Assembly (NCBI GenBank): GCA_947450325.1
Contig: CANFUT010000024.1
Coordinates: forward strand, 1 to 64,000
Direction: 5' to 3'
DNA length: 64,000 bases
Source: Flavobacteriia bacterium
Lineage (GTDB): Bacteria > Bacteroidota > Bacteroidia > Flavobacteriales_D > Crocinitomicaceae
Position 1 is the first letter of the stretch. Every line of letters begins with the position of its first letter. Below, piece after piece: positions 1 to 64,000 of this stretch. Below the pieces are notes generated by a model. The model ran no database searches and was not told the origin of the DNA. It saw only the letters and a program-made list of their open reading frames with translations. The translations under genes and the position numbers were made by a program.

Positions 1-113
1 CAAACGCTTCGGCGGAATCATTTAATGCAAAAATAAAAGCTTTCAGAGCTCAATTTAGAGGAGTCAGAAATGTTGGATTCTTTTTATTTAGATTAACCCA
101 AATTTATGCTTGA
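1..113 (+). CDS. Transposase, ISAon1/ISL3 family, C-terminal end only
   Basis: Frame 3 reads 36 codons to a TGA at 111-113. The peptide begins NASAESFNAKIKAFR and continues to a C-terminus ending RLTQIYA. The N-A-S-x-E-S-x-N-x-x-I-K pattern is the end of the DDE domain typical of ISL3-like transposases, where the last catalytic Glu sits in NxxAES; this part of the call rests on memory of the family. The gene is cut by the window edge, so it cannot be judged intact or broken. Confidence 0.8.
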   Translation, partial: NASAESFNAKIKAFRAQFRGVRNVGFFLFRLTQIYA

Positions 114-150
114 TTTTCTGTGAAGTCCACAGAATTTTGACATGATCCGA
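1..150 (+). mobile_element. Right end of an ISAon1/ISL3-type insertion sequence (partial)
   Basis: The window opens inside a transposase reading frame, and the roughly 35 bases after its stop look like the element's terminal region (tgaagtccacagaattttga and on). Neither the true right boundary nor a target duplication can be fixed because the left end is missing. The outer limit of about 150 is an estimate. Confidence 0.65.
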
Positions 151-190
151 AATCTTCATTTTTTATCAAATTACAAATCGCCTAATACGC

Positions 191-224
191 AAAAAAGTGC
201 TGATCCAAATAGACCAACACTTTT
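191..224 (-). terminator. Rho-independent terminator of the aldolase gene
   Basis: Arms aaaagtgctg and caacactttt pair with one mismatch around an AT-rich loop. On the minus strand the second arm is followed by a run of T. It lies about 20 bases beyond the stop of the gene at 246-902. Confidence 0.7.
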
Positions 225-245
225 CTGTTTTTGAATAAAGGATTC

Positions 246-902
246 TTAATTATTGCCTTTGGCGTGGTCAGCTAAAAATTGTTTCAAACCTGAATCTGTC
301 AAAGGATGTTTGGCGAGTGCCAGGATCGCACTCAATGGGCCGGTCATTACATCGGCACCAATTTCTGCACAGTTGATAATGTGCATTGGATGTCTCACAG
401 AAGCTGCAAGTATTTCAGTGTCAAAAACGTAATTGTCGTAAATTTGACGAATTTGTGCTACTAAATCTAAACCATTCACTGAAATATCATCCAATCTACC
501 TATGAATGGAGAGATATATGTAGCTCCAGCTTTGGCTGCCAACAAGGCTTGACCAGCAGAGAAAATCAATGTACAATTGGTTCTTATTCCTTTATTTGAA
601 AAATATTTGATCGCTTTGATACCTTCGGGAATCATCGGGATTTTAACTACAATATTTTTGTGAAGTGCGGCTAAGATTTCACCCTCGCGAATCATTCCTT
701 CTAAATCAGTCGCAATAACTTCCGCACTCACGTCACCATCAACGATTTCGCAAATTGCTACGTAATGATTTAATATGTTTTGTTGTCCGGTTATACCTTC
801 TTTCGCCATCAACGAAGGATTGGTTGTAACGCCATCTAACACTCCAAGATCGTTTGCTTCTTTGATTTCTTGTAAATTAGCAGTATCAATGAAAAATTTC
901 AT
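246..902 (-). CDS. fsa: Transaldolase / fructose-6-phosphate aldolase-like protein
   Basis: A 218-residue single-domain TIM-barrel aldolase of the short transaldolase type. It starts [10 protein letters not shown] and has TTNPSL at residues 26-31. The Schiff-base lysine is K87 in the VVKIPM strand, and it ends with the usual HPLTDxGLxxF helix. The length matches the TalC/FSA subfamily (about 215-220) rather than the long TalB type. These enzymes act in the cytoplasm on sugar phosphates; whether this one is a transaldolase in the pentose phosphate pathway or a fructose-6-phosphate aldolase cannot be told from motifs. The ATG start fits the family N-terminus exactly. It is a single gene with its own terminator. 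Confidence 0.93.
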
Positions 903-1040
903 GTTTTAATATTTTTAAAGTGAAAAATCAAGTTTAATATTACAAATGAAAAAAATACTTTCATTTAATTGCTTAAAAAACGTAAAAATATTTAAGCAAT
1001 TTTGATTGGATTACCTTTTAAGAATTTAGATCAAAAAAAG

Positions 1041-1140
1041 TGGGGCAAGCTACTCGCATCGCACCGCTCAACTTCTTACCTTTGCTGCATTCCTGCCCTG
1101 GAGGAGTTAGAAGGAGCTGGTCGTACAAGACTTACCCCAC
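1041..1140 (-). ncRNA. ffs: Signal recognition particle RNA, small bacterial type (4.5S)
   Basis: Read on the minus strand, the ends pair (gtggggtaag with cttgcccca). The centre carries the conserved SRP domain IV signature, gggcaggaatgcagcaaagg, which holds the Ffh-binding symmetric and asymmetric loops. A length of about 100 nt is normal. It is the RNA scaffold that, with Ffh, targets nascent membrane proteins. A Bacteroidota-type promoter ends about 3 bases before the 5' end. A spurious 62-codon frame on the plus strand covers the same bases and is not a gene. Confidence 0.93.
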
Positions 1141-1142
1141 CG

Positions 1143-1172
1143 CAAAAGTACTCATTTTTTTGTGGTTTGCAA
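1143..1172 (-). promoter_or_regulatory. Promoter of the SRP RNA
   Basis: On the minus strand a TTG (1170-1172) is followed by 19 bases and then TACTTTTG (1143-1150), matching the Bacteroidota TTG...TAnnTTTG pattern. The predicted start at about 1138-1140 coincides with the 5' end of the RNA helix. Confidence 0.75.
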
Positions 1173-1312
1173 GGAATTTTATTTTTTTGAAATAAAATTT
1201 TCAAATCCAAACTTTTTTTTGAATCCATTGTTTCTTCTAAAACACAAGTCTTAATGTAAATAAGACACTAAGGTAAATTGGATTAATGGAAATTGAGTAA
1301 TTGAAAAATTAT

Positions 1313-1340
1313 TTTGTTTCGATTCTTCTTGTTATATTTG
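1313..1340 (+). promoter_or_regulatory. Promoter of the pyruvate dehydrogenase genes
   Basis: TTTG at 1313-1316, a 16-base spacer and TATATTTG at 1333-1340 match the Bacteroidota promoter pattern. Transcription would begin near 1346, about 20 bases before the ATG at 1368. This also shows that the upstream in-frame TTG at 1314 is part of the promoter and not a start codon. Confidence 0.7.
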
Positions 1341-1367
1341 CCTTTCGTTAAAAAAAATAGCAAAATT

Positions 1368-2420
1368 ATGGCTACAAAAGCAGTTGCAAAACCAAGCAAA
1401 ACAACCAAAAAAAGTTCAGTTGCTTCCAAATCAAAGTTTTCAAAAGAAACTTATGTGAAGTGGTACAAAGACATGCTATTAATGCGTCGTTTTGAAGAAA
1501 AAGCAGGACAATTATATATCCAACAAAAATTTGGTGGATTTTGTCACTTATATATAGGACAAGAAGCAATCGTTGCCGGTACTGTGAGTGGTAGCCGTCC
1601 AACAGATAGTCACATGACTGCATACAGAGATCACGCGCATCCATTAGGATTGGGCACAGATCCTCGTGTTTTGATGGCAGAACTTTACGGAAGAACGACA
1701 GGTTGTTCTAAAGGAAAAGGTGGTTCAATGCACTTTTTTGATAAGGATAAAAATTTCATGGGTGGACACGGAATCGTTGGAGCGCAAATTCCAATGGGTA
1801 CTGGTGTTGCTTTTGCAGAGAAATACAACGAAACAGACAATGTAGTTTTTGTTTCTATGGGAGATGGAGCTGTAAGACAAGGTGCTTTACACGAAACTTT
1901 CAATATGGCTGTGAATTGGAAATTGCCAGTGATTTACATCATTGAAAATAACAATTATGCCATGGGAACTTCTGTTGAAAGAACAACGAACGTAACTGAT
2001 TTATCTAAAATTGGTTTGTCTTATGATATTCCTTCAAAATCTGTAAACGGAATGTCGCCTGAAGCAGTTCACGAAGCAATTGAAGAAGCTTGTGATAGAG
2101 CTAGAAGAGGTGATGGACCAACTTTGTTAGATATCAGAACTTACAGATACAAAGGACATTCAATGTCAGATCCTCAAAAATACAGAACGAAAGAGGAGGT
2201 TGCTGAATGGCAAGCTAAAGATCCAATTGACCATTGTTTAGATGTAATCAAAGAAAACAAATGGTTGACTGATGCTGAGATCGAGGAAATAAATAATTGG
2301 GTGAAAAAAGAAGTAGAAGAATCAGTTGAATTTGCTGAAAATTCTCCATATCCAGAAGCACATGAATTATATGAGGATGTTTACAAGCAAACTGATTATC
2401 CTTACATCAAAGAATACTAA
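1368..2420 (+). CDS. pdhA: Pyruvate dehydrogenase E1 component, alpha subunit
   Basis: 350 residues from the ATG at 1368; the frame extends upstream to a TTG that lies in the promoter. A Lys/Ala/Ser-rich N-terminal tail of about 25 residues precedes the E1 alpha fold. The thiamine diphosphate/Mg motif is visible as GDGAVRQGALHE followed by IENNNYAMGT, and the phosphorylation-loop equivalent is YRYKGHSMSDP. The subunit decarboxylates pyruvate and acetylates the lipoyl group of E2. The E2 gene follows after 32 bases. The E1 beta and E3 genes are not here, so the complex is encoded at more than one place. Confidence 0.95.
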   Translation: MATKAVAKPSKTTKKSSVASKSKFSKETYVKWYKDMLLMRRFEEKAGQLYIQQKFGGFCHLYIGQEAIVAGTVSGSRPTDSHMTAYRDHAHPLGLGTDPRVLMAELYGRTTGCSKGKGGSMHFFDKDKNFMGGHGIVGAQIPMGTGVAFAEKYNETDNVVFVSMGDGAVRQGALHETFNMAVNWKLPVIYIIENNNYAMGTSVERTTNVTDLSKIGLSYDIPSKSVNGMSPEAVHEAIEEACDRARRGDGPTLLDIRTYRYKGHSMSDPQKYRTKEEVAEWQAKDPIDHCLDVIKENKWLTDAEIEEINNWVKKEVEESVEFAENSPYPEAHELYEDVYKQTDYPYIKEY

Positions 2421-2452
2421 AATTTAACTGTTTACAGTAAAAAATAAAAATT

Positions 2453-3709
2453 ATGGCAGAAATAATTTATATGCCCAAATTGAGCGACACCATGACAGAA
2501 GGTGTTGTTGCAGAATGGCATAAAAAAGTTGGAGACAAAGTTGCATCAGGTGAATTATTGGCGGAAATTGAAACCGACAAAGCAACCATGGAATTTGAAT
2601 CTTTTTACGACGGTGTTTTGTTGCATATTGGTGTCGAAAAAGGAAAATCAGTTCCAGTAAATGTGGTGCTTGCAATTATTGGAAAAGAAGGGGAAGATAT
2701 CTCTGCTTTGCTTGCCAATGCAGAAGCTCCTGCTACTGAAGTGAAAGTAGAAGAAAAAGCAGTGGAAGCACCAAAAGCAAATCCTGCGCCCGTTCAAGCC
2801 GCTGCTACTCCAGCTCCAAAAGCTGCGCCAGTTGCATCACCAGCACCATCAAACGGACGTGTTTTTGCTTCACCTTTGGCTAAGAAAGTGGCTGAAGAAA
2901 AAGGAATTGATATCAATCAAGTTGCTGGGACTGGCGATCACGGACGAATTGTAAAAAGAGATGTAGATCATTTCACACCTTATGTTCCTGCGGTAAATGC
3001 AGTTCAATATGCTGCTCCTACAGGACAAGAATCATTTACAGATGAAACTGTTTCTCAAATGCGTAAAACCATTGCGAGACGTTTGGCTGAAAGTAAATTT
3101 ACAGCGCCACACTTTTATTTGACTTTGGACATTGACATGGACAATGCAATTGCAGCGAGAAATGCGATGAATGCAGATAAAAATGTAAAAATTTCGTTCA
3201 ATGACATGGTTGTGAAAGCTTCAGCGATGGCATTGAGAAAACACCAAGCAATCAACAGTTCTTGGTTGGGTGATGTGATTCGCAGAAACCACCATGTACA
3301 CATCGGAATTGCAGTGGCAGTTGACGAAGGTTTATTGGTTCCAGTGGTGAGATTTACTGACACAAAAGGACTTGCACAAATTGGCGCTGAAGTAAAAGAT
3401 TTTGCGCAAAAAGCAAAAGATAAAAAATTACAACCATCAGATTGGGAAGGAAACACATTTACCATTTCTAATTTAGGAATGTTCGGAATCGAATCTTTCA
3501 CAGCTATTGTTAACCCACCAGATAGCTGTATTTTGGCTGTTGGAGGAATCAAACAAATACCAGTGGTGAAAAATGGACAAGTTGTTCCAGGAAATGTAAT
3601 GAAATTAACGCTTTCTTGCGATCATAGAGTGGTTGACGGAGCCTCAGGAGCTGCTTTCTTGCAGACTTTGAAAGGTTATCTAGAAAATCCAGTAACAATG
3701 CTCGTTTAA
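2453..3709 (+). CDS. pdhC: Dihydrolipoamide acetyltransferase, pyruvate dehydrogenase E2
   Basis: 418 residues in the classic order. One lipoyl domain (about 1-80) carries lipoyl-lysine K43 in ETDKAT. An Ala/Pro/Lys-rich linker (about 90-135) follows, then the peripheral-subunit-binding domain (about 136-172, ASPLAKKVAEEKGID). The catalytic acyltransferase domain runs to the end with the active-site H391xxxD395G. The protein forms the core of the complex and transfers the acetyl group to CoA. It is co-transcribed with pdhA and followed by a strong terminator. A single lipoyl domain is fewer than in many E2 proteins; some relatives have two. Confidence 0.95.
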   Translation: MAEIIYMPKLSDTMTEGVVAEWHKKVGDKVASGELLAEIETDKATMEFESFYDGVLLHIGVEKGKSVPVNVVLAIIGKEGEDISALLANAEAPATEVKVEEKAVEAPKANPAPVQAAATPAPKAAPVASPAPSNGRVFASPLAKKVAEEKGIDINQVAGTGDHGRIVKRDVDHFTPYVPAVNAVQYAAPTGQESFTDETVSQMRKTIARRLAESKFTAPHFYLTLDIDMDNAIAARNAMNADKNVKISFNDMVVKASAMALRKHQAINSSWLGDVIRRNHHVHIGIAVAVDEGLLVPVVRFTDTKGLAQIGAEVKDFAQKAKDKKLQPSDWEGNTFTISNLGMFGIESFTAIVNPPDSCILAVGGIKQIPVVKNGQVVPGNVMKLTLSCDHRVVDGASGAAFLQTLKGYLENPVTMLV

Positions 3710-3729
3710 GGAGAATATATCTAAAAAAA

Positions 3730-3769
3730 AACGCTCATCTTATCGGATGGGCGTTTTTTTTTTTTTTTT
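3730..3769 (+). terminator. Terminator of the pdhA-pdhC operon
   Basis: Ten-base arms, aacgctcatc and gatgggcgtt, pair with one G-T wobble around a 6-base loop and run into a T tract of about 16. Confidence 0.92.
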
Positions 3770-4324
3770 GGATAATTGGATTCACTTCGTGGCTGACTCC
3801 GTCGGTGTTGGATTTTTGTATAGTTGGACAGGATTTTTATGTGCTTGTCAACAATAATAAATTAAATCAAAATTTTTAAATTGGGAGTCGATTTCTATGA
3901 TTAAACTTCTAACAAGCGAATAATCTAGTAGACAAAGGAATCGGCCTCAGCAATAAAAGCGTTAAAAAAAAATACCAATTCATGACAGATAAACAAAAGT
4001 ACTGTTTGAGCGATGATGATCTTACTGCTCAGAAAATTCCAATGGCGAGTTTACTTTTGTTGAGTCATGGATTTTATTTTTTTAGCTTTGATTGCGTAGC
4101 CTAGCGTTTTTTGGTTACTTTTTTTGGCAATGAAAAAAAATAACGAAATCATTTCAGGAAAGAGTCACGTTCAACTTAAAAAAGCATTATAGTTGCAAAA
4201 TTCTCATATTTTGAGAATTTTGCAGGTTTTAAACAATCCACTATGGAATACCTTTTCCAAACCATGTCAAAGTAGCTTTATATTTTTCGAAATTTGTTGA
4301 AAGCAAATATACACGCGCTGAAAG
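3770..4324. other. 555-base gap without a recognisable gene
   Basis: It lies between the E2 terminator and cytidine deaminase. There are no frames above about 50 codons and no tRNA-like cloverleaf. A T/A-rich segment near 4070-4140 (tagcctagcgttttttggtt) can be read in all frames as short Phe-rich peptides, but stops interrupt each. The last 100 bases must hold the promoter for the deaminase gene; I see no good TAnnTTTG box there. Confidence 0.5.
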
Positions 4325-4801
4325 ATGAACAAAACACTGACTATTTCATACCAAGAATTTGAAAATTGGACTTCATTGGACTCGAAAGAGCAAGAATTGG
4401 TTCAAAAAGCATATTCAATTGCTGAAAAAGCGTATGCGCCATACAGTAATTTTAGAGTAGGGGCAATGTTATTGTTGGAAGATGGGACAGAGGTGGCTGG
4501 AAACAATCAAGAGAATATTGCTTATCCATCTGGATTGTGTGCTGAGCGTGTCGCGCTGTTTTATGCAGGTGCCAACTTTCCAGAAACTGCCATTCAGACT
4601 TTAGTGATTGTTGCCAAAGGAGACTTGATCAAGCAAAATGATTGCGTTTCTCCTTGCGGTTCGTGCAGACAAGTAATTGCCGAAAGTGAGCAGCGACAAA
4701 AGACAAATATTCGGGTGATTTTAGTTTCGGAATCAGGTAGGACCTTCATTTTTGAGAAAGGAACTGATTTATTGGTTTTTGCTTTCGGAATTTCTGAATA
4801 G
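4325..4801 (+). CDS. cdd: Cytidine deaminase
   Basis: 158 residues with the zinc site of nucleoside deaminases: C72-A-E74 (ligand and proton shuttle) and P110-C111-G-S-C114 (two further ligands). The substrate-binding stretch YSNFRVGAML precedes them. It deaminates cytidine and deoxycytidine to uridine in pyrimidine salvage. The length fits the short homotetrameric class, extended by about 20 residues at the N-terminus as is usual in Bacteroidota. It stands alone, and its stop is followed by a long non-coding gap. Confidence 0.94.
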   Translation: MNKTLTISYQEFENWTSLDSKEQELVQKAYSIAEKAYAPYSNFRVGAMLLLEDGTEVAGNNQENIAYPSGLCAERVALFYAGANFPETAIQTLVIVAKGDLIKQNDCVSPCGSCRQVIAESEQRQKTNIRVILVSESGRTFIFEKGTDLLVFAFGISE

Positions 4802-5691
4802 TAAAGCAATCTTTTTTGTGTATTGTATTTTTTGATTTTTTTTTTTTTTTTGATATAAGTATTTGTAAATCAAAATTTTACAATATTAGTTATTAACATT
4901 TACCTGTTGATATATTATAAGCTTTACCTGTTGATTGTTAGTAAATAGGTTGTAAATTTGAATATTACTTACAGTGTTACGTGGACCCAAATTTAAATAC
5001 ATTGATTTGTGTATAACAAATGCAAATTGTTAATTTAAATTTAATTTGTTAAAATAAAACTATTGATCAGAAATGATTAAGTTTTATTCATTTCTATATT
5101 TTTATTGATCGTAAATATTTACGACAAATAATTTTAATTTATTTAATTTTCTTGTTTTAGTAATTCACACAGAATTGTTTAAAGAAAAATTTGAATTCTA
5201 AATTCACCTAAATTCACAACTCATTAGTTTATGATTTATCAATTTTTGACGTTGGACGGAAATTTCAAATCCAACATTTTGCTAACTTTTGAACGAATGG
5301 ATAATTAAAATGTAAATTAAAAATATAGTAAAACCGCTTAAAATGGAGTAGATAGTAATATCATATGGTTTGAATTTGATTTTCGCACACTTTAAAAATA
5401 ATCAGCAAGCGTTGGAAGTAAAAAAAGAAGCGAATAGAATAGTATTTTCAAACACCAAAAAACGAATTTTTCCGCCTAAAAAAGTGGTAAATTATCTGAT
5501 GATTTTTTAAGGTTTTTGAATGAATTGATACATTTTATGTATGAATTTACAGGTTTATTCAAGTTATATTACAGTTATTTTGTGAAGTACTCGTAGATTA
5601 ATTTTTGGATTGAAAAGCTTTTATTTTGACTAATAAAAAGAGAATAGAATATTTAGAATGATTTTTTCTAAAAAAAAAAACAGTTTAAATT
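4802..5691. other. 890-base AT-rich gap between convergent genes
   Basis: No gene is visible. Structures present: a 13-base direct repeat tttacctgttgat at 4899-4911 and 4923-4935 (period 24); a perfect 16-bp palindrome tcgtaaatatttacga at 5109-5124; and a possible hairpin (arms gttgga/tccaac) at 5251-5275. An open stretch ends at about 5510 and reads HFKNNQQALEVKKEANRIVF and on for about 50 codons, but it has no start codon and could be the decayed tail of a gene. Both flanking genes point into the gap, so it needs no promoters. Confidence 0.5.
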
Positions 5692-6240
5692 TCAATTTTT
5701 GTCAATACTAACAAAAAGCATCAAATCATAACTGAAATGCGCAGAAATGCAAAACCAAATTCCCATAGGTGCAAGCCAAAATCCGAGGGAAAGTATGAAT
5801 GGAAGTAATAAAATTCCATACAGCGAAAGTCGCCATTTTTTTGGATTCAAATATCCGTGAATCGCTATAAATAGGATGGAAGTAATCCAAATTCCTGCCC
5901 ATTGTTGCACTCCAGCGCGGAATAAAATTTCTTCACCAAATCCTGCGCAAAACGACAAGAAGATTTTGTCCACCAAATTCAAATTCATGGATTGAATCAA
6001 TTTTTCTTGTCTGTCGAGTTCGTTGCCGAAAATTTTAAGTTGAAAAACACTCATACTGAAAACCGCATAAATCATTCCCCAAGAAATTCCTAACAAGGTT
6101 TTTGGATTGATTAAGTTGTTAAAATCGAAAATTTTCCAAGGATTTATTTCTTCAAAATACCACAAGGCCCAAATTGCAGGAACAGGAAAAACTAGTAATG
6201 TAATTAGTCCAAGTAAATGGATTCGGGTTTTGATTTGCAT
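5692..6240 (-). CDS. CPBP-family intramembrane metalloprotease
   Basis: 182 residues with several membrane helices and the three signature motifs of the CPBP (Abi/CAAX prenyl protease 2-like) family: E103-E104-ILF-R108, H128 in the FIAIH helix and H168xxxD172. The family cleaves substrates within the membrane; the target here is unknown. At 182 residues it is short for the family (often 220-300), but all catalytic motifs are present. It lies 4 bases downstream of the DUF985 cupin gene, so the two are one transcript. Confidence 0.85.
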   Translation of the reverse strand: MQIKTRIHLLGLITLLVFPVPAIWALWYFEEINPWKIFDFNNLINPKTLLGISWGMIYAVFSMSVFQLKIFGNELDRQEKLIQSMNLNLVDKIFLSFCAGFGEEILFRAGVQQWAGIWITSILFIAIHGYLNPKKWRLSLYGILLLPFILSLGFWLAPMGIWFCISAHFSYDLMLFVSIDKN

Positions 6241-6244
6241 TTTA

Positions 6245-6706
6245 TCAACTCAATCTTTGAATGATTTCCAATTCATTTGGGAACAATTCAAGCAAACTTT
6301 CGGTTGTGAAAAGTTCAAAATCGCGGAAATCAAAACCTGGTGCTACCACGCATGAAACGAGTGAGAAACTATTTTCTTCCATTACAGTTGATCCGAAAAT
6401 AGTATTTTTAGGAACCATGAATTGCGGTTGCATGTTGTTTTCCAAATCTGCTCCGACCAAATGTTCGTGGTGACCGTTTTCATCTAAAGTATGAACAATC
6501 AGTGGACTTCCTGCATGGTAAAACCACAATTCATCGCTTTTGATTCGGTGAAATTTGGAGACATTTTCTGAAGTTAATAAAAAATAAATCGAAGTCATCA
6601 AATTTCTTTCTCCACCTACAACGGTTTCTTCTGAGCGGTAAACTTCTTTGTAAAATCCTCCTTCAGGATGTGGTTGTAAACCAAGTGCATCGATGTATTT
6701 TTGCAT
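6245..6706 (-). CDS. Cupin_5 (DUF985) domain protein
   Basis: 153 residues covering a single cupin fold. It begins with LGLQPHPEGGFYKEVYRS, the family signature, followed by a FHRIKSDELWFYHAG strand and a C-terminal APGFDFRDFEL segment. The conserved His and Glu residues suggest a metal or small-sugar site, but the family function is not established. It is transcribed just ahead of the CPBP protease. Confidence 0.88.
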   Translation of the reverse strand: MQKYIDALGLQPHPEGGFYKEVYRSEETVVGGERNLMTSIYFLLTSENVSKFHRIKSDELWFYHAGSPLIVHTLDENGHHEHLVGADLENNMQPQFMVPKNTIFGSTVMEENSFSLVSCVVAPGFDFRDFELFTTESLLELFPNELEIIQRLS

Positions 6707-6741
6707 GAAATTCTAATTGAAATCTAAATTAACTTGTTGAT

Positions 6742-7530
6742 TTATTGTTCAATCGGTCCTGGAATAAATTGAACGCCTTTGTTTTTGATATTCGGTAAAT
6801 AATACCTAAAATCGAATGAAATATAGGTTCCTATTAAATTGCCGACGGCTACTTTTGAGTAAGATTGTCTTTCATAAACTGCTGCAATTTGGTAAATCGG
6901 TTTTACTGGAATTCTACCCGAAATACCAAAGTAGAAAATCCCACTTTTTTCTGTTCGATATTCCGCACCAAAGTTGGCATTCATCTCAAATCCTACTTTG
7001 GAAAATCTTCTTCCTTCTTGAATAAAAACATTTCCTCCTTGTAAAGCTAACTTAGTCGCGACGTCTGATGGATTGTAAACCATTGAACCGCCAAGAGAAG
7101 CATTCATGAAAATTTTATCACTTAATTGAATATATATTAATGCATTGAGTGGAATGTCGTAATTTACAAAACTTATATCATTGCGTACATACAAATTTGA
7201 ATCTGGAATTGAAAAATCGATATTGTAGTTTCTTTGCACTTGATTGATTCCTGTTTCTAAACTGATTAGTTTAGTCAAACCGATTCTTACATTAGCGCCA
7301 AATGAATAGCCAAATTTCTGGTTTACAACGGCAAAGAATTGTTCGTTGTTCAATTTCAATTGCGATGAACCTAAAAAATTTCCTGCAATCAATGGTTTAA
7401 ATTGCAAACCAAAATAGGAGGGGAACTTCTCTTTTTTTTCTTTTTTCTCTGAACTTTGTGCAAATTCTATTTCAACTTGACTCAAAATGAGAAAAGTCAA
7501 CAAAAATTTAAAAATGTGATTGCTGTTCAT
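6742..7530 (-). CDS. PorT-like outer membrane beta-barrel protein
   Basis: 262 residues from the ATG at 7530; the longer frame begins with a GTG three codons earlier. A signal peptide of about 24 residues ends near AQS. It is followed by a Lys/Glu-rich stretch and then alternating hydrophobic strands typical of an 8-stranded barrel (FGYSFGANVRIGLTKLISLETGINQVQRNY type repeats). It belongs to the broad outer-membrane-barrel/PorT-like group of Bacteroidota. No specific role can be read, and no partner genes are adjacent. Confidence 0.7.
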   Translation of the reverse strand: MNSNHIFKFLLTFLILSQVEIEFAQSSEKKEKKEKFPSYFGLQFKPLIAGNFLGSSQLKLNNEQFFAVVNQKFGYSFGANVRIGLTKLISLETGINQVQRNYNIDFSIPDSNLYVRNDISFVNYDIPLNALIYIQLSDKIFMNASLGGSMVYNPSDVATKLALQGGNVFIQEGRRFSKVGFEMNANFGAEYRTEKSGIFYFGISGRIPVKPIYQIAAVYERQSYSKVAVGNLIGTYISFDFRYYLPNIKNKGVQFIPGPIEQ

Positions 7531-7642
7531 AATAATCACAAAGAAAACGATTTTAATCCGAAAATATTTGAATTGATTCCGATTAAATCAATCGATTGAT
7601 TCAAACGTAATTTATTTGGTATAAATGGATGCTTTTATAAAT

Positions 7643-8224
7643 TTACCTCCATTCAGTTAAATATTCAATTGGTCTTCTTTGACCTTTTGGCCATTGTTCA
7701 GCAGGATAGCCCAAGTAAAAAATTCCAAGGCATTTATCTGCTTCGCCTAATTTTAGAAATTCATTCATTTTTGGACTTGAAATTACTTTTGGTGTGGCCC
7801 AAAATCCGCCAATTCCATAAGCTGTGCAAGTTAAATGCATATTTTGTACAGCACAAGCGATTGCTTCAATTTCTTCAATTTCAGCAATTCTACCTGTTTC
7901 ATCCCGTTTCATGTTGATGGCAATGGCTACTGAAGATTTCATTGGACGTGTTATCATTTTCGCCAATTTCATGTCGTTTTGTTTGTCCGCTGGTGTTTCT
8001 TCCAAATATAATTTACCTAAAATATCGGCTAAATCTTGACGACTTTCATCCATGAAAACGGTAAAACGCCAAGGTTGTGTGTTACCATGAGTTGGCGCCC
8101 AAATCGCATTATTAAGAATATGCTCAACTTGTTCTTTGTGAATTTTTCGATCACTGAATTGTTCAGGATAAATCGTGCGTCTGTCTTTGATTAAATCTGT
8201 GATTTCTGAAAGATTGTACTTCAT
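7643..8224 (-). CDS. Nitroreductase-family flavoprotein
   Basis: 193 residues with the nitroreductase fold: the N-terminal KDRRTIYPEQFSD FMN-phosphate-binding region, APTHGNTQPWRF, and the glycine-rich AYGIGGFWAT near residue 145. The length and sequence are closest to the small YdjA type, which reduces nitroaromatics or quinone-like acceptors with NAD(P)H and FMN. The physiological substrate is unknown. It lies 18 bases downstream of lpxH and is probably co-transcribed with it. Confidence 0.88.
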   Translation of the reverse strand: MKYNLSEITDLIKDRRTIYPEQFSDRKIHKEQVEHILNNAIWAPTHGNTQPWRFTVFMDESRQDLADILGKLYLEETPADKQNDMKLAKMITRPMKSSVAIAINMKRDETGRIAEIEEIEAIACAVQNMHLTCTAYGIGGFWATPKVISSPKMNEFLKLGEADKCLGIFYLGYPAEQWPKGQRRPIEYLTEWR

Positions 8225-8242
8225 GTGAATTTGAAAAGAGAT

Positions 8243-9025
8243 TTAGAAAATATAGTTTTCAGGTGATCCGTTATTCCAACGTTTTAATGTCAAATTTTCA
8301 CCATCGAAAACAGCAAAAGTGTTGTATTTCAACCAATCACCGATATTCATGTAGCTCGCGTTTTCGCCGATTGGAATGGAAAGTGGAAGATGTCTGTGCC
8401 CAAATAGATAAAAATCTACTGGATTAATTTTATTTTGTTCTTCGCAATAAATGGCTAACCATTCGTGTTCTTTTCCAAGGAATTTTTCATCTATTTTCCC
8501 CGTTTTAGCTCGGCTACTTCTCGAAGAATAATTTGCCAAACCAATTCCAAAATTTGGGTGAAAACGTGCAAAAAGCCATTGGCAAATCTTGCTGTCGAAG
8601 AAATTCTTTAACATCTTGTATTTCAGATCTCCAGGACCTAAACCATCTCCATGTCCGATGAAAAATTTCTTGTTTCCAAAAGTTCTAACGATTGGTTTTC
8701 TATACAATTGAACCCCCAATTCTTTCGGAATGTAATCAAAAATCCACATGTCATGGTTTCCTGTGAAAAAATGTACAGGAATTCCGCTGTCTGTAAATTC
8801 AGCGATTTTTCCTTGCAATCTGACAAATCCTTTTGGAATGGCATTTTTGTATTCGAACCAAAAATCAAAAATATCTCCAACTAAAAAAAGTTCTTCACAG
8901 GTTGGTTTGATTGAATCTAGCCAAGCGCAAATGGCTTTTTCGCGTTCCAAACTTTTCTCATAATTCGGCGCGCCCAAATGAAAATCTGATGCGAAGTAAA
9001 TATTTTTTGCTGATTTTTCAGTCAT
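8243..9025 (-). CDS. lpxH: UDP-2,3-diacylglucosamine diphosphatase
   Basis: 260-residue calcineurin-type phosphoesterase with every metal-site motif in order: SDFHLG (residues 13-18), GDIFDFW, GNHDMW, GHGDG and GHRHLP. LpxH hydrolyses UDP-2,3-diacylglucosamine to lipid X in lipid A synthesis at the inner face of the cytoplasmic membrane. lpxK, a later step of the same pathway, lies about 5 kb upstream on the same strand. A generic LpxH-like phosphatase is the alternative, but the length and spacing fit LpxH. Confidence 0.88.
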   Translation of the reverse strand: MTEKSAKNIYFASDFHLGAPNYEKSLEREKAICAWLDSIKPTCEELFLVGDIFDFWFEYKNAIPKGFVRLQGKIAEFTDSGIPVHFFTGNHDMWIFDYIPKELGVQLYRKPIVRTFGNKKFFIGHGDGLGPGDLKYKMLKNFFDSKICQWLFARFHPNFGIGLANYSSRSSRAKTGKIDEKFLGKEHEWLAIYCEEQNKINPVDFYLFGHRHLPLSIPIGENASYMNIGDWLKYNTFAVFDGENLTLKRWNNGSPENYIF

Positions 9026-9049
9026 ATATAATTTTGGAAATCAATAGGA

Positions 9050-10156
9050 TTAATGTCCGAAAATGCTTTTTAAGGTGTTTTCTAAATCTGGACCTCTCAA
9101 TTTGGTATTGATTATTTTTCCTTCTTTGTCAATCAACACTGTGAAAGGAATCCCGGTTACTTTGTATAATAAAGCTGCTTCATTTGACCAAAATTTAAGA
9201 TCACTTACATGATTTGGCCAAACCAATCCATCTTTTTCGATCGCCGCCAACCAAGGTTCTTTCTTTTGATCTAGAGAAACACTCAAAACAGTAAATCCGT
9301 CTTTTTCGTATTTTTTATACAAATTCACCACATTTGGATTTTCTTTTCTACATGGTCCGCACCAAGAAGCCCAAAAGTCAAGTAGAACAACTTTTCCTTT
9401 TAAATCAGACAATTTCAACATTTTTCCGTCAGCCATTGCTTGACTAAAATCTGGAGCGTCTTTTCCGGGAGCTAAAAATTCATTGGCTTGATTTTGTGCT
9501 TTCAATTGCGCAAAATTTGCTTTCACTTGTTCAATTGTTGGCGAACCATCAAAACCTGCAACCAATTGATTGACCACTGATTCGTAAATAGGAAATTCTT
9601 TTTGAATGTCTATTGTTTGCAAAGTTGGAATCAACGCTGGAGAATTTGGATTGTCTGAGATGTAACGTTGTCTTACAGCATTAAATTCATAGTAAATTTG
9701 GCTGAATGATTGATTTACAGCATCTAATTGATCAGGAAATTTTTGCAAATAAGCATTGGCTGAATCTTTTTTACTGTTAAAAACCCTTAAATCATTGATG
9801 AACGCATTCATGTGGGAAGATTCATCTGAACCAATGATGTTGTTAAAATAATTGATGTTCTTTCCATCTCCGTAAACTTTGATGTCTGCACCATCTTTTA
9901 GGATTAAGTTCAAATGTTCATTTGGTGAAATTCTTAAAACGTAATAATCTTTAGCTGGCAACTTTCCTGTCAATTTAAAATCTCCTTTTTTTGAAACTGT
10001 TGCTTTAATATAGTCCACATAACCTTGTTGGGTATATTGCGCTAGGACAATTGTGTCTGTTTTGAGATTGAAAATATTTCCACTTACTGTGACTTGAATT
10101 TGAGCAAAGCTAAGAAGCGAGCAAAGTAATAATGAAACTGTCAATAATTTTTTCAT
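9050..10156 (-). CDS. TlpA-type thioredoxin-fold protein with DUF4369-like N-terminus
   Basis: 368 residues. A cleavable signal peptide (about 1-18, ending LLSFAQ) is followed by a DUF4369-like beta-sandwich (about 20-120) and a helical linker. The C-terminal TlpA/AhpC-type domain has the active-site WASWCGPCRKEN and cis-Pro segment TGIPFTVLID. It is likely a periplasmic thiol-disulfide reductase. It is a paralogue of the next gene upstream: the C-terminal halves share motifs such as WPNHVSDLK, while the N-terminal halves have diverged. Confidence 0.88.
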   Translation of the reverse strand: MKKLLTVSLLLCSLLSFAQIQVTVSGNIFNLKTDTIVLAQYTQQGYVDYIKATVSKKGDFKLTGKLPAKDYYVLRISPNEHLNLILKDGADIKVYGDGKNINYFNNIIGSDESSHMNAFINDLRVFNSKKDSANAYLQKFPDQLDAVNQSFSQIYYEFNAVRQRYISDNPNSPALIPTLQTIDIQKEFPIYESVVNQLVAGFDGSPTIEQVKANFAQLKAQNQANEFLAPGKDAPDFSQAMADGKMLKLSDLKGKVVLLDFWASWCGPCRKENPNVVNLYKKYEKDGFTVLSVSLDQKKEPWLAAIEKDGLVWPNHVSDLKFWSNEAALLYKVTGIPFTVLIDKEGKIINTKLRGPDLENTLKSIFGH

Positions 10157-10218
10157 TTGTTTGATTTTTTAGAAATGCATTTTTCTTGAATAATAAGACG
10201 TTTAAAATTCAAATTAGT

Positions 10219-11427
10219 TTATTTCAGTATTTCATTCAATTTTTGTTCCAAAGCTGGACCACGTAAATTTGTTCCTATAATTTTCCCTTGTTTATCGATC
10301 AAAACGGTGTATGGAATTCCGTCAAAACCGTATAATGCTGGCAATGGAGATTTCCATTGTTTTAGGTCACTGACATGGTTTGGCCAAATTAATCCATCAG
10401 ATTTAATTGCTCTTTTCCAAGCATTTGCATCGCTATCTAAAGAAACGCTGAAAACAGTAAAACCTCTGTCTTTGAATTTATTATACGCCCTGACAACATT
10501 TGGATTTTCCTGACGGCAAGGTCCGCACCATGAAGCCCAGAAGTCGATCAATACCACTTTTCCTCTTAATGACGAAAGTTTCAATGTTTTTCCTTCAGGA
10601 TTTTTCAATTCAATTTCAGGTGCAGTAATTCCTGCGCCGTTTCTAGGACTAGTTTTTGAAGTTTTAAATTCAGCCATTCCTGCTGAAATTTGTTCAACTT
10701 GCATGCGCATTGAATTTGCGATTGGCGATCCAGGATATTTTTCTTCAAATGCATTTGCAACTTTTTCCAAGACATTTAAGTTATCTGTATCCCAATTATC
10801 GAATCCCATGGCTGGAGTCATAGAAGTTGAAAGCACAATATTCGCTGGATTTGCTGGGTTATTCAACATTTCAGCTTTGGCAAAAGCGTCTAATGGTTTT
10901 CTCATTTCTAAGAATTCCTTGATCTGTTGTTCCTGCGACAATCCTTTCTTAGTCATCAAAAGGGCTTGTTTTTCCGCAAATTGATTGAAGTTTGCCATGT
11001 ATTTTGTCAATGTTTCTGCCCAAACAGCGCCTGAAATTTTCGGCAATCTTTCGTAGGTTGCAAAATCTGCGATTACTTTAATAGAATCTTTCGGTTCCAA
11101 GGTCAGTGGAATGATTTTGTTGGTATTTCCAATTTTGAGTTGATACAATCCCATTCCTTGGATATTTCCTTTCAACAAAAAATTTCCATTGGCTGCGGTT
11201 TTGGTTTCCGCCAATTTGATGGAACCTTTGTTACTCAAAGCTTCCAACGTTAATATTTGATTTCCACCGCCAGTAATTTGACCAGAAATTGAAAAGTTGA
11301 CTTCTAAATTTGAATAATCTGTCAGTTGTTCTTCTTCATTGATTGCGCCGTCGATAGGTGCGTTTTGCTCAGGTTCACCACAAGCAAAAAGGATAAATAA
11401 AGTACTGATTAATAAAAACTTATTCAT
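10219..11427 (-). CDS. TlpA-type thioredoxin-fold lipoprotein
   Basis: 402 residues from the ATG at 11427; a longer frame overlaps gatB and would bury the signal peptide. MNKFLLISTLFILFAC is a lipoprotein signal with the lipobox Cys at 16, followed by a Glu/Asn-rich spacer and a DUF4369-like domain. The thioredoxin domain has WASWCGPCRQEN and the cis-Pro motif DGIPYTVLID. It is probably anchored in the periplasm as a disulfide reductase and was duplicated with the downstream paralogue. It starts 13 bases after the gatB stop, so probably shares its transcript. Confidence 0.87.
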   Translation of the reverse strand: MNKFLLISTLFILFACGEPEQNAPIDGAINEEEQLTDYSNLEVNFSISGQITGGGNQILTLEALSNKGSIKLAETKTAANGNFLLKGNIQGMGLYQLKIGNTNKIIPLTLEPKDSIKVIADFATYERLPKISGAVWAETLTKYMANFNQFAEKQALLMTKKGLSQEQQIKEFLEMRKPLDAFAKAEMLNNPANPANIVLSTSMTPAMGFDNWDTDNLNVLEKVANAFEEKYPGSPIANSMRMQVEQISAGMAEFKTSKTSPRNGAGITAPEIELKNPEGKTLKLSSLRGKVVLIDFWASWCGPCRQENPNVVRAYNKFKDRGFTVFSVSLDSDANAWKRAIKSDGLIWPNHVSDLKQWKSPLPALYGFDGIPYTVLIDKQGKIIGTNLRGPALEQKLNEILK

Positions 11428-11440
11428 ATTTAAAAAATAT

Positions 11441-12901
11441 TTATGCAGATAATTCATCTAACATTTTGCGCATCAATTGATTTGCTTGTTTTGGGTCTGC
11501 TTTTCCGCCAGAAACTTTCATCAATTTTCCCATGAGGAAACCTGTCAATTGCTTTTCTCCAGCAACGTAACGCGCAATTTCAACTGGATTTTCGTCGATA
11601 ACTTGTTGTATGTATGCAATCAAACTACCTTCATCAGATTCTTGAATTAAGTTCAATTCTGTGGCGATATCCAAAGGATTTTTCTCTGGATTTTTAGTCA
11701 ATTCAGGGAAAATATTTTGGGAAGCGACCGTTGACGAGATTTTTCCTTCTTCAATCAATTGAATTAATTGCGCTAAAGTTCCCGCTTCCACAGGAAATTC
11801 TTCCATTTCTAAACCGTTGTGATTAAGGTAAGATTTCACATCACCCATCACTAAATTCGCTGCAGCTTTGAAATTGTTTGTATTCTTTATAATTTCCTCA
11901 AAATACAAAGCAACAGGTTTGCTATCAGTCAAAATTCCAGCGTCATAAGCTGTCAAACCTAGTTTTGATGTATATTTTTGAAACAATTCTCTTGGTAACG
12001 CAGGCATTTCACCTTTTATTAAATCAATTTGTTTTTGATTGATGAAAAGCGGTTGCAAATCTGGTTCAGGAAAATACCTGTAATCATTCGCAGCTTCTTT
12101 TGAACGCATAGAAATGGTAATTCCTTTCAAAGCATCAAATCCACGTGTTTCCTGAGAAATCGTTTCACCTTTTTCTAACATTTCAATTTGACGTGTCACT
12201 TCAAATTCAATAGCACGTTGAACATTTCTGATTGAGTTCATGTTTTTGACTTCCACTTTAGTACCGAATTCTGGTGCATTGTGCAATCTGACAGAAACGT
12301 TTGCATCACAACGCATAGAACCTTCTTCCATGTTTCCGTCGCAAATATCCAAGTAGCGAACCAATTTTCGAACTTCTGTCAAATAATCATAAGCTTCTTG
12401 TGAAGAGCGAATATCTGGCTCAGAAACAATTTCCAATAAAGGAACGCCAGCACGATTTAAATCGACCAAAGTATCAAAAACATCTACGTCGTGAATACTT
12501 TTTCCTGCATCTTCTTCCATGTGAATCCTTGTGATTCCAATAGATTTTTCAGCACCGTCTTTTCCTTTGATAATGATTTGACCTCCAGTACAAATTGGCG
12601 TTTTATCTTGCGTGATTTGATATCCTTTTGGAAGGTCAGGATAAAAATAATTTTTACGAGCAAAATATTGATCTCTCGCAATATCACTTCCGCAAGCTAG
12701 ACCCAATTTGATGGCAAATTCGATCGTTTTTTTGTTCATTTTAGGTAAAGTACCTGGATGACCCAAAGAAATAACGCTTACATTGGTGTTTGGATTTGAT
12801 CCATATTCGTTGACATCGTTAGAATAAGCCTTGGATTTAGTCAGCATTTGAGCGTGAACTTCCAAACCTATTACAACTTCGTATTTATCTCTAATTTCCA
12901 T
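11441..12901 (-). CDS. gatB: Asp-tRNA(Asn)/Glu-tRNA(Gln) amidotransferase subunit B
   Basis: 486 residues with the GatB kinase-like domain (YEVVIGLEVHAQM at the start and the PDLPKGYQI motif), the metal-site motifs and a C-terminal YqeY-like tail domain that binds tRNA. GatB activates mischarged Glu-tRNA(Gln) or Asp-tRNA(Asn) and, with GatA and GatC, amidates it. The length is normal. GatA and GatC are not in the window, so the subunits are encoded apart, as is common in Bacteroidota. Confidence 0.96.
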   Translation of the reverse strand: MEIRDKYEVVIGLEVHAQMLTKSKAYSNDVNEYGSNPNTNVSVISLGHPGTLPKMNKKTIEFAIKLGLACGSDIARDQYFARKNYFYPDLPKGYQITQDKTPICTGGQIIIKGKDGAEKSIGITRIHMEEDAGKSIHDVDVFDTLVDLNRAGVPLLEIVSEPDIRSSQEAYDYLTEVRKLVRYLDICDGNMEEGSMRCDANVSVRLHNAPEFGTKVEVKNMNSIRNVQRAIEFEVTRQIEMLEKGETISQETRGFDALKGITISMRSKEAANDYRYFPEPDLQPLFINQKQIDLIKGEMPALPRELFQKYTSKLGLTAYDAGILTDSKPVALYFEEIIKNTNNFKAAANLVMGDVKSYLNHNGLEMEEFPVEAGTLAQLIQLIEEGKISSTVASQNIFPELTKNPEKNPLDIATELNLIQESDEGSLIAYIQQVIDENPVEIARYVAGEKQLTGFLMGKLMKVSGGKADPKQANQLMRKMLDELSA

Positions 12902-12967
12902 ATTTTTTGATTGATTGCGAATTCAAAATTTTAAATCAATGTGATTTTATTTTCGCAATGCATTGTT

Positions 12968-13780
12968 TTACAATCTTGTAATCAATTCTTTCATGATTAA
13001 CGTCATTTTTGGCTCTTGGCGACTTGCAACTTCAATTACATCGTCAAGGCTCACTTTTTGGATTTTTCCTTTAACCCCTAAATCAGTGATAATTGAGATT
13101 GCGAAGCACGGAATTTCCATGTGACGCGCCACGATAACTTCTGGAACAGTTGACATTCCAACAGCATCTGCACCAATTGCGCGAACATATGCGTATTCAG
13201 CAGGCGTTTCCAACGTTGGACCAGTCAAACCAGCATAAGTTCCAACGGCAACGCGGATATTATTTTCAGCTGCGATTGTTTTTGCTAATGCGATCATTGC
13301 AGGATCATACGGCTCGCTCATATCAGGAAAACGTGGTCCTAATTCGTCGAAATTTTTTCCAATTAATGGATGTGCTGGAAATAAATTGATGTGGTCATCT
13401 TGAATCATGATTTCACCTACTTCAAAGTCAGGATTTACCCCGCCTGATGCGTTGCTAACAAACAATCTTTCAATCCCCATTAATTTCATAACACGAACAG
13501 GATAAGTTACTTGTTTCATGTCATAACCTTCATAAAAGTGAAAACGACCTTGCATCGCGATTACTTTTTTGCCACCTAAATTTCCAAAAATCAATTTTCC
13601 AGAATGACTTTCTACTGTAGAAACTGGGAAATGCGGGATATCTCTGTATGGAATTTCATTGATGATTTCAATTTCCTTCACTAATCCGCCTAAACCAGTG
13701 CCTAAAATGATACCTATTGTTGGGTCTACTGTAGTTTTGCTTTTTATATAAGCTACTGATTCTTTAAATTGCTCTAACAT
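12968..13780 (-). CDS. punA: Purine nucleoside phosphorylase, trimeric PNP family
   Basis: 270 residues with the phosphate-binding GTGLGGL loop, the HSGKL and GRFHFYEGY motifs and the base-binding VSNASGGVNP strand, as in mammalian-type PNP. It splits inosine and guanosine with phosphate in purine salvage. The start codon lies 17 bases inside the end of lpxK, so the two are translationally close. It is not of the hexameric DeoD type, which is shorter and lacks these motifs. Confidence 0.94.
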   Translation of the reverse strand: MLEQFKESVAYIKSKTTVDPTIGIILGTGLGGLVKEIEIINEIPYRDIPHFPVSTVESHSGKLIFGNLGGKKVIAMQGRFHFYEGYDMKQVTYPVRVMKLMGIERLFVSNASGGVNPDFEVGEIMIQDDHINLFPAHPLIGKNFDELGPRFPDMSEPYDPAMIALAKTIAAENNIRVAVGTYAGLTGPTLETPAEYAYVRAIGADAVGMSTVPEVIVARHMEIPCFAISIITDLGVKGKIQKVSLDDVIEVASRQEPKMTLIMKELITRL

Positions 13781-14792
13781 AATTGTTTATTTCTGTTTTA
13801 AACTCTAATTCTCTGTCTAGTTTCACTGTGATTTGTTGATAAAACCAAGGTTTTTGATCAATTACAGCGTTGAAACTTTCGCTTTGTAAACGCATGAAAT
13901 CTTTTTCAGTGGTTACAATCGCATTATTTTCACTTGCAAAAGTATCAAATTTTTTATGAATTTTATGAATATCGTCCATACTGAAAGCATGATGATCGGG
14001 AAATTGCATTAATTCAACTTCAAAATTTTCTTGCAAATGATTGAGTAGTGGGATTGGATTTGCAATTCCTGTTACAAGTAATACTTTCTTAACTTCTGAA
14101 AGCGTTGAATTTGAATTGAATGACTTTAATTCTCCATATTGAATTTCGGAAAAGTAAATTGAATCTGGAACGAATTTCAATTTTTGCTTATAAAGTGCTT
14201 TTGTTGCTGAATTCAAATTAGAATGACATTTACTGACAATGACAATATCAGCTCTTTTTCTACCTGAAATCCATTCGCGTAAATTGCCTGCAGGCATCAT
14301 CCAATCGCTGAAATACGGTTGATTGAAGTCGGTGATTAGAATATTTACCCCAGCTTTTACTGCGCGATGTTGGAAAGCATCATCTAGTATAATTACTTGA
14401 TTTTCTTTTAGTTTTAATAAGTTTTCGATTCCTGTTTTACGTGATTCACACACAGCAACATCTGTATTTTTAAACTGTTTGTGGTAAAAAAGTGGTTCAT
14501 CGCCTACATTTTCAGCAGTTGAATTTTCGTCGAGCAAAAAGTAGCCTTTGGTTTTTCGGCCATATCCACGACTTAAAATTTGAATTTGATTGTCATGACT
14601 CAATAATTCGGCAATGTAGGCAACATGTGGTGTTTTTCCAGTTCCACCAACAGACAGATTTCCGACGCAAATGGATTTAACTGGAATCTGATATACTTCT
14701 TTGATTTTTAGACTGAAAAGCAAGTTTCGAACAGCAGTAATTACTCCATATAAAAAGCCAAATGGAAGAAGAAGCAATCGAAAATTTTTCAT
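13764..14792 (-). CDS. lpxK: Tetraacyldisaccharide 4'-kinase
   Basis: 342 residues with an N-terminal membrane-associating helix (LLLPFGFLYGVITAVRN), the P-loop NLSVGGTGKTP and downstream LSRGYGRKTKG, followed by DDAFQHR, the Walker-B-like region. LpxK phosphorylates the 4' position of the lipid A disaccharide at the inner membrane. It overlaps the purine phosphorylase gene by 17 bases. Together with lpxH nearby, it indicates a lipid A-bearing outer membrane. Confidence 0.95.
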   Translation of the reverse strand: MKNFRLLLLPFGFLYGVITAVRNLLFSLKIKEVYQIPVKSICVGNLSVGGTGKTPHVAYIAELLSHDNQIQILSRGYGRKTKGYFLLDENSTAENVGDEPLFYHKQFKNTDVAVCESRKTGIENLLKLKENQVIILDDAFQHRAVKAGVNILITDFNQPYFSDWMMPAGNLREWISGRKRADIVIVSKCHSNLNSATKALYKQKLKFVPDSIYFSEIQYGELKSFNSNSTLSEVKKVLLVTGIANPIPLLNHLQENFEVELMQFPDHHAFSMDDIHKIHKKFDTFASENNAIVTTEKDFMRLQSESFNAVIDQKPWFYQQITVKLDRELEFKTEINNYVRAI

Positions 14793-14863
14793 TGAATCAA
14801 AAGTAAAGAAATTATCAGAAATTTCTCACATTTTTGGTCTAAAAGGAAACATTTGTTTGTAAA

Positions 14864-15496
14864 CTATTTCTTTTTTAATTTGATTAGAATATCGGGTGAA
14901 AAAGAACTTGATTCCATCGAAAGAATGTCAAATGAATAGTTAATTTCCTTACGATCATTGCTTATCGTAGCAGTATTTTTAGTTTCGATACTTGCAATTT
15001 TTCTTGGGAATTTGAGACTTAATTCATAATTAAAACCTTCCATTCCTGTCGGTTCATCCGTTGTCTCAACCTCAGGCGAACCGTCACCGTTTTTAGGTAT
15101 CGTAAAAAATAGGGTATTTTTATCTTTTAGATTGAAATATACAAACTCATTTACACTTCCTGAATCTGAGAACATAATATTTGCAGATTTATTAAGTGAA
15201 TTTAAATCATCGAATTCAAAAGAGAATGCATACAATCCTTTTTCAACTTCTTTGACATCTACTTTTGAAACACCTTTTGTTGATTTCAATAATTTGATTT
15301 TTTCCAATGTTTCTGGCTCTTCAATCATTGAAACCGCTTTTTCACTACCTTCAACTTCCATCATTGGTAGCATTTGTCGCATATCTAATTCACAGTTCAT
15401 AGCGCCTGACCAGTTTTTATTGAATGCAACATTTTGTTTGAAACTACATGAAGCTAAAAAAGTTATTATCGTTGAAAGTAAAATCCAATTTTTCAT
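14864..15496 (-). CDS. Putative lipoprotein of unknown function
   Basis: 210 residues. MKNWILLSTIITFLASCSF is a lipoprotein signal with the lipobox Cys at 17. The rest is mixed Glu/Lys/Asp with predicted beta strands and no motif I recognise. A good promoter lies 19 bases upstream, and the gene is separate from lpxK (71-base gap). Probably exported to the outer membrane face or the periplasm. Confidence 0.75.
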   Translation of the reverse strand: MKNWILLSTIITFLASCSFKQNVAFNKNWSGAMNCELDMRQMLPMMEVEGSEKAVSMIEEPETLEKIKLLKSTKGVSKVDVKEVEKGLYAFSFEFDDLNSLNKSANIMFSDSGSVNEFVYFNLKDKNTLFFTIPKNGDGSPEVETTDEPTGMEGFNYELSLKFPRKIASIETKNTATISNDRKEINYSFDILSMESSSFSPDILIKLKKK

Positions 15497-15514
15497 ATCC
15501 TAAGTATTTAAAGC

Positions 15515-15544
15515 CAAATGTATATAAATATTACTGATTTTCAA
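15515..15544 (-). promoter_or_regulatory. Promoter of the lipoprotein gene at 14864-15496
   Basis: On the minus strand TTG (15542-15544), a 19-base spacer and TACATTTG (15515-15522) match the Bacteroidota pattern. The start site would be near 15509, giving a leader of about 13 bases. Confidence 0.7.
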
Positions 15545-15551
15545 TTTTTTA

Positions 15552-15604
15552 TGTAAAAAAAAAACAGCAATGATTTTTCAAAAAAATGAAATTTCACTGC
15601 TGTT
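15552..15604 (-). terminator. Terminator of the M43 protease gene
   Basis: On the minus strand aacagcagtga and tcattgctgtt form a stem with one mismatch, followed by a run of T (the A tract at 15555-15564 on the plus strand). It lies just beyond the stop of the protease gene. Confidence 0.75.
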
Positions 15605-15626
15605 AAAGCTTGAAAATAAACTATTG

Positions 15627-18600
15627 CTATTTCGTTTTTACAATTCTAACTCTAGAAATTGATTCATTGCTTGAAATTTCAACAGAATAGATACCATCTG
15701 CGCAATGTTGAATATTTATATCAACTTGATTTTGATTGTTTTCAATTTTTATTTCTCTCACCAATTTTCCTGACATGTCGAATACTTTTACAGATTGAAT
15801 CGGATTTTTAATTCCTGAAATAGTGAAAGTACCATCATTTGGATTTGGATATATGGTGAAGTTATTTTTATTCAAATCTTCAACGCTCGCGCATCCAACA
15901 GTGATACTTTGCTGTGCTTGAGCGCTGCAGCCATTCACGTCAGTAAATGTATATGTAATTGTGAATGTACCTAATCCAGCTAACGCAGGGTCAAATTGAT
16001 TTGAAACAACTCCAGGACCAGAATAAGTGCCGCCTACAGGAGAACCACCGCTTAGATTGAATTTTGGAGAATTAACACAAACTGACGATAAAGCATTTAA
16101 AGATACACTTGGCACAGTTAATGGGGCAGAAGTAACAGTTGTTGTAGAACTTAAACATCCATTTACCGTTTGATACACATCATAATTTCCAGCATTTGTA
16201 ACTGAAATACTATTTGTTGTTGCGTTATTTGACCAATGTAAAGTTCCACTTGTGGTTGAACTCAAAGTTGTTGAACCGCATAAATTAGTAACTGTTACAA
16301 CTGGTGCACTAGGAATGGTTTTAGGTGCTGCTTGAATCGAAGCAATTGGTGAATTACAACCGTTCAATGATTGTGTAGCTGTAATTGTTCCTGCAGTAGC
16401 AACTGTAATTTGAGATGTCGTTTCAGTTGTTGACCAAACTAGATTGACATTTGAAGCAGAAGAAACAACTGAATTACCGCAATTATTAATAACACTTAAT
16501 GTTGGTGAAGCTGGAGTTGGATTTAAAGTGATTGGTTGATTACTCGCTGCTGAAGCACCACAAGTATTATTCGCTACCACTGATACATTTCCTGCAGTTG
16601 AGCCGAAAGTAATCGTTGCAGATGTTGTTCCTTGTCCAGCTGTTATTGTTGAACCAGCAGGAGCAGACCAAGTGTAACTTGTAGCACCTGAAACAGTAGG
16701 AATTGAATAAACATTTCCAGTAGTTCCTGAGCAAAGTGTATTTGTGCCTGAAATTGCTCCTGGAGTAGCAGTTGTTCCGTTAATTGTGATTGAATTGGTT
16801 TGTGTACTGGTGTTTGTCCCAAAAGCATTTGTTGCAACCAATGAAACTGTATAAACTCCCGGAGTTGAATACGTAACTGTTGGATTTGTTGCAGTTGAAG
16901 TTGCTGGTGTTCCACCTGTAAAGGTCCAATTGTAAGCAGTTGGTGTACCTGTTGAAGTATTTGTAAAAGTAATTACTTCACCTGTACAAGCTGTGCTAGT
17001 TGAACTTGTATAACTTGCAACAGGAGGAGTTGAAGCAACAACACCAGTTAAATTGATATTATCGACAAACAAGCGATTACCATTTCCTGACAAGTTTTTA
17101 AAAGCAACAATCACTGAAGGATTTCCAACATAAGCAGTCAAATCAACCGTTTCAGTTCTCCATTGAGATGATGTCGGTGTGAAATTAGTAGTTGTATTCG
17201 GTGCAGTTGCTAAAACTGCACCAGATTTGCTGTAAACAGAAGTAAAAGTTTGTCCACAATCAGTTGAAACAGATACATCTAAACCGTCAAAATAAGTTGC
17301 ACTGTATTGCGCGTAAGCCACATCGAATTGAAGTTGAGCAGAAGCCAAGCCGGTAAAAATTGCACTTGGCATTCTTACTTGATCGTCATCAGCATCATTG
17401 TAATTGTTGTTATCAAACATCATTGAATTTCCAGTAGTTGGAGCATTTCCAATGGTTGCAGACCTTGCCCAAGTAGTTGGGGAATTATTTGCATTCACTA
17501 AAGACCAGTTTGTAGGAACAAAAGTAGTTGCAGTGAATCCTTCAATGATTGGAAGTGCTACAGCTGTTGAACCAAGAGCAGTTATGTAGTTTGTTTTTAC
17601 TTCTGGATCAGAACCACTCGCATTTGTTGCTGTTAAAGTGATTGTGTAAACTCCAGCAGTATTGAATGTTACTGTTGGATTTTGTAAAGTTGATGTTGAT
17701 GGAGTAGCACCGGCGCCAAAATTCCATAACCAACTTGTAGTATTTGTTGACAAATCTGTAAATGTAACAGGCGTGCCAGCGCATGAAGATAATGGTGTTG
17801 CTGAAAAGTTCGCAACTGGAGGTGCAGCAGCTGAAACTCCATTTAAGGTAAAATTGTAAGTTGACTCATCACAATCGTTTGTGGCAAATGAAACATTTCC
17901 TGTGTATGTTCCTGCTACAGTTGGATTGAAAGTTACTGTGAAAGTAGTTGTTGCACCAGCAGCTACCGTAGTAGTTCCAAAAGTTGAACCAAGTACAAAA
18001 CCAGTGCCAGTAACTGTTATTGGTGCAGTTAATACCAAATTAGAAGTTCCTGAATTGGTAATAGTAAAAGTTGCTGTAGATGTTCCTCCAGGACTTACTG
18101 AACCATAGTTATATGAACCTCCATCCAAAATGTCACTTGTATTTTGAGTAACATTTATTTCACCTGGAGTTGTGGCATTAAATTTAATATTGTCAATGAA
18201 TAAATTATTTCCATTTGCAGCAATAGCTCTAAATCTAAATTGAATATTAGATGAAGTTCCAGAAACGAATGATAATAAACTGATTGTTTCATTTCTCCAA
18301 TCTGTTGAAGCTGTTGGATACCAGTCTGCAGTTGCTAGAGTTGTACTAGTAGCAAGCGTAGCACCACTTTTATTGTAAATAGGAGTAGAATTCCAAGTAG
18401 CTCCACAATCTGCTGAGATGTCTACAAAAAGTTGTTCATTGGTTGAAGTTGTTCTTCTTCTATAAGCAACATCAAATTGGATATTTGCAGCAGAAGCGTT
18501 GCATGGTAATATAAAAATAGGTGTGATCAATGATTCCGTTTGAGCAGTTGAATTTCCAAACATTGGAACTTCGGCAATATTATTGGCAAATACACCCGCA

Positions 18601-20138
18601 CTTGATACGCCTGATGCACCAACCCAATAAAAACAATCAGTACCTCCATTTGTTACTTGCCATCTTACATCAGGTGGAAAAACAGAACCGTCAAAATTTT
18701 CAGTAAATGGGGCCATTACTCCATTTGAAACAACAAATGAAATCCCAGAAGTATCATAAGTAACAGCTTGGTCAGCTGAACCATTTGGAAGTGTAGACCA
18801 TGCTTTAAATGAATGTGTTCCTAAAGTAGTCGTAAATGAATTTAAGTTAACATTTGCCGTTGAGTTTGGTGTTAAAGTTCCTGTCCAGTTGAAAGTTGAA
18901 ATGGTACCATTATCAATTGAATACGAAATTGTTGCAGAGGTTAAGTTACTTGAACCTCTATTTTTCAAAACTACTGAAGGTGATAAAGAGCCCGCACAAT
19001 TGTCTCCCTTTGGGTTTAATACATCTATCACAGAAGCGTCATTTGCAATTGGAGGAGTACAAGCATCAGAATTAATTAAACTTACTCTTAATGGACTGTT
19101 TTCTAGTACAGTCCTCATTCTCATTTTTTGATCTTGCGTGAAAATATTCATACACAAATCGTCTGTATAATCCATGTAATTTTCAATCATGTCGACTCCA
19201 GCATCAGGTGCAGTGGTACAAGAGTTGGTTCCAGTTGGACAACCGTAATTGGCTGCTGCAGATTCAGGAGTATCATTACAATAGTCATCGACAGTACAAC
19301 CGCCATCACCCCAAATATGGCGTAAACCTAACCAGTGACCAATTTCATGAGTTGCAGTTCTTCCTTCATTATAAGGAGCAGCAAAACCAGTAACTGAACT
19401 TTTTCCAATAGAACTGTAAAGAAAAACAACTCCATCTGTTGAAGCTACAGGTGAAGCACATCCCATTCCACCTAAAGGAGATTGAGGAAATTGAGCATAA
19501 CCCAAAATTCCACCAGAAATATCACACAACCAAATGTTCATGTATTTGGCAGGATCCCAACCTCTTGTTGCAGTTGGAGTATTGTTGTTGTATGTCCAAG
19601 GTTTTATTGTTGCATCAATAAAAGTAGTTGAATATGGAGGAGCTGTAGTTGTAATTGAAGAATATAAAATACGATTCACTCCAGGTTGACCAGCTGCAAA
19701 AGCTGAGCCATCAGGTCTTCTTTGTGCCAAGCAAAATTCAATTTTTGTATCCGCACCAACGGCATTTGTATTCCAGCCATTCGAGCCCAACATTCTTCTG
19801 AAATCTTCATTTAGCACATCAATTTGTGATTGAATAGCAGCAAAAGAAACGTTTGTACCAACACCAACTGCTTCACCACTGTGAATTACATGCACCACTA
19901 CAGGAATATAGTAAACGCCACCGATAATTTTAGATGCGGTATTTGTTTGCATTTCATTACTGAGCCAGTTTTCAAATTCAGCTTTTGAATTAATTCCTGG
20001 ATTATTCATTTTCAAAATAGAATCCATTTCATCTGTAAAACAACGGACAACATTTTGAGAAAAAGCAGCATTTATCGAAATAGAGAAAAATGATAAAAGC
20101 GCTATTAATTTAAAAGAAATAAGTTTTTTAAAATTCAT
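15627..20138 (-). CDS. Large secreted M43-family metalloprotease with T9SS sorting domain
   Basis: 1503 residues. A signal peptide (about 1-27) precedes an M43 (pappalysin/cytophagalysin-like) peptidase with the zinc motif H264-E265-IG-H268-WLGLR-H274 and the following Met-turn MENYMDY. Next come a CARDB-like domain (about 365-470), two choice-of-anchor-J-like modules (about 480-660 and 850-1030), a choice-of-anchor-D-like module, two PKD domains and Ig-like Thr/Ser-rich repeats. The last 75 or so residues (FTIYPNPNDGTFTISG) are a type A T9SS signal. The protein is likely exported and cell-attached, degrading extracellular protein. It has its own terminator. Confidence 0.93.
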   Translation of the reverse strand: MNFKKLISFKLIALLSFFSISINAAFSQNVVRCFTDEMDSILKMNNPGINSKAEFENWLSNEMQTNTASKIIGGVYYIPVVVHVIHSGEAVGVGTNVSFAAIQSQIDVLNEDFRRMLGSNGWNTNAVGADTKIEFCLAQRRPDGSAFAAGQPGVNRILYSSITTTAPPYSTTFIDATIKPWTYNNNTPTATRGWDPAKYMNIWLCDISGGILGYAQFPQSPLGGMGCASPVASTDGVVFLYSSIGKSSVTGFAAPYNEGRTATHEIGHWLGLRHIWGDGGCTVDDYCNDTPESAAANYGCPTGTNSCTTAPDAGVDMIENYMDYTDDLCMNIFTQDQKMRMRTVLENSPLRVSLINSDACTPPIANDASVIDVLNPKGDNCAGSLSPSVVLKNRGSSNLTSATISYSIDNGTISTFNWTGTLTPNSTANVNLNSFTTTLGTHSFKAWSTLPNGSADQAVTYDTSGISFVVSNGVMAPFTENFDGSVFPPDVRWQVTNGGTDCFYWVGASGVSSAGVFANNIAEVPMFGNSTAQTESLITPIFILPCNASAANIQFDVAYRRRTTSTNEQLFVDISADCGATWNSTPIYNKSGATLATSTTLATADWYPTASTDWRNETISLLSFVSGTSSNIQFRFRAIAANGNNLFIDNIKFNATTPGEINVTQNTSDILDGGSYNYGSVSPGGTSTATFTITNSGTSNLVLTAPITVTGTGFVLGSTFGTTTVAAGATTTFTVTFNPTVAGTYTGNVSFATNDCDESTYNFTLNGVSAAAPPVANFSATPLSSCAGTPVTFTDLSTNTTSWLWNFGAGATPSTSTLQNPTVTFNTAGVYTITLTATNASGSDPEVKTNYITALGSTAVALPIIEGFTATTFVPTNWSLVNANNSPTTWARSATIGNAPTTGNSMMFDNNNYNDADDDQVRMPSAIFTGLASAQLQFDVAYAQYSATYFDGLDVSVSTDCGQTFTSVYSKSGAVLATAPNTTTNFTPTSSQWRTETVDLTAYVGNPSVIVAFKNLSGNGNRLFVDNINLTGVVASTPPVASYTSSTSTACTGEVITFTNTSTGTPTAYNWTFTGGTPATSTATNPTVTYSTPGVYTVSLVATNAFGTNTSTQTNSITINGTTATPGAISGTNTLCSGTTGNVYSIPTVSGATSYTWSAPAGSTITAGQGTTSATITFGSTAGNVSVVANNTCGASAASNQPITLNPTPASPTLSVINNCGNSVVSSASNVNLVWSTTETTSQITVATAGTITATQSLNGCNSPIASIQAAPKTIPSAPVVTVTNLCGSTTLSSTTSGTLHWSNNATTNSISVTNAGNYDVYQTVNGCLSSTTTVTSAPLTVPSVSLNALSSVCVNSPKFNLSGGSPVGGTYSGPGVVSNQFDPALAGLGTFTITYTFTDVNGCSAQAQQSITVGCASVEDLNKNNFTIYPNPNDGTFTISGIKNPIQSVKVFDMSGKLVREIKIENNQNQVDINIQHCADGIYSVEISSNESISRVRIVKTK

Positions 20139-20369
20139 GATTTTTGTTTTTAGCGAAACGAAATTAAGGAAAAAAATATAACGAAATCAATCTATTTTGT
20201 TCAATTTAATTAAAGTTTTTAACCAATTTTCTGATTAAAATGTTTTTTTAGTTAATAAGTTTTTATGTATTTGTAAAACAGTACTTTATTACCGTATAAA
20301 TAATCTTTAAGTTAAGGTTTATTTTAGCTCAAAATGATTATTTTTGCTAATTAAATTAAAGTAAAATTC

Positions 20370-21362
20370 ATGAAAATTATATCTGCAATATTTTTGATCA
20401 TTTCATTAAATTCTTTCAGTCAAAATGAACCTTTTTATTTTGAAGGAAATGCTCAAGGAACTACTTTCCACATTACCTATTTTGACTCACTAGAGAGGGA
20501 TTTTCAAATAGAGGTTTTAACTATTTTAGATGATTTTGATCAATCACTTTCGACCTATCTTCCCAATTCAATTATTTCTAGAATTAATCGAGGTGAGGAA
20601 AATGTAAAGGTGGATAAGTATTTTATTACTTGTTTTAATCAAGCAAAGGAAATTTGGAAAAGTACGAAGGGAAATTTTGACCCAACTGTATATCCATTAG
20701 TAAATGCGTGGGGATTTGGACCTGGAAAAAAGCAAAAAATTGAGCAAAAATTGATAGATAGTTTATTGCAATTTGTTGGATTTGAATTGATCGAATTAAA
20801 AGGAGAATATATATTCAAAAAAGACGCAAGAGTTGCATTAGATTTCAATGCTTTTGCACAAGGATATTCTGTTGACGTTGTTTCTGATTTCTTTAAAAGT
20901 AAAGGGGTTACATCATTTATTGTTGAAATTGGGGGTGAAGTTTATGCAAACGGCAAACAGGCAGATGGGAAAGATTGGTTAATAGGCATTGAACAACCCT
21001 ATGACAACAAAGAAACAGGGAATCCTTTGAAAGAAATTATCAAGTTGAATAATTTGGCAGTTGCAACTTCAGGTAATAATCGAAGATTTTTTGTTGAAAA
21101 TGGAGTGAAATACGCACATCACATTGATCCGAAAACTGGTTATCCAGCAAAAAACACACTTTTGAGTGCTTCAATTTTTGCAGAAAAATGCATTGTTTCG
21201 GATGCCACTGCAACTGGTTTGTTGGTGATGGGATTGGAAAAAGCTAAAAAATATTTTAAGAAACATAAAGAAATCCAAGCATATTTAATATATTCTGATG
21301 ACAAAGGAAATTTTCAAATTTATGAAACTTCAGGTTTTAGAAAATTGGTTTATCAGGAATAA
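20370..21362 (+). CDS. apbE: FAD:protein FMN transferase (ApbE family)
   Basis: 330 residues with a signal peptide ending near NSFSQ. ApbE motifs follow: GNAQGTTFHITYFDS, the DQSLSTYLPNSIIS region, ALDFNAFAQGYSVD, VEIGGEVYANG, and the metal-binding HHIDPKTGYPA plus DATATGLLVMG. ApbE transfers FMN from FAD onto Thr residues of partner proteins in the periplasm (for example NqrB/C or FMN-binding domains). It converges on a DUF2271-like gene, and both share a bidirectional terminator. Confidence 0.93.
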   Translation: MKIISAIFLIISLNSFSQNEPFYFEGNAQGTTFHITYFDSLERDFQIEVLTILDDFDQSLSTYLPNSIISRINRGEENVKVDKYFITCFNQAKEIWKSTKGNFDPTVYPLVNAWGFGPGKKQKIEQKLIDSLLQFVGFELIELKGEYIFKKDARVALDFNAFAQGYSVDVVSDFFKSKGVTSFIVEIGGEVYANGKQADGKDWLIGIEQPYDNKETGNPLKEIIKLNNLAVATSGNNRRFFVENGVKYAHHIDPKTGYPAKNTLLSASIFAEKCIVSDATATGLLVMGLEKAKKYFKKHKEIQAYLIYSDDKGNFQIYETSGFRKLVYQE

Positions 21363-21390
21363 AAAAAGGCAACCCGAAAGCTGCCTTTTT
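21363..21390. terminator. Bidirectional terminator between apbE and the DUF2271-like gene
   Basis: Nine-base perfect arms, aaaaaggca and tgccttttt, flank a 10-base loop. The A and T runs allow it to act in both directions for the two convergent genes. Confidence 0.88.
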
Positions 21391-21408
21391 AAATTAAATT
21401 ATTGTGAT

Positions 21409-22215
21409 TTATTTATTCAATGTCACTTTAATTTTTGAAGACTTAACTCCATCAGTTACTTGAATGAAGTAAATTCCATTACTCATTTCTGACAAATTAA
21501 CTGATTTTGTTCCGCTTTCAACATCTAAATCCTCATTTGAAATAACAACACCTTGTAAATTAATTACTTTGATATTGTTAGCTTTCAAATAATCAACATT
21601 GAAAATACCATTTGTACTAGGATTTGGATAAACGTTTACACCTGTAAGCTCAGTTTGATTTTCTTCAATTCCAGCTGCTGACGCCTTCCAATTTAATGAT
21701 ATTCCAGTAAAATTTCCATCGGCAGTTGGTGTTTGATTGTCATCAACTGCACCTTTGTTGAAAGTGAAAGATCTAGTTACAGTTCCTGAAGAACCGTGAT
21801 TCCAAGTTTCTTGAATTGTTACTTTATAAATACCGTCTGGTAAAAGTGTACCAGCTGTGTTTTTTCCATCCCAAGTGATTGTTTTTGTTGTTGCTCCTGA
21901 AAGCGTTGAACCTGTCACAGCACTAACAACATTGCATGAGCTAGATAAGCAATTTGATGAAGAACCACCAGAGTTAGAAGCCCAAGTTGGTAAATGATCA
22001 CTTGTACCTCCACCTGCATAACGTAATTTTGTTTTAACGAACGCACCAGAATTGTCCTGAATCCAAACTGTTAAAACATTTCTTGTTCCTGAATATCCAC
22101 TGTGAGCAACAGTAGTAAAGGTGAAAGATAAGTTTCCAGTAGCTTGCGCATTTACTGAGTTTGTTGCCAATAAAAGCAATAAAACAGCAGTTGATTTAAT
22201 TAAATTTTTTTTCAT
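21409..22215 (-). CDS. DUF2271-like secreted protein with T9SS sorting domain
   Basis: 268 residues. A signal peptide (1-24, ending VNAQA) precedes a domain of about 150 residues with FTFTTVAHSGYSGTRNVLTVW and later TWDGKNTAGTLLPDGIYKVTI, a FlgD/DUF2271-like beta fold. A type A T9SS signal (VNVYPNPSTNGIFNVDY to the end) follows. In other bacteria, as I recall, DUF2271 genes sit beside ApbE-type flavin transferases and PepSY reductases; here ApbE is the convergent neighbour. The export route is visible, but the function is not known. Confidence 0.8.
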   Translation of the reverse strand: MKKNLIKSTAVLLLLLATNSVNAQATGNLSFTFTTVAHSGYSGTRNVLTVWIQDNSGAFVKTKLRYAGGGTSDHLPTWASNSGGSSSNCLSSSCNVVSAVTGSTLSGATTKTITWDGKNTAGTLLPDGIYKVTIQETWNHGSSGTVTRSFTFNKGAVDDNQTPTADGNFTGISLNWKASAAGIEENQTELTGVNVYPNPSTNGIFNVDYLKANNIKVINLQGVVISNEDLDVESGTKSVNLSEMSNGIYFIQVTDGVKSSKIKVTLNK

Positions 22216-22234
22216 TGTTATTAATTTTTACTTT

Positions 22235-22242
22235 CAAATGTA
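22235..22242 (-). promoter_or_regulatory. Probable -7 promoter element of the DUF2271-like gene
   Basis: The minus-strand TACATTTG matches TAnnTTTG and lies 20 bases before the ATG. No clear TTG is found at the expected -33 position, so the call rests on one element. Confidence 0.45.
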
Positions 22243-22354
22243 ATGTTTTGATAACGATTATTAAAGGGAATTGGTTAATTAGAATGATTATAAATATTCA
22301 GTTTCAACGTTTATTTTTCCTAATAAATAGCGTATAATATTGCTTTTAAGCGAA

Positions 22355-23392
22355 TTAATCTTTTAACTTTTTTTCAATTTTCTCCTTAAAATTCTCATAA
22401 TTTTCTTCACCAGGAATAAATTCTAATGCCAAGTTTATATTTGCCAGTGCATCGCTGTACTTTTTGTTTTGAAAATTGATGAGTGCTAAACCATAAAATG
22501 CAACATGATTGGTCTTGTTTTTTTGAATAACAGTTTCAAAATATTTTTTGGAAGTTTGACAATCGTTCAAATAAAAATTGGTAAAACCATGTATAATTAA
22601 ATCTTTGGTGGTTTGATTTTCTGTATTCAAGTTCGAGTTGAATTGTGTCAACAATGGTTTGAAATTTTTGGTTTTGTGCTTAGCATTGTGACTTTTCAAA
22701 TATTGAATACCAAAAGTAGGGTTGATGTTAATTGCTTTAAGAATGGTTTGAAAAGATCGTTCAAAATTTTGTAATTCAGCGTATATAAAAGCTTGAAAAT
22801 ACAATGTTTGGACATCTGACGAATCAATTTTTAATGCTAAGTCTAGTTCTTTTTGAGCTTCAACATAACTGTTCAATTGAATTTTTGCCCAAGCATCGTG
22901 AGCTAATGCAGGTGCATTTTCTGGATTGATTTCTATTGCATCTTTAAAATCTTGTTGAGATTCCTTAATTCGACCAATTCTTAATTTATCTCTTCCAAGA
23001 AAAAAGTGTGCGTCTGAATTGCCAAAATCAAATTTGATCGCAGCTTCATAATCGATAATTGCACCTTCAAAATCTTCAAGATGGTCTTTAACGATTCCTC
23101 GGAGGAAATAACTATCTGCGTTGGTAGTATCAAATTTGATTTGTGCTGTAAAGTCGGCAATTGCTCCATCGTAATCTCGCATCATTTTTTTGACCAAACC
23201 TCTGTCGAAATATGCTAATGAATCTTGTTTGAAATTTTCAATTACATAAGTGAAATAGCTTATCGCAGCCTCATAATTCTTCTTTTGAACATTTTCAACT
23301 GCTATTGCAATGTATTCTTCTTTGGTTTTTTGAGCTTGTAAATTAATTTGAAAAATAATTGACAATAGTAGCGTTATAACTAATCTTTTCAT
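22355..23392 (-). CDS. TPR-repeat protein, exported
   Basis: 345 residues. A signal peptide (1-20, ending NLQAQ) is followed by about eight tetratricopeptide repeats of 34 residues with the usual A-x-x-x-Y/F-G and P/A patterns (for example AYFDRGLVKKMMRDYDGAIADFTAQI). TPR solenoids bind partner proteins; none can be named. The gene is followed on the same strand after a gap of over 130 bases by no close partner, while the 25-residue-repeat gene lies 15 bases upstream, so they may share a transcript. Confidence 0.85.
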   Translation of the reverse strand: MKRLVITLLLSIIFQINLQAQKTKEEYIAIAVENVQKKNYEAAISYFTYVIENFKQDSLAYFDRGLVKKMMRDYDGAIADFTAQIKFDTTNADSYFLRGIVKDHLEDFEGAIIDYEAAIKFDFGNSDAHFFLGRDKLRIGRIKESQQDFKDAIEINPENAPALAHDAWAKIQLNSYVEAQKELDLALKIDSSDVQTLYFQAFIYAELQNFERSFQTILKAININPTFGIQYLKSHNAKHKTKNFKPLLTQFNSNLNTENQTTKDLIIHGFTNFYLNDCQTSKKYFETVIQKNKTNHVAFYGLALINFQNKKYSDALANINLALEFIPGEENYENFKEKIEKKLKD

Positions 23393-23407
23393 TAATATTT
23401 CTTTTGG

Positions 23408-23893
23408 TTAATCTTTTCCAAAATTGTGGATATCATTGTGGCGTTCTTCAATTTTATCTTTCACTTTTTTGATACTCTGCGCAAGAATGAATAAATCTTG
23501 GGTTGCATTGTGTTTCAGCCACGCCCAAGATTTTTGATTGTCTTCAACCGCCATCGAAATGTGAAACAAGATATCCATTTTGTTAATTTCGAGCCATTTT
23601 GCAGCTTTGCCATTTCCTTCTGCAGCGTTAATCATCGCCATCAAATGCGGATATCCATTTTGCATCAACCAAGTTCTTGCTTCGTCTTTTAAGTGAATTG
23701 CTGAACTTGCAATTGTCAACTCGGGGAAACCATTGTCAGTGAGCCAACTAGCAATTTCAACATTTCCTTCTATCGCTTTTGCCCAAGCCAAAATGATTTT
23801 TGGATGATAATTCATTGGTTTCATTGGAATTACCTCAACAGCTTCAGTTACTGTTTCCTTTGATTTCTTCTTACTTTTGAACCAACTCAACAT
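23408..23893 (-). CDS. Small protein made of four exact 25-residue repeats
   Basis: 161 residues from the ATG at 23893; nine more codons are open upstream but overlap the next gene. After a basic N-terminus (MLSWFKSKKKSK), residues 40-64, 65-89, 90-114 and 115-139 form four units of exactly 25 residues. Each has Trp at position 11, Leu at 12, Asn at 15 and Leu at 20. The units probably form helix pairs in a solenoid. There is no signal peptide, so it is cytoplasmic. I do not recognise the family. It overlaps the end of the SpmA-SpmB gene by 23 bases and is probably co-translated. Confidence 0.75.
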   Translation of the reverse strand: MLSWFKSKKKSKETVTEAVEVIPMKPMNYHPKIILAWAKAIEGNVEIASWLTDNGFPELTIASSAIHLKDEARTWLMQNGYPHLMAMINAAEGNGKAAKWLEINKMDILFHISMAVEDNQKSWAWLKHNATQDLFILAQSIKKVKDKIEERHNDIHNFGKD

Positions 23894-25127
23894 TGTGTCT
23901 ATAGAATAAATATGCAACAAAAATGGCTGTCAATGCGCCCACAATATCAGCAATAATTCCGCCCATTGCGGCGTATCTTGTGTTTTTCACTTTTACTGAA
24001 CCAAAGTAAACCGCTAGTACATAAAAAGTTGTTTCAGTACTTCCTTGAAAAGTTGCAGATAATTTTCCAACAAATGAATCCACACCATAGGTTGACCAAG
24101 ATTCGACCATCAATGCACGTGCGCCACTGCCAGAAAATGGTTTCATGAAGGCAACGGGTAACGCGTCAACAAAAGTTGTTGTAGTAACACCAATAGCAAC
24201 CAATCCCATTTTGATTAAATCAATCAATCCATCTAAAGCTCCGCTGGCTCTAAAAACTGCAATTGCTGCAAGCATTCCCACCAAGTATGGAATGATGCTA
24301 ATAGCAACTTCAAAACCGCCTTTTGCGCCTTCAATAAATGTTTCGTAAACGTTGACTTTGGATCTAATTCCAAGTACAATAAAAAGTGTGATAATTCCAA
24401 ATAAAATTAAATTACTTCCAACTGCAGAAACAGGTTCTATCCAAGATGGATTAGAATATAAAAAAATCATTAATCCGACGATAAACGCTGTCAACGATCC
24501 AATGTAGGCTAAAATAACTTTATCAAAAAGGTTGATTTTTTGTTTTATAGAAACATAAATTAAGCCCGCCAAAGTGGCGAAAAATGTTGCAATTAATATT
24601 GGCAAAAAAACTTCTGCAGGTGATGAAGAACCATTGGTGGCGCGCAAAGCAAGAATGCTAACTGGAATAATCGTTAATCCAGAAGCATTTAAAACCAAAA
24701 ACATGATTTGTGCATTCGTAGCGACTTCTGGCTCAGGATTTAAAGTTTGCATTTCTTTCATTGCTTTCAGTCCCATTGGCGTGGCGGCATTGTCTAAGCC
24801 CAACATATTTGCAGAAATATTCATCATCATTGAACCAATAGCTGGATGATCTTTCGGAATTTCTGGAAAAATTCGGCTGAAAAGGGGAGAAACGATTTTC
24901 GACATTTTTCTGATTGCGCCGGCTTCTTCTCCTACTTTCATGAATCCCATCCATAAACAAAGCGCACCTGTTAATCCTAATGAAAGTTCAAAACCAGATT
25001 TTGCAGCATCAAACAAACTGTTTATCATCGTTTGAAAAATGTGTAAATCTTGCCAAAATAATAGTTTTCCTAAAGCCATCAACATGGCAATCAAAAACAT
25101 TCCAATCCAAATTCTATTTAAAAGCAT
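23871..25127 (-). CDS. SpmA-SpmB fusion, nucleoside-recognition (Gate) domain membrane protein
   Basis: 418 residues from the ATG at 25127, chosen because the longer frame runs into the amidotransferase gene and delays the first membrane helix. The N-terminal half resembles SpmA (MMNISANMLGLDNAATPMGLKAMKEM) and the C-terminal half SpmB (GVTTTTFVDALPVAFMKPFSGSGARALMV). There are about 10 membrane helices. In sporulating Firmicutes the two are separate proteins affecting spore core dehydration; here the fused form must do something else, perhaps transport of a small solute. It starts 16 bases after the amidotransferase stop. Confidence 0.87.
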   Translation of the reverse strand: MLLNRIWIGMFLIAMLMALGKLLFWQDLHIFQTMINSLFDAAKSGFELSLGLTGALCLWMGFMKVGEEAGAIRKMSKIVSPLFSRIFPEIPKDHPAIGSMMMNISANMLGLDNAATPMGLKAMKEMQTLNPEPEVATNAQIMFLVLNASGLTIIPVSILALRATNGSSSPAEVFLPILIATFFATLAGLIYVSIKQKINLFDKVILAYIGSLTAFIVGLMIFLYSNPSWIEPVSAVGSNLILFGIITLFIVLGIRSKVNVYETFIEGAKGGFEVAISIIPYLVGMLAAIAVFRASGALDGLIDLIKMGLVAIGVTTTTFVDALPVAFMKPFSGSGARALMVESWSTYGVDSFVGKLSATFQGSTETTFYVLAVYFGSVKVKNTRYAAMGGIIADIVGALTAIFVAYLFYRHNVELVQK

Positions 25128-25143
25128 GTGCGAATATCTCGTT

Positions 25144-25722
25144 TTATTTTTGACTTTCAGCGTTTGTTTTTCTGCAAATATTAACAAAGTTTTCAATAAT
25201 TATTGAACCTTGATTTCCAGAAACTTCTGGGTGAAATTGAACGCCAAATAATGGTTTACTCTTGTGATACATCGCTTCGTTTACACAAGCGTCAGAAACA
25301 GCCAATAAATTGAAGTCTCTGGGAACTGAAATGGATTCGCAATGGTCTTCCATCATCTCAAATTCTGTCGGTAATTTGTCCAATAATGGATGATTTTCAA
25401 GTGATTCGATTAATTGCCAATCACGGTCTTCTTTTTGTCTCGCGGCATTTGCATCGTATAACAATCCTAATATCTGATGTCCAAAACAAATACCAAAAAC
25501 TGGAATAGTAACATCTTTTAACCAAGACAGCTGATCTAAATATGGTTGATTGTCAACTTCTGTGATCAAAATTGGCGCACCAGAAATGATAATTCCTAGA
25601 CAATCATTCGCTGCGTCTTTATCCGCATCAAAAAGTCCAATGGTTTTATAATCCATCTCTAAATCAACAGCTTGTTCGATGAATGGTGTTTTTTGACTTC
25701 CGCAATCTATGATGAGCATCAT
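25144..25722 (-). CDS. Stand-alone class I glutamine amidotransferase (GuaA glutaminase-like)
   Basis: 192 residues with the class I triad: the nucleophile Cys in GICFGHQ, and His and Glu in VQFHPE. LIIDCGSQ at the N-terminus is typical of the GMP synthetase glutaminase domain. The synthetase half is absent. In archaea this domain is a separate GMP synthetase subunit; here it is more likely a paralogue releasing ammonia for another enzyme, or acting on a gamma-glutamyl compound. It is transcribed with the SpmA-SpmB fusion and possibly with the Sua5-type gene upstream (51-base gap). Confidence 0.82.
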   Translation of the reverse strand: MMLIIDCGSQKTPFIEQAVDLEMDYKTIGLFDADKDAANDCLGIIISGAPILITEVDNQPYLDQLSWLKDVTIPVFGICFGHQILGLLYDANAARQKEDRDWQLIESLENHPLLDKLPTEFEMMEDHCESISVPRDFNLLAVSDACVNEAMYHKSKPLFGVQFHPEVSGNQGSIIIENFVNICRKTNAESQK

Positions 25723-25773
25723 ACTTTTTAAATTTGAAAGTGATGTTTACAAACTGAAAAGTAAGAAAAAATA

Positions 25774-26391
25774 TTAAATATCGAGTTTTCCGATTCCTTG
25801 ACGGATAATCACAGGTGCGCCTGACGTGCAATCAATAATGGTTGATGCATGCAACTTTCCGTAGCCTCCGTCGACAACTAAATCCACATCGTCATCAAAT
25901 CTTTGGTAAATTTCATATGGATCGTTGAAATAATCTAAAAATGTATCTTCATCATCGTGTAACGAAGTTGTGGCAATTGGTTTTCCCAATAATTCCGTGA
26001 TTTTTAAGATAATTTGATTGTCAGGGATTCTAATTCCTATTTCTTTTCTGTTAGAGTCGAATAATTTTGGAATTTCGTTTGTCGCCGTCAAAACGAATGT
26101 AAACGGGCCAGGTAAATGTTGCTTTAATAATTTGAAGGTAGGTCGGTCTATTTGCTTGACATAATTTGATAAATCGCTCAAATTGTGACAAATGATTGAA
26201 AATCTGGCTTTATTTAATTTAACGCCTTTCAATTTAGCCAATTTAGCCAACGCATTTTTATTGTATAAATCGCAACCCATAGCATACACTGAATCGGTTG
26301 GAAAAATAATAATTCCACCTTTTTTGAGTACATCGGCTGCTTGCTGAATTAATCTTTCGTCAATGTTCTGCGGATTTATTTCAATAATCAT
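25774..26391 (-). CDS. L-threonylcarbamoyladenylate synthase, Sua5/YciO/TsaC family
   Basis: 205 residues with the YrdC fold: KGGIIIFPTDSVYAMGCD (ATP/threonine site), the KLKGVKLNKARFSIIC motif and the GPFTFVLTA strand. TsaC-type enzymes make threonylcarbamoyl-AMP for the t6A modification of tRNA. The short form lacks the C-terminal Sua5 domain. YciO-type paralogues are very similar, so the exact member is uncertain. A minus-strand TATCTTTG at 26409-26416 could be its -7 element. Confidence 0.85.
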   Translation of the reverse strand: MIIEINPQNIDERLIQQAADVLKKGGIIIFPTDSVYAMGCDLYNKNALAKLAKLKGVKLNKARFSIICHNLSDLSNYVKQIDRPTFKLLKQHLPGPFTFVLTATNEIPKLFDSNRKEIGIRIPDNQIILKITELLGKPIATTSLHDDEDTFLDYFNDPYEIYQRFDDDVDLVVDGGYGKLHASTIIDCTSGAPVIIRQGIGKLDI

Positions 26392-26449
26392 GATTTGCTG
26401 ACTTTCTGCAAAGATACGAAGAATAGCAGGAGTTTTTATGTAAATTTCC

Positions 26450-27832
26450 TTAGAATTTATGAATCAAAGCGATCAGTTTTTTGAGAAAATTGGTCTTTTT
26501 TTCAGTGTAAGGTCTGTATCGGAAATTAGGATCAATCCAATTAACTTGTTTCATTACACTTTTCGTGTGCGTAAACGTTTGAAAACTAGCTTCACCATGG
26601 TAATTTCCAAAACCACTAAATCCTCGTCCTCCAAAAGGTAAATTGGCGTGTGCCAAATGCATGATTACATCGTTGATCAGCACTCCGCCACTTGGAAAAT
26701 TTTCAATGATTTTTTCAGTAAAAGCTTTACTATCAGAGAAAATATACAACGAAAGGGGATTAGGATTTTTGTTGTAGAATCGTGCTATGTCCGACTCTGA
26801 ATCATAAAAGTAAACTGGTAAAATTGGCCCAAAAATCTCTTCACTCATGAGTAAATCTTCAGTATCAAAAATTTCAACGATGGTAGGGGAAATGTACCTA
26901 GTTTCTCTATTAAAATCACCACCAAAATGAACTTCATGGTTTCCATTAAGCAATGCCGTTATTCTATCAAAATGTTTTTGATTTACGATGACACTATTTT
27001 CATTTTCGGTGAGATAAAATTTGATTTCATCTTTGCAAATCGATAAAAAGGAAGATTTTAGGGATTTTGGTATCAAAGCATAATCAGGCGCCACACAGGT
27101 TTGTCCACCATTCAGGAATTTCCCCCAAAGCAATCTTTTCACGCATCGTTTTAATTTCGCTGAATCGTGAAAAATCGCTGGAGATTTCCCTCCTAATTCC
27201 AACGTCACTGGTGTTAATTTTTCTGCTGCTTTTTGGTAGATGATTTTACCTACCTGAGTACTCCCTGTATAGAAAATATGATCAAATTCATTTTGAAGAA
27301 TCTCAGTAGTAATAACTCCATCTCCTTCAATAATTTGAACTACATCACTTGGAAATATACTTGAAATAATATCATTGACAATTTTAGAACTATTGACAGC
27401 AATTTCGCTTGGTTTTAGAAGTACTGTATTTCCACCTGCGATTGCTCCAACTAAAGGAATTAAAGTAAGATTTATTGGATAATTCCATGCGCCAATAATC
27501 AAAACAGTTCCTTTTGGTTCAGCGTATTTCTTACCAGATGCAGGAAGTAAAAACAAAGGCGTTTTCACTCGCTCTGGTTGCATATAAAATCTCAAATTTT
27601 TCTTGAAATGCTTGATTTCATCCAAAACGGGAAAAATTTCAGACAAAAAAGTTTCAAAGTGTGGCTTGTTGAAGTCGTTTTGGAGCGCTTCTTGAATTTC
27701 CTTTTCGCGAGAAATAATTGCTTTTTCGAGCAAATCAAGGTGAAATAATCTTTGTTTAAGTGTAAAGTTTTTCTTGTCTTGAAATCCTTTTTTTAGAAAT
27801 TTTACTTTCTCACTAATTGTTAGATTTTCCAT
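26450..27832 (-). CDS. Aldehyde dehydrogenase, class 3 type
   Basis: 460 residues with an NAD-dependent aldehyde dehydrogenase core. It has the NYP-containing motif IIGAWNYPINL, the TGSTQVGK cofactor site, the general base Glu in LELGGKSPAI and the nucleophile Cys in NGGQTCVAPDY. The absence of the long N-terminal extension and the C-terminal tail (KKLIALIHKF) suggest the class 3/fatty-aldehyde group. It starts inside the last 20 bases of the ureohydrolase gene, so it is in the same transcript; an aminoaldehyde from polyamine breakdown is a possible substrate, but this is inference. Confidence 0.9.
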   Translation of the reverse strand: MENLTISEKVKFLKKGFQDKKNFTLKQRLFHLDLLEKAIISREKEIQEALQNDFNKPHFETFLSEIFPVLDEIKHFKKNLRFYMQPERVKTPLFLLPASGKKYAEPKGTVLIIGAWNYPINLTLIPLVGAIAGGNTVLLKPSEIAVNSSKIVNDIISSIFPSDVVQIIEGDGVITTEILQNEFDHIFYTGSTQVGKIIYQKAAEKLTPVTLELGGKSPAIFHDSAKLKRCVKRLLWGKFLNGGQTCVAPDYALIPKSLKSSFLSICKDEIKFYLTENENSVIVNQKHFDRITALLNGNHEVHFGGDFNRETRYISPTIVEIFDTEDLLMSEEIFGPILPVYFYDSESDIARFYNKNPNPLSLYIFSDSKAFTEKIIENFPSGGVLINDVIMHLAHANLPFGGRGFSGFGNYHGEASFQTFTHTKSVMKQVNWIDPNFRYRPYTEKKTNFLKKLIALIHKF

Positions 27833-28868
27833 GAATTCTTCTGCTTTTTTCAGTTACACAAACTAAATTCCACAGGACACGCGCTCCAACATTGGCATCC
27901 CAATCATCGGCATTTCCTGGTGCAACTTCATTGAGGTCGAATCCAACGATTTTCTTACCTGCCTTTACAAGCTCGAAAAACAAATAATTGATTTCATCTA
28001 ACTCAAATCCACCAACAACTGGCGTTCCTGTGTTAGGACAAAGAAAAGGTTTTAATCCATCAATGTCAAATGATATGTAAACATTTTCAGGAAGTTGTTC
28101 AATAATTTGATTTACTTGTTGTTTCCAAGTTGTTCCATTGAATTGAGCTTCTTTCAATTCCCAATCAAAAAAAGTTTTGATTTTTGAAGGGTTGGAGTTG
28201 ATTAAATCTACTTCACTTTGAGCAATGTCGCGGATTCCAACTTGCACAAGTTTTTCTAAATTCTTGCAATTTTTGACCACATTGAACATGATACTTGCAT
28301 GTGATTGATCAAATCCTTCGTAAGCATCGCGTAAGTCAGCATGTGCATCAATTTGCAATACTCCAAACGGAAATCCTTGTTCATCAATTGCTTCAATTAA
28401 TCCAAGTGGCGTACTGTGTTCACCTCCTAAAACCGCAGGAATTTTTCCTTCGCTGATTATTTTGAGGGATTTCTCCTTCAAATTTTCTTTCAAAGCATTT
28501 TGTGCTTCGGCAACTTCAGCAAGCAAAATTTGATATTCTGGCGCATTTTCAATCTTTCCTCCATCTTCTAGAAACGCAATGTATTCAATCGCCCTAAAAC
28601 AAAGGTCTGCATTGATTTTTTTCCATTCTTCAGAGATTGGCGACATGAAAATTTTCGTTTTCCATGCATCTTCCAATTTAGGATGGTAAAAATCCAATTG
28701 CGTCGACGCGTCTAAAATTGCTTTCGGGCCATCGCTAGCTCCCTTTCCGTAAGAAGCTGTTGCGTCCCAAGGAATAGGTGTGATGATGATTTGTGCTTCG
28801 TCAGCAGTTACTGGAAAACCGAAAATATTCCCGTTGGCAATTCCAACGCCGTTTGGATCGAATGTCAT
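27813..28868 (-). CDS. speB: Ureohydrolase, agmatinase family
   Basis: 351 residues of the arginase/agmatinase/formimidoylglutamase fold. The manganese ligands are visible in GGEHS, in the D-A-H-A-D motif (IDAHADLRD) and in SFDIDGL. An inserted helical segment (about 105-150) precedes the first metal motif. Its place beside a decarboxylase-aminopropyltransferase fusion argues for agmatinase, making putrescine from agmatine. Arginase or formimidoylglutamase cannot be excluded by motifs. It overlaps the aldehyde dehydrogenase gene by 20 bases. Confidence 0.82.
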   Translation of the reverse strand: MTFDPNGVGIANGNIFGFPVTADEAQIIITPIPWDATASYGKGASDGPKAILDASTQLDFYHPKLEDAWKTKIFMSPISEEWKKINADLCFRAIEYIAFLEDGGKIENAPEYQILLAEVAEAQNALKENLKEKSLKIISEGKIPAVLGGEHSTPLGLIEAIDEQGFPFGVLQIDAHADLRDAYEGFDQSHASIMFNVVKNCKNLEKLVQVGIRDIAQSEVDLINSNPSKIKTFFDWELKEAQFNGTTWKQQVNQIIEQLPENVYISFDIDGLKPFLCPNTGTPVVGGFELDEINYLFFELVKAGKKIVGFDLNEVAPGNADDWDANVGARVLWNLVCVTEKSRRIHGKSNN

Positions 28869-28889
28869 ATGTGTTTATTGGCAAATAGG

Positions 28890-28939
28890 CAAATTGCAGA
28901 TTGCAAATTAGAAAACCTCAATTTGCAATCTGCAATTTG
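28890..28939. repeat. Perfect 20-bp inverted repeat with 10-base loop
   Basis: The arm at 28890-28909 (caaattgcagattgcaaatt) is exactly complementary to 28920-28939. It sits in the 83-base gap between the SpeD-SpeE fusion and the ureohydrolase gene and would form a strong RNA or DNA hairpin. There is no T run, so it is not a standard terminator. Confidence 0.9.
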
Positions 28940-28951
28940 TCAATCTGAAAT

Positions 28952-30232
28952 TTACTTTAAAAGTGCTTTAACAAAATTTGGTGTTGCGAAACTTCCTGTG
29001 TGAACATCAGAATTATAGTAGCGCAGACCTTTAGCTTCAACAAAAGCATCAATTTCTTCTACGTTTTTGATTTTTTTCGGATGATCCGAATCTTTCAAAC
29101 CATATTGGAAACTCCACATTCCAGTTGGATATGTAGGAACGAAGAATAAACTTACTGGTGCATTTTCTTGACCGAAAATTCCTCTTAAAGTGAAATTTAA
29201 TTCAGAGAAAGCTTTTTCATTGAATTTTGGTGATTCACCTTGAGCGATTAAAATTCCACCTGGTTTCAAAGCGTTGTAGCAATTTTGGTAAAATGAAACT
29301 GAGAACAATCCTTCCGCAGGACCAACAGGATCAGAACCATCTACAATAATAATATCGTAAGTTTCAGGAGCAGCATTTTTCGCAAAAGCGATTCCATCGT
29401 CCACCAATAATTCCAATTTAGGATTGTCGAAAGCAGCAGCGATGTTTGGTAAAAATTCTTTGCAAGACTTAATAACTTCGTCATCAATTTCAACCATCGT
29501 CACTTTCTCAACACCTTCATGGCGAAGAATTTCACGTACTGTACCACCGTCACCACCACCGATTACCAAAATGTTTTTTGCATTTCCATGTGTAAACATA
29601 GCAGGATGAGAAATCATTTCGTGGTAATGAAATTCGTCTTTTTCAGTTGTCATGACCATATCGTCTAATGCCAACATTTTACCATACTTGTATGATTCCA
29701 TGATGCGAACACGTTGGAATGGAGATTGAACGTCGTAGAAAACTTCTCCTGTAAAACGCAAAGAAAGTGCTTGATCTTCATCTTTATCTGTGAACCAAAC
29801 GTTTCTAGTGTACATTTCAGGATTTCTCCATTCAGTCGCTTTTTCACGCATAGAAGACAAATCGAAATCAGTGCGAGTCAATAATTGAATAGCGCCACGT
29901 TTCATTTCCAATGCAGAATATTGTTTTGCCCCGAAACATTCTTTTAAATAATCAAAAGAAATCCAAGCATCCATTTCACCACAAGTGAATAAATCGACAG
30001 CAGCGTAGCCATATTCTGGCCAAGTATGAATAGCTAAATGACTTTCTTGGATAACCACAACGCCAGAAACTCCATATGGAGAAAAATGGTGAAATGTAGA
30101 ATTTATCACTGTTGCACCGGCTTTTTGCGCAGCGCCAACCATGTCGCGTTCGATCGAAGAAACATCATTCATGATGTGTGGATCGCAACCCATAAACTCA
30201 ACGAGAATATGATTTCCTAAAGCATTACTCAT
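28952..30232 (-). CDS. speDE: S-adenosylmethionine decarboxylase fused to spermidine synthase
   Basis: 426 residues, two enzymes in one chain. Residues 1 to about 120 are a bacterial AdoMet decarboxylase: the proenzyme cleavage site is E63-S64-H65, which yields the pyruvoyl group, with H70-equivalent IHTWPEYG and a C at FTCG. Residues about 140-426 are an aminopropyltransferase with GGGDGG (225-230) and [13 protein letters not shown] (298-310). Together they turn putrescine plus AdoMet into spermidine. Both sites look complete. Such fusions are known in other bacterial phyla. The putrescine-forming ureohydrolase gene follows downstream. Confidence 0.93.
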
Positions 30233-30709
30233 TTCTTTATTTTATTTTAAAAATTGAAGGTGCAAAAATACATGTTTCTCTGATATTTCTGACTAAAAAA
30301 TTGGATTAAAACATTGTTAATTTTTATTTTCAATCATTGGAATTGACGCAAGTAGCAATAGATTTTTTAAAATTTATATCTTTATTTTTTTTTATTTGTC
30401 AATTTTTTAAATTTATCTTTGGTAAATAGAAAGATAAGATATTGAATTTTAGTTTATTTGTAAGTTTTCAATATTTATTGTTAATAAACAGGTATTATTT
30501 TATTAATAATCTTTGTAATAATTAGCTTAAATTTGTCTCTCGAAAGAATAACGATTATTTATAATTAGAATAAATTAATTTTTCAGTTGAAAAAAATTTG
30601 GAAGTTATAATTAAAAATATTAAAATTGTAGTGTTGACATAAGGTAAGAAAAAAAACAACATTATATAAAGAAGTTCATCATCAGTAGTAGTATGAATTG
30701 TTAGGTAAG
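30233..30709. other. AT-rich gap upstream of speDE; possible small RNA on the plus strand
   Basis: No coding frame is visible. On the minus strand TATTTTTG at 30261-30268 may be the -7 element of speDE. On the plus strand TAAATTTG at 30528-30535 followed about 175 bases later by a strong terminator could define a non-coding transcript of roughly 195 nt. The sequence aggtaagaaaa occurs twice (near 30642 and 30703). No -33 element fits the plus-strand box, so the RNA is only a possibility. Confidence 0.35.
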
Positions 30710-30735
30710 AAAAACCCGGGGCCACCCGGGTTTTT
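30710..30735. terminator. Strong bidirectional terminator
   Basis: Perfect 11-base arms, aaaaacccggg and cccgggttttt, around the loop gcca. It lies 10 bases beyond the stop of the VanX-like gene and can also end any plus-strand transcript from the gap to its left. Confidence 0.92.
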
Positions 30736-30745
30736 GATTTTTAAA

Positions 30746-31504
30746 TCATTTTAGAATTTCGTATTTTACTTTAGCTGTGGCCCTGGAACAAGCGTTAAAA
30801 TGCCACCATTCTGTTTGAATATTTGTAAAATTTTCACTTCTCATCACTTTTCGAAGTAGTTTCCGATTTTCAACTTGTTCGTTCGTTAATTCTCCTATTT
30901 CAAGAAACTTTGATTCAAATTTCGGATAAGCAATTTCACGAATATCGTCGTAACCAGCGCCCATATCAAGTGCCACTCCTTGTTCATTGCAAATCGTTAA
31001 ATCAACTGCCGCTCCATAATTGTGTAAACTTCCATTTGCTGGGTTAGACACGAATTTGGTTCTTTCATTGAAAGGAATTGTATCTAATGCATCCCACATC
31101 GCTTGTTGAACAGACAGCGGACGAACACCATCATAAATCAAAAGACTGTAAGAAGGATTGATTTTTTTTAAATATTGTTGACATTTTGAGAGTCTTAAAG
31201 CAACATCTTTTTGGACATATAAATGTTGAATGTCTTTGTAAAGAATTTGGTGCATGAAATTGTCGGTTGTTGCGTATTTCAAATCAACTTGGATTGTTTT
31301 GTCAATGGTTTGAATATCTTTCAATTGATCTAGGCTTGCTCTTGGTTGTACGAATTTAGTAACAAGTTGAACTGTATCAACATCTTTTGTTTCTACCTTT
31401 AAAAATTTTGAATTATTTTGTTCAAATTTTGATTCATTTGAACTACAAGAAACCAATACAACGGTTATGATCCAAATACAGGATTTTTTCAGCTTAAAAT
31501 TCAT
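30746..31504 (-). CDS. ddpX: D-alanyl-D-alanine dipeptidase, VanX/DdpX-like lipoprotein
   Basis: 252 residues. MNFKLKKSCIWIITVVLVSC is a lipoprotein signal with the lipobox Cys at 20. The M15D peptidase motifs follow: the Arg in YDGVRPLS, zinc ligands in SLHNYGAAVDLTI (S-x-H-x6-D) and the catalytic Glu with the third ligand in EWWHF. The enzyme cleaves D-Ala-D-Ala. With no vancomycin operon nearby, it probably recycles peptidoglycan dipeptide in the periplasm and is not a resistance gene. Confidence 0.92.
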   Translation of the reverse strand: MNFKLKKSCIWIITVVLVSCSSNESKFEQNNSKFLKVETKDVDTVQLVTKFVQPRASLDQLKDIQTIDKTIQVDLKYATTDNFMHQILYKDIQHLYVQKDVALRLSKCQQYLKKINPSYSLLIYDGVRPLSVQQAMWDALDTIPFNERTKFVSNPANGSLHNYGAAVDLTICNEQGVALDMGAGYDDIREIAYPKFESKFLEIGELTNEQVENRKLLRKVMRSENFTNIQTEWWHFNACSRATAKVKYEILK

Positions 31505-31596
31505 ACTACAAATTTAAGAATTTCTAAGGCCATAATTATAGGGAAAGAATTTAATTAGTAGCTTTGAACTCAATTTGCAAATCGAAAATAATAGTT

Positions 31597-32793
31597 ATGC
31601 CAAAAATATCTCAAAAAGCGGTTGAAATGCCAGCTTCTCCAATCAGAAAATTGATGCCTTACGCTGAAAAAGCCAAAAAACAAGGTAAAATTGTTTATCA
31701 TTTAAATATTGGTCAACCTGATATTGAAACTCCTGAAGTTGCATTGAACGCAATTAGAAATTTTGATCATAAAGTGCTTGAGTATAGTCATTCAGCTGGA
31801 TTTGAGTCTTACAGAAATAATTTAGCATTATATTATCAAAAAACAGGAATTCCTGTTAATGCAGAAGATATTATTATCACAACTGGTGGTTCAGAAGCAT
31901 TGATTTTTGGTTTTATGACTACTTGTGATCCGGGAGATGAAGTGATTATCCCAGAACCATTTTACGCTAATTATAACGGTTTTGCAACAACTGCAGGTTT
32001 GAAAGTGGTACCTGTTGGTTCTAGCATTGAAAGTGGATTCGCATTGCCTCCAGTGGAAGAATTTGAGAAAAAGATTACTTCTAAAACTCGTGCAATTGTA
32101 ATCTGTAATCCAGGAAATCCAACAGGATATTTATATACGAAAGAAGAATTAGAGCAATTGAGCGAAATCGTTAAAAAACACGATTTGTTCTTGTTTGCCG
32201 ACGAAGTTTATAGAGAATTTTGTTACGACGGTGCAGTCCCTTTTTCAGTGATGAACTTGAAAGGAATTGAAGAAAATGTAATCATGATTGATTCAGTTTC
32301 AAAACGTTATTCAATGTGTGGAGCTAGAATTGGAGCTATGATTTCTAAGAATAAAGAAGTGATGTCTGCAGCCTTGAAATTCGGTCAAGCGCGTTTATCT
32401 CCGCCTACAATTGATCAAATAGCTTCAGAAGCTGCTTTGCAAACACCTCAAAAGTATTTCGATGATGTTGTTTCAGAATACGTTACAAGAAGAAACATTA
32501 TGGTTGACGGATTGAATGCTATTCCAGGTGTTTTTTGTCCAAAACCAAGTGGTGCTTTCTATTGCGTCGCAAAATTTCCAGTAGATAATGCTGAAAAATT
32601 CTGTCAATGGTTGTTAGAGGATTTTGAATATGAAGGTCAAACTGTGATGATGGCGCCCGCAAATGGATTTTATGCCACAGAAGGTGCTGGACTTCAGGAA
32701 GCTAGAATTGCTTATGTGTTGAATCAAGATTCTTTACACAAAGCTGTAAAATGTTTAGAGGAAGCATTGAAAGTTTATCCTGGAAGAGTTTAA
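31597..32793 (+). CDS. Pyridoxal-phosphate aminotransferase, class I/II (aspartate aminotransferase type)
   Basis: 398 residues from the ATG at 31597; a TAGCTTTG promoter-like box at 31559-31566 lies upstream and excludes the longer TTG-like starts. Fold-type I motifs are clear: the cofactor-stacking region TTGGSEALIFG, NPGNPTGYLYT, DEVYREFCYDG, the Schiff-base Lys in SVSKRYSMCGARIG and the terminal Arg in EARIAYVLN. It probably transaminates aspartate or a related acidic or aromatic amino acid; the exact substrate cannot be read. It is a single gene with its own terminator. Confidence 0.92.
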   Translation: MPKISQKAVEMPASPIRKLMPYAEKAKKQGKIVYHLNIGQPDIETPEVALNAIRNFDHKVLEYSHSAGFESYRNNLALYYQKTGIPVNAEDIIITTGGSEALIFGFMTTCDPGDEVIIPEPFYANYNGFATTAGLKVVPVGSSIESGFALPPVEEFEKKITSKTRAIVICNPGNPTGYLYTKEELEQLSEIVKKHDLFLFADEVYREFCYDGAVPFSVMNLKGIEENVIMIDSVSKRYSMCGARIGAMISKNKEVMSAALKFGQARLSPPTIDQIASEAALQTPQKYFDDVVSEYVTRRNIMVDGLNAIPGVFCPKPSGAFYCVAKFPVDNAEKFCQWLLEDFEYEGQTVMMAPANGFYATEGAGLQEARIAYVLNQDSLHKAVKCLEEALKVYPGRV

Positions 32794-32814
32794 AATAATA
32801 TTCTTACATATCTT

Positions 32815-32841
32815 AAAAGCCACTTTTTAGTGGCTTTTTTT
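32815..32841 (+). terminator. Terminator of the aminotransferase gene
   Basis: Ten-base arms, aaaagccact and agtggctttt, with a 4-base loop followed by T residues. Confidence 0.92.
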
Positions 32842-32896
32842 GTTTCAAAATATTACATCGAATACTTTTATTAATTTAGTGAAAAATAAATAGATC

Positions 32897-33361
32897 ATGC
32901 TTTTTTTCTTTTTCGTTTTTGCTCGAATTGCGCTGTTAGTAGCTTTTGTGCTTTCTATTTTGACAGTTTACAAAACCCTAAAGTCTTGTTCAAAACACAA
33001 TCAATTGATTGATCCAGCATTGGTTTGGTTGAGTTTAGTTCCGATTTTAAATTTCATTTGGCCTTTTTATTTCAATCCAAAAATAAGTGCAACAATCAAA
33101 AAGGAACTGGAGGAAAGACAAGGCGAATCTGGTTATGATTCATATGGTTTTGCGATTGGCTTGATTTATCCTTCGTTTGCATTGTTGTATCTCATTTACG
33201 AAATGCTCCCGTTTTTTATTCCATACTTGAGTTTGCTCTTGTTTTTTGCATTTATCATTTCATGGATTATTTTCTGGTACAAAATCGCAGAATACAAAAA
33301 GCAAATTGAATCAATGGTAGACAATGTTCATTTTAAGAACGATTTATTGGATGGTTTCTGA
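32897..33361 (+). CDS. Small membrane protein of unknown function
   Basis: 154 residues with four predicted membrane helices (about 1-22, 40-60, 84-106 and 108-130). Between helices two and three lies a charged loop (KISATIKKELEERQGESGYDS). WLSLVPILNFIWPFYF resembles DUF4870/DUF4328-type small membrane proteins, but I cannot assign a family. The C-terminal tail is charged. It stands alone between a terminator and the riboswitch. Confidence 0.75.
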   Translation: MLFFFFVFARIALLVAFVLSILTVYKTLKSCSKHNQLIDPALVWLSLVPILNFIWPFYFNPKISATIKKELEERQGESGYDSYGFAIGLIYPSFALLYLIYEMLPFFIPYLSLLLFFAFIISWIIFWYKIAEYKKQIESMVDNVHFKNDLLDGF

Positions 33362-33410
33362 TTTTTACCCTTTCTTTTTATTACAAGTAACCTCATTCCA
33401 ATTAATTCCA

Positions 33411-33418
33411 TACCTTTG
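33411..33418 (+). promoter_or_regulatory. Probable -7 promoter element of the cobalamin operon
   Basis: TACCTTTG matches TAnnTTTG and places the transcript start near 33424, just before the riboswitch P1 region. No convincing TTG is found at -33. Confidence 0.5.
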
Positions 33419-33423
33419 TATTA

Positions 33424-33600
33424 GATTTTTGGTACCATCTTTTTGGATTAAAAGGGAATCTCGTGTAAATCGAGAACTGTATCTGCAGCTGTAAGTTCTG
33501 TAAAATCTATTTCAAAATGTCACTGTCCGAAGGCCAAGGATGGGAAGGCGAAATAGAGTTGGAGCAAGTCAGAATATCTGCCAATAATCTTTGAATGAAG
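33424..33600 (+). ncRNA. Cobalamin (vitamin B12) riboswitch
   Basis: The conserved core elements occur in order. ggtacc lies at 33431. aaagggaat lies at 33451, with the paired arm ctcg-tgtaaat-cgag around 33460-33474. A gcagctgtaa segment (the B12-box side of the P4-P6 core) lies near 33485, cactg at 33521 and ggatgggaaggcg at 33538. The closing agtcagaatatctgcc box lies at about 33568-33582. The RNA binds a cobalamin and usually shuts off expression when the vitamin is plentiful. A possible expression platform follows: agggca...tgtccct near 33648-33664. It leads straight into the four-gene uptake operon. Confidence 0.93.
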
Positions 33601-33705
33601 ACTTCAGAATAAAGTCGGATTTACTTAACGGTTCATCTGTTTTTAAAAGGGCAATTTCTGTCCCTGATTTCTTCTTAGTATAATTTTTTATTTAATAATT
33701 AATGT

Positions 33706-34665
33706 ATGAAGAAGATTGTATTTACTGCTTGTTTCGCATCAATTTCGATGTTCTCAAGCGCACAATTCATAACTTTTGAGAGTTTAACTTTGCCACAGGC
33801 AGAATCGTATTACAACGGTTCAGATGGAGCTGGTGGTTTTGATGCAATGGGAATTTATTTTTCCAACGAGTACACCCAAGCTGGTGACTATTGGAGTGGT
33901 TTTGTTTATTCAAATTTGACTGATGTCACAACTCCTGGCTATGCCAATCAATACAGTGCTTTTTCTGGTTCTGGAGCAGATGCTAGTGAAAAATATGCCA
34001 TTTGCTATCCAGCAGGTAAAATAACCTTTCCTCAACTTGGAATGCCTCAAACAATAAAAATCACCAACACTACTTACGCAGGCATTTCCATGCGAGACGG
34101 AGATTCTTACGCCAAAAAATTTGGTTCACTAAATAATGCACAAGGTTTACCTGACGGAACCAATGGAGAAGATTTTTTTAAGCTGACTATCAATGGATTG
34201 AATTTTTCTAATGAAATAGTAGGTTCAATTGATGTTTATTTAGCGGATTTTCGATTTGCTGACAATAGCCAAGATTTTATTTTAAATACTTGGAAATCTG
34301 TTGATTTGACTTCATTGGGAAATGTCTACGGTTTGAGTTTTGATTTGCAATCAACTGATATTGGAGATTTTGGTATGAATACACCTGCCTATTTTGCGTT
34401 AGATGATTTGTATTTTATTCCACTAGAAAGTATTGCGGAACAAGCAAAACAAGATTTTAAAGTTTTCCCGAATCCAATCAACGATTGGTTGACGATTCAA
34501 GGTGGAAATGGCAAAGTTCAAATTGTTGATCTAACTGGAAAAGTAATTCAATCGTTTGAGCACCAAGAATTTTCTAAAATAAACGTTTCCAATTTAGAAT
34601 CAGGAACTTATTTTGTTCAAATGACAGAAGATGGAATTATTTCTTCTCAGAAATTGGTCAAATAA
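33706..34665 (+). CDS. T9SS-sorted DUF4465-like surface protein of the cobalamin operon
   Basis: 319 residues. A signal peptide (1-20, ending SSAQF) precedes a beta-sandwich region of about 220 residues. Its markers FESLTLPQAESYYNGSDGAGGF, YFSNEYTQAGDYWSGFVYS and the closing YFALDDLYF are characteristic, in my recollection, of the DUF4465 family often found in Bacteroidota cobalamin loci. A type A T9SS signal (FKVFPNPINDWLTIQGG to the end) replaces the lipoprotein signal used by gut relatives. It is the first gene after the riboswitch, probably a surface corrinoid-binding protein. Confidence 0.8.
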   Translation: MKKIVFTACFASISMFSSAQFITFESLTLPQAESYYNGSDGAGGFDAMGIYFSNEYTQAGDYWSGFVYSNLTDVTTPGYANQYSAFSGSGADASEKYAICYPAGKITFPQLGMPQTIKITNTTYAGISMRDGDSYAKKFGSLNNAQGLPDGTNGEDFFKLTINGLNFSNEIVGSIDVYLADFRFADNSQDFILNTWKSVDLTSLGNVYGLSFDLQSTDIGDFGMNTPAYFALDDLYFIPLESIAEQAKQDFKVFPNPINDWLTIQGGNGKVQIVDLTGKVIQSFEHQEFSKINVSNLESGTYFVQMTEDGIISSQKLVK

Positions 34666-34686
34666 CATTTGCTGTAGATTTTGATT

Positions 34687-36708
34687 ATGTGTAAATCATT
34701 CGTTTTTATGTTTTTGATACTTGCTTCTTCGGCTTCCTTTGCCCAGAGATTGGACCATCAATTGGATACACTCGAGGTGATCGATTTGCGCATGGAAAAC
34801 GAAAATTTACAAGTTCAAAAATTGAACAAAGCACAAATTACAGCGTTGCAACCAGAAGACGTAGGCCAGTTGTTGCAACGCTTCGTAGGTGTTTCCTTGA
34901 AAAGTTACGGCGGTTTGGGCGGGATGAAAACCATTTCTGTCCGAGGAATCAATGGAAATCAAACAGGAATTGTTGTGGACGGTTTTTCGTTGCAAAATGC
35001 GCAAACAGGACAACTTGATTTCAGTAATATCCAGACTGAAAGCATTGAGAAAATTACACTTTCTATTGGTGGTTCACAAGGATTTTTAAATCCGATTTCT
35101 GCATTAATCGGAGGCAGTTGTTTGAGCATCGAAACGTTTGAAAGTACTTTTGGAATGCCAACATATCAAGTTCGATCAGCCTTAAAGGGCGGTTCTTTCG
35201 GACAAATTGATTCCTATTTGGCGGTGAAAATGAACAATCAACGCAGTTTTTTCTCCTTGATGGGTAAATATCGCGAAGCCAATGGTAAATATAATTTTGA
35301 AATTGAAAATGGAAATCAATTGTATCAAGGAAAACGAATCAACAATGATTTTAAAGAAGGATTTGGCGGTTTTTCATCAGGATTTAGAATAGGGAAGAAA
35401 AGTATTTTTAGAATCAACGATCAATTCAATCAATCTGATAAAGGACTTCCGGGCGCAGTGATTTTATACAATACGATTTCTAATCAGCGATTGAAAAATG
35501 TAACAAATCAAGTTAACGTTGATTTTACAAGATTTGATCAAATTTTTCCTTTCAGAGTTTATGCTTCCATGCGCAATGAACAATTGATTTACATTGATTC
35601 AACTTATTTAAATACTGCGGGTTATTTGGATAATAGATATTACAACACTCACTTTGTTAATGGATTTTCATTCAGAAAATTGCCAATCAAAAGAAGAGAT
35701 CTGGATTCCATGCAATATGATCTAGAAATTGTAAAAACTAAGAAGTTGAAATTGATTTATTTTGGTGGAATTGAACAAAGTTACAGTTTGTTAAACAGTA
35801 ATTTACCTGCAATTCTAGCTCCTCAACGATATCAATTGAAAGCATTGCTGGGAACAGAAAAGAAATGGAGTAGATCGAATATAATTCTTCAAGTAGGAGA
35901 ACAATATTTTTCAGATAAACAGTCGATCTCAGGAAATAATCTCAAACGATTTGTTTTTACACCTTATGCTTCTTTTCAAACTGAAAAGTGGAGATCTTTT
36001 ATTGGTGGATTGAATTTTTGGGCGAAGCGATCTTTCAGAATTCCAACTTTCAATGAATTGTATTACAATGCTTTGGGGAATTTAAGTTTGAAGCCAGAAA
36101 TCGCTAATCAATTCAATATCGGCAACTTTCATACTTTTTATATCCACAGAAACCAATTGAAGTTTAGATTAGACGCCTATTACAATTTAGTGGAAAATAA
36201 AATTGTCGCCATTCCAACAAAAAATTTATTTGTTTGGTCAATTCAAAATGTGGGCAAAGCGCAGGTTTTTGGTGTTGATTTTCAGTTCAATCACACCAGA
36301 AATTTTTCTGATTTGAAATTAGAAACCAATGTAAATTACTCGTTTCAAAAGGTTGAAGATTTATCCGATAAAAATTCACCAACCTATAAACATCAACTGC
36401 CTTATTTGCCTCAACACACTTTGAATGCAGATTTCACTGTTGTCTACAAATCGAAAAGTGGAATTACGATTTCTGGACTGGCAACTTCTTCTCGCTACGC
36501 ATTGAATGAAAACATCGATGCCAACAAAATCAACGGTTTTTATGTATTTGATGCATCAATTTACCACACTTTTACATTTCCGAAAGCACAAAGTTTAAGA
36601 TTGAGTTTGAATGTCAAAAATTTATTGAATCAATCGTATGCATTCGTCCGATATTATGTGATGCCGGGCACTAATTTTTTAATTTCCTTGAATTATGCAA
36701 TTCATTAA
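34687..36708 (+). CDS. btuB: TonB-dependent outer membrane receptor, BtuB-like
   Basis: 673 residues from the ATG at 34687, 21 bases after the preceding gene. A signal peptide (ending SSASFAQ) is followed by a TonB-box-like LDTLEVIDL and a plug domain (QPEDVGQLLQRFVGVSLKSYGG, then SVRGINGNQTGIVVDGF). A 22-stranded barrel ends in the required aromatic-rich C-terminal strand (NFLISLNYAIH). The riboswitch points to cobalamin or another corrinoid as the cargo. It is co-transcribed with a BtuG-like lipoprotein, whose start overlaps the end of this gene by 14 bases. Confidence 0.9.
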   Translation: MCKSFVFMFLILASSASFAQRLDHQLDTLEVIDLRMENENLQVQKLNKAQITALQPEDVGQLLQRFVGVSLKSYGGLGGMKTISVRGINGNQTGIVVDGFSLQNAQTGQLDFSNIQTESIEKITLSIGGSQGFLNPISALIGGSCLSIETFESTFGMPTYQVRSALKGGSFGQIDSYLAVKMNNQRSFFSLMGKYREANGKYNFEIENGNQLYQGKRINNDFKEGFGGFSSGFRIGKKSIFRINDQFNQSDKGLPGAVILYNTISNQRLKNVTNQVNVDFTRFDQIFPFRVYASMRNEQLIYIDSTYLNTAGYLDNRYYNTHFVNGFSFRKLPIKRRDLDSMQYDLEIVKTKKLKLIYFGGIEQSYSLLNSNLPAILAPQRYQLKALLGTEKKWSRSNIILQVGEQYFSDKQSISGNNLKRFVFTPYASFQTEKWRSFIGGLNFWAKRSFRIPTFNELYYNALGNLSLKPEIANQFNIGNFHTFYIHRNQLKFRLDAYYNLVENKIVAIPTKNLFVWSIQNVGKAQVFGVDFQFNHTRNFSDLKLETNVNYSFQKVEDLSDKNSPTYKHQLPYLPQHTLNADFTVVYKSKSGITISGLATSSRYALNENIDANKINGFYVFDASIYHTFTFPKAQSLRLSLNVKNLLNQSYAFVRYYVMPGTNFLISLNYAIH

Positions 36709-37741
36709 ATATATATTATTAATCAGTTTGTTCGCTGTCTTTTTTTCGTGTAAAAAAGAAAATGAAGAAACGATTGAATCACCTGCAATTTTGAAAAATG
36801 GCATGTTGGTCCTCAATGAAGGATTGTTTCAATTGAATAACGCTAGCTTAACTTGGGTAGATTTTGGTTCAGGAACAACAAATGATCAATTTTTTACCCA
36901 AAAAGCAGGAAGATTGCTCGGTGATACAGGAAATGAAATGCTCCGATACGGAAACAAAATTTACATAGTAGTCAACGTTTCAAGTACAATTGAAGTTTTG
37001 GATGCAATAACAGGAAATTCAATCAAGCAAATTTCTATGCAAGCGAATGGAAATTCAAAACAACCGAGAAGCATTCGTTTTTTTGGTTCAAAAGCATTTA
37101 TTTCTTGTTTTGATGGTTTTGTAGATGTAATGGACACAGCCACTTTTCAAATTGAATCTAGAATTCCAGTTGGATTAAATCCTGATCAAATGACAATTTC
37201 AGGTCAATATTTATTTGTTTCCAATTCAGGAGGTTTGAACGCGCCAGTAATGGATTCAACGATTTCCGTGATTGATATGATTGCAAAATCGGAGTTGACC
37301 AAAATTGTGGTCGGAAAAAATCCAGGTTCGATTGTCACTGACTATGAAGGTGATGTGTATGTTGTCACTAGAGGAAATTATTCTACCATTCCGTCTCGCT
37401 TAAATAAAATCGATCAAGACGAATTTATTGTGCTCGACAGCTACGATTTTGACGCATCAAAAATTACACTGATGAACAACAGATTATTGATTTTGAACAA
37501 CAATAAAGTGATGCTTTTTAATACTGATACAGATCAATTATTGGATGATAATTTTATCAATAACCCTACAATCAACACGCTTTCAAATATGTATTTCAGA
37601 AGTTCAAGTCAGCAGATTTATTTATTTGATTCAAAAGGATATACAAATACTGGAAATATTTTGAAATACAATGTGAATGGAGATTTTATGAGTCAGTACC
37701 ATGTTGGATTAAATCCAAATTCAATCTTGATTTATGATTAG
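36695..37741 (+). CDS. btuG: BtuG-like beta-propeller lipoprotein (DUF5074/YncE-like)
   Basis: 348 residues. MQFIKYILLISLFAVFFSC is a lipoprotein signal with the lipobox Cys at 19. The remainder consists of about seven 40-50-residue repeats typical of a YncE/DUF5074 propeller (for example GNKIYIVVNVSSTIEVLDAITG, GQYLFVSNSGG and TISVIDMIAKSELTKIVVGKNPGSIVTD). In Bacteroides, BtuG is a surface lipoprotein propeller that captures B12 with very high affinity and passes it to BtuB. Position and fold match that role here. Confidence 0.83.
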   Translation: MQFIKYILLISLFAVFFSCKKENEETIESPAILKNGMLVLNEGLFQLNNASLTWVDFGSGTTNDQFFTQKAGRLLGDTGNEMLRYGNKIYIVVNVSSTIEVLDAITGNSIKQISMQANGNSKQPRSIRFFGSKAFISCFDGFVDVMDTATFQIESRIPVGLNPDQMTISGQYLFVSNSGGLNAPVMDSTISVIDMIAKSELTKIVVGKNPGSIVTDYEGDVYVVTRGNYSTIPSRLNKIDQDEFIVLDSYDFDASKITLMNNRLLILNNNKVMLFNTDTDQLLDDNFINNPTINTLSNMYFRSSSQQIYLFDSKGYTNTGNILKYNVNGDFMSQYHVGLNPNSILIYD

Positions 37742-38717
37742 ATTAATTATTTTTTTAGTTGGTTTGATTTCATTCAAAAGTTACAGCCAATCATACGCTC
37801 CAGCAGCCAATCAAATTGGTACAACTGCCATTTCAAAAGACAGCAATATTTTCGTTTCTTGGGCAACGGGAATTGAGTTAAAACGTGGTTTTTTGAATAT
37901 CTCTGATACTAATTTTCAGCTCAATGGAACCAATAAAGTAACTTATGGACTTCCAGAAGCCGCATTGTTTCAAGCGGAAGGCACGAGCGCTGACATCGTC
38001 AGTTTAGGTGATGGAGGAATCGCGACATTGACATTCGAAGCACCGATAAAAAACGACATTGGTCCTGATTTTGCCGTTTTTGAAAATAGTTTTTTATCCA
38101 ACTATTTGGAATTGGCCTTTGTAGAAGTAAGTTCAGATGGAATTCATTTCGTTAGATTCCCTGCGCATACCGAGGTTTCATTTGTCACTCAAATTGGTGG
38201 TTTTGAATTTATTGATTGTCGATATTTGAATAATTTTGCAGGAAAATATGAACAAGGCTATGGAACGCCATTTGATTTGTCAGATTTGCCACAAGATTCC
38301 TTTTTGAACTTGGATTACATCACTCATGTGAGAATCATTGATGTTGTCGGTTCGATTGATTCACATTTTGCAACATACGATAGTTTTGGAAACGTTGTCA
38401 ACGATCCTTTTCCAACACCTTTTGAATCAGGTGGTTTTGATTTAGATGGAGTGGGAGTTATTCATCAAGGAATATTGGGAATAGAAGAAAATTTTCAAAA
38501 TTTCAGTTTTTATCCAAATCCTGCCAAATCTGAAATTTCAATCGCCACATCGGAATATTTCGATATTCAGTTGATTGATCTTTCTGGGAAAATTATTGAT
38601 TCATTTTCGGTTCAAAGTTTCAAGAAAGTTGATTTACAACATCTCGAAAGAGGCGTTTATCTGTTGAATATCAGTTCGAAATCGGGGAGAAGTAGCAGGA
38701 AATTAATTCTGGAATAG
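37734..38717 (+). CDS. T9SS-sorted secreted protein, last gene of the cobalamin operon
   Basis: 327 residues. A signal peptide (ending SFKSYSQS) is followed by a region of about 220 residues containing TSADIVSLGDGGIATLTF, DFAVFENSF and HVRIIDVVGSIDS. This has the look of a calcium-bound lectin-like or PKD-associated surface module, but I recognise no family with certainty. A type A T9SS signal (FSFYPNPAKSEISIA to the end) completes it. The start overlaps the BtuG-like gene by 8 bases. Its role is presumably in surface corrinoid capture, by context only. Confidence 0.7.
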   Translation: MIRLIIFLVGLISFKSYSQSYAPAANQIGTTAISKDSNIFVSWATGIELKRGFLNISDTNFQLNGTNKVTYGLPEAALFQAEGTSADIVSLGDGGIATLTFEAPIKNDIGPDFAVFENSFLSNYLELAFVEVSSDGIHFVRFPAHTEVSFVTQIGGFEFIDCRYLNNFAGKYEQGYGTPFDLSDLPQDSFLNLDYITHVRIIDVVGSIDSHFATYDSFGNVVNDPFPTPFESGGFDLDGVGVIHQGILGIEENFQNFSFYPNPAKSEISIATSEYFDIQLIDLSGKIIDSFSVQSFKKVDLQHLERGVYLLNISSKSGRSSRKLILE

Positions 38718-38719
38718 TT

Positions 38720-39313
38720 CTATTGAATTTCCTTGAGGGTAATTTCTGTCACAGTTCCGAGTGGAAATTGATTGATTTTTAGTTTTTGAATTCCCACACG
38801 AATTAATCTCAAGGTTGGAAAACCAACAGCCGCAGTCATTTTTCGAATTTGTCGATTTTTTCCTTCGCGCAATTGAATTTCTATCCACGTCGTTGGAATC
38901 TTTGCCCGAAATCGAATCGGTGGATTTCGTTCTTCTATTTCAACATGTTGCAATTTTAAAGCTTGAGCAGGCAAACAAATATGTGATTTTCCATTGTGTT
39001 TGATTTCAATACCACCAGACTTTAATTTGAATATCGCATCTTCAGAAATATTTCCTTCAACTTGCACCCAATACGTTTTGAAATGTTCGTTTTTTGGATC
39101 TAATAAATTTGTTTTAAGTCGATTGTCATTCGTCAAGAGAAGCAAACCTTCACTGTCTTTATCTAGCCTCCCAACTGGATAAATATCTTTAGGAAAGTTT
39201 TTTAGCTGATTTTCTGCAATCAAGTTTTGCAAAGTCAAATCATTTTGTTCTCCAGAAAATTGGGAAACATAACCAAAAGGTTTGTGCACGACAAAATATC
39301 TGAAGTTAGTCAA
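38720..39313 (-). CDS. rluE: Ribosomal/tRNA pseudouridine synthase, RsuA/RluE family
   Basis: 197 residues with the catalytic Asp in GRLDKDSEGLLLLTND and the family motif GKNRQIRKMTAAVGFPTLRLIRVGI. It makes pseudouridine in RNA; RluE-type relatives modify 23S rRNA, but the target is not proved here. No S4 domain precedes the catalytic part, as in RluE. The only start codon in frame is TTG (39313); the next codon upstream is ATT, then a stop. It converges on the cobalamin operon with a gap of 2 bases. Confidence 0.88.
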   Translation of the reverse strand: MTNFRYFVVHKPFGYVSQFSGEQNDLTLQNLIAENQLKNFPKDIYPVGRLDKDSEGLLLLTNDNRLKTNLLDPKNEHFKTYWVQVEGNISEDAIFKLKSGGIEIKHNGKSHICLPAQALKLQHVEIEERNPPIRFRAKIPTTWIEIQLREGKNRQIRKMTAAVGFPTLRLIRVGIQKLKINQFPLGTVTEITLKEIQ

Positions 39314-39322
39314 AATGAAAAT

Positions 39323-39889
39323 TTATGCTTTTTCTTTGATGCAAGTGTAAACGAACGCTGGCGGAAAATTAAGTGGTGTGAAAGCCAAATGCACCGCATC
39401 AAATCTGTCTTCCAAAAGTCTTTTTGAATTGAGAGAATATTGAAATTGAATGTATTTCCCCTGATTTTTCAAGGTTTCATAGGATACATTGATGATATTC
39501 GTTTTTAATTTGTTTGGAAAAACAGCCAATGGAAGGGAAGAAACGATGTAGTCAACGTGAATAAATCCCGCTTCGTTCAGGTATTTTTGAATGAATTCAG
39601 CACTATCGTGAATCAAAATCATACGATTGTCGATTATTTCTTCCTTCAAATGCTCGTAAAAAGTATCATTTAATTCAAAAACCAACAATTTCGCATCTGG
39701 TTGCATGAATTCTAAAATCTTCTTGGTGAAAACACCTGTGCCAGGTCCTAGTTCAATGATTACTTTTGCTTTTTTGAAATCAATGTTTCTTAGCATTTTG
39801 TGCGCCAAATACTTAGAGCTCGGGCTCATCGCGCCAACCATTTTCTTTTCCTGCCAAAATTGTTTTAAAAAAGCTGTCTTCTTAGCCAT
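39323..39889 (-). CDS. Class I SAM-dependent methyltransferase (phospholipid or rRNA-adenine type)
   Basis: 188 residues with the SAM-binding IIELGPGTGVFTKKIL motif near residue 40, an acidic LLVFELND strand and a YIVSSLPLAVF catalytic-loop equivalent. The sequence resembles the KsgA/Erm-type domain and, in overall length, phosphatidylethanolamine N-methyltransferase (PmtA). I cannot choose between lipid and RNA substrates. It lies 9 bases upstream of the pseudouridine synthase start and 6 bases after the dihydroorotase-like gene, so all three are probably one transcript. Confidence 0.8.
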   Translation of the reverse strand: MAKKTAFLKQFWQEKKMVGAMSPSSKYLAHKMLRNIDFKKAKVIIELGPGTGVFTKKILEFMQPDAKLLVFELNDTFYEHLKEEIIDNRMILIHDSAEFIQKYLNEAGFIHVDYIVSSLPLAVFPNKLKTNIINVSYETLKNQGKYIQFQYSLNSKRLLEDRFDAVHLAFTPLNFPPAFVYTCIKEKA

Positions 39890-39895
39890 TGAACC

Positions 39896-41155
39896 TTATT
39901 CTTTGATTGCTAATTTACCGTTATTTATAATTCCGAGAACATTTCCGGTCAAAACTTTTCCAACAAACGGGGAATTATATGTTGAGGAAACCACATTTTC
40001 TTTCTCAAAAGTCCATTTTTGATTGGGAGAAAATAAAGTCAAATCAGCTTTTTGTCCAATTTCAATTGATTTATTTTCAATGCCTAAGACATTTCTATTT
40101 TTAATTGAAAGAATGTCAACTACAGTTCTCAAATCGAATTCAGAAACTGTTTGCAAAGATCCAAACAAAGATTGCAATGAGATATTTCCAAACGAAGCGT
40201 GATCAAATTCTACATCTTTCTCTTCCTTGTCAAATGGACGATGATTGGAAACAATATTGTCAATCGTTCCGTCTTTGATACCTTCCCAAAGCGCAATTCT
40301 GTCAGATTCCCTGCGTAAAACAGGCATTAATTTGAAGTTTACATCAAAATCTAAAACCGCAGTTTCGTTGAAAATCAATTGTTCTGCATGAACATCTGCA
40401 GTTAAATTCAAACCTTTTGCTTTTGCTTTTCTAATTAAATCAACTGATTCAGCGCAGGAAATTCCAGTTAAATGTAAATTTCCCCCAGTGTATTCTGCCA
40501 AGCGAATATTTCTTTCTACTTCAATCATTTCAGACATCGTAGCTTCTGCTTTCAATCCTGTTTTCAAGGAAGCTTCTCCTTCATTAACTTGTCCGTTTCC
40601 AGCCAAAGAATGATCTCTCGAAAAGCCAATTATTTTTGCATCGAAATTGCTGCTGTATAGCAAAGCTCGATACATAATTCCAGAATTTACTGGAACTAAA
40701 TCATCTGTAAAAAAAGACACACCTGATTGAGACATGTCATACATTTCAGCCAAGTTCTCACCTTTCATTTTTTCGGTGATTGCACCAATTGGATGTAAAG
40801 TGGTTACTTGATTTTCTGCACGTTTCAAGACATATTCAACTTGCGTTTTCCCATCAATTACTGGATGTGTCGATGGTAAAATTGCTACATGAGTGAATCC
40901 ACCAAAAGATGCAGCTTGTAAACCTGATTCAATCGTTTCTTTGTGTTCCTCTCCTGGATCGCAAAAATGGGCTTTCAAGTCAACCCAACCCTGAGAAATA
41001 TGCAAATCTTCACCTTCAATCAATTTTGCGTCATTGTCGTCAATATTTGATTCAATTGATTGAATAATTCCATCTACAATTAAAATATCAACTTTTTTTC
41101 CAAAATGGGAAGAACTTGAGTCAGCAATTTTCCCTGATTTTATTAAAAACTTCAT
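39896..41155 (-). CDS. Dihydroorotase-like protein lacking catalytic residues
   Basis: 419 residues with the overall class I dihydroorotase/amidohydrolase layout (N-terminal beta-sandwich edge, TIM barrel and C-terminal FSPNQKWTF strand). Key residues are altered. The D-x-H-x-H metal motif reads D59-L-K61-A-H63, and the following Arg is C65. The HCED-type ligand region reads FSRDHSL, and the catalytic TDHAPH region reads SNHRPF. It probably cannot hydrolyse dihydroorotate. In some bacteria inactive paralogues act as structural partners of aspartate carbamoyltransferase. It sits 2 bases after the BatA-like gene. Confidence 0.85.
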
Positions 41156-41157
41156 GC

Positions 41158-43206
41158 TTATTTTTTCAAAAATTTAATCAATGCCATTTCTGTCAACACG
41201 AAAAGTAGTGCCAACAAAACAAAAATTCTCCAATATTCTTTCGGTTTTTCCAATTCAATTCTAGCGATGCTTTGACCTTCATCAATGGTTGTAAACTTTA
41301 CATTTTCAATTCCTTGCAATGAAAATCCAGCACTAATTTCATTTTCTGTCAAAGTTGAAATATCAGATTCTGAACGGTTATAATTCAAAGCCAAATTTCC
41401 AAGCGTTACTTCATTTTCAATGTTATATAAACCTGATTTCAATACATTTGCTTCAATTCCTGCAATCGAAATATAGGTGATTTGATTGATTTTTTCAGTT
41501 TGAGGAATGAAATCTATTTCGGTATTTTTTAGGTGTAACGGTGTTTCCTTTTGGGGTGCGTTGTATACTGGGAATTTACTGTCACTGCCAATGGTTAGTG
41601 CGATAGGAATTCTTCGCTGACTCATTTCTGCAGATCTCAACAGAATGGTACTAAAGATAGCATTTGAGGTAAAATTCCCAAAACTAGGCGCTAGACTGCT
41701 TCCAAAAAGAAATATTGAATAGTTTGAATTAGATCTAACAAACAGTGGTAATCCATTTTGTAATTGAATTAAATTCATTGCATTAGCTGAACTACCTGTC
41801 GTGATTTTGTAGATTTTCGTTTGTAATGGAAGATTTAAATTTTCAGGCTTTTTCTCAAAAACACCGTTGAAAAATACATCGTTGTAATTAATAGATTTTA
41901 CTTTAACTCCTTCCGTTTGCAACGCTCCAAGCAAAGGCATTTTTAATTTTTGCAACAACGCATTCCAAGAGGAAGTTTCCACATTTTCACCTGGAAATAA
42001 CGCTAAAGATCCACCTTCCTGTACAAATGATAAAAGTAAACTGGCTGTTCCTGAGGTAATTTCATTCATTCCGTTGACGACAATGAAATCTTTTTGGTTA
42101 ATCATATCAGCCGTGAATGATGATTCATCAACACTTTTAACTTGGTAATAATTATCCAAATTGTACACACGTTGTACGTTCGGAACAGCACTTTTACCAT
42201 TGATAATCAAAACTTGCGAATTGGCTTTTACATCATATGAAAAGAAATATTCGTCATCAAAGTAAACTTGTTTGTCATTCACTTTCACTTTTCCTTGTTT
42301 CAATCCAGGCTTAATGTCTGTATAATTGATAGTTGTGGTCAACGTCTGATTAGCTTCCAAATCAACAAAAACATCGCGTTTTGTTCCGTTTACATCCAAT
42401 TGAAGTTCTACGTTTGTCAGCGATTTTTCTCCAGCATTTTTTATTCGAACATTCAATTCGTTGTTGATTCCAACTTTAAAGTTAGGATCGTTGAACCAAA
42501 TCGTGTCGATGTAAACATTTGAAAGATTTTGCGGAACCAATTGAACCGGAAAATAATAGGCTGTTGAATCAGCTTTTAAGTTTTTGAATGAAGCTGAACT
42601 TTTCTGAAAATCTGAAAGAATCACGAATTGTCGCGCTCCCAATTTTTGATTGGTTGCTTCTTCTTTATCGATAATGTCTCTCATCCAACTGATTACAACG
42701 TCGGTGTTCTTTACCAACGGCGAAGTTTCAATTTTATCCAATCGATTTAATGCTTCAACTTTGGTGACCAATCTTTGTTCAATGCCGCTCATTTCGTTTG
42801 TCGCCAAAATGATTCTTGTTTCAACACTTGCTTTTTGAATCAATTTTCTTGCTTGCTCGCGGGCTTCAGATAATAATTCTCCTTCAGTTCCTTTTAAGGT
42901 CATGGAAAAAGAATTGTCTAAATAAATCGCCAAAACGGGATTTCCACCGGATTTTGCGTTATCAGCAACCGGCAAATAAGGTTGTGCAAAAGCCAAAATC
43001 AATGCAGAAAACGCTAACAAACGTGCGATTAAAACGAGTAAATGTTTGAGTTTTTGCGTAGATTTTGTTTGTTCGTCGACTTGCTTTAAAAACTGTAAAC
43101 TGGAGAAATACAATACTTTATATCGACGAAAATTGAAAAGGTGAATGATTATTGGAATGGCCAATAACAGAAATGCAAAAAGAAAACCTGGGTATTCAAA
43201 TTTCAT
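41158..43206 (-). CDS. BatA-domain membrane protein with VWA-like region
   Basis: 682 residues. The N-terminal BatA domain ([34 protein letters not shown] is the family start; about 1-80) contains two membrane helices. A von Willebrand A-type domain (about 85-250) follows, with the MIDAS-like LDNSFSM motif, then CARDB-like beta domains and a glutamine-amidotransferase-like fold. A C-terminal membrane helix ends KFLKK. The family is widespread in Bacteroidota and linked to the Bat aerotolerance system, but its function is not settled. It precedes the dihydroorotase-like gene. Confidence 0.87.
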
Positions 43207-43250
43207 GATTTCAAAGATAGGGATTTATTTTCATAAATTAATTCCATGTT

Positions 43251-46200
43251 TTAAACAGATTCAGCGCGAACTAAACGCAACTCAGAAGTGTAAAACACGA
43301 TTCCACGCACTTGCTGATAGCCCATTTCCCGCAAGGTATCTGCATAAAGTTGCACTTGTTTTAAATGTTGCGCTTTCGGAATACCTGTTTTATAATCAAT
43401 TACAATTGTCTCGTTTTCTTTACAAATGATTTTATCGGGTCTTTTTGTTTCGTTTACACTGATAATAATTCCCTGTTCATTCAGGATTTTCGTTGCATCG
43501 ATTAATAATTCTTGGTAATCTTTCATGCCAAAAATTTGATGCAGTGTGTCTCGTAATTTAGTTTCAAAATCCTTTTCAAGCAATCCATTTTCTAAATTAG
43601 ATTTTAAGTTGAATTCAATTTCAGAACTGTCGCTAGTTATCGAAAGTAAAAAATGAAGTTGATTTCCAAAACGTTGTTTTTCAGTTAATCCTGTGTCTTC
43701 ATCTAAAGCATTTTCTTTGAGAGAAATGTCGGGGAACCACAATTTATTTTTCAATGAAATAGGAGAGAAGTTGCCTTCTAGAAAAGTTGTGTCACCTTCG
43801 TCTTTTTCAACAGAAGTCAAAATTTCGCCACATTCAAATTCAATTTTTTCAGCGTCGAAAGTTTTTGTAATTACATTTTCAAAATCATTATTTCCAAGAT
43901 TTAAAAACACTTCGTGCAATATTTTTCCAAATCTCGGATCTCTTGGTTTTTCTTGATAAAAATTGGCAATATAAAGTCTCTCAACTGGTCTGGTAAACAT
44001 TACATAACAAAGGTTGATTTTGTCGAGTAAACTTTGATTGTATTCTTTTTCGTGTTCAACTCGAATTCGATCAACTTTGCTGTTTTTAGACAAACCAGCA
44101 TAAACAAACTTTTCTGATTCTTTCATCAAAAACATGCTACTTTTTCCTGTAATTGACCAATCCATGTTGGGCAATAAGACTACCTTGAACTCCAAACCTT
44201 TGGATTTATGCCCTGTCATTACTTTTATAGCGTCTTTATTTTCAGGGATTTGAATGGCAGAATCTTTTCCTTTGCCATTGTAGAAATCTAAAAACAATTC
44301 TAGTTCTGGTCCACGCTGATTGTCGAATTCATGCACCATATCTGATAAATGATGCAAATACGGATTGTGAATTTCCTCAAGACCTACTAAGTTGTAAAAA
44401 CCTTGTAATAAGTTGTATAGATTTTCGAAAGGAAAGAAAAATTGATCTTCAGAACCAAAATTTTCTGCGAAAAATTTCTTGGTATCAAAAAACTGATATA
44501 TTTTTCCGTTGGCACCTTCCTCATTTTTCCAATATGACTGGATTTTTGAGATTGAATTTTGAGATTTAAGAGAGAAATACAACTCAGAAAATCTTCTTGC
44601 TTCCAATTCTCCTGCAGGATTTTTCCTCCATTTCAAGTAAGCGATTGCCATTTTCACTCCATGATCAGAATTGACCAACAAACTGTCAGCAGAAACAACT
44701 TTGTGACCTTGATTGGTCAATTCTATTGCCCAAGAATTACAGTCTTTCTTGGTATTTCCTAAGATGCAAATGTCTCCCTTTTCAAATCCATCTTCGATAC
44801 ATTGATTGATCCAAGAAAGCATCATCGTTATCGATCTTTTGTCTTCAATTTGGTCACTTTTTTTACCTTCACTTTTAACAGCTTCGGAATGAATGTAAAC
44901 GTAGCCGCCATCTTTTCCCATCGGATTTTGAGCGACATCATCGTAAAATGAAACCAGAGAACTTGGGATAGAGGTCTTAAAAGTTTCAAAAAATACGTTG
45001 TTAAATTTTACTATTTCCTTGAATGAGCGATAATTATCCTTTAGTGGTTGCTTATTTCCTCGACTTTCAAAATAATTTGATTTTATTTGGATATCAACAT
45101 CTCCATCGGGATTGTAAATCGCAGGTAATGCAACGAATTGCTCTGCCAAACCATTTTTGAACCTGTAAATTGATTGTTTTGGATCTCCAACAATTAAATT
45201 TTCATTTCCTTGAGATAGAGATTCATGCACCAATGGAACGATGTTCATCCATTGCAAACGAGAAGTATCTTGAAATTCGTCGAGTAGAAAATGTTGAAAA
45301 CGAATACCTAATCTTTCGTAAATAAATGGCGCTTCTTCTTTCTCAATTAATTCTGAAATGAGTTTGTTGAATTCCGAAATCCGAATTAATTTTTCTGTTT
45401 GTTTGACCGTTTCTAGTTCATCTGCAATGAATTGAAGTAAAGCCATGTTGTAGAAATTCTTCTTTACTAATACAAGTAAATTCAATTCTTTGTTTTTGGA
45501 CTCGAATTCTTCTTGAAATCTGTAACACAAATTTCTTAATTCATCACTAAAAACAGTATTTTCCAATTTGCTCAAAACTGAATCGGTAAAAAAGCCAAGA
45601 TTTTTATCGTTTCCTTTTATAAATTCATCGGTATTCAACTTCTTAAAGGCGTTTGCAGTTACAGATTTTCCTGGCAAATTTGGATGATCTGCAATAGGAA
45701 GAAAAAGTGAATAAATTTCTTGCGCTTGTTCTTTTAATAGATTTTTAATTAATTCAATTTCAGTTTTCAAACTTTGAAAAGCTACTTCCGAAAAATCAGC
45801 TTCTTTCATTTCTTTAAGCAGCGTGAAGTACTTTTCATTGGTTAAAATGTTAGCGAATTTTTTCAAATCGCGCTGAAAATTCCAACTTTCTTGATCGGTG
45901 ATTTTTTCACGGGAATAATTCAGAACCAATTGCGTGAATTTAGCTCTTAAAATTGGGTCCAAACCATCCATCAATTGGTCGATTACTTGATCGAGCACTT
46001 CGTCTTCGTTCAATATAATTTGAAAATCACTGTCTAAATCTAAATCCCTTGAAAATGAGCGAATCAAACGCAAATTAAACTTGTCAATTGTCATCACATT
46101 GAAGTCTTCGTATTGATGTAAAATCTGTTTCAAAGCATTTTTTGCGCGGAATTGTAATTCAGGTTTGCTTATTTTTAATTCTTGGGTAATATCCTCGATA

Positions 46201-46457
46201 AGACTCAGTGCTTTTTTAGTTTCTGCTGTCGTTTTTCTTTTTGGATTACTTGATAAATCTAAGGCAGAAATAATCCTCGTTTTCATTTCCAAAGCAGCTT
46301 TATTGGTGAAAGTCATCGCCATGATGTGCGCAAAAGTGCTTGGACTTCGTTCATTTCCCAAAATCAATCTCAAATATGTCTTAACCAAGTTGTAGGTTTT
46401 TCCACTGCCTGCGGAAGCATTAAATATTTGCAATGGTTTTTCTGTATGATCTTTCAT
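43251..46457 (-). CDS. AddA/RecB-like UvrD-family helicase with PD-(D/E)XK nuclease
   Basis: 1068 residues. Walker A is NASAGSGKTYNLV at residues 14-26. Motif II-like DEFQDTS and motif III VGDPKQSIYRF lie about 390-430, and the late UvrD motif VMTGHKSKGLEFKVV about 735. The C-terminus is a nuclease with IVIDYKTG and the preceding D. Such proteins are the A/B subunit of AddAB/RecBCD complexes that process double-strand ends. The usual AddB partner is not within the window. It is divergently placed from the MbnP-MbnH genes. Confidence 0.9.
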   Translation of the reverse strand: MKDHTEKPLQIFNASAGSGKTYNLVKTYLRLILGNERSPSTFAHIMAMTFTNKAALEMKTRIISALDLSSNPKRKTTAETKKALSLIEDITQELKISKPELQFRAKNALKQILHQYEDFNVMTIDKFNLRLIRSFSRDLDLDSDFQIILNEDEVLDQVIDQLMDGLDPILRAKFTQLVLNYSREKITDQESWNFQRDLKKFANILTNEKYFTLLKEMKEADFSEVAFQSLKTEIELIKNLLKEQAQEIYSLFLPIADHPNLPGKSVTANAFKKLNTDEFIKGNDKNLGFFTDSVLSKLENTVFSDELRNLCYRFQEEFESKNKELNLLVLVKKNFYNMALLQFIADELETVKQTEKLIRISEFNKLISELIEKEEAPFIYERLGIRFQHFLLDEFQDTSRLQWMNIVPLVHESLSQGNENLIVGDPKQSIYRFKNGLAEQFVALPAIYNPDGDVDIQIKSNYFESRGNKQPLKDNYRSFKEIVKFNNVFFETFKTSIPSSLVSFYDDVAQNPMGKDGGYVYIHSEAVKSEGKKSDQIEDKRSITMMLSWINQCIEDGFEKGDICILGNTKKDCNSWAIELTNQGHKVVSADSLLVNSDHGVKMAIAYLKWRKNPAGELEARRFSELYFSLKSQNSISKIQSYWKNEEGANGKIYQFFDTKKFFAENFGSEDQFFFPFENLYNLLQGFYNLVGLEEIHNPYLHHLSDMVHEFDNQRGPELELFLDFYNGKGKDSAIQIPENKDAIKVMTGHKSKGLEFKVVLLPNMDWSITGKSSMFLMKESEKFVYAGLSKNSKVDRIRVEHEKEYNQSLLDKINLCYVMFTRPVERLYIANFYQEKPRDPRFGKILHEVFLNLGNNDFENVITKTFDAEKIEFECGEILTSVEKDEGDTTFLEGNFSPISLKNKLWFPDISLKENALDEDTGLTEKQRFGNQLHFLLSITSDSSEIEFNLKSNLENGLLEKDFETKLRDTLHQIFGMKDYQELLIDATKILNEQGIIISVNETKRPDKIICKENETIVIDYKTGIPKAQHLKQVQLYADTLREMGYQQVRGIVFYTSELRLVRAESV

Positions 46458-46592
46458 GGTAAAGAAATTGAGGTTACTAAGATAAGCTGAACAAATCGTA
46501 ATCTATGTACGTTTTTAGAATAAATTTTGTATTTTTATAAACTGACTGAAATATTCAACTTTTCAGTGTTTTATTCGTCTTTAAGTAAGATT

Positions 46593-47369
46593 ATGATTTT
46601 TAAAACGAAAAATATTGTTTCATTCGTTGTCCTTATAATTTCTGCTGTGTCAATCAGTAGTTGTAAGAAAGACAAAATTGAAATTATTCCGCCTGTTGTA
46701 GTGAGCGATCAGCTTTCAATTCAAGTTTTACCTTTTTATGGAAGTCAAATCTTATATCTCGATTCAACCTATTTGACAGATGAAGGATACGAAATCCAGT
46801 TTACAGACTTGAAATTCTTTGGTGGAAATTGGAAAAATGGAAATGATATTTTATTTGAATCTGCGATGTTTGATTATCGAAATAATGGTAACAAGTTTTT
46901 GACGGTTAGTAAAAAACCAGATTTATTTGGTTCTTTACAAGGACTTTTGGGGATTGATTCAAGTTTAAATCACGATGATCCAACTGCTTTTGCGAATGAA
47001 AACCCTTTGAATATTGTCAATGCTGGTGATATGCATTGGGGTTGGAATCCGGGATATATTTTCATTAAAGTTGAGGCACGTGTGGATACAATTCAAGATG
47101 GAATTCCACTTTTTGATCATTACGCTGTATTTCATGTTGGAACTGATAATTTTGTTCAAAATTTAGATTTTCCTGATGTAAATTGGACTGCGATAGGTGA
47201 GAAGTCTTTTCAAGCGAACATGAAATTAGACATGCATCAATTTTTATCGAATGCTGGTCAAACGATTAATGTCAAAAATGAATTTATTTCTCATACCGCT
47301 TCTGGACAAGACGTTTTGACATTGAAAGCGATCCAAAACTTCAAATCAGCCTTAAGTTTTATTCCGTGA
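46593..47369 (+). CDS. mbnP: MbnP-family copper-associated lipoprotein
   Basis: 258 residues from the ATG at 46593; the longer frame starts with TTG 22 codons earlier and would delay the signal. MIFKTKNIVSFVVLIISAVSISSC is a lipoprotein signal with the lipobox Cys at about 24. The MbnP signature is present: SLNHDDPTA, then GDMHWGWNPGYIFIKVE with the W-x-W pair, and a late MKLDMHQF. In characterised systems a Trp of MbnP is converted to kynurenine by the di-heme partner MbnH, and the protein binds copper. Its stop overlaps the start of the MbnH-type gene by one base. Confidence 0.88.
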   Translation: MIFKTKNIVSFVVLIISAVSISSCKKDKIEIIPPVVVSDQLSIQVLPFYGSQILYLDSTYLTDEGYEIQFTDLKFFGGNWKNGNDILFESAMFDYRNNGNKFLTVSKKPDLFGSLQGLLGIDSSLNHDDPTAFANENPLNIVNAGDMHWGWNPGYIFIKVEARVDTIQDGIPLFDHYAVFHVGTDNFVQNLDFPDVNWTAIGEKSFQANMKLDMHQFLSNAGQTINVKNEFISHTASGQDVLTLKAIQNFKSALSFIP

Positions 47370-48475
47370 TGAGACCAGAATTCCACCGTTTTATCCAACC
47401 TATTTCCAAGTTCAAATTCGTTTTGATTTTTGGATTAGCGATTGGCATTCTTTGGGCTTGCAAGAAAGATAAAGTGGCTTATGTTCCAACGCCTTATCAA
47501 TTGAAAATTCCTTCACACTTTCCTCAAATGCCTATTCCTGTTGATAATCCAATGACTGTGGAGGGCGTTGCATTGGGAAGAATGCTTTTTTACGAAACAA
47601 AATTGAGTTTAGACAATACGATTTCTTGCGGAAGTTGTCATTCGCCTGAAACTGCTTTTAGTGATTCAAGCCGATATTCCAAAGGTGTAAACGGAACATT
47701 AGGAAATCGTCAGTCGATGGCTTTGGTCAATTTAGGTTGGCAACAATTTTTCTTTTGGGATGGAAGAGCGATTACGCTTGAAGAACAAATTTTACAACCA
47801 GTACCAAATCCTGTTGAAATGCATCAAAGTTGGGATGCAGCAATAGCTAAATTAAATGCAGAAGTTACTTATAAAAATGCGTTCTACAAGGCTTTTGGCG
47901 AAGAAGGATTCGATAAAAATAAAGCAGCTAAAGCAATCGCGCAGTTTTTAAGAACCATGATTTCCGGCAATTCAAAATTTGATGTGATGTATAAAATTGA
48001 AAATGGACTGCCACTTTCAAATTCAGATCAATCTGTCACAATTTCGCCTGAAGAGTGGGGTGGATACGATCTTTTCAAAAGTTTGAATGGCGCTGATTGT
48101 TTTCATTGTCACAACGGACCGTTGATGCAAGTTAAGAAGTTTAGCAACAATGGTTTGGATGCCATTTTTACTGATGAAGGACGAAGAGGAATTACAGGAA
48201 ATATCAACGATTTAGGCAAGTTCAAGGTTCCAACATTGAGAAACATTGAACTTTCAGGTCCTTACATGCACGACGGAAGATTCAAAACATTAGATGAAGT
48301 AATTGAACATTATTCGAGCGGTGTCATTCAATCTCCAACTATTGATCCGCTGATTGAGTTTGCAAGTCAAGGCGGTGTGCAACTTGATGCGGGACAAAAA
48401 GATTTATTGAAGAAATTTTTGCAGACGCTCACTGATTATCAGTTTGTCAATAATCCAGATTTCAGAAAACCATAA
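47369..48475 (+). CDS. mbnH: MbnH-family di-heme cytochrome c peroxidase-like lipoprotein
   Basis: 368 residues from the ATG at 47369 (a GTG lies one codon earlier). The lipoprotein signal ends at IGILWAC. Two heme-c sites follow: CGSCH near residue 90 and CFHCH near residue 246. Between them are the peroxidase-like motifs NLGWQQFFFWDGRA and LRNIELSGPYMHDGRF. MbnH enzymes use high-valent heme chemistry to oxidise a Trp of MbnP. The start codon overlaps the mbnP stop (TGATG), so the two are translationally coupled. Confidence 0.9.
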   Translation: MRPEFHRFIQPISKFKFVLIFGLAIGILWACKKDKVAYVPTPYQLKIPSHFPQMPIPVDNPMTVEGVALGRMLFYETKLSLDNTISCGSCHSPETAFSDSSRYSKGVNGTLGNRQSMALVNLGWQQFFFWDGRAITLEEQILQPVPNPVEMHQSWDAAIAKLNAEVTYKNAFYKAFGEEGFDKNKAAKAIAQFLRTMISGNSKFDVMYKIENGLPLSNSDQSVTISPEEWGGYDLFKSLNGADCFHCHNGPLMQVKKFSNNGLDAIFTDEGRRGITGNINDLGKFKVPTLRNIELSGPYMHDGRFKTLDEVIEHYSSGVIQSPTIDPLIEFASQGGVQLDAGQKDLLKKFLQTLTDYQFVNNPDFRKP

Positions 48476-48647
48476 AACGATTTATTTGAATTAGATAAGA
48501 TTGTTACAAATTGTAACGATCGATAATTTCTTTGTTATTATTTTCAAAAGTTTTAGATACAATTAAGTCAATAAATACTGCATCAAACTCAATGAAAGAA
48601 ACCTTTTTGAGCAAAAAGTCGTAAATTTGTATATTCGATCTAGAAAA

Positions 48648-50072
48648 ATGAAAAACGAAACAAGATTAACAACAGAGGAGAAGGCTTTAAAAATCAATTT
48701 AACACCTGATATTTATGGCTGTTTTGCGGAGATTGGGGCAGGACAAGAAGTAGCTGCAAATTTTTTCCAAGCTGGAGGAAGTTCAGGTACAATTGCATAC
48801 ACGCAATCTGCCTACGACATGAAAGTTTCTGATTCAATGTACGGACCTGCAACAAGATACGTATGTGAGGAACGATTAATGACCATGTTACATACTGAAT
48901 TCGAAACAATGAACTACCGTTTGCCAGAAAAGGCTAAAAGTGCTCGTTTTTTCGCGTTTTGTAACACAGTTGAATCATTAAACTATCACAAAACAAATCA
49001 AGGTCAAGGTTGGGTTGGATTGCGTTTTCAATTAACGCAAGGAAGTGCACCAAACGATATTATTTTGCATGTCAAAATGCATGACAATAGCAATAAAGCA
49101 CAACAAGAAGCATTGGGGATTTTAGGTGTAAATTTGTTACATGCTGCTTATTTTCACCATGATGATTTGGATGTTTTCCTTTCTGCATTGGTAAATCGAT
49201 TGCCGCGTGAACGCATGGAGTTAGATATGATGCGTGTTTCAGGACCTGATTTTGAAAATTTTGACAATAGAATTATTGCGTTAAACCTTGTAAAAAGAGG
49301 TTTGACTGATGCAACAATGTTTGATTTATGTGGAAGTGTATTGCAACCAACAGCGGCATTGTATAAGAAAAACATTCTTTTGATGCGTGGTCGTTTTCGC
49401 CCAGTTACAAAAGTTCACTTAGACATGATCGAAAGTGGAACCAAACAGTTTTTGAAAGAAGAAGGAGTCAAAGAAGAAAATTTGTTGGTTATTTTTGAAT
49501 TGACGTTGAAAGATTTGACTGCTGATGGAAAAATTTCAGACAAAGATTTTGTTGATCGTGCTGAACTTTTAGGATCTTTGGGTTATACAGTAATGATTTC
49601 TAATTATTTGAAACATTACAAAATGGTTGACTATTTGGCAACTATCGCCCGCGGACAAATGATGGGAGTAATCGTTGGCGTTTATAATTTACATACGATT
49701 TTCGATGAAAGATATTATGACAATTTGCCTGGCGGGTTGCTAGAAGCTTTCGGAAGAGGATTTGGACACAAAATGAAAATGTTTGTTTATCCGGCGAATG
49801 ATGTGGACACTGGTGATCTTTATGGTTTGGATGATATTGTGATTCCAAAACATTTAAATGGCTTGATGCAATACATGAAAGACAATAATAAAATGGAAGC
49901 AATTCACGATTACAATAGTCAATTGTTACACATTATGTCTGACGATGTACTTTCTAAAATCAAAGCAGGTGTTTCAAGCTGGGAGGATGATGTTCCGGAA
50001 GAAGTAGTGAAAGCCATTAAGTTTTTTGAATTGTTCGGTTTTGTGAATAGAGAAAAGGAAATTCACGCTTAA
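48648..50072 (+). CDS. Conserved protein of unknown function (about 470 residues)
   Basis: 474 residues from the ATG at 48648. The in-frame TTG at 48627 overlaps a TAAATTTG promoter box (48622-48629) and is rejected as a start. It is a soluble, cytoplasmic, mixed alpha/beta protein with no signal peptide. Notable stretches are YGCFAEIGAGQEVAANFFQAGG near the N-terminus, MKMHDNSNKAQQEALGILGVN and HKMKMFVYPAND. Databases sometimes label homologues with unconvincing names (TonB receptor or nucleotidyltransferase); I see no support for either. It has its own terminator. Confidence 0.8.
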   Translation: MKNETRLTTEEKALKINLTPDIYGCFAEIGAGQEVAANFFQAGGSSGTIAYTQSAYDMKVSDSMYGPATRYVCEERLMTMLHTEFETMNYRLPEKAKSARFFAFCNTVESLNYHKTNQGQGWVGLRFQLTQGSAPNDIILHVKMHDNSNKAQQEALGILGVNLLHAAYFHHDDLDVFLSALVNRLPRERMELDMMRVSGPDFENFDNRIIALNLVKRGLTDATMFDLCGSVLQPTAALYKKNILLMRGRFRPVTKVHLDMIESGTKQFLKEEGVKEENLLVIFELTLKDLTADGKISDKDFVDRAELLGSLGYTVMISNYLKHYKMVDYLATIARGQMMGVIVGVYNLHTIFDERYYDNLPGGLLEAFGRGFGHKMKMFVYPANDVDTGDLYGLDDIVIPKHLNGLMQYMKDNNKMEAIHDYNSQLLHIMSDDVLSKIKAGVSSWEDDVPEEVVKAIKFFELFGFVNREKEIHA

Positions 50073-50095
50073 ATTAAAATAAATTCTTATTATTC

Positions 50096-50125
50096 AAGTG
50101 ATTACTTAGGTAGTCACTTTTTTTT
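50096..50125 (+). terminator. Terminator of the gene at 48648-50072
   Basis: Ten-base arms, aagtgattac and gtagtcactt, with one G-T pair and a 4-base loop, then a T run. Confidence 0.87.
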
Positions 50126-50126
50126 G

Positions 50127-50160
50127 CAAAAAAAAATGGTGCTCCGAGTTAGAAGCACCA
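50127..50160 (-). terminator. Terminator of the T9SS esterase gene
   Basis: On the minus strand tggtgct and agcacca pair around a 10-base loop and run into a T tract (the A tract at 50128-50136 on the plus strand). Confidence 0.82.
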
Positions 50161-50186
50161 ATATTTTAGAAATTTTTTTGATTTAA

Positions 50187-51566
50187 TTATTCAATCACCA
50201 ATCGCTTAATACTTGATTTCCCGTTTGAATTGAGTTTAACCATATAAATCCCTTTTTTCCAGTTGCTTGTTTCAATTTTTGTAACGTTTTGAGCACTGCA
50301 AATTAATTTTCCTTCAATAGAAAATATGGTAATTTCATATTGTGAAATACTGCTTGATTTAATTTCAAAATATTTGCTCGCTGGATTTGGTTGAATTGAA
50401 AATTGAATATTTCCAAGTTCATCAATTCCAGAAGTTCCATTTTGATAATTGTAAGGAGCAGAAGTTGCATCGCAAGTTGGACTAGAAGTGTTGACAACAG
50501 TGTAATTACCATTTCCATAAGTTAATGGACAAGTTGCACTAGATTCACCAGTCAAAATATTTCCATTCAAATACCATTGAATATTGCTAGTAATCGATGA
50601 AACCAAAACATTGGATCCCAAAGTGATTACAGGAATCGGAGGTACTGAATTTGAACAAACATTGTTCACTTGAATTCGAGAATCAGCAGTTTGAGGTGAA
50701 ATAAAATTAGTCCATCCGCTACAATCTTCCTTTAAATAAAAATCAAACCATGGTAAAAGATAATCAGTGAGAACTTGTTGCTGAATGGCTCTTTGAATTG
50801 AAATTCCAGGAGAAGAAGTTGATTCGCCAAAATCGCAGTTAAAATTGGTGTTTGCAAAGTAACAATGCGCTCCGCCTAAAATACTAATGAAGTATTTACA
50901 ACTTCCTGTAACTGCATCATACATTGGAATGTGGTTGTCTACAGGAGGAGTAACACCGTCTTCAGAACCAGAAAAAATCAAGGTTGGAACCAAGACATTG
51001 GCTGCAGCTGCAATTGCTGAAGGAGTTGTCTCTGCTGGTGCTAATCCAACAATTGTTTTAATGCTTGAATTATTCGCCGCTGCTAGAAATGTTGCGCCAC
51101 CGCCCATGGAATGTCCCATAATTGCTGCATTTCCATTGATTTTATTTTCAAAAATTGAACCGGCAGTTGAATTTAGCGCTAGCATTTTGTTTGAAACTTG
51201 TGCTAAATCTAATCCAAAGTCAGCGTGAACTGGAGAAGGAAATAAACTGCTTTCAGTTCTTGGAAAAGCCAAAATATAACCTTTTGCAACCAATGCTTCC
51301 CATACATTTTGATAAGCGTCCCAAGTCATGGCAAAACCATGTCCAAAAGTAATTACAGGAAAATTCCCATTTGAAACAGGTACATCAATTCCAGCTGTAG
51401 CAGATGGATAATAAATTTCTGTTTGAATTTGTCGACCTGCGCCACCACCTGAACCTGTTCCGCCAGTTCTAGCGGGATCATTAAAAATGATTGTGGTATG
51501 TCCAATTGAAAATTGACAGAATACAAGATTAGGAAATGCAACGATAATAAGAAGTAGCTTTTTCAT
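50187..51566 (-). CDS. Secreted alpha/beta-hydrolase (esterase-like) with T9SS sorting domain
   Basis: 459 residues. A signal peptide (1-17, ending LVFCQF) is followed by an alpha/beta-hydrolase of about 290 residues with the oxyanion strand ITFGHGF and the nucleophile Ser in GHSMGGG. The acid is in FSGSEDGVTPP and the base His in LGGAHCYF. The C-terminal part has an Ig-like linker and a type A T9SS signal (FSIQPNPASKYFEIKSS to the end). The layout resembles chlorophyllase-like and polyester-hydrolase-like lipases. The substrate is unknown; an extracellular ester is likely. Confidence 0.85.
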   Translation of the reverse strand: MKKLLLIIVAFPNLVFCQFSIGHTTIIFNDPARTGGTGSGGGAGRQIQTEIYYPSATAGIDVPVSNGNFPVITFGHGFAMTWDAYQNVWEALVAKGYILAFPRTESSLFPSPVHADFGLDLAQVSNKMLALNSTAGSIFENKINGNAAIMGHSMGGGATFLAAANNSSIKTIVGLAPAETTPSAIAAAANVLVPTLIFSGSEDGVTPPVDNHIPMYDAVTGSCKYFISILGGAHCYFANTNFNCDFGESTSSPGISIQRAIQQQVLTDYLLPWFDFYLKEDCSGWTNFISPQTADSRIQVNNVCSNSVPPIPVITLGSNVLVSSITSNIQWYLNGNILTGESSATCPLTYGNGNYTVVNTSSPTCDATSAPYNYQNGTSGIDELGNIQFSIQPNPASKYFEIKSSSISQYEITIFSIEGKLICSAQNVTKIETSNWKKGIYMVKLNSNGKSSIKRLVIE

Positions 51567-51701
51567 TTTTTTTAATTAGTTTGTTAGTTATAACCATAAA
51601 TATAAAAAATATGTTTTACATATAGTTCAGAGCAAAATTATTTTCAAATCATAGATTTATTCTGTGAAATTTTTAAAATTTTAGATCACATTAATAATCG
51701 T

Positions 51702-51709
51702 TATATTTG
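51702..51709 (+). promoter_or_regulatory. Probable -7 promoter element of the acyltransferase gene
   Basis: TATATTTG matches TAnnTTTG. It places the transcript start near 51715, about 20 bases before the TTG at 51736 and so supports that start. No clear -33 element is seen. Confidence 0.5.
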
Positions 51710-51735
51710 AATTCATGATTTAAAAAACAATATTA

Positions 51736-52782
51736 TTGTTACAAACAAATAAATACATAAAAGGTTTAGATGCACTTCGAGCGCTTTCGATAGGTTTTGT
51801 CTTACTTAATCATTTAGGTATTGATGTTTTATTTTTTGAAAATCAATTCCTTAAAAATAATTTTTATAGTTTATTTTCAGGTGAAACTGGGGTTAGATTC
51901 TTTTTTGTTTTAAGTGGTTTTTTGATAACAAGGATATTGTGGATTCAATTTAAAGACACAGCCACTATCAATTTAAAGAACTTTTTTATCCGAAGAATTT
52001 TAAGATTAATGCCTCCATTGGTGTTGTTTTATGTACTCGTTATTTCGCTCATGCTCGCAAAAATTATCACCTATGACATTGAAGGATTGATGTTTGCATT
52101 CTTTTATTTGTATAATTATGTTCCATTGTTGCACTACAGAAATGAATTGGCGCACATTTGGTCGCTATCAGTGGAAGAACAATTTTATTTGATTTGGCCA
52201 TTTTTTATTTTGGTTGTCAAAAAATACAAGATATTATTAATCTTGGTGTTGATTTTTATAGTTCTTTCTATAGTTGGAACGATTTTTCTACCTGAGTTTG
52301 CTTTCGAAGCACATTTGCGGCCACATCGTTGGTTTTTACCTGCTGGAGGATTTATTGCGATCGGTGCTACTGTAGCATTAGTTCAATTCAAATATGAGAA
52401 GTTCTTGATTCAAATATTTCATAAAAAGACATTTATGCTGCTTTTCGTTGCGTTCTTATATTTGATTCCACTTTTTATTCCAATATTTTTGATTGAAGCT
52501 TTCTCGTTTTTACAAGTAATTGGTTTTGGAATTTTTGTTTGTTGGATTTTTTACAATCAAAATTCGAGATTCGTTGCATTTCTAGAATTTAGTCCATTTG
52601 TCTACGTTGGAAAAATATCCTACGGACTTTATGTTTTTCAAGGATTGTTTTTGTTGACAGGTCCAGGAAGTGAACTATCTTTTCAGCAATTTCCAATTAA
52701 TGTATTGCTAACGTTTGGCTTGGCAATTTTGTCCTATCATTTTATAGAAAAGCCAATATTGAAATACAAAAATCGATTTTAG
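51736..52782 (+). CDS. Acyltransferase 3 family membrane protein
   Basis: 348 residues with about 10 membrane helices and the family motifs LDALRALSIGFVLLNHLG (catalytic His), FFVLSGFLITRILW, RRILRLMPPLVLFY, HIWSLSVEEQFYLIWP and FIEKP near the end. These proteins O-acylate sugars of lipopolysaccharide, exopolysaccharide or peptidoglycan at the inner membrane. The target cannot be told from sequence. The start is TTG; the only ATG upstream (51714) is followed at once by a stop. The end overlaps tatA by 4 bases in convergent orientation. Confidence 0.87.
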   Translation: MLQTNKYIKGLDALRALSIGFVLLNHLGIDVLFFENQFLKNNFYSLFSGETGVRFFFVLSGFLITRILWIQFKDTATINLKNFFIRRILRLMPPLVLFYVLVISLMLAKIITYDIEGLMFAFFYLYNYVPLLHYRNELAHIWSLSVEEQFYLIWPFFILVVKKYKILLILVLIFIVLSIVGTIFLPEFAFEAHLRPHRWFLPAGGFIAIGATVALVQFKYEKFLIQIFHKKTFMLLFVAFLYLIPLFIPIFLIEAFSFLQVIGFGIFVCWIFYNQNSRFVAFLEFSPFVYVGKISYGLYVFQGLFLLTGPGSELSFQQFPINVLLTFGLAILSYHFIEKPILKYKNRF

Positions 52783-53231
52783 TTTTTTTGTTCCTCCTTT
52801 TGTATAGGCAATTCTTTAGATTTCAATGTTTCAATAGGTTTTTGAATTGGTTTACTAACGATTGGTTGATCGTTTGAATCTTGATCTAATGGTTTTGCGT
52901 CCAATGTTTCAGGATGAATAGGCGCTTCAAATTTTCTCGGCGGCTCAAACGCAATGGATGCATTCATTTCTCTTGTTTGTTCTTGGAAAGGTCTTTCGAA
53001 ATCTTCAACAGTCTCTTCAATCATTCTATTTAGATTCAAGTCGTTTTTGATATCAACACCAGATTTCTTTATTTCATTTTGCAAATCTTGTGACGCATCC
53101 TTGATTTGACGCATTGTTCTTCCCATAGTTTTGGCAATCCCAGGAATACTTTTGGAACCGAAAAACATCAAAATGAAGAGTAGAATTAAAACTACTTCAG
53201 AACCGGCGACATCACTTAAAAATAAAATCAT
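52779..53231 (-). CDS. tatA: Sec-independent (twin-arginine) translocase protein TatA
   Basis: 150 residues. The single N-terminal helix VVLILLFILMFFGSKSIPGIAKTMGRTMRQIKDA, with its FGxxxxP hinge and the following amphipathic helix, is the TatA/TatB signature. A hydrophilic tail of about 80 residues rich in Lys, Glu and Pro follows. It builds the pore of the Tat system for exporting folded proteins. Which of TatA or TatB it is cannot be fixed by sequence alone. TatC is not in the window. Confidence 0.88.
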   Translation of the reverse strand: MILFLSDVAGSEVVLILLFILMFFGSKSIPGIAKTMGRTMRQIKDASQDLQNEIKKSGVDIKNDLNLNRMIEETVEDFERPFQEQTREMNASIAFEPPRKFEAPIHPETLDAKPLDQDSNDQPIVSKPIQKPIETLKSKELPIQKEEQKN

Positions 53232-53660
53232 TGTGCTATGTTATACCACAAAATTAAGAAATACTGTGGATATAAATCTATTTTATAAAATTGAAATGTG
53301 CATTTAACAGAAAAATACATTTTCCCGTTTTTTGAAGAAAATGTCAATCTGATTTTTGAAAAATTAAATGGTTGAATTTTTGTTTTAGAAAAGAAATAGG
53401 ATGGAAGGAACTGTCGCTTTTACTAAGGTTGGTGCTGTTTGTGAATTTGGAATTGTCAAAACGAAGTATAAATGTAATTTAATTAAATTGTAAAATAATT
53501 AATTTAAAATAGTTTATTAGTGCTATTTGTTTAAAGCTTAAATTAAGATAAAATATAATAGTGTAATTTATTTTTTACTTTATTTTGAAACAAAAACATT
53601 TGTACTGCCGTAAAGGTGAAAAGTTAGTCAACAAAGTAAGAAATTTTAAAAAAGAAAAAG
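53232..53660. other. 429-base gap before a small ORF
   Basis: The only coding-like frame is a 30-codon ORF at 53401-53493 (MEGTVAFTKVGAVCEFG and on), preceded by an AGG-rich stretch; it is too short to judge. ACATTTGTA at 53596-53604 resembles boxes found upstream of the XRE gene. Otherwise the sequence is AT-rich and featureless. Confidence 0.45.
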
Positions 53661-53837
53661 ATGATTAATAATGCAGTTAGTTTAGCTCAATACAAATTGA
53701 AACTTCATCAAGATCAAGGTCAAAATAGTGAATTGAGTATTATAGAAGTGGCGAAATTAATGGATATTATCTATTTTGGTCCTTGTAATATTGAGGACAA
53801 AAAAGAATCAATCTTTTTTCAGTTTTCGTATAATTAA
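53661..53837 (+). CDS. Small protein of 58 residues, unknown function
   Basis: The frame starts MINNAVSLAQYKLKLHQDQG and ends FFQFSYN; it is too short for ordinary gene cut-offs. The composition is ordinary, with Ile/Leu helices and a helical ELSIIEVAKLMD segment. A GAAAAAG purine run precedes the ATG. A strong terminator lies 28 bases beyond the stop. It precedes an XRE-type regulator in the same direction; this pairing is typical of small regulated modules, but no function is suggested. Confidence 0.5.
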   Translation: MINNAVSLAQYKLKLHQDQGQNSELSIIEVAKLMDIIYFGPCNIEDKKESIFFQFSYN

Positions 53838-53864
53838 GAATTTTCATCATAGTTTTTTGTTCTG

Positions 53865-53893
53865 AAAGTCGTCCCAATTGGGGCGACTTTTTT
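53865..53893 (+). terminator. Terminator after the 58-residue ORF
   Basis: Eleven-base arms, aaagtcgtccc and ggggcgacttt, with one G-T pair and a 4-base loop, then a T run. It supports real transcription of the small ORF. Confidence 0.9.
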
Positions 53894-53961
53894 CGTGTTA
53901 CAAATGTATATTATTTTGTAATTGAATTATTATTACATTTGTATATAAATCAATGTTACAA

Positions 53962-54345
53962 ATGGAAATTCTAGATAGAATCAAAATGGTGATGAAAATG
54001 AATCAGCTAAATGCAGCTTCTTTTGCTGATAGGATTGGTGTTCAGCGCTCAAATGTTAGTCATGTATTGACAGGTCGAAATAAGCCAAGCTTAGATTTTA
54101 TTGAGAAAATGCTCATTCAATTCCCAAAAGTAAATGCTTCTTGGTTAATTTCAGGGCAGATTCAACAAACAGATGTAATCACTCCTGTGAAAGAAAATGA
54201 AAATTTGATTACAAATGTAAATCAAGATAAAAATACAAATGTAAATAGAGAAATTGGCTCCAAAGTATCGGAAAAAAGAATTGTTAAAATGATTACATTT
54301 TATGATGATTTTACTTTTGACGAATTTCGTCCCGCAAATGATTAG
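53962..54345 (+). CDS. XRE-family helix-turn-helix regulator
   Basis: 127 residues. The start at 53962 is preferred over ATG 53953 because a TACATTTG -7 box at 53934-53941 puts transcription start near 53947. Residues about 5-60 form an HTH_XRE domain (NQLNAASFADRIGVQRSNVSHVLTGRNKPSLDF). The C-terminal half contains a repeated TNVN and a polar tail ending FDEFRPAND. It is probably a DNA-binding repressor; the targets are unknown but may include its own promoter and the small ORF upstream. Confidence 0.85.
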   Translation: MEILDRIKMVMKMNQLNAASFADRIGVQRSNVSHVLTGRNKPSLDFIEKMLIQFPKVNASWLISGQIQQTDVITPVKENENLITNVNQDKNTNVNREIGSKVSEKRIVKMITFYDDFTFDEFRPAND

Positions 54346-54351
54346 TATAAA

Positions 54352-55527
54352 TTATTGAATAACTCCTGATCCAACCAATTCATCACCTTCATACCAAGCC
54401 GCAAATTGTCCTGGAGTTATTCCTCGTTGTAATTTTTCAAATAGAATATAGATTCCATCTGATTTTCTTACCAAAGTAGCTTTCTGTAATTTTTGTCTAT
54501 AACGAATTCTTACTGCGAATTCTTTGACGTCTCCAATCTGTAAATCAAAGTTTGGATTTACGGAGTGAATTTCTTTATTATCAATAAATAAAGCCCATCT
54601 ATTTAAAGCTAAATGTGAATCAGCTTGTCCTGAAAAAACAATGTTATTTACTGTATCAATTTGTACTACAAAAGATGGTAATGGTCTTCCACCGATGTGC
54701 AAACCTTTTCGTTGCCCAACGGTATAATAATGCGCACCTTGGTGTGTGGCAACCTTGATTCCTTCTTCTTTTTTGAAGTGAAAAGGAATAGCCAGTTTCT
54801 CTACGTTTTCAACAATTGGATTGATTCTGTGGTATTCGATCAATGCGGGAAGATTGTCGGGGATTTCAATTACTTCTCCTTCAATTGGTTTTAATTGCTG
54901 TTGCAAGAAAATGGGTAAGCTGATTTTACCAACAAAACACAATCCTTGCGAATCTTTCTTTTCAGCTGTAATCAGTCCTGCTTTTTTTGCGATTTCTCTT
55001 ACTTCAGACTTTTGATATTCTCCGATAGGGAAAAGTGATTTACTCAATTGTTCCTGATTCAATTGGCATAGAAAATAAGATTGATCTTTACCATCATCTT
55101 TTCCTGATAAAAGTCCAAAAGTGCCGTCGGCGTGTTCAATTTTTCTACAATAATGTCCTGTTGCGACAAAATCAGCACCTAAGTTTTCAGCTGCTTTTAA
55201 GAAAACGTCGAATTTGATTTCACGATTACAGAGCACATCTGGATTCGGAGTTCTTCCTCGTTCGTATTCCGAAAACATGTAATCAACGATTTTTTCTTTG
55301 TACTCTTTGCTTAAATCTATTACTTGAAATGGAATTCCTAATTGATTGGCAATCAAAAGTGCATCATTGGAATCATCTATCCATGGACAATCATTTGAAA
55401 TCGTGACAGTTTCGTCATGCCAATTGCGCATAAACATTCCGATAACTTCATATCCAGCTTCTTTTAGCAAATATGCAGTTACACTTGAATCAACTCCACC
55501 TGAAAGTCCAACGACAACTCTTTTCAT
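54352..55527 (-). CDS. mnmA: tRNA-specific 2-thiouridylase
   Basis: 391 residues. The PP-loop [10 protein letters not shown] is at residues 7-16. The catalytic Cys pair is C100 in [12 protein letters not shown] and C197 in GLCFVGK, and DQSYFL occurs between them. MnmA adds sulfur to U34 of tRNAs for Lys, Glu and Gln. The length is slightly above the E. coli form. The converging XRE gene ends 6 bases from its stop. CAAAATTA at 55532-55539 may be its -7 element on the minus strand. Confidence 0.95.
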
Positions 55528-55692
55528 ATTGCAAAATTAAGTATAAAGTTCTAGATTTTTTGATTCTATTCATGAAACGAAAAGATAAAGTAGATCAAAT
55601 CTTTGGTAAAAAATGCTAAAAATGTCTGGTTTTTATTTTGATTCATCCAATTGATTATTTTAATCCGTGCAAAATCACTATTTTCGTTCTGT

Positions 55693-56433
55693 ATGAAGGT
55701 GTTTTTATTAATATTATTGTCAGTTTTCTTTCTAGGATTGAATAATTTGTCTGCTCAAAAATGTGATCGTGTTTTTTTAAGTGGACGAGTTGTTGATACG
55801 ATTCAAAATCAGGGGTTTTACAATTTAATGGTTGTGAATAGTACTACTGGAAGGGCGGTTTTCGGTCAGCCTGATGGTTCTTTTAATGTTTACACTTCTA
55901 ATAATGATTCTATTACACTTTCAATAAAAGGATATTCAATGTATGGCTTCAGAATCAAATCAGATTCCAATTGTCAAATGAAAATTGTTGGAGTTTTGGA
56001 TCACAAGGCAGTGCAGTTTGATGAAGTTGTTGTGCGTCCATTGAAAACTTTGCAACAAATAAAGGAAGAAAGGGCAGCTTTATCTTTACGTGAAACAAGA
56101 CAAGTAACAGGAATAGAGGTTCTGCAAAGTCCAATTACTGCGTTATATCAAGCTTTTTCAAAACGTGAGAAAAATAAAGTTTGGATTTCACAAATGGAAT
56201 ACAAAGACGATCAACGCAGAGTGTTAAAAGAATTGTTGCGCGTATATGTAGCCTACGAAATTGTGAAATTGGACGAAGAAGAATTTGATAGTTTTGTAGA
56301 GTTTTTAAATATCGACGAAGACTTTTTGAAGACTGCTTCAGAAATGGAATTGATTACTTTTATCAAAGATAAATTCGAGCACTTTTCAAGAGTAAATAAT
56401 CACTATTATGTTGAACCAGAAAGAAAAAGGTAG
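55693..56433 (+). CDS. Exported protein with CarboxypepD_reg-like domain
   Basis: 246 residues from the ATG at 55693; the upstream TTG start would delay the signal. A signal peptide (1-21, ending NNLSAQ) is followed by a beta domain (SGRVVDTIQNQGFYNLMVVNSTTGRAVF) resembling the carboxypeptidase regulatory-like fold common in Bacteroidota surface proteins. A helical C-terminal half (LKTLQQIKEERAALSLRETRQVTG and on) follows. The function is unknown. No partner gene is adjacent on the same strand. Confidence 0.72.
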   Translation: MKVFLLILLSVFFLGLNNLSAQKCDRVFLSGRVVDTIQNQGFYNLMVVNSTTGRAVFGQPDGSFNVYTSNNDSITLSIKGYSMYGFRIKSDSNCQMKIVGVLDHKAVQFDEVVVRPLKTLQQIKEERAALSLRETRQVTGIEVLQSPITALYQAFSKREKNKVWISQMEYKDDQRRVLKELLRVYVAYEIVKLDEEEFDSFVEFLNIDEDFLKTASEMELITFIKDKFEHFSRVNNHYYVEPERKR

Positions 56434-56452
56434 TTTTTATTAAACTGATAAT

Positions 56453-57268
56453 TTAGATAGTTCCTTTTTGTCCTTCAATGATTGCTTCTCTTACATTTCC
56501 GAATTTTAGTAACAGCGCGTTTGCTTCATCGTAAGAAATATTCAGTTTTTCTTGCACCATCAAAGTTCCTCTGTCAACCAATTTAGAATTGCTCAATTGC
56601 ATATCAACCATTCGGTTTCCTTGAACTCGTCCCATCTTAATCATCAGCGAAGTTGAAATCATATTCAAAACCAACTTTTGAGCAGTTCCAGATTTCATTC
56701 GTGTACTTCCTGTCACAAATTCAGGTCCAACTTCTGGCGTGATATGATGTTGTGCCAAATGTGTCAATGGACTTTCTGGATTACAAGAAATACTGCAAGT
56801 TAAAATTCCATTTTCATTGGCTTTTTGAATTGCTCCGATTACATAAGGAGTCGTTCCTGATGCAGCAATTCCAACCAAAACGTCTTTAGAATCAATTAAA
56901 TAGTCTTTCAAATCATGCCATCCTTGTTCTTTATCGTCTTCAGCAAATTCTACAGCTTTACGGATTGCAGAATCTCCACCAGCGATCAAACCGATTACCA
57001 AACCTTGCGGAACACCAAAAGTAGGAGGACATTCGCTAGCATCTAAAATTCCTAATCTTCCACTGGTTCCGGCACCGATGTAAAATAATCTTCCTCCAAT
57101 AGAAAGTCTTTCAGATGCAGCATCTACAAAAGCTTCGATATTTGGAATTACTTTTTGCACAGCAACAGCTACTTTCTGATCTTCTTGATTCATATTATTC
57201 AACAAATCAAAAGTTGACATCGATTCTAGCGAATTGTAATTGCTTTCGGATTCAGTTATTTTTTTCAT
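56453..57268 (-). CDS. murQ: N-acetylmuramic acid 6-phosphate etherase
   Basis: 271 residues with the SIS fold: FYIGAGTSGRLGILDASE, the phosphosugar-binding IAASGTTPYVIGAI and VTGSTRMKSGTAQKLVLNM. MurQ splits the lactyl ether of MurNAc-6-phosphate to give GlcNAc-6-phosphate in cell-wall recycling. It is about 25 residues shorter than E. coli MurQ, mainly at the N-terminus. It follows the phosphoribosyltransferase gene by 11 bases in one transcript. Confidence 0.94.
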   Translation of the reverse strand: MKKITESESNYNSLESMSTFDLLNNMNQEDQKVAVAVQKVIPNIEAFVDAASERLSIGGRLFYIGAGTSGRLGILDASECPPTFGVPQGLVIGLIAGGDSAIRKAVEFAEDDKEQGWHDLKDYLIDSKDVLVGIAASGTTPYVIGAIQKANENGILTCSISCNPESPLTHLAQHHITPEVGPEFVTGSTRMKSGTAQKLVLNMISTSLMIKMGRVQGNRMVDMQLSNSKLVDRGTLMVQEKLNISYDEANALLLKFGNVREAIIEGQKGTI

Positions 57269-57279
57269 GAATGGATTGA

Positions 57280-57774
57280 TTAAACTAGGTATGCATTATA
57301 GTCTATCTCGTCAAAATTAATTTCAACTCGATCTTTTAAAGTTGTTGATAATGTGATTCCTACATAGTCGCATTTGATTGGATATCTGCGGTGTCTTCTA
57401 TCTACCAAAGCGACTGTTTTTATTGCCTTCACTGGTTTTTCTAGCAATTTTATTAGCGCATATTGCATGGTTTTACCTGAATTCAAAACGTCGTCAATCA
57501 ACACAATGAAACCATTTTTGAGTAATTCACCATCAATATTCATCGTTACAGTTGAATCTAAAGGATGATCTTTGTCTAAAGTAATTTCAAAAACTTCGAT
57601 ATTTTGTTCTGTGTTTTCCTTCAAAATTGCTGAAATTTCGTTGGCAATTCTCATTCCATTTCCGCAAATTCCAGCTAAGTAGATGGTTTTTTCTTCACTT
57701 GTATTTTCTAAAATTTGGTGGGCAAGTCGCATGATTTTTTGATCGATTTGCTTTTTAGTAAGAACAATTTGCAT
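57280..57774 (-). CDS. Phosphoribosyltransferase, PyrR-like
   Basis: 164 residues with a type I phosphoribosyltransferase domain. The PRPP loop is VLIDDVLNSGKTMQYAL, and the pyrophosphate loop is ICGNGMRIA. The length and the VDRRHRRYPIKCDYVG segment resemble PyrR, a uracil phosphoribosyltransferase and attenuation regulator in Firmicutes. Whether it binds RNA here is unknown. It is transcribed upstream of murQ. Confidence 0.85.
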   Translation of the reverse strand: MQIVLTKKQIDQKIMRLAHQILENTSEEKTIYLAGICGNGMRIANEISAILKENTEQNIEVFEITLDKDHPLDSTVTMNIDGELLKNGFIVLIDDVLNSGKTMQYALIKLLEKPVKAIKTVALVDRRHRRYPIKCDYVGITLSTTLKDRVEINFDEIDYNAYLV

Positions 57775-57791
57775 GAGCTTTAAATTTTAAT

Positions 57792-57820
57792 CAAAGATAA
57801 GGATTTCAGGACTTAATCAA
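57792..57820 (-). promoter_or_regulatory. Promoter of the phosphoribosyltransferase-murQ operon
   Basis: On the minus strand TTG (57818-57820), an 18-base spacer and TATCTTTG (57792-57799) fit the Bacteroidota pattern. It lies within the last codons of the WbqC gene, giving the operon its own start near 57786. Confidence 0.6.
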
Positions 57821-58402
57821 TAGATTTCTCGCCATAGGGCCCAAATTAAAAATGGCATCCAACATACTCAAATCATTTTCTGAGACATTTTCAGAATTGA
57901 AGACTTTGATGTAGTTTGTGTTTTCTGTTGTCGGCCAATTCAAATTTCTAAAATCTTGAGAAGTATTTGAATCAAATTCATAGGATTCAGTGAATTTATA
58001 GTCAATTGGTAATGATAACCATTCGATAATTTTTAGATGAATTTGTAAATTGAAATCAACTAAATTTGAAGTTTGGCTGAAAATCAATTCTTTAACCTCA
58101 GATTCATAATGTTCAAAATAGGGTGAAGGCGCATAAGCGCTTTCGATGGCTTTCCAATGATTTTTTTGCCAATTTTCAGCGTATGAAATTTGAATGTCTT
58201 TGGTTAGCGTTTTATTTCCATTGGGTTTTTCAACTGGAATACTGAGATTCAATAGACCATTTGCACCCAAAATACTCATCCGATTTCTGATGGTTTGTTT
58301 CACATAATGTTCGTAAAGTTCAAATGAAATTGCTTCCATTTGAACTAAACTTTTGTAATATGAAATACTTCCGAAATATGCGGTCGGAAAAATAGAAATC
58401 AT
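57806..58402 (-). CDS. WbqC-like family protein
   Basis: 198 residues starting FPTAYFGSISYYKSLVQ, with the internal RNRMSILGANGLLNLSIPVE and AYAPSPYFEHYESEV segments that mark the WbqC family. Members occur in polysaccharide or O-antigen clusters, and some are thought to act in lipopolysaccharide sugar modification; no defined activity is known. The ATG overlaps the lepB stop (TAATG), so it is translationally coupled to lepB. Confidence 0.85.
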   Translation of the reverse strand: MISIFPTAYFGSISYYKSLVQMEAISFELYEHYVKQTIRNRMSILGANGLLNLSIPVEKPNGNKTLTKDIQISYAENWQKNHWKAIESAYAPSPYFEHYESEVKELIFSQTSNLVDFNLQIHLKIIEWLSLPIDYKFTESYEFDSNTSQDFRNLNWPTTENTNYIKVFNSENVSENDLSMLDAIFNLGPMARNLLIKS

Positions 58403-60303
58403 TATTTGATGAATTTAAACACCCTGTTCCAACGGATTCCAATTTCTTCAATTCCGCTGTTAGAGAACCAAACGATTGACGCTTTTCCAACAATGTGATC
58501 TTCTGGAACAAATCCCCAAACTCTAGAATCTGCTGAATTGTAGCGATTGTCTCCCATCATCCAGTAGTAATTCATCGCGAATTTGTATGAAGTGACCTTT
58601 TTCCCATCGATAAAGAAACCATCTGCTTTTTCAACCAATTTATGACCTTCATACGAAGTGATTATTCTTCGGTAAATCGCAATGTTTTCTTTCGTCAATT
58701 TCACCGTTGTTCCCTTTTTAGGAATGGTAATTTTCTCAAAGTTGGTCATTGTGTTTCCGTGATAAATATCTTTCGGGAAAGTATTTAAGTTGTTCATCAT
58801 TTCAGCAGGTGTATAGCCATATTTTGCAAACGAATCTTTGCCAATTCTTTGTTCATAGCGTTCTTCCAATTCTAAAATAAATTTCACTTTTGGGAAATCA
58901 CGTTTCAGTTTTTTCAGTTCACTTGCCGTTAAATTCATTTTAAATTCTGAACCACCGCCGTAAATGCCATAATCTCTGTCCTTTTCTAAACCGTAAGTTT
59001 GGTACATCTGATTGTAAAAAGTTTTATCAGGCAAGTTGTTATTCAAGTCTGTTGGATTTGGAACAATGTATCTTAAGTTTTGGTTTTCAGCAATTCTAGC
59101 TGGTTTTCCATTGATGTATAATTTTGCATTCTTGATTTCAAGCACATCTCCTGGTACACCAACACAACGCTTGATATAATTTTCTCTCTTATCAACTGGA
59201 CGATAAATTACTCCATAATGATTGATCAATACGCCTTCATTGTCTTGTGCAACTTTATCGATTGCTAATTTTCTTCTAGCAAATGATTTCCATTTTTCTA
59301 GATTATCGATGAATTCTTTTGCATCATCATTGAAAACTGTTCCTCTCGCTTGAAAATAAGCTTCTTCAGTAATTGGATTTGCAATTTTTAAAGCCAATTC
59401 TCTAATTTTAGAATCTTTGCTTTCCATCCAATATCTGATTGCTTCGTTGTTTACGATTCCATGGTAATCATGTCCCATCAATCCATTAGGCATTCTTGGG
59501 TCGTACACAGCTGTATCACCAGAAGGATAATTGAAAACGACTACATCGTATCTTTCCACTTTGCCCATTCCTGGCAATCTTGTGTACGTACAAGTTTCTA
59601 AATCTGAATAAGATTTGATATTAATCCAAGGAATGAAATTATGAACCAATGGAAAAGATAGGGGAGTTACAGGCACTTTCGGTCCATAAGCCAATTTGTT
59701 TACAAACAAGAAATCACCAACTAACAAAGTTTTTTCCATCGAACCAGTTGGGATTTTGAATGGTTCAAAAACATACGTTCGGATGATACTTGCAGCAACC
59801 AATGCAAAAACAATCGAATCACCCCATTCTTTGATTTTGGTTTTTTTACCTGCCTTATCAGAACTAAAAAATCCAAAAAGCGTTGCAATTAAATGTCCGA
59901 CAACCGGAAAACAAAGAAAAAGAACGATATGATCGCCGATACTTCTTTCATTCACTTCTTTCGGATTTGCCCAATTAGTAACAGTTCTAGCTTCACCATT
60001 TTTCAATTTTGCCATCAAAATATATGGAAAGAAAATACCTTGTAAAGTGTCTTGCCATGAAAAATGACCAAATTTTCGAATGTAACTTAAATTCACCACT
60101 GCCCACATCACAATATGAACACCAGGAAATAACATTAAAAGTGCCCACCATGGTTTGTTGCAGCTAATTTTGAATGCAACATAATAGTTATATCCGGGAA
60201 TCAAAGCTTCCCATGATTTTCTTCCCGCTTTTTCAAAGCTTGTGAACCAAAGCGCTAAGTATGGATGAACTAAAAGAAATAAGTAAAAGTATAAAGCATT
60301 CAT
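58402..60303 (-). CDS. lepB: Signal peptidase I, long Bacteroidota form
   Basis: 633 residues. The N-terminal 1-110 region is a DUF5684-like membrane domain. The S26 catalytic domain begins about 165, with S188 in IPTGSMEKT and the general base K378 in YIKRCVGVPGD; the last box is GDNRYNSADSR near the end. About 110 residues are inserted between the second box (RYDVVVFNYP, about 251-260) and the Lys box, making it much longer than E. coli LepB (324). It cleaves signal peptides at the periplasmic face. It overlaps dapB by 4 bases. Confidence 0.94.
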   Translation of the reverse strand: MNALYFYLFLLVHPYLALWFTSFEKAGRKSWEALIPGYNYYVAFKISCNKPWWALLMLFPGVHIVMWAVVNLSYIRKFGHFSWQDTLQGIFFPYILMAKLKNGEARTVTNWANPKEVNERSIGDHIVLFLCFPVVGHLIATLFGFFSSDKAGKKTKIKEWGDSIVFALVAASIIRTYVFEPFKIPTGSMEKTLLVGDFLFVNKLAYGPKVPVTPLSFPLVHNFIPWINIKSYSDLETCTYTRLPGMGKVERYDVVVFNYPSGDTAVYDPRMPNGLMGHDYHGIVNNEAIRYWMESKDSKIRELALKIANPITEEAYFQARGTVFNDDAKEFIDNLEKWKSFARRKLAIDKVAQDNEGVLINHYGVIYRPVDKRENYIKRCVGVPGDVLEIKNAKLYINGKPARIAENQNLRYIVPNPTDLNNNLPDKTFYNQMYQTYGLEKDRDYGIYGGGSEFKMNLTASELKKLKRDFPKVKFILELEERYEQRIGKDSFAKYGYTPAEMMNNLNTFPKDIYHGNTMTNFEKITIPKKGTTVKLTKENIAIYRRIITSYEGHKLVEKADGFFIDGKKVTSYKFAMNYYWMMGDNRYNSADSRVWGFVPEDHIVGKASIVWFSNSGIEEIGIRWNRVFKFIK

Positions 60304-61031
60304 AATGTTTTGATTTTTAGGACATCTTTCATAGTAAAAACTCCTTGTTTATTAAAAATCCATTCTGCAGCAACAACAGCTCCCAAGGCAAAACCTTTTC
60401 TGCTGTGTGCTTCGTGACTAATGGTAATCGTATCAATTTCAGAGACATACTTTATAGTATGTGTTCCAGGTACATCTGGAAGTCGATGCGCAGTAACTCC
60501 CAATTGGTCAGAAGTGACATGAGGTTCCTCACCAACGCCACAAATCCATGATGTATAACTATTATTGTTTTCTAAAATTCCATCTGCCAATGTTATTGCT
60601 GTACCGCTTGGTGCGTCCAATTTTTGAAGGTGATGAATTTCTTCAATACTTGCTTGGTATTCTGGGTAGTCGGAAATAAGGTTTGCTAAACGAGCATTGA
60701 TTTCGAACAGAATATTTACACCAATACTGAAATTGCTCGCGTGTAAAAGCGTTCCATTATTTCTATTAACTAATTCTGTGACTTCAGTTAATTTTGAGTT
60801 CCATCCTGTTGTACCAACGACAATAGGAGTGTTTGCGTTTAGTGCTTTTTCAATATGCTCAACCGCTAACGATGGTTTTGTAAATTCTATAGCGACATCA
60901 GCAAGAGCTAACATTTCAGAATCAATTGGTAGAGAACTATTTGAACGAAAAACAATTTCGTGACCACGGCTCATTGCAATTTCTTCAATTGCTTTTCCCA
61001 TTTTCCCGTAACCAATCAATCCTATTTTCAT
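60300..61031 (-). CDS. dapB: 4-hydroxy-tetrahydrodipicolinate reductase
   Basis: 243 residues. The nucleotide-binding GYGKMGKAIEE is at residues 8-18, VVGTTGW about 70, the catalytic EIHHLQKLDAPSGTA about 132-146, and SIGVNILFE before it. It reduces hydroxy-tetrahydrodipicolinate with NAD(P)H in lysine and diaminopimelate synthesis. It heads an operon dapB-lepB-wbqC whose genes overlap. A good promoter lies 28 bases upstream. Confidence 0.96.
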   Translation of the reverse strand: MKIGLIGYGKMGKAIEEIAMSRGHEIVFRSNSSLPIDSEMLALADVAIEFTKPSLAVEHIEKALNANTPIVVGTTGWNSKLTEVTELVNRNNGTLLHASNFSIGVNILFEINARLANLISDYPEYQASIEEIHHLQKLDAPSGTAITLADGILENNNSYTSWICGVGEEPHVTSDQLGVTAHRLPDVPGTHTIKYVSEIDTITISHEAHSRKGFALGAVVAAEWIFNKQGVFTMKDVLKIKTL

Positions 61032-61058
61032 CTATAATCTATTATATTTAAAGCTTAG

Positions 61059-61088
61059 CAAAATTATAAAACTCAGCGAACTGGGCAA
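61059..61088 (-). promoter_or_regulatory. Promoter of the dapB-lepB-wbqC operon
   Basis: On the minus strand TTG (61086-61088), a 19-base spacer and TAATTTTG (61059-61066) fit the Bacteroidota pattern. The start would be near 61053, a leader of about 22 bases. Confidence 0.65.
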
Positions 61089-61093
61089 TAATT

Positions 61094-61657
61094 TTAGCGA
61101 AAATTAAGAGTTAACTTCAATCCTGGATTGGTTAAACTCATCATTGTTGGATGTAAATTCAAAGATAAATCTTCACTTACATCAAAATGCACAAAATGTG
61201 CTTCAACGGCTGCATCAACAATTTGAATGATATAAACCGCTCCGAAAGCCAAAATAAAAAGGTCTCTTTGGTTTAAATGTTGATTGTACAATGTCAAAAC
61301 GCCTTGAGAATCATATTGTTCCCATTGAGTATCGAATGTCTGAGTAAAATTAGTAGCTTCTCTCAAGTTGTATTCTCTTTTCAATGAATGTTGTAATGAA
61401 TTGTTTTTCAACATTAAATATCCAGTGGCTCCTAATCCGGCATAAATCAATGGAACTTTCCAAAAAGCTTTTTTCTTTTTCGGAGGCATTGCAATGTGAT
61501 TGTAAATTTGACCAGCTCCTGGAATAACAGCTGAAAAAATGACTGCCTTTTTTACCGAGTGAGTTGAATCAATGGCTGTTGAAGTATTTGCAACCTTACT
61601 TTGCGCTTCAATAGAAATGAAAAGCACAGAGAAAAAGAGAAGCAACAACCATTTCAT
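61094..61657 (-). CDS. DUF5683-family exported protein
   Basis: 187 residues with a signal peptide (1-18, ending SIEAQS). A hydrophobic core follows with AVIPGAGQIYNH, AFWKVPLIYAGLGATGYLM and FILAFGAVYIIQIVDAAVEAHFVHFDVSEDL. This pattern is that of the DUF5683 membrane or outer-membrane-associated proteins commonly found after parB in Bacteroidota. Its first base is the last base of parB, so it belongs to the parAB transcript. The function is unknown. Confidence 0.85.
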   Translation of the reverse strand: MKWLLLLFFSVLFISIEAQSKVANTSTAIDSTHSVKKAVIFSAVIPGAGQIYNHIAMPPKKKKAFWKVPLIYAGLGATGYLMLKNNSLQHSLKREYNLREATNFTQTFDTQWEQYDSQGVLTLYNQHLNQRDLFILAFGAVYIIQIVDAAVEAHFVHFDVSEDLSLNLHPTMMSLTNPGLKLTLNFR

Positions 61658-62562
61658 TATTTATTCAATATTTCGATGATTCTGTTTAAGTCAACTTCAG
61701 AATTGAAACTAATCATGATTTTACCACTGCCTAAATTGTTCTTTTTGATATCAATTTTAGCAGAAACTCGGTCTCCTAAAAACGACCTAAAAGTCTCTTG
61801 TGCTTTATTCAATGCTGGAGATGGTGCTTTTTCTTTCGGAGAATCATTAATTTCTTCCGCTTTATAACCTTCGCGGATTAAAACTTCTAAATCACGAACC
61901 GATAAATTGTGATCGATAATTCTTTGGTATAAGAAAACTTGAAATTGCTCTTCACCTGCGGACACCAATGCTCTCGCATGTCCCATAGAAATCAAACCAT
62001 CGCGAACACCTAATTGAATAATAGCAGGTAATTTCAATAATCTGATGTGATTGGTGATGCTAGATCTGCTTTTTGAGATTTTTTGACTCAATTGTTCTTG
62101 TGTCAAATTACATTCTGTGATCAATCTTTGGTAAGAAAGCGCCACTTCAATGGAATTTAAATCTTCACGTTGGATATTTTCTACCAAAGCCATTTCAAGC
62201 ATTGCTTGATCATTCGCTACACGGATATAAGCAGGGACTTCTTCTAAACCATTCAATTGAGAAGCTCTAAATCTTCTTTCACCAGAAATTAATTGGTATT
62301 TATCTCTACCTAATTTCCTTACAGTCAAAGGTTGAATGATTCCGTGAGTGGCAATAGATTCTCTCAATTCCTCTAAAGCTTCTTTCTCGAAATTTGTTCT
62401 CGGATTAAATGGATTCGCTTCAATGTCACCAATTGGAATCATAGAAATAGAACCAACAACTCCACTTTCCTGAGATTTTGAAGTGATGTCAGTAGCCGCA
62501 TTTTCAAGTAATGCACTCAATCCTTTACCAAGGGCTCCACGTTTTTTTGTATTAGAGGTCAT
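61657..62562 (-). CDS. parB: Chromosome-partitioning protein ParB
   Basis: 301 residues. After the short N-terminal GKGLSALL helix, the ParB N domain carries NPFNPRTNF and the CTP-binding GERRFRASQLNG. A helix-turn-helix (NLTQEQLSQKISKSRSSITNHIRLLKLP, about 130-165) and a C-terminal dimerisation domain follow. It binds parS sites near the origin and cooperates with ParA in segregation. It overlaps parA by 11 bases. No parS palindrome was found in the window. Confidence 0.95.
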   Translation of the reverse strand: MTSNTKKRGALGKGLSALLENAATDITSKSQESGVVGSISMIPIGDIEANPFNPRTNFEKEALEELRESIATHGIIQPLTVRKLGRDKYQLISGERRFRASQLNGLEEVPAYIRVANDQAMLEMALVENIQREDLNSIEVALSYQRLITECNLTQEQLSQKISKSRSSITNHIRLLKLPAIIQLGVRDGLISMGHARALVSAGEEQFQVFLYQRIIDHNLSVRDLEVLIREGYKAEEINDSPKEKAPSPALNKAQETFRSFLGDRVSAKIDIKKNNLGSGKIMISFNSEVDLNRIIEILNK

Positions 62563-63364
62563 CTCCTAAATTAATTTTTTTATCGTCGTTTGCTATTTTT
62601 GTCACGTTGTTTTTTTGCAAAATTTCTCTCGCAAAATTCAAGTAATTGATTGATCCTTTGCTTGACGCATCATGCATGACAATGGTTTCTCCAAAACTAG
62701 GTGCTTCACCTAATTTGGTGTTTCTGTGGATTACAGTATCAAAAACCAATTCTTGAAAGTGTGTTTTCACTTCGTCAACTACTTGGTTGGCTAAACGTAA
62801 TCTTGTGTCATACATTGTCAAAACAATTCCTTCAATCTCCAAATCTGGATTCAATCTACCTTGAACAATTTTGATGGTATTCAGTAATTTACCTAAACCT
62901 TCCAGTGCAAAATATTCACATTGAACAGGAATCAAAACTGAATCAGCAGCAGTCAATGAATTTACAGTGATTAATCCCAATGAAGGCGAACAATCGATGA
63001 TGATGAAATCGTACTGGTCTTTTATTTTTTCAAGCGCTTGTTTTAATCGATGCTCACGATGTTCCATGTTAATCATCTCTAATTCAGCACCAACCAAATC
63101 GATGTGAGATGGAAGAATATCTAAATTAGGATTATCCGTTTTGATAATTAATTCTGATGGATGAACGTCGTTGATTAAACAATCGTAAATATTTCTCGTG
63201 TTTTTTGGATCCAATCCAACACCTGATGTTGCATTCGCTTGAGGGTCAGCATCTACAAGCAAAGTCTTGTATTCTAATACACCAAAACAACCACCCAAAT
63301 TAATGGCTGTTGTTGTTTTTCCAACTCCTCCTTTTTGATTTGCTATGGCGATTATCTTGCCCAT
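62552..63364 (-). CDS. parA: Chromosome-partitioning ATPase ParA/Soj
   Basis: 270 residues. The deviant Walker A NQKGGVGKTTTAIN is at residues 9-22, Walker B is FIIIDCSPSLGLITVN about 115, and VDADPQANATSGVG lies in between. It is an ATP-dependent partition ATPase that moves ParB-parS complexes. The length is standard for chromosomal Soj. It is first in the parA-parB-DUF5683 operon. Confidence 0.96.
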   Translation of the reverse strand: MGKIIAIANQKGGVGKTTTAINLGGCFGVLEYKTLLVDADPQANATSGVGLDPKNTRNIYDCLINDVHPSELIIKTDNPNLDILPSHIDLVGAELEMINMEHREHRLKQALEKIKDQYDFIIIDCSPSLGLITVNSLTAADSVLIPVQCEYFALEGLGKLLNTIKIVQGRLNPDLEIEGIVLTMYDTRLRLANQVVDEVKTHFQELVFDTVIHRNTKLGEAPSFGETIVMHDASSKGSINYLNFAREILQKNNVTKIANDDKKINLGDDL

Positions 63365-63511
63365 TCATTTATTTTTAGACCATAAAGATACGTTAAGTAA
63401 TTGGCTTTTTGCCAACCCAAGTATGCTTATTTATTAACTTTTGGTTTGTTAAAATTTTTTCAATGACTTGAAATCATAGAAATTAATGTAAAACAGTACT
63501 TTCTGAAATAA

Positions 63512-63799
63512 TTAATATTCCATTTCTGAATATTCTCCAGTTTTTTTCAATTCAGCCACTTTATTGATGACATCGTCTAAACCTTCTTGAAATTTTTCAA
63601 AATCTTCTTTGTAGAGAAAAATTTTGTGCTTTTGAAATGATTCGGTTCCGTTTTCGGTTGACTTTTTACTTTCTGTAACGGTAATAAATAAGTCGTTTCC
63701 TCTGGTCGATTTGATGTCAAAAAAATAGGTGCGTTTTCCTGCTTTGATCACTTTCGAATATACTTCATCATTGCGATCGTTTCTCTTTTCATAGTCCAT
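63512..63799 (-). CDS. DUF3276 / PUR-alpha-like nucleic-acid-binding protein
   Basis: 95 residues from the ATG at 63799; the frame extends to a TTG nine codons earlier. It has the single PUR-repeat fold, VYSKVIKAGKRTYFFDIKSTRGNDLFITVTES, ending in a helical EDFEKFQEGLDDVINK segment. PUR proteins bind purine-rich single-stranded DNA or RNA; Bacteroidota encode this short form. It lies upstream of parA on the same strand, with a gap of about 147 bases. Confidence 0.9.
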   Translation of the reverse strand: MDYEKRNDRNDEVYSKVIKAGKRTYFFDIKSTRGNDLFITVTESKKSTENGTESFQKHKIFLYKEDFEKFQEGLDDVINKVAELKKTGEYSEMEY

Positions 63800-63902
63800 A
63801 GTTAGTTTATTGTATGTGTAAAACAAGAAACAAATATGTAAAATTATTTATTAAAAACCTATGAAATATCTATTTAAAAGAAGATTGTTGCGAATTCAAC
63901 GA

Positions 63903-64000
63903 TTACTTACCTGTAATTGCTGATTTCTGCTTTTTGTTTCTTTTTCTGACAGGTGGAAATTCAGATTCCTCTTTTTTATTTTTCTTTTTACTTGGAGTTT
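63903..64000 (-). CDS. C-terminal end of a gene cut by the window edge
   Basis: Minus-strand frame ending TAA at 63903-63905. The 32 visible codons read a basic tail beginning TPSKKKNKKEESEFPPVRKR and ending KSAITGK. The Lys/Arg-rich composition suggests a nucleic-acid-binding protein such as an RNA helicase or nuclease with a basic tail, but the family cannot be identified. Other frames here contain stops or odd composition. Confidence 0.5.
   Translation of the reverse strand, partial: TPSKKKNKKEESEFPPVRKRNKKQKSAITGK

Follow-up and report, generated by a model that had tools for sequence, protein, structure and literature searches.

A convergent ApbE and T9SS-tailed DUF2271 gene pair in Bacteroidota: a candidate surface flavoprotein and its association with cytochrome, YceI and DUF5777 barrel genes

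The window, by which we mean the whole 64-kb stretch of DNA that was analysed, carries an ApbE gene facing a gene whose DUF2271 product ends in a type A T9SS tail, and in related loci such pairs recur beside genes for a cytochrome-c-like lipoprotein, a YceI protein and a DUF5777 barrel. The identities of the genes, the dedication of the ApbE, the conserved acceptor and the recurrent partners are computational observations. The best explanation for them, which on sequence evidence we hold with somewhat better than even confidence, is that the protein undergoes dedicated flavinylation, is exported to the cell surface by T9SS and works with a cytochrome/YceI/barrel redox relay. The original prediction was of a surface version of a flavin-linked system, and this reading is supported by a DUF2271 match over cut-off, the T9SS tail, a Thr-containing motif and the sole ApbE of the genome. 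The true partners, however, look like the cytochrome/YceI/barrel set, which lies outside the interval that the prediction covered.

The gene pair and its products

The ApbE gene (P0001, 330 aa) is at 20370-21362 on the + strand, and the DUF2271 gene (P0002, 268 aa), encoding the proposed covalent flavoprotein, is at 21409-22215 on the - strand, both exactly where the original prediction put them. The stop codons of the two convergent genes are 46 bases apart, and between them, at 21363-21390, there is a hairpin with a 12-pair stem flanked on both sides by A/T runs, which is likely to be the shared terminator that had been proposed. Compared with shuffled sequences its fold stands out on the - strand (z -4.1, equalled by 0/200 shuffles) and moderately on the + strand (z -2.1, equalled by 5/200); the whole scan for terminator-like sites is not significant, with 5 observed and 4.4 +/- 2.0 expected. 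Upstream of the DUF2271 gene is a gene for a TPR protein (22355-23392, - strand), which is a recurrent neighbour. The gene adjoining ApbE on its other side (15627-20138, - strand) encodes a 1503-aa M43 metalloprotease with PKD repeats and a T9SS tail.

The assignment of P0001 is clear, with a match to the Pfam family PF02424 (ApbE) at E 1.4e-80 and, by phmmer, to the solved ApbE structure 6nxi at E 1.7e-51. Its catalytic triad S234/H250/D278 has spacings of 16 and 28, equal to those of S241/H257/D285 in Vc_ApbE, and the N-terminus, judged by eye, is of Sec type without a lipobox Cys.

With regard to P0002, the original description of a DUF2271-like protein that has gained a T9SS tail is borne out for both parts. 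Residues 31-155 (21751-22125, - strand) match DUF2271 (PF10029) at E 1.6e-8 and 34.8 bits, exceeding the curated cut-off of 27.3, and the C-terminal sorting domain at residues 195-262 (21430-21633, - strand) is recognised by Por_Secre_tail (PF18962, E 2.1e-12) and by the NCBIfam type A tail model TIGR04183 (E 8.8e-11). The T9SS translocon protein SprA (TIGR04189) is present in the genome with 2393.8 bits. Residues 110-137 of P0002 also match FlgD_ig (E 6.3e-8). An AlphaFold2 model built with 48 sequences (mean pLDDT 89.4) has a beta-rich domain, a flexible linker at about 183-187 and the T9SS C-terminal domain; the DUF2271 part is predicted as a beta-sandwich with pLDDT mostly >90. The modelled tail resembles solved T9SS C-terminal domains (8glk_D, Z 10.1; 8qb1_A, Z 10.3). 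In a fold search with the whole model the best matches, apart from T9SS tails, were to multi-Ig proteins and had low TM-scores, and nearly all of the 50 rows fell on residues 184-268, outside the DUF2271 part. A profile search of PDB sequences likewise found solely T9SS tails, FlgD, Ig-like or other weak matches.

The proposed FMN acceptor

The ApbE of Amantichitinum ursilacus flavinylates the Thr of a [S/T]GA[S/T] motif in its DUF2271 protein (Meheust et al. 2021, PMC8238504, available text), and it is with this experimentally known site that Thr104 of P0002 aligns. The original prediction had suggested looking for a Thr-containing motif in nearby proteins, and it sits inside the DUF2271 protein itself. 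The aligned motif SAVTGST (residues 98-104; 21904-21924, - strand) ends in TGST and so has Ser instead of Ala at the third position; in the model it lies at and just past a short strand at 100-102. A second motif, an exact SGAT at residues 106-109 (21889-21900, - strand), offers Thr109 as an alternative acceptor, and is absent from the relatives whose sequences were compared. We propose that FMN is carried by Thr104 or Thr109.

Thr104 and Gly102 are invariant in 48/48 aligned T9SS-form proteins. The motif is covered in 55 of 60 profile rows, which are domains and include long forms, and reads [S/T]GA[S/T] in 51, TGST in 3 (the window, L049 and L060) and VGAT in 1 (L054), with Thr as acceptor in 54 and Ser in 1. 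When short DUF2271 proteins of the same family (n=22) are aligned jointly with the T9SS forms, the acceptor column is Thr in 49/49 T9SS forms, and Thr in 17 and Ser in 5 of the short ones. TGST is probably a natural variant, because Ser is found in the Ala column in 6/22 of these short, PepSY-type proteins and TGST itself occurs in relatives. The short genes (L004-L025) encode proteins of 159-183 aa, 16/22 with the exact [S/T]GA[S/T].

Dedication of the ApbE

The window genome (3.44 Mb, 42 contigs, 99.98% complete) has, by profile searches, exactly one ApbE and one DUF2271 gene, and these are adjacent. It has no match at E 1 to FMN_bind (NqrC/RnfG), no match at E 1 or better to PepSY_TM (PF03929), and for NQR2/RnfD a best score of 9.6 bits against a cut-off of 27.7. 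A tie of the ApbE to nqr, raised originally as a possible objection, is thereby ruled out, since the single ApbE has neither FMN_bind nor an over-cut-off NQR2/RnfD protein to serve, and the pair has no PepSY partner of the PF03929 kind in this genome. The DUF2271 protein is the sole substrate candidate found because both genes are single and FMN_bind, over-cut-off NQR2/RnfD and PepSY_TM are all lacking. It is very probably the only target of this ApbE, and its status as substrate is strong. We infer flavinylation itself, and regard the pair as a putative dedicated flavinylation unit with the same confidence, a little above even, that we give to the explanation as a whole.

Conservation among relatives

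In a survey of 240 genomes of the same family we took a match to P0002 of at least 100 bits as a T9SS form; matches below 100 bits were dropped, the next best being at 46.1 and below and mostly confined to the tail. The T9SS form is present in 29/240 genomes, ApbE in 126/240 and FMN_bind in 90/240. ApbE is found in 28 of the 29 T9SS-form genomes, and in 27 it is convergent with and adjacent to the DUF2271 gene on the same contig, with the two matches 70-168 bases apart, which puts the adjacency far beyond chance. The two exceptions are G236, which has no ApbE found, is 59% complete and has the gene at a contig end, and G175, which has two ApbEs on other contigs. FMN_bind is absent from 26 of the 29, and present in 81/98 ApbE genomes without the T9SS form. 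Fisher tests give p 9e-8 for association of the T9SS form with ApbE and p 3e-12 for that with FMN_bind among ApbE genomes, values which ignore genome relatedness and so are not to be read as probabilities.

Four genomes of the same genus (G070-G073) have no ApbE, DUF2271 or FMN_bind, and the system is therefore either dispensable or transferred. Judging from gene content, the pair has been acquired by the species of the window or lost by these congeners.

For locus comparisons we used 54 T9SS-DUF2271 loci, comprising the window, 27 named loci and 26 from further genomes, with the self-hits L001 and L002 left out and L129 and L130 treated as duplicates of L035 and L036. L100 covers the position of L142 and entered the neighbour clustering only, not the locus counts, and L041 and L052 are two loci of one genome. 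An ApbE gene is present in 41/54 loci, and is convergent with the DUF2271 gene in 41/41; in the other 13 there is none within the fetched stretch. ApbE was found somewhere in 25/26 of the named genomes searched, G247 being the sole one without. In a maximum-likelihood tree of 59 ApbEs the 41 T9SS-type sequences group together with that of L116, in which the contig ends where the partner gene would stand. This group is apart from 7 ApbEs of FMN_bind genomes and 10 with DUF3570-type surroundings (Pfam-confirmed in one, L108), with a support of 86/73, not starred.

Several loci merit separate mention. In G219 the DUF2271-T9SS gene (L142/L100) has two internal TAA stops, with ApbE and the partner set adjoining; G219 further encodes FMN_bind and one more ApbE. 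There are long DUF2271-like surface proteins of 668-1063 aa with a T9SS tail (L050:8001-10622, L052:7935-11123, L097:901-2904 and L098:2710-4740), the three scanned having the domain fused to SprB, PKD or Ig repeats, and in these proteins the flavin domain apparently serves as a module at the N-terminus. L037 and L048 come from records titled Chitinophaga pinensis and Bifidobacterium breve and have this Bacteroidota system, and the titles look like those of mislabelled bins.

Recurrent gene partners

Neighbouring genes were compared by all-against-all clustering followed by profile searches. Among the 54 loci a cytochrome-c-like lipoprotein recurs in 26, a DUF5777 barrel in 24, YceI (PF04264) in 24, a TPR protein in 25 and a small hydrophobic membrane protein, which has no Pfam match over cut-off, in 14. 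In 28 loci, including the window, there is no core partner nearby. The proteins of the cytochrome cluster (n=27) have one CxxCH in 25 cases and none in 2, and none of them is a multiheme cytochrome. The barrel cluster matches PF19089 (DUF5777) at E 1.2e-85, with a further DUF5777 match at E 3.8e-81; its model (10 sequences, mean pLDDT 73.3) has 12 strands of at least 8 residues and in a fold search matches FapF and porins. A T9SS protein of Reeler/choice-of-anchor V type is also encoded at three of the loci, and 2 of these 3 proteins contain CxxCH.

Written out as strings, the arrangements of the partners number 15. Contig ends or small ORFs that were missed account for the differences between some of these; at least 6 have distinct gene orders. 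L132 and L140 have the order barrel, YceI, membrane protein, cytochrome, TPR and DUF2271, facing ApbE. In Flavobacterium silvisoli RD-2-33 (L056) and F. gelidilacus DSM 15343 (L058) the barrel, cytochrome, YceI and DUF2271 flavoprotein genes are consecutive and face the ApbE gene that follows them; F. aquatile LMG 4008 (L059) has the same four without an adjacent ApbE. None of the partners is present in 46 control loci (236 kb), which represent ApbEs of other kinds, DUF2271 genes of the short type, further genes with a T9SS tail and a single weak match to NQR2. The comparison is weakened because these loci are on average shorter than the test loci (686 kb).

Within the 64-kb window there is no usable profile match for the cytochrome, barrel, YceI or small membrane protein. 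A 12.3-bit cytochrome-profile match to an MbnP-like ORF at 46527 and a 15.4-bit Reeler/choice-of-anchor match to a DUF4465 T9SS protein at 33706 were dismissed. The first of these ORFs belongs to a stretch at 46527-48475 (+ strand). Its MbnP-like product matches PF20243 at E 3.1e-16, and after it comes a gene for a di-heme CCP/MauG protein (PF03150, E 1.2e-53), an arrangement resembling an MbnP/MbnH pair. The second is in a row at 33706-38717 (+ strand) of consecutive genes for the DUF4465 T9SS-tail protein, a TonB plug receptor, a DUF5074 protein and a further T9SS protein, which is perhaps an uptake system.

The single DUF5777 gene in the 3.44 Mb is on contig 11 (L126), at 77763-78704, in an operon on the - strand with genes for a cytochrome with CTSCH (77354-77725; 19.0 bits against PSCyt1, below the cut-off of 22), YceI (76713-77291) and the membrane protein (76313-76705). 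As the TPR gene is beside the pair and the other partners are on contig 11, the set of this genome seems to be complete, but split. An integrase-like protein and small mobile-element-like genes, recognised by eye, adjoin the operon (L126:2331-7630), and may have helped to split the set from the pair.

Proposed mechanism and alternatives

We suggest that Sec would export both ApbE and the DUF2271 protein, and that ApbE in the periplasm would transfer FMN from FAD to Thr104 (or Thr109) of the DUF2271 domain. The folded flavoprotein would then cross the outer membrane via T9SS, to be anchored by its type A tail or released at the surface. It may there exchange electrons with an outer-membrane relay, encoded elsewhere in the genome and consisting of the monoheme cytochrome c lipoprotein, the YceI lipocalin, the small hydrophobic membrane protein and the 12-stranded DUF5777 barrel. 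Electrons would most likely leave the cell, with the quinone pool as their source and Fe(III), for instance, as their extracellular acceptor. The quinone pool is suggested as donor because YceI lipocalins bind ubiquinone-8 (PMC9113575, available text). Reduction of iron is a candidate function in view of the link to iron of PepSY-type DUF2271 operons, which respond to iron limitation in Caulobacter (PMC12004947, available text). In its most specific form this would be an extracellular electron conduit of Bacteroidota, undescribed so far, in which FMN took the part of multiheme cytochromes, with quinone-carrying YceI and the membrane protein passing electrons to a monoheme cytochrome lipoprotein at the barrel, and that in turn exchanging them with the T9SS-exported, periplasm-matured, covalently flavinylated protein. 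We put this form forward tentatively, as one that has rather less than an even chance of being right.

The explanation that competes most directly accepts flavinylation but has the cytochrome, YceI and barrel in a separate pathway. The flavoprotein would then work by itself, perhaps as a ferric reductase or short-range oxidoreductase that receives electrons from diffusible shuttles. The location of pair and relay set on different contigs in the window genome, the 28/54 loci with no core partner nearby and the iron-limitation response in Caulobacter (PMC12004947, available text) are consistent with this, but the two sets are joined in 26/54 loci, in at least 6 gene orders, and the window genome has just one DUF5777 gene in its 3.44 Mb. 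The proximity is therefore unlikely to be due to chance, and we think this explanation improbable. Somewhat less probable again is a role in protection of the envelope from oxidants, in which reduced quinone borne by YceI would quench lipid peroxyl radicals while the cytochrome and flavoprotein recycled or relayed electrons, as with BcnA/LcoA of Burkholderia. The recurrence of YceI in 24/54 loci fits, as does the known involvement of a YceI lipocalin and cytochrome b561 in radical detoxification; however the partners here are cytochrome-c-like (CxxCH in 25/27) and not b561, and BcnA is described, in the available part of PMC9113575, without a barrel, ApbE or exported flavoprotein.

It could also be argued that the passenger has no more than a structural part, as an Ig-like domain (FlgD_ig/CHU_C type) in a T9SS adhesin, with ApbE a chance neighbour that has another substrate. 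The FlgD_ig match at residues 110-137 (E 6.3e-8), the homologues in which the domain is fused to repeats of the PKD, Ig and SprB kinds and the altered exact motif of the window protein would all suit an adhesin. However the DUF2271 match spans residues 31-155 and includes the motif, Thr104 and Gly102 are invariant, and in the family survey ApbE is convergent in 27/29 genomes and FMN_bind absent in 26/29, and we consider an adhesin most improbable. The preferred reading remains that of a surface flavoprotein matured by its own ApbE and connected to the cytochrome/YceI/barrel relay.

Relation to known systems

If this reading is correct, ApbE in Bacteroidota can act on redox proteins that end up on the outer surface, and electrons have a candidate way out of the cell for which no multiheme cytochrome is required. 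The presence of the set in cultured Flavobacterium species makes the system testable.

MtrCAB-type porin-cytochrome conduits combine an outer-membrane barrel, a cytochrome and a surface redox protein. The set described here would have the same elements, the barrel being DUF5777 with 12 predicted strands, but differs in that its cytochromes have at most one CxxCH and the surface redox protein would bear flavin and not hemes.

We found no literature on a T9SS-exported flavinylated protein or on this gene set, although the supplementary tables of PMC8238504 may list such loci, and none on DUF5777 or on YceI with ApbE; for ApbE with T9SS we found only a Riemerella Fur study. The available main text of PMC8238504 makes no mention of T9SS, type IX, Bacteroidetes, Bacteroidota, YceI or barrel.

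With BcnA/LcoA the set shares a YceI family protein with a cytochrome partner. In that case the cytochrome is b561, and the available part of PMC9113575 describes no flavinylation or export partner; there is no cytochrome b561 beside YceI among the recurrent neighbour clusters that we scanned. The DUF3570-ApbE systems (PMC8238504, available text) are similar, as the members of the window's family that have them devote an ApbE to a substrate other than FMN_bind, but the window ApbE is in another clade and has a different substrate.

A comparison can also be made with the DUF2271-ApbE-PepSY systems, from which DUF2271 has until now mainly been known as an ApbE substrate, and in which DUF2271 proteins are associated with PepSY-like membrane proteins (PMC8238504, available text). 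The original prediction had this association in other phyla; it stands, but is not confined to them, as the DUF2271 gene of L005, in the same family as the window, adjoins PepSY_TM. L005 is the sole short-DUF2271 locus scanned, and its neighbours encode a PepSY_TM-flavodoxin fusion and an ankyrin protein. As in those systems, DUF2271 would be the ApbE substrate in the window, with Thr or Ser as acceptor at the same aligned position, but the short proteins of the family have no T9SS tail, whereas the window protein has one, in a genome without PepSY_TM and with cytochrome, YceI and DUF5777 as partners. Flavinylation of DUF2271 is already known, but the literature that we searched has no account of a T9SS-exported form that has an ApbE of its own, nor of its link to the cytochrome-YceI-DUF5777 set.
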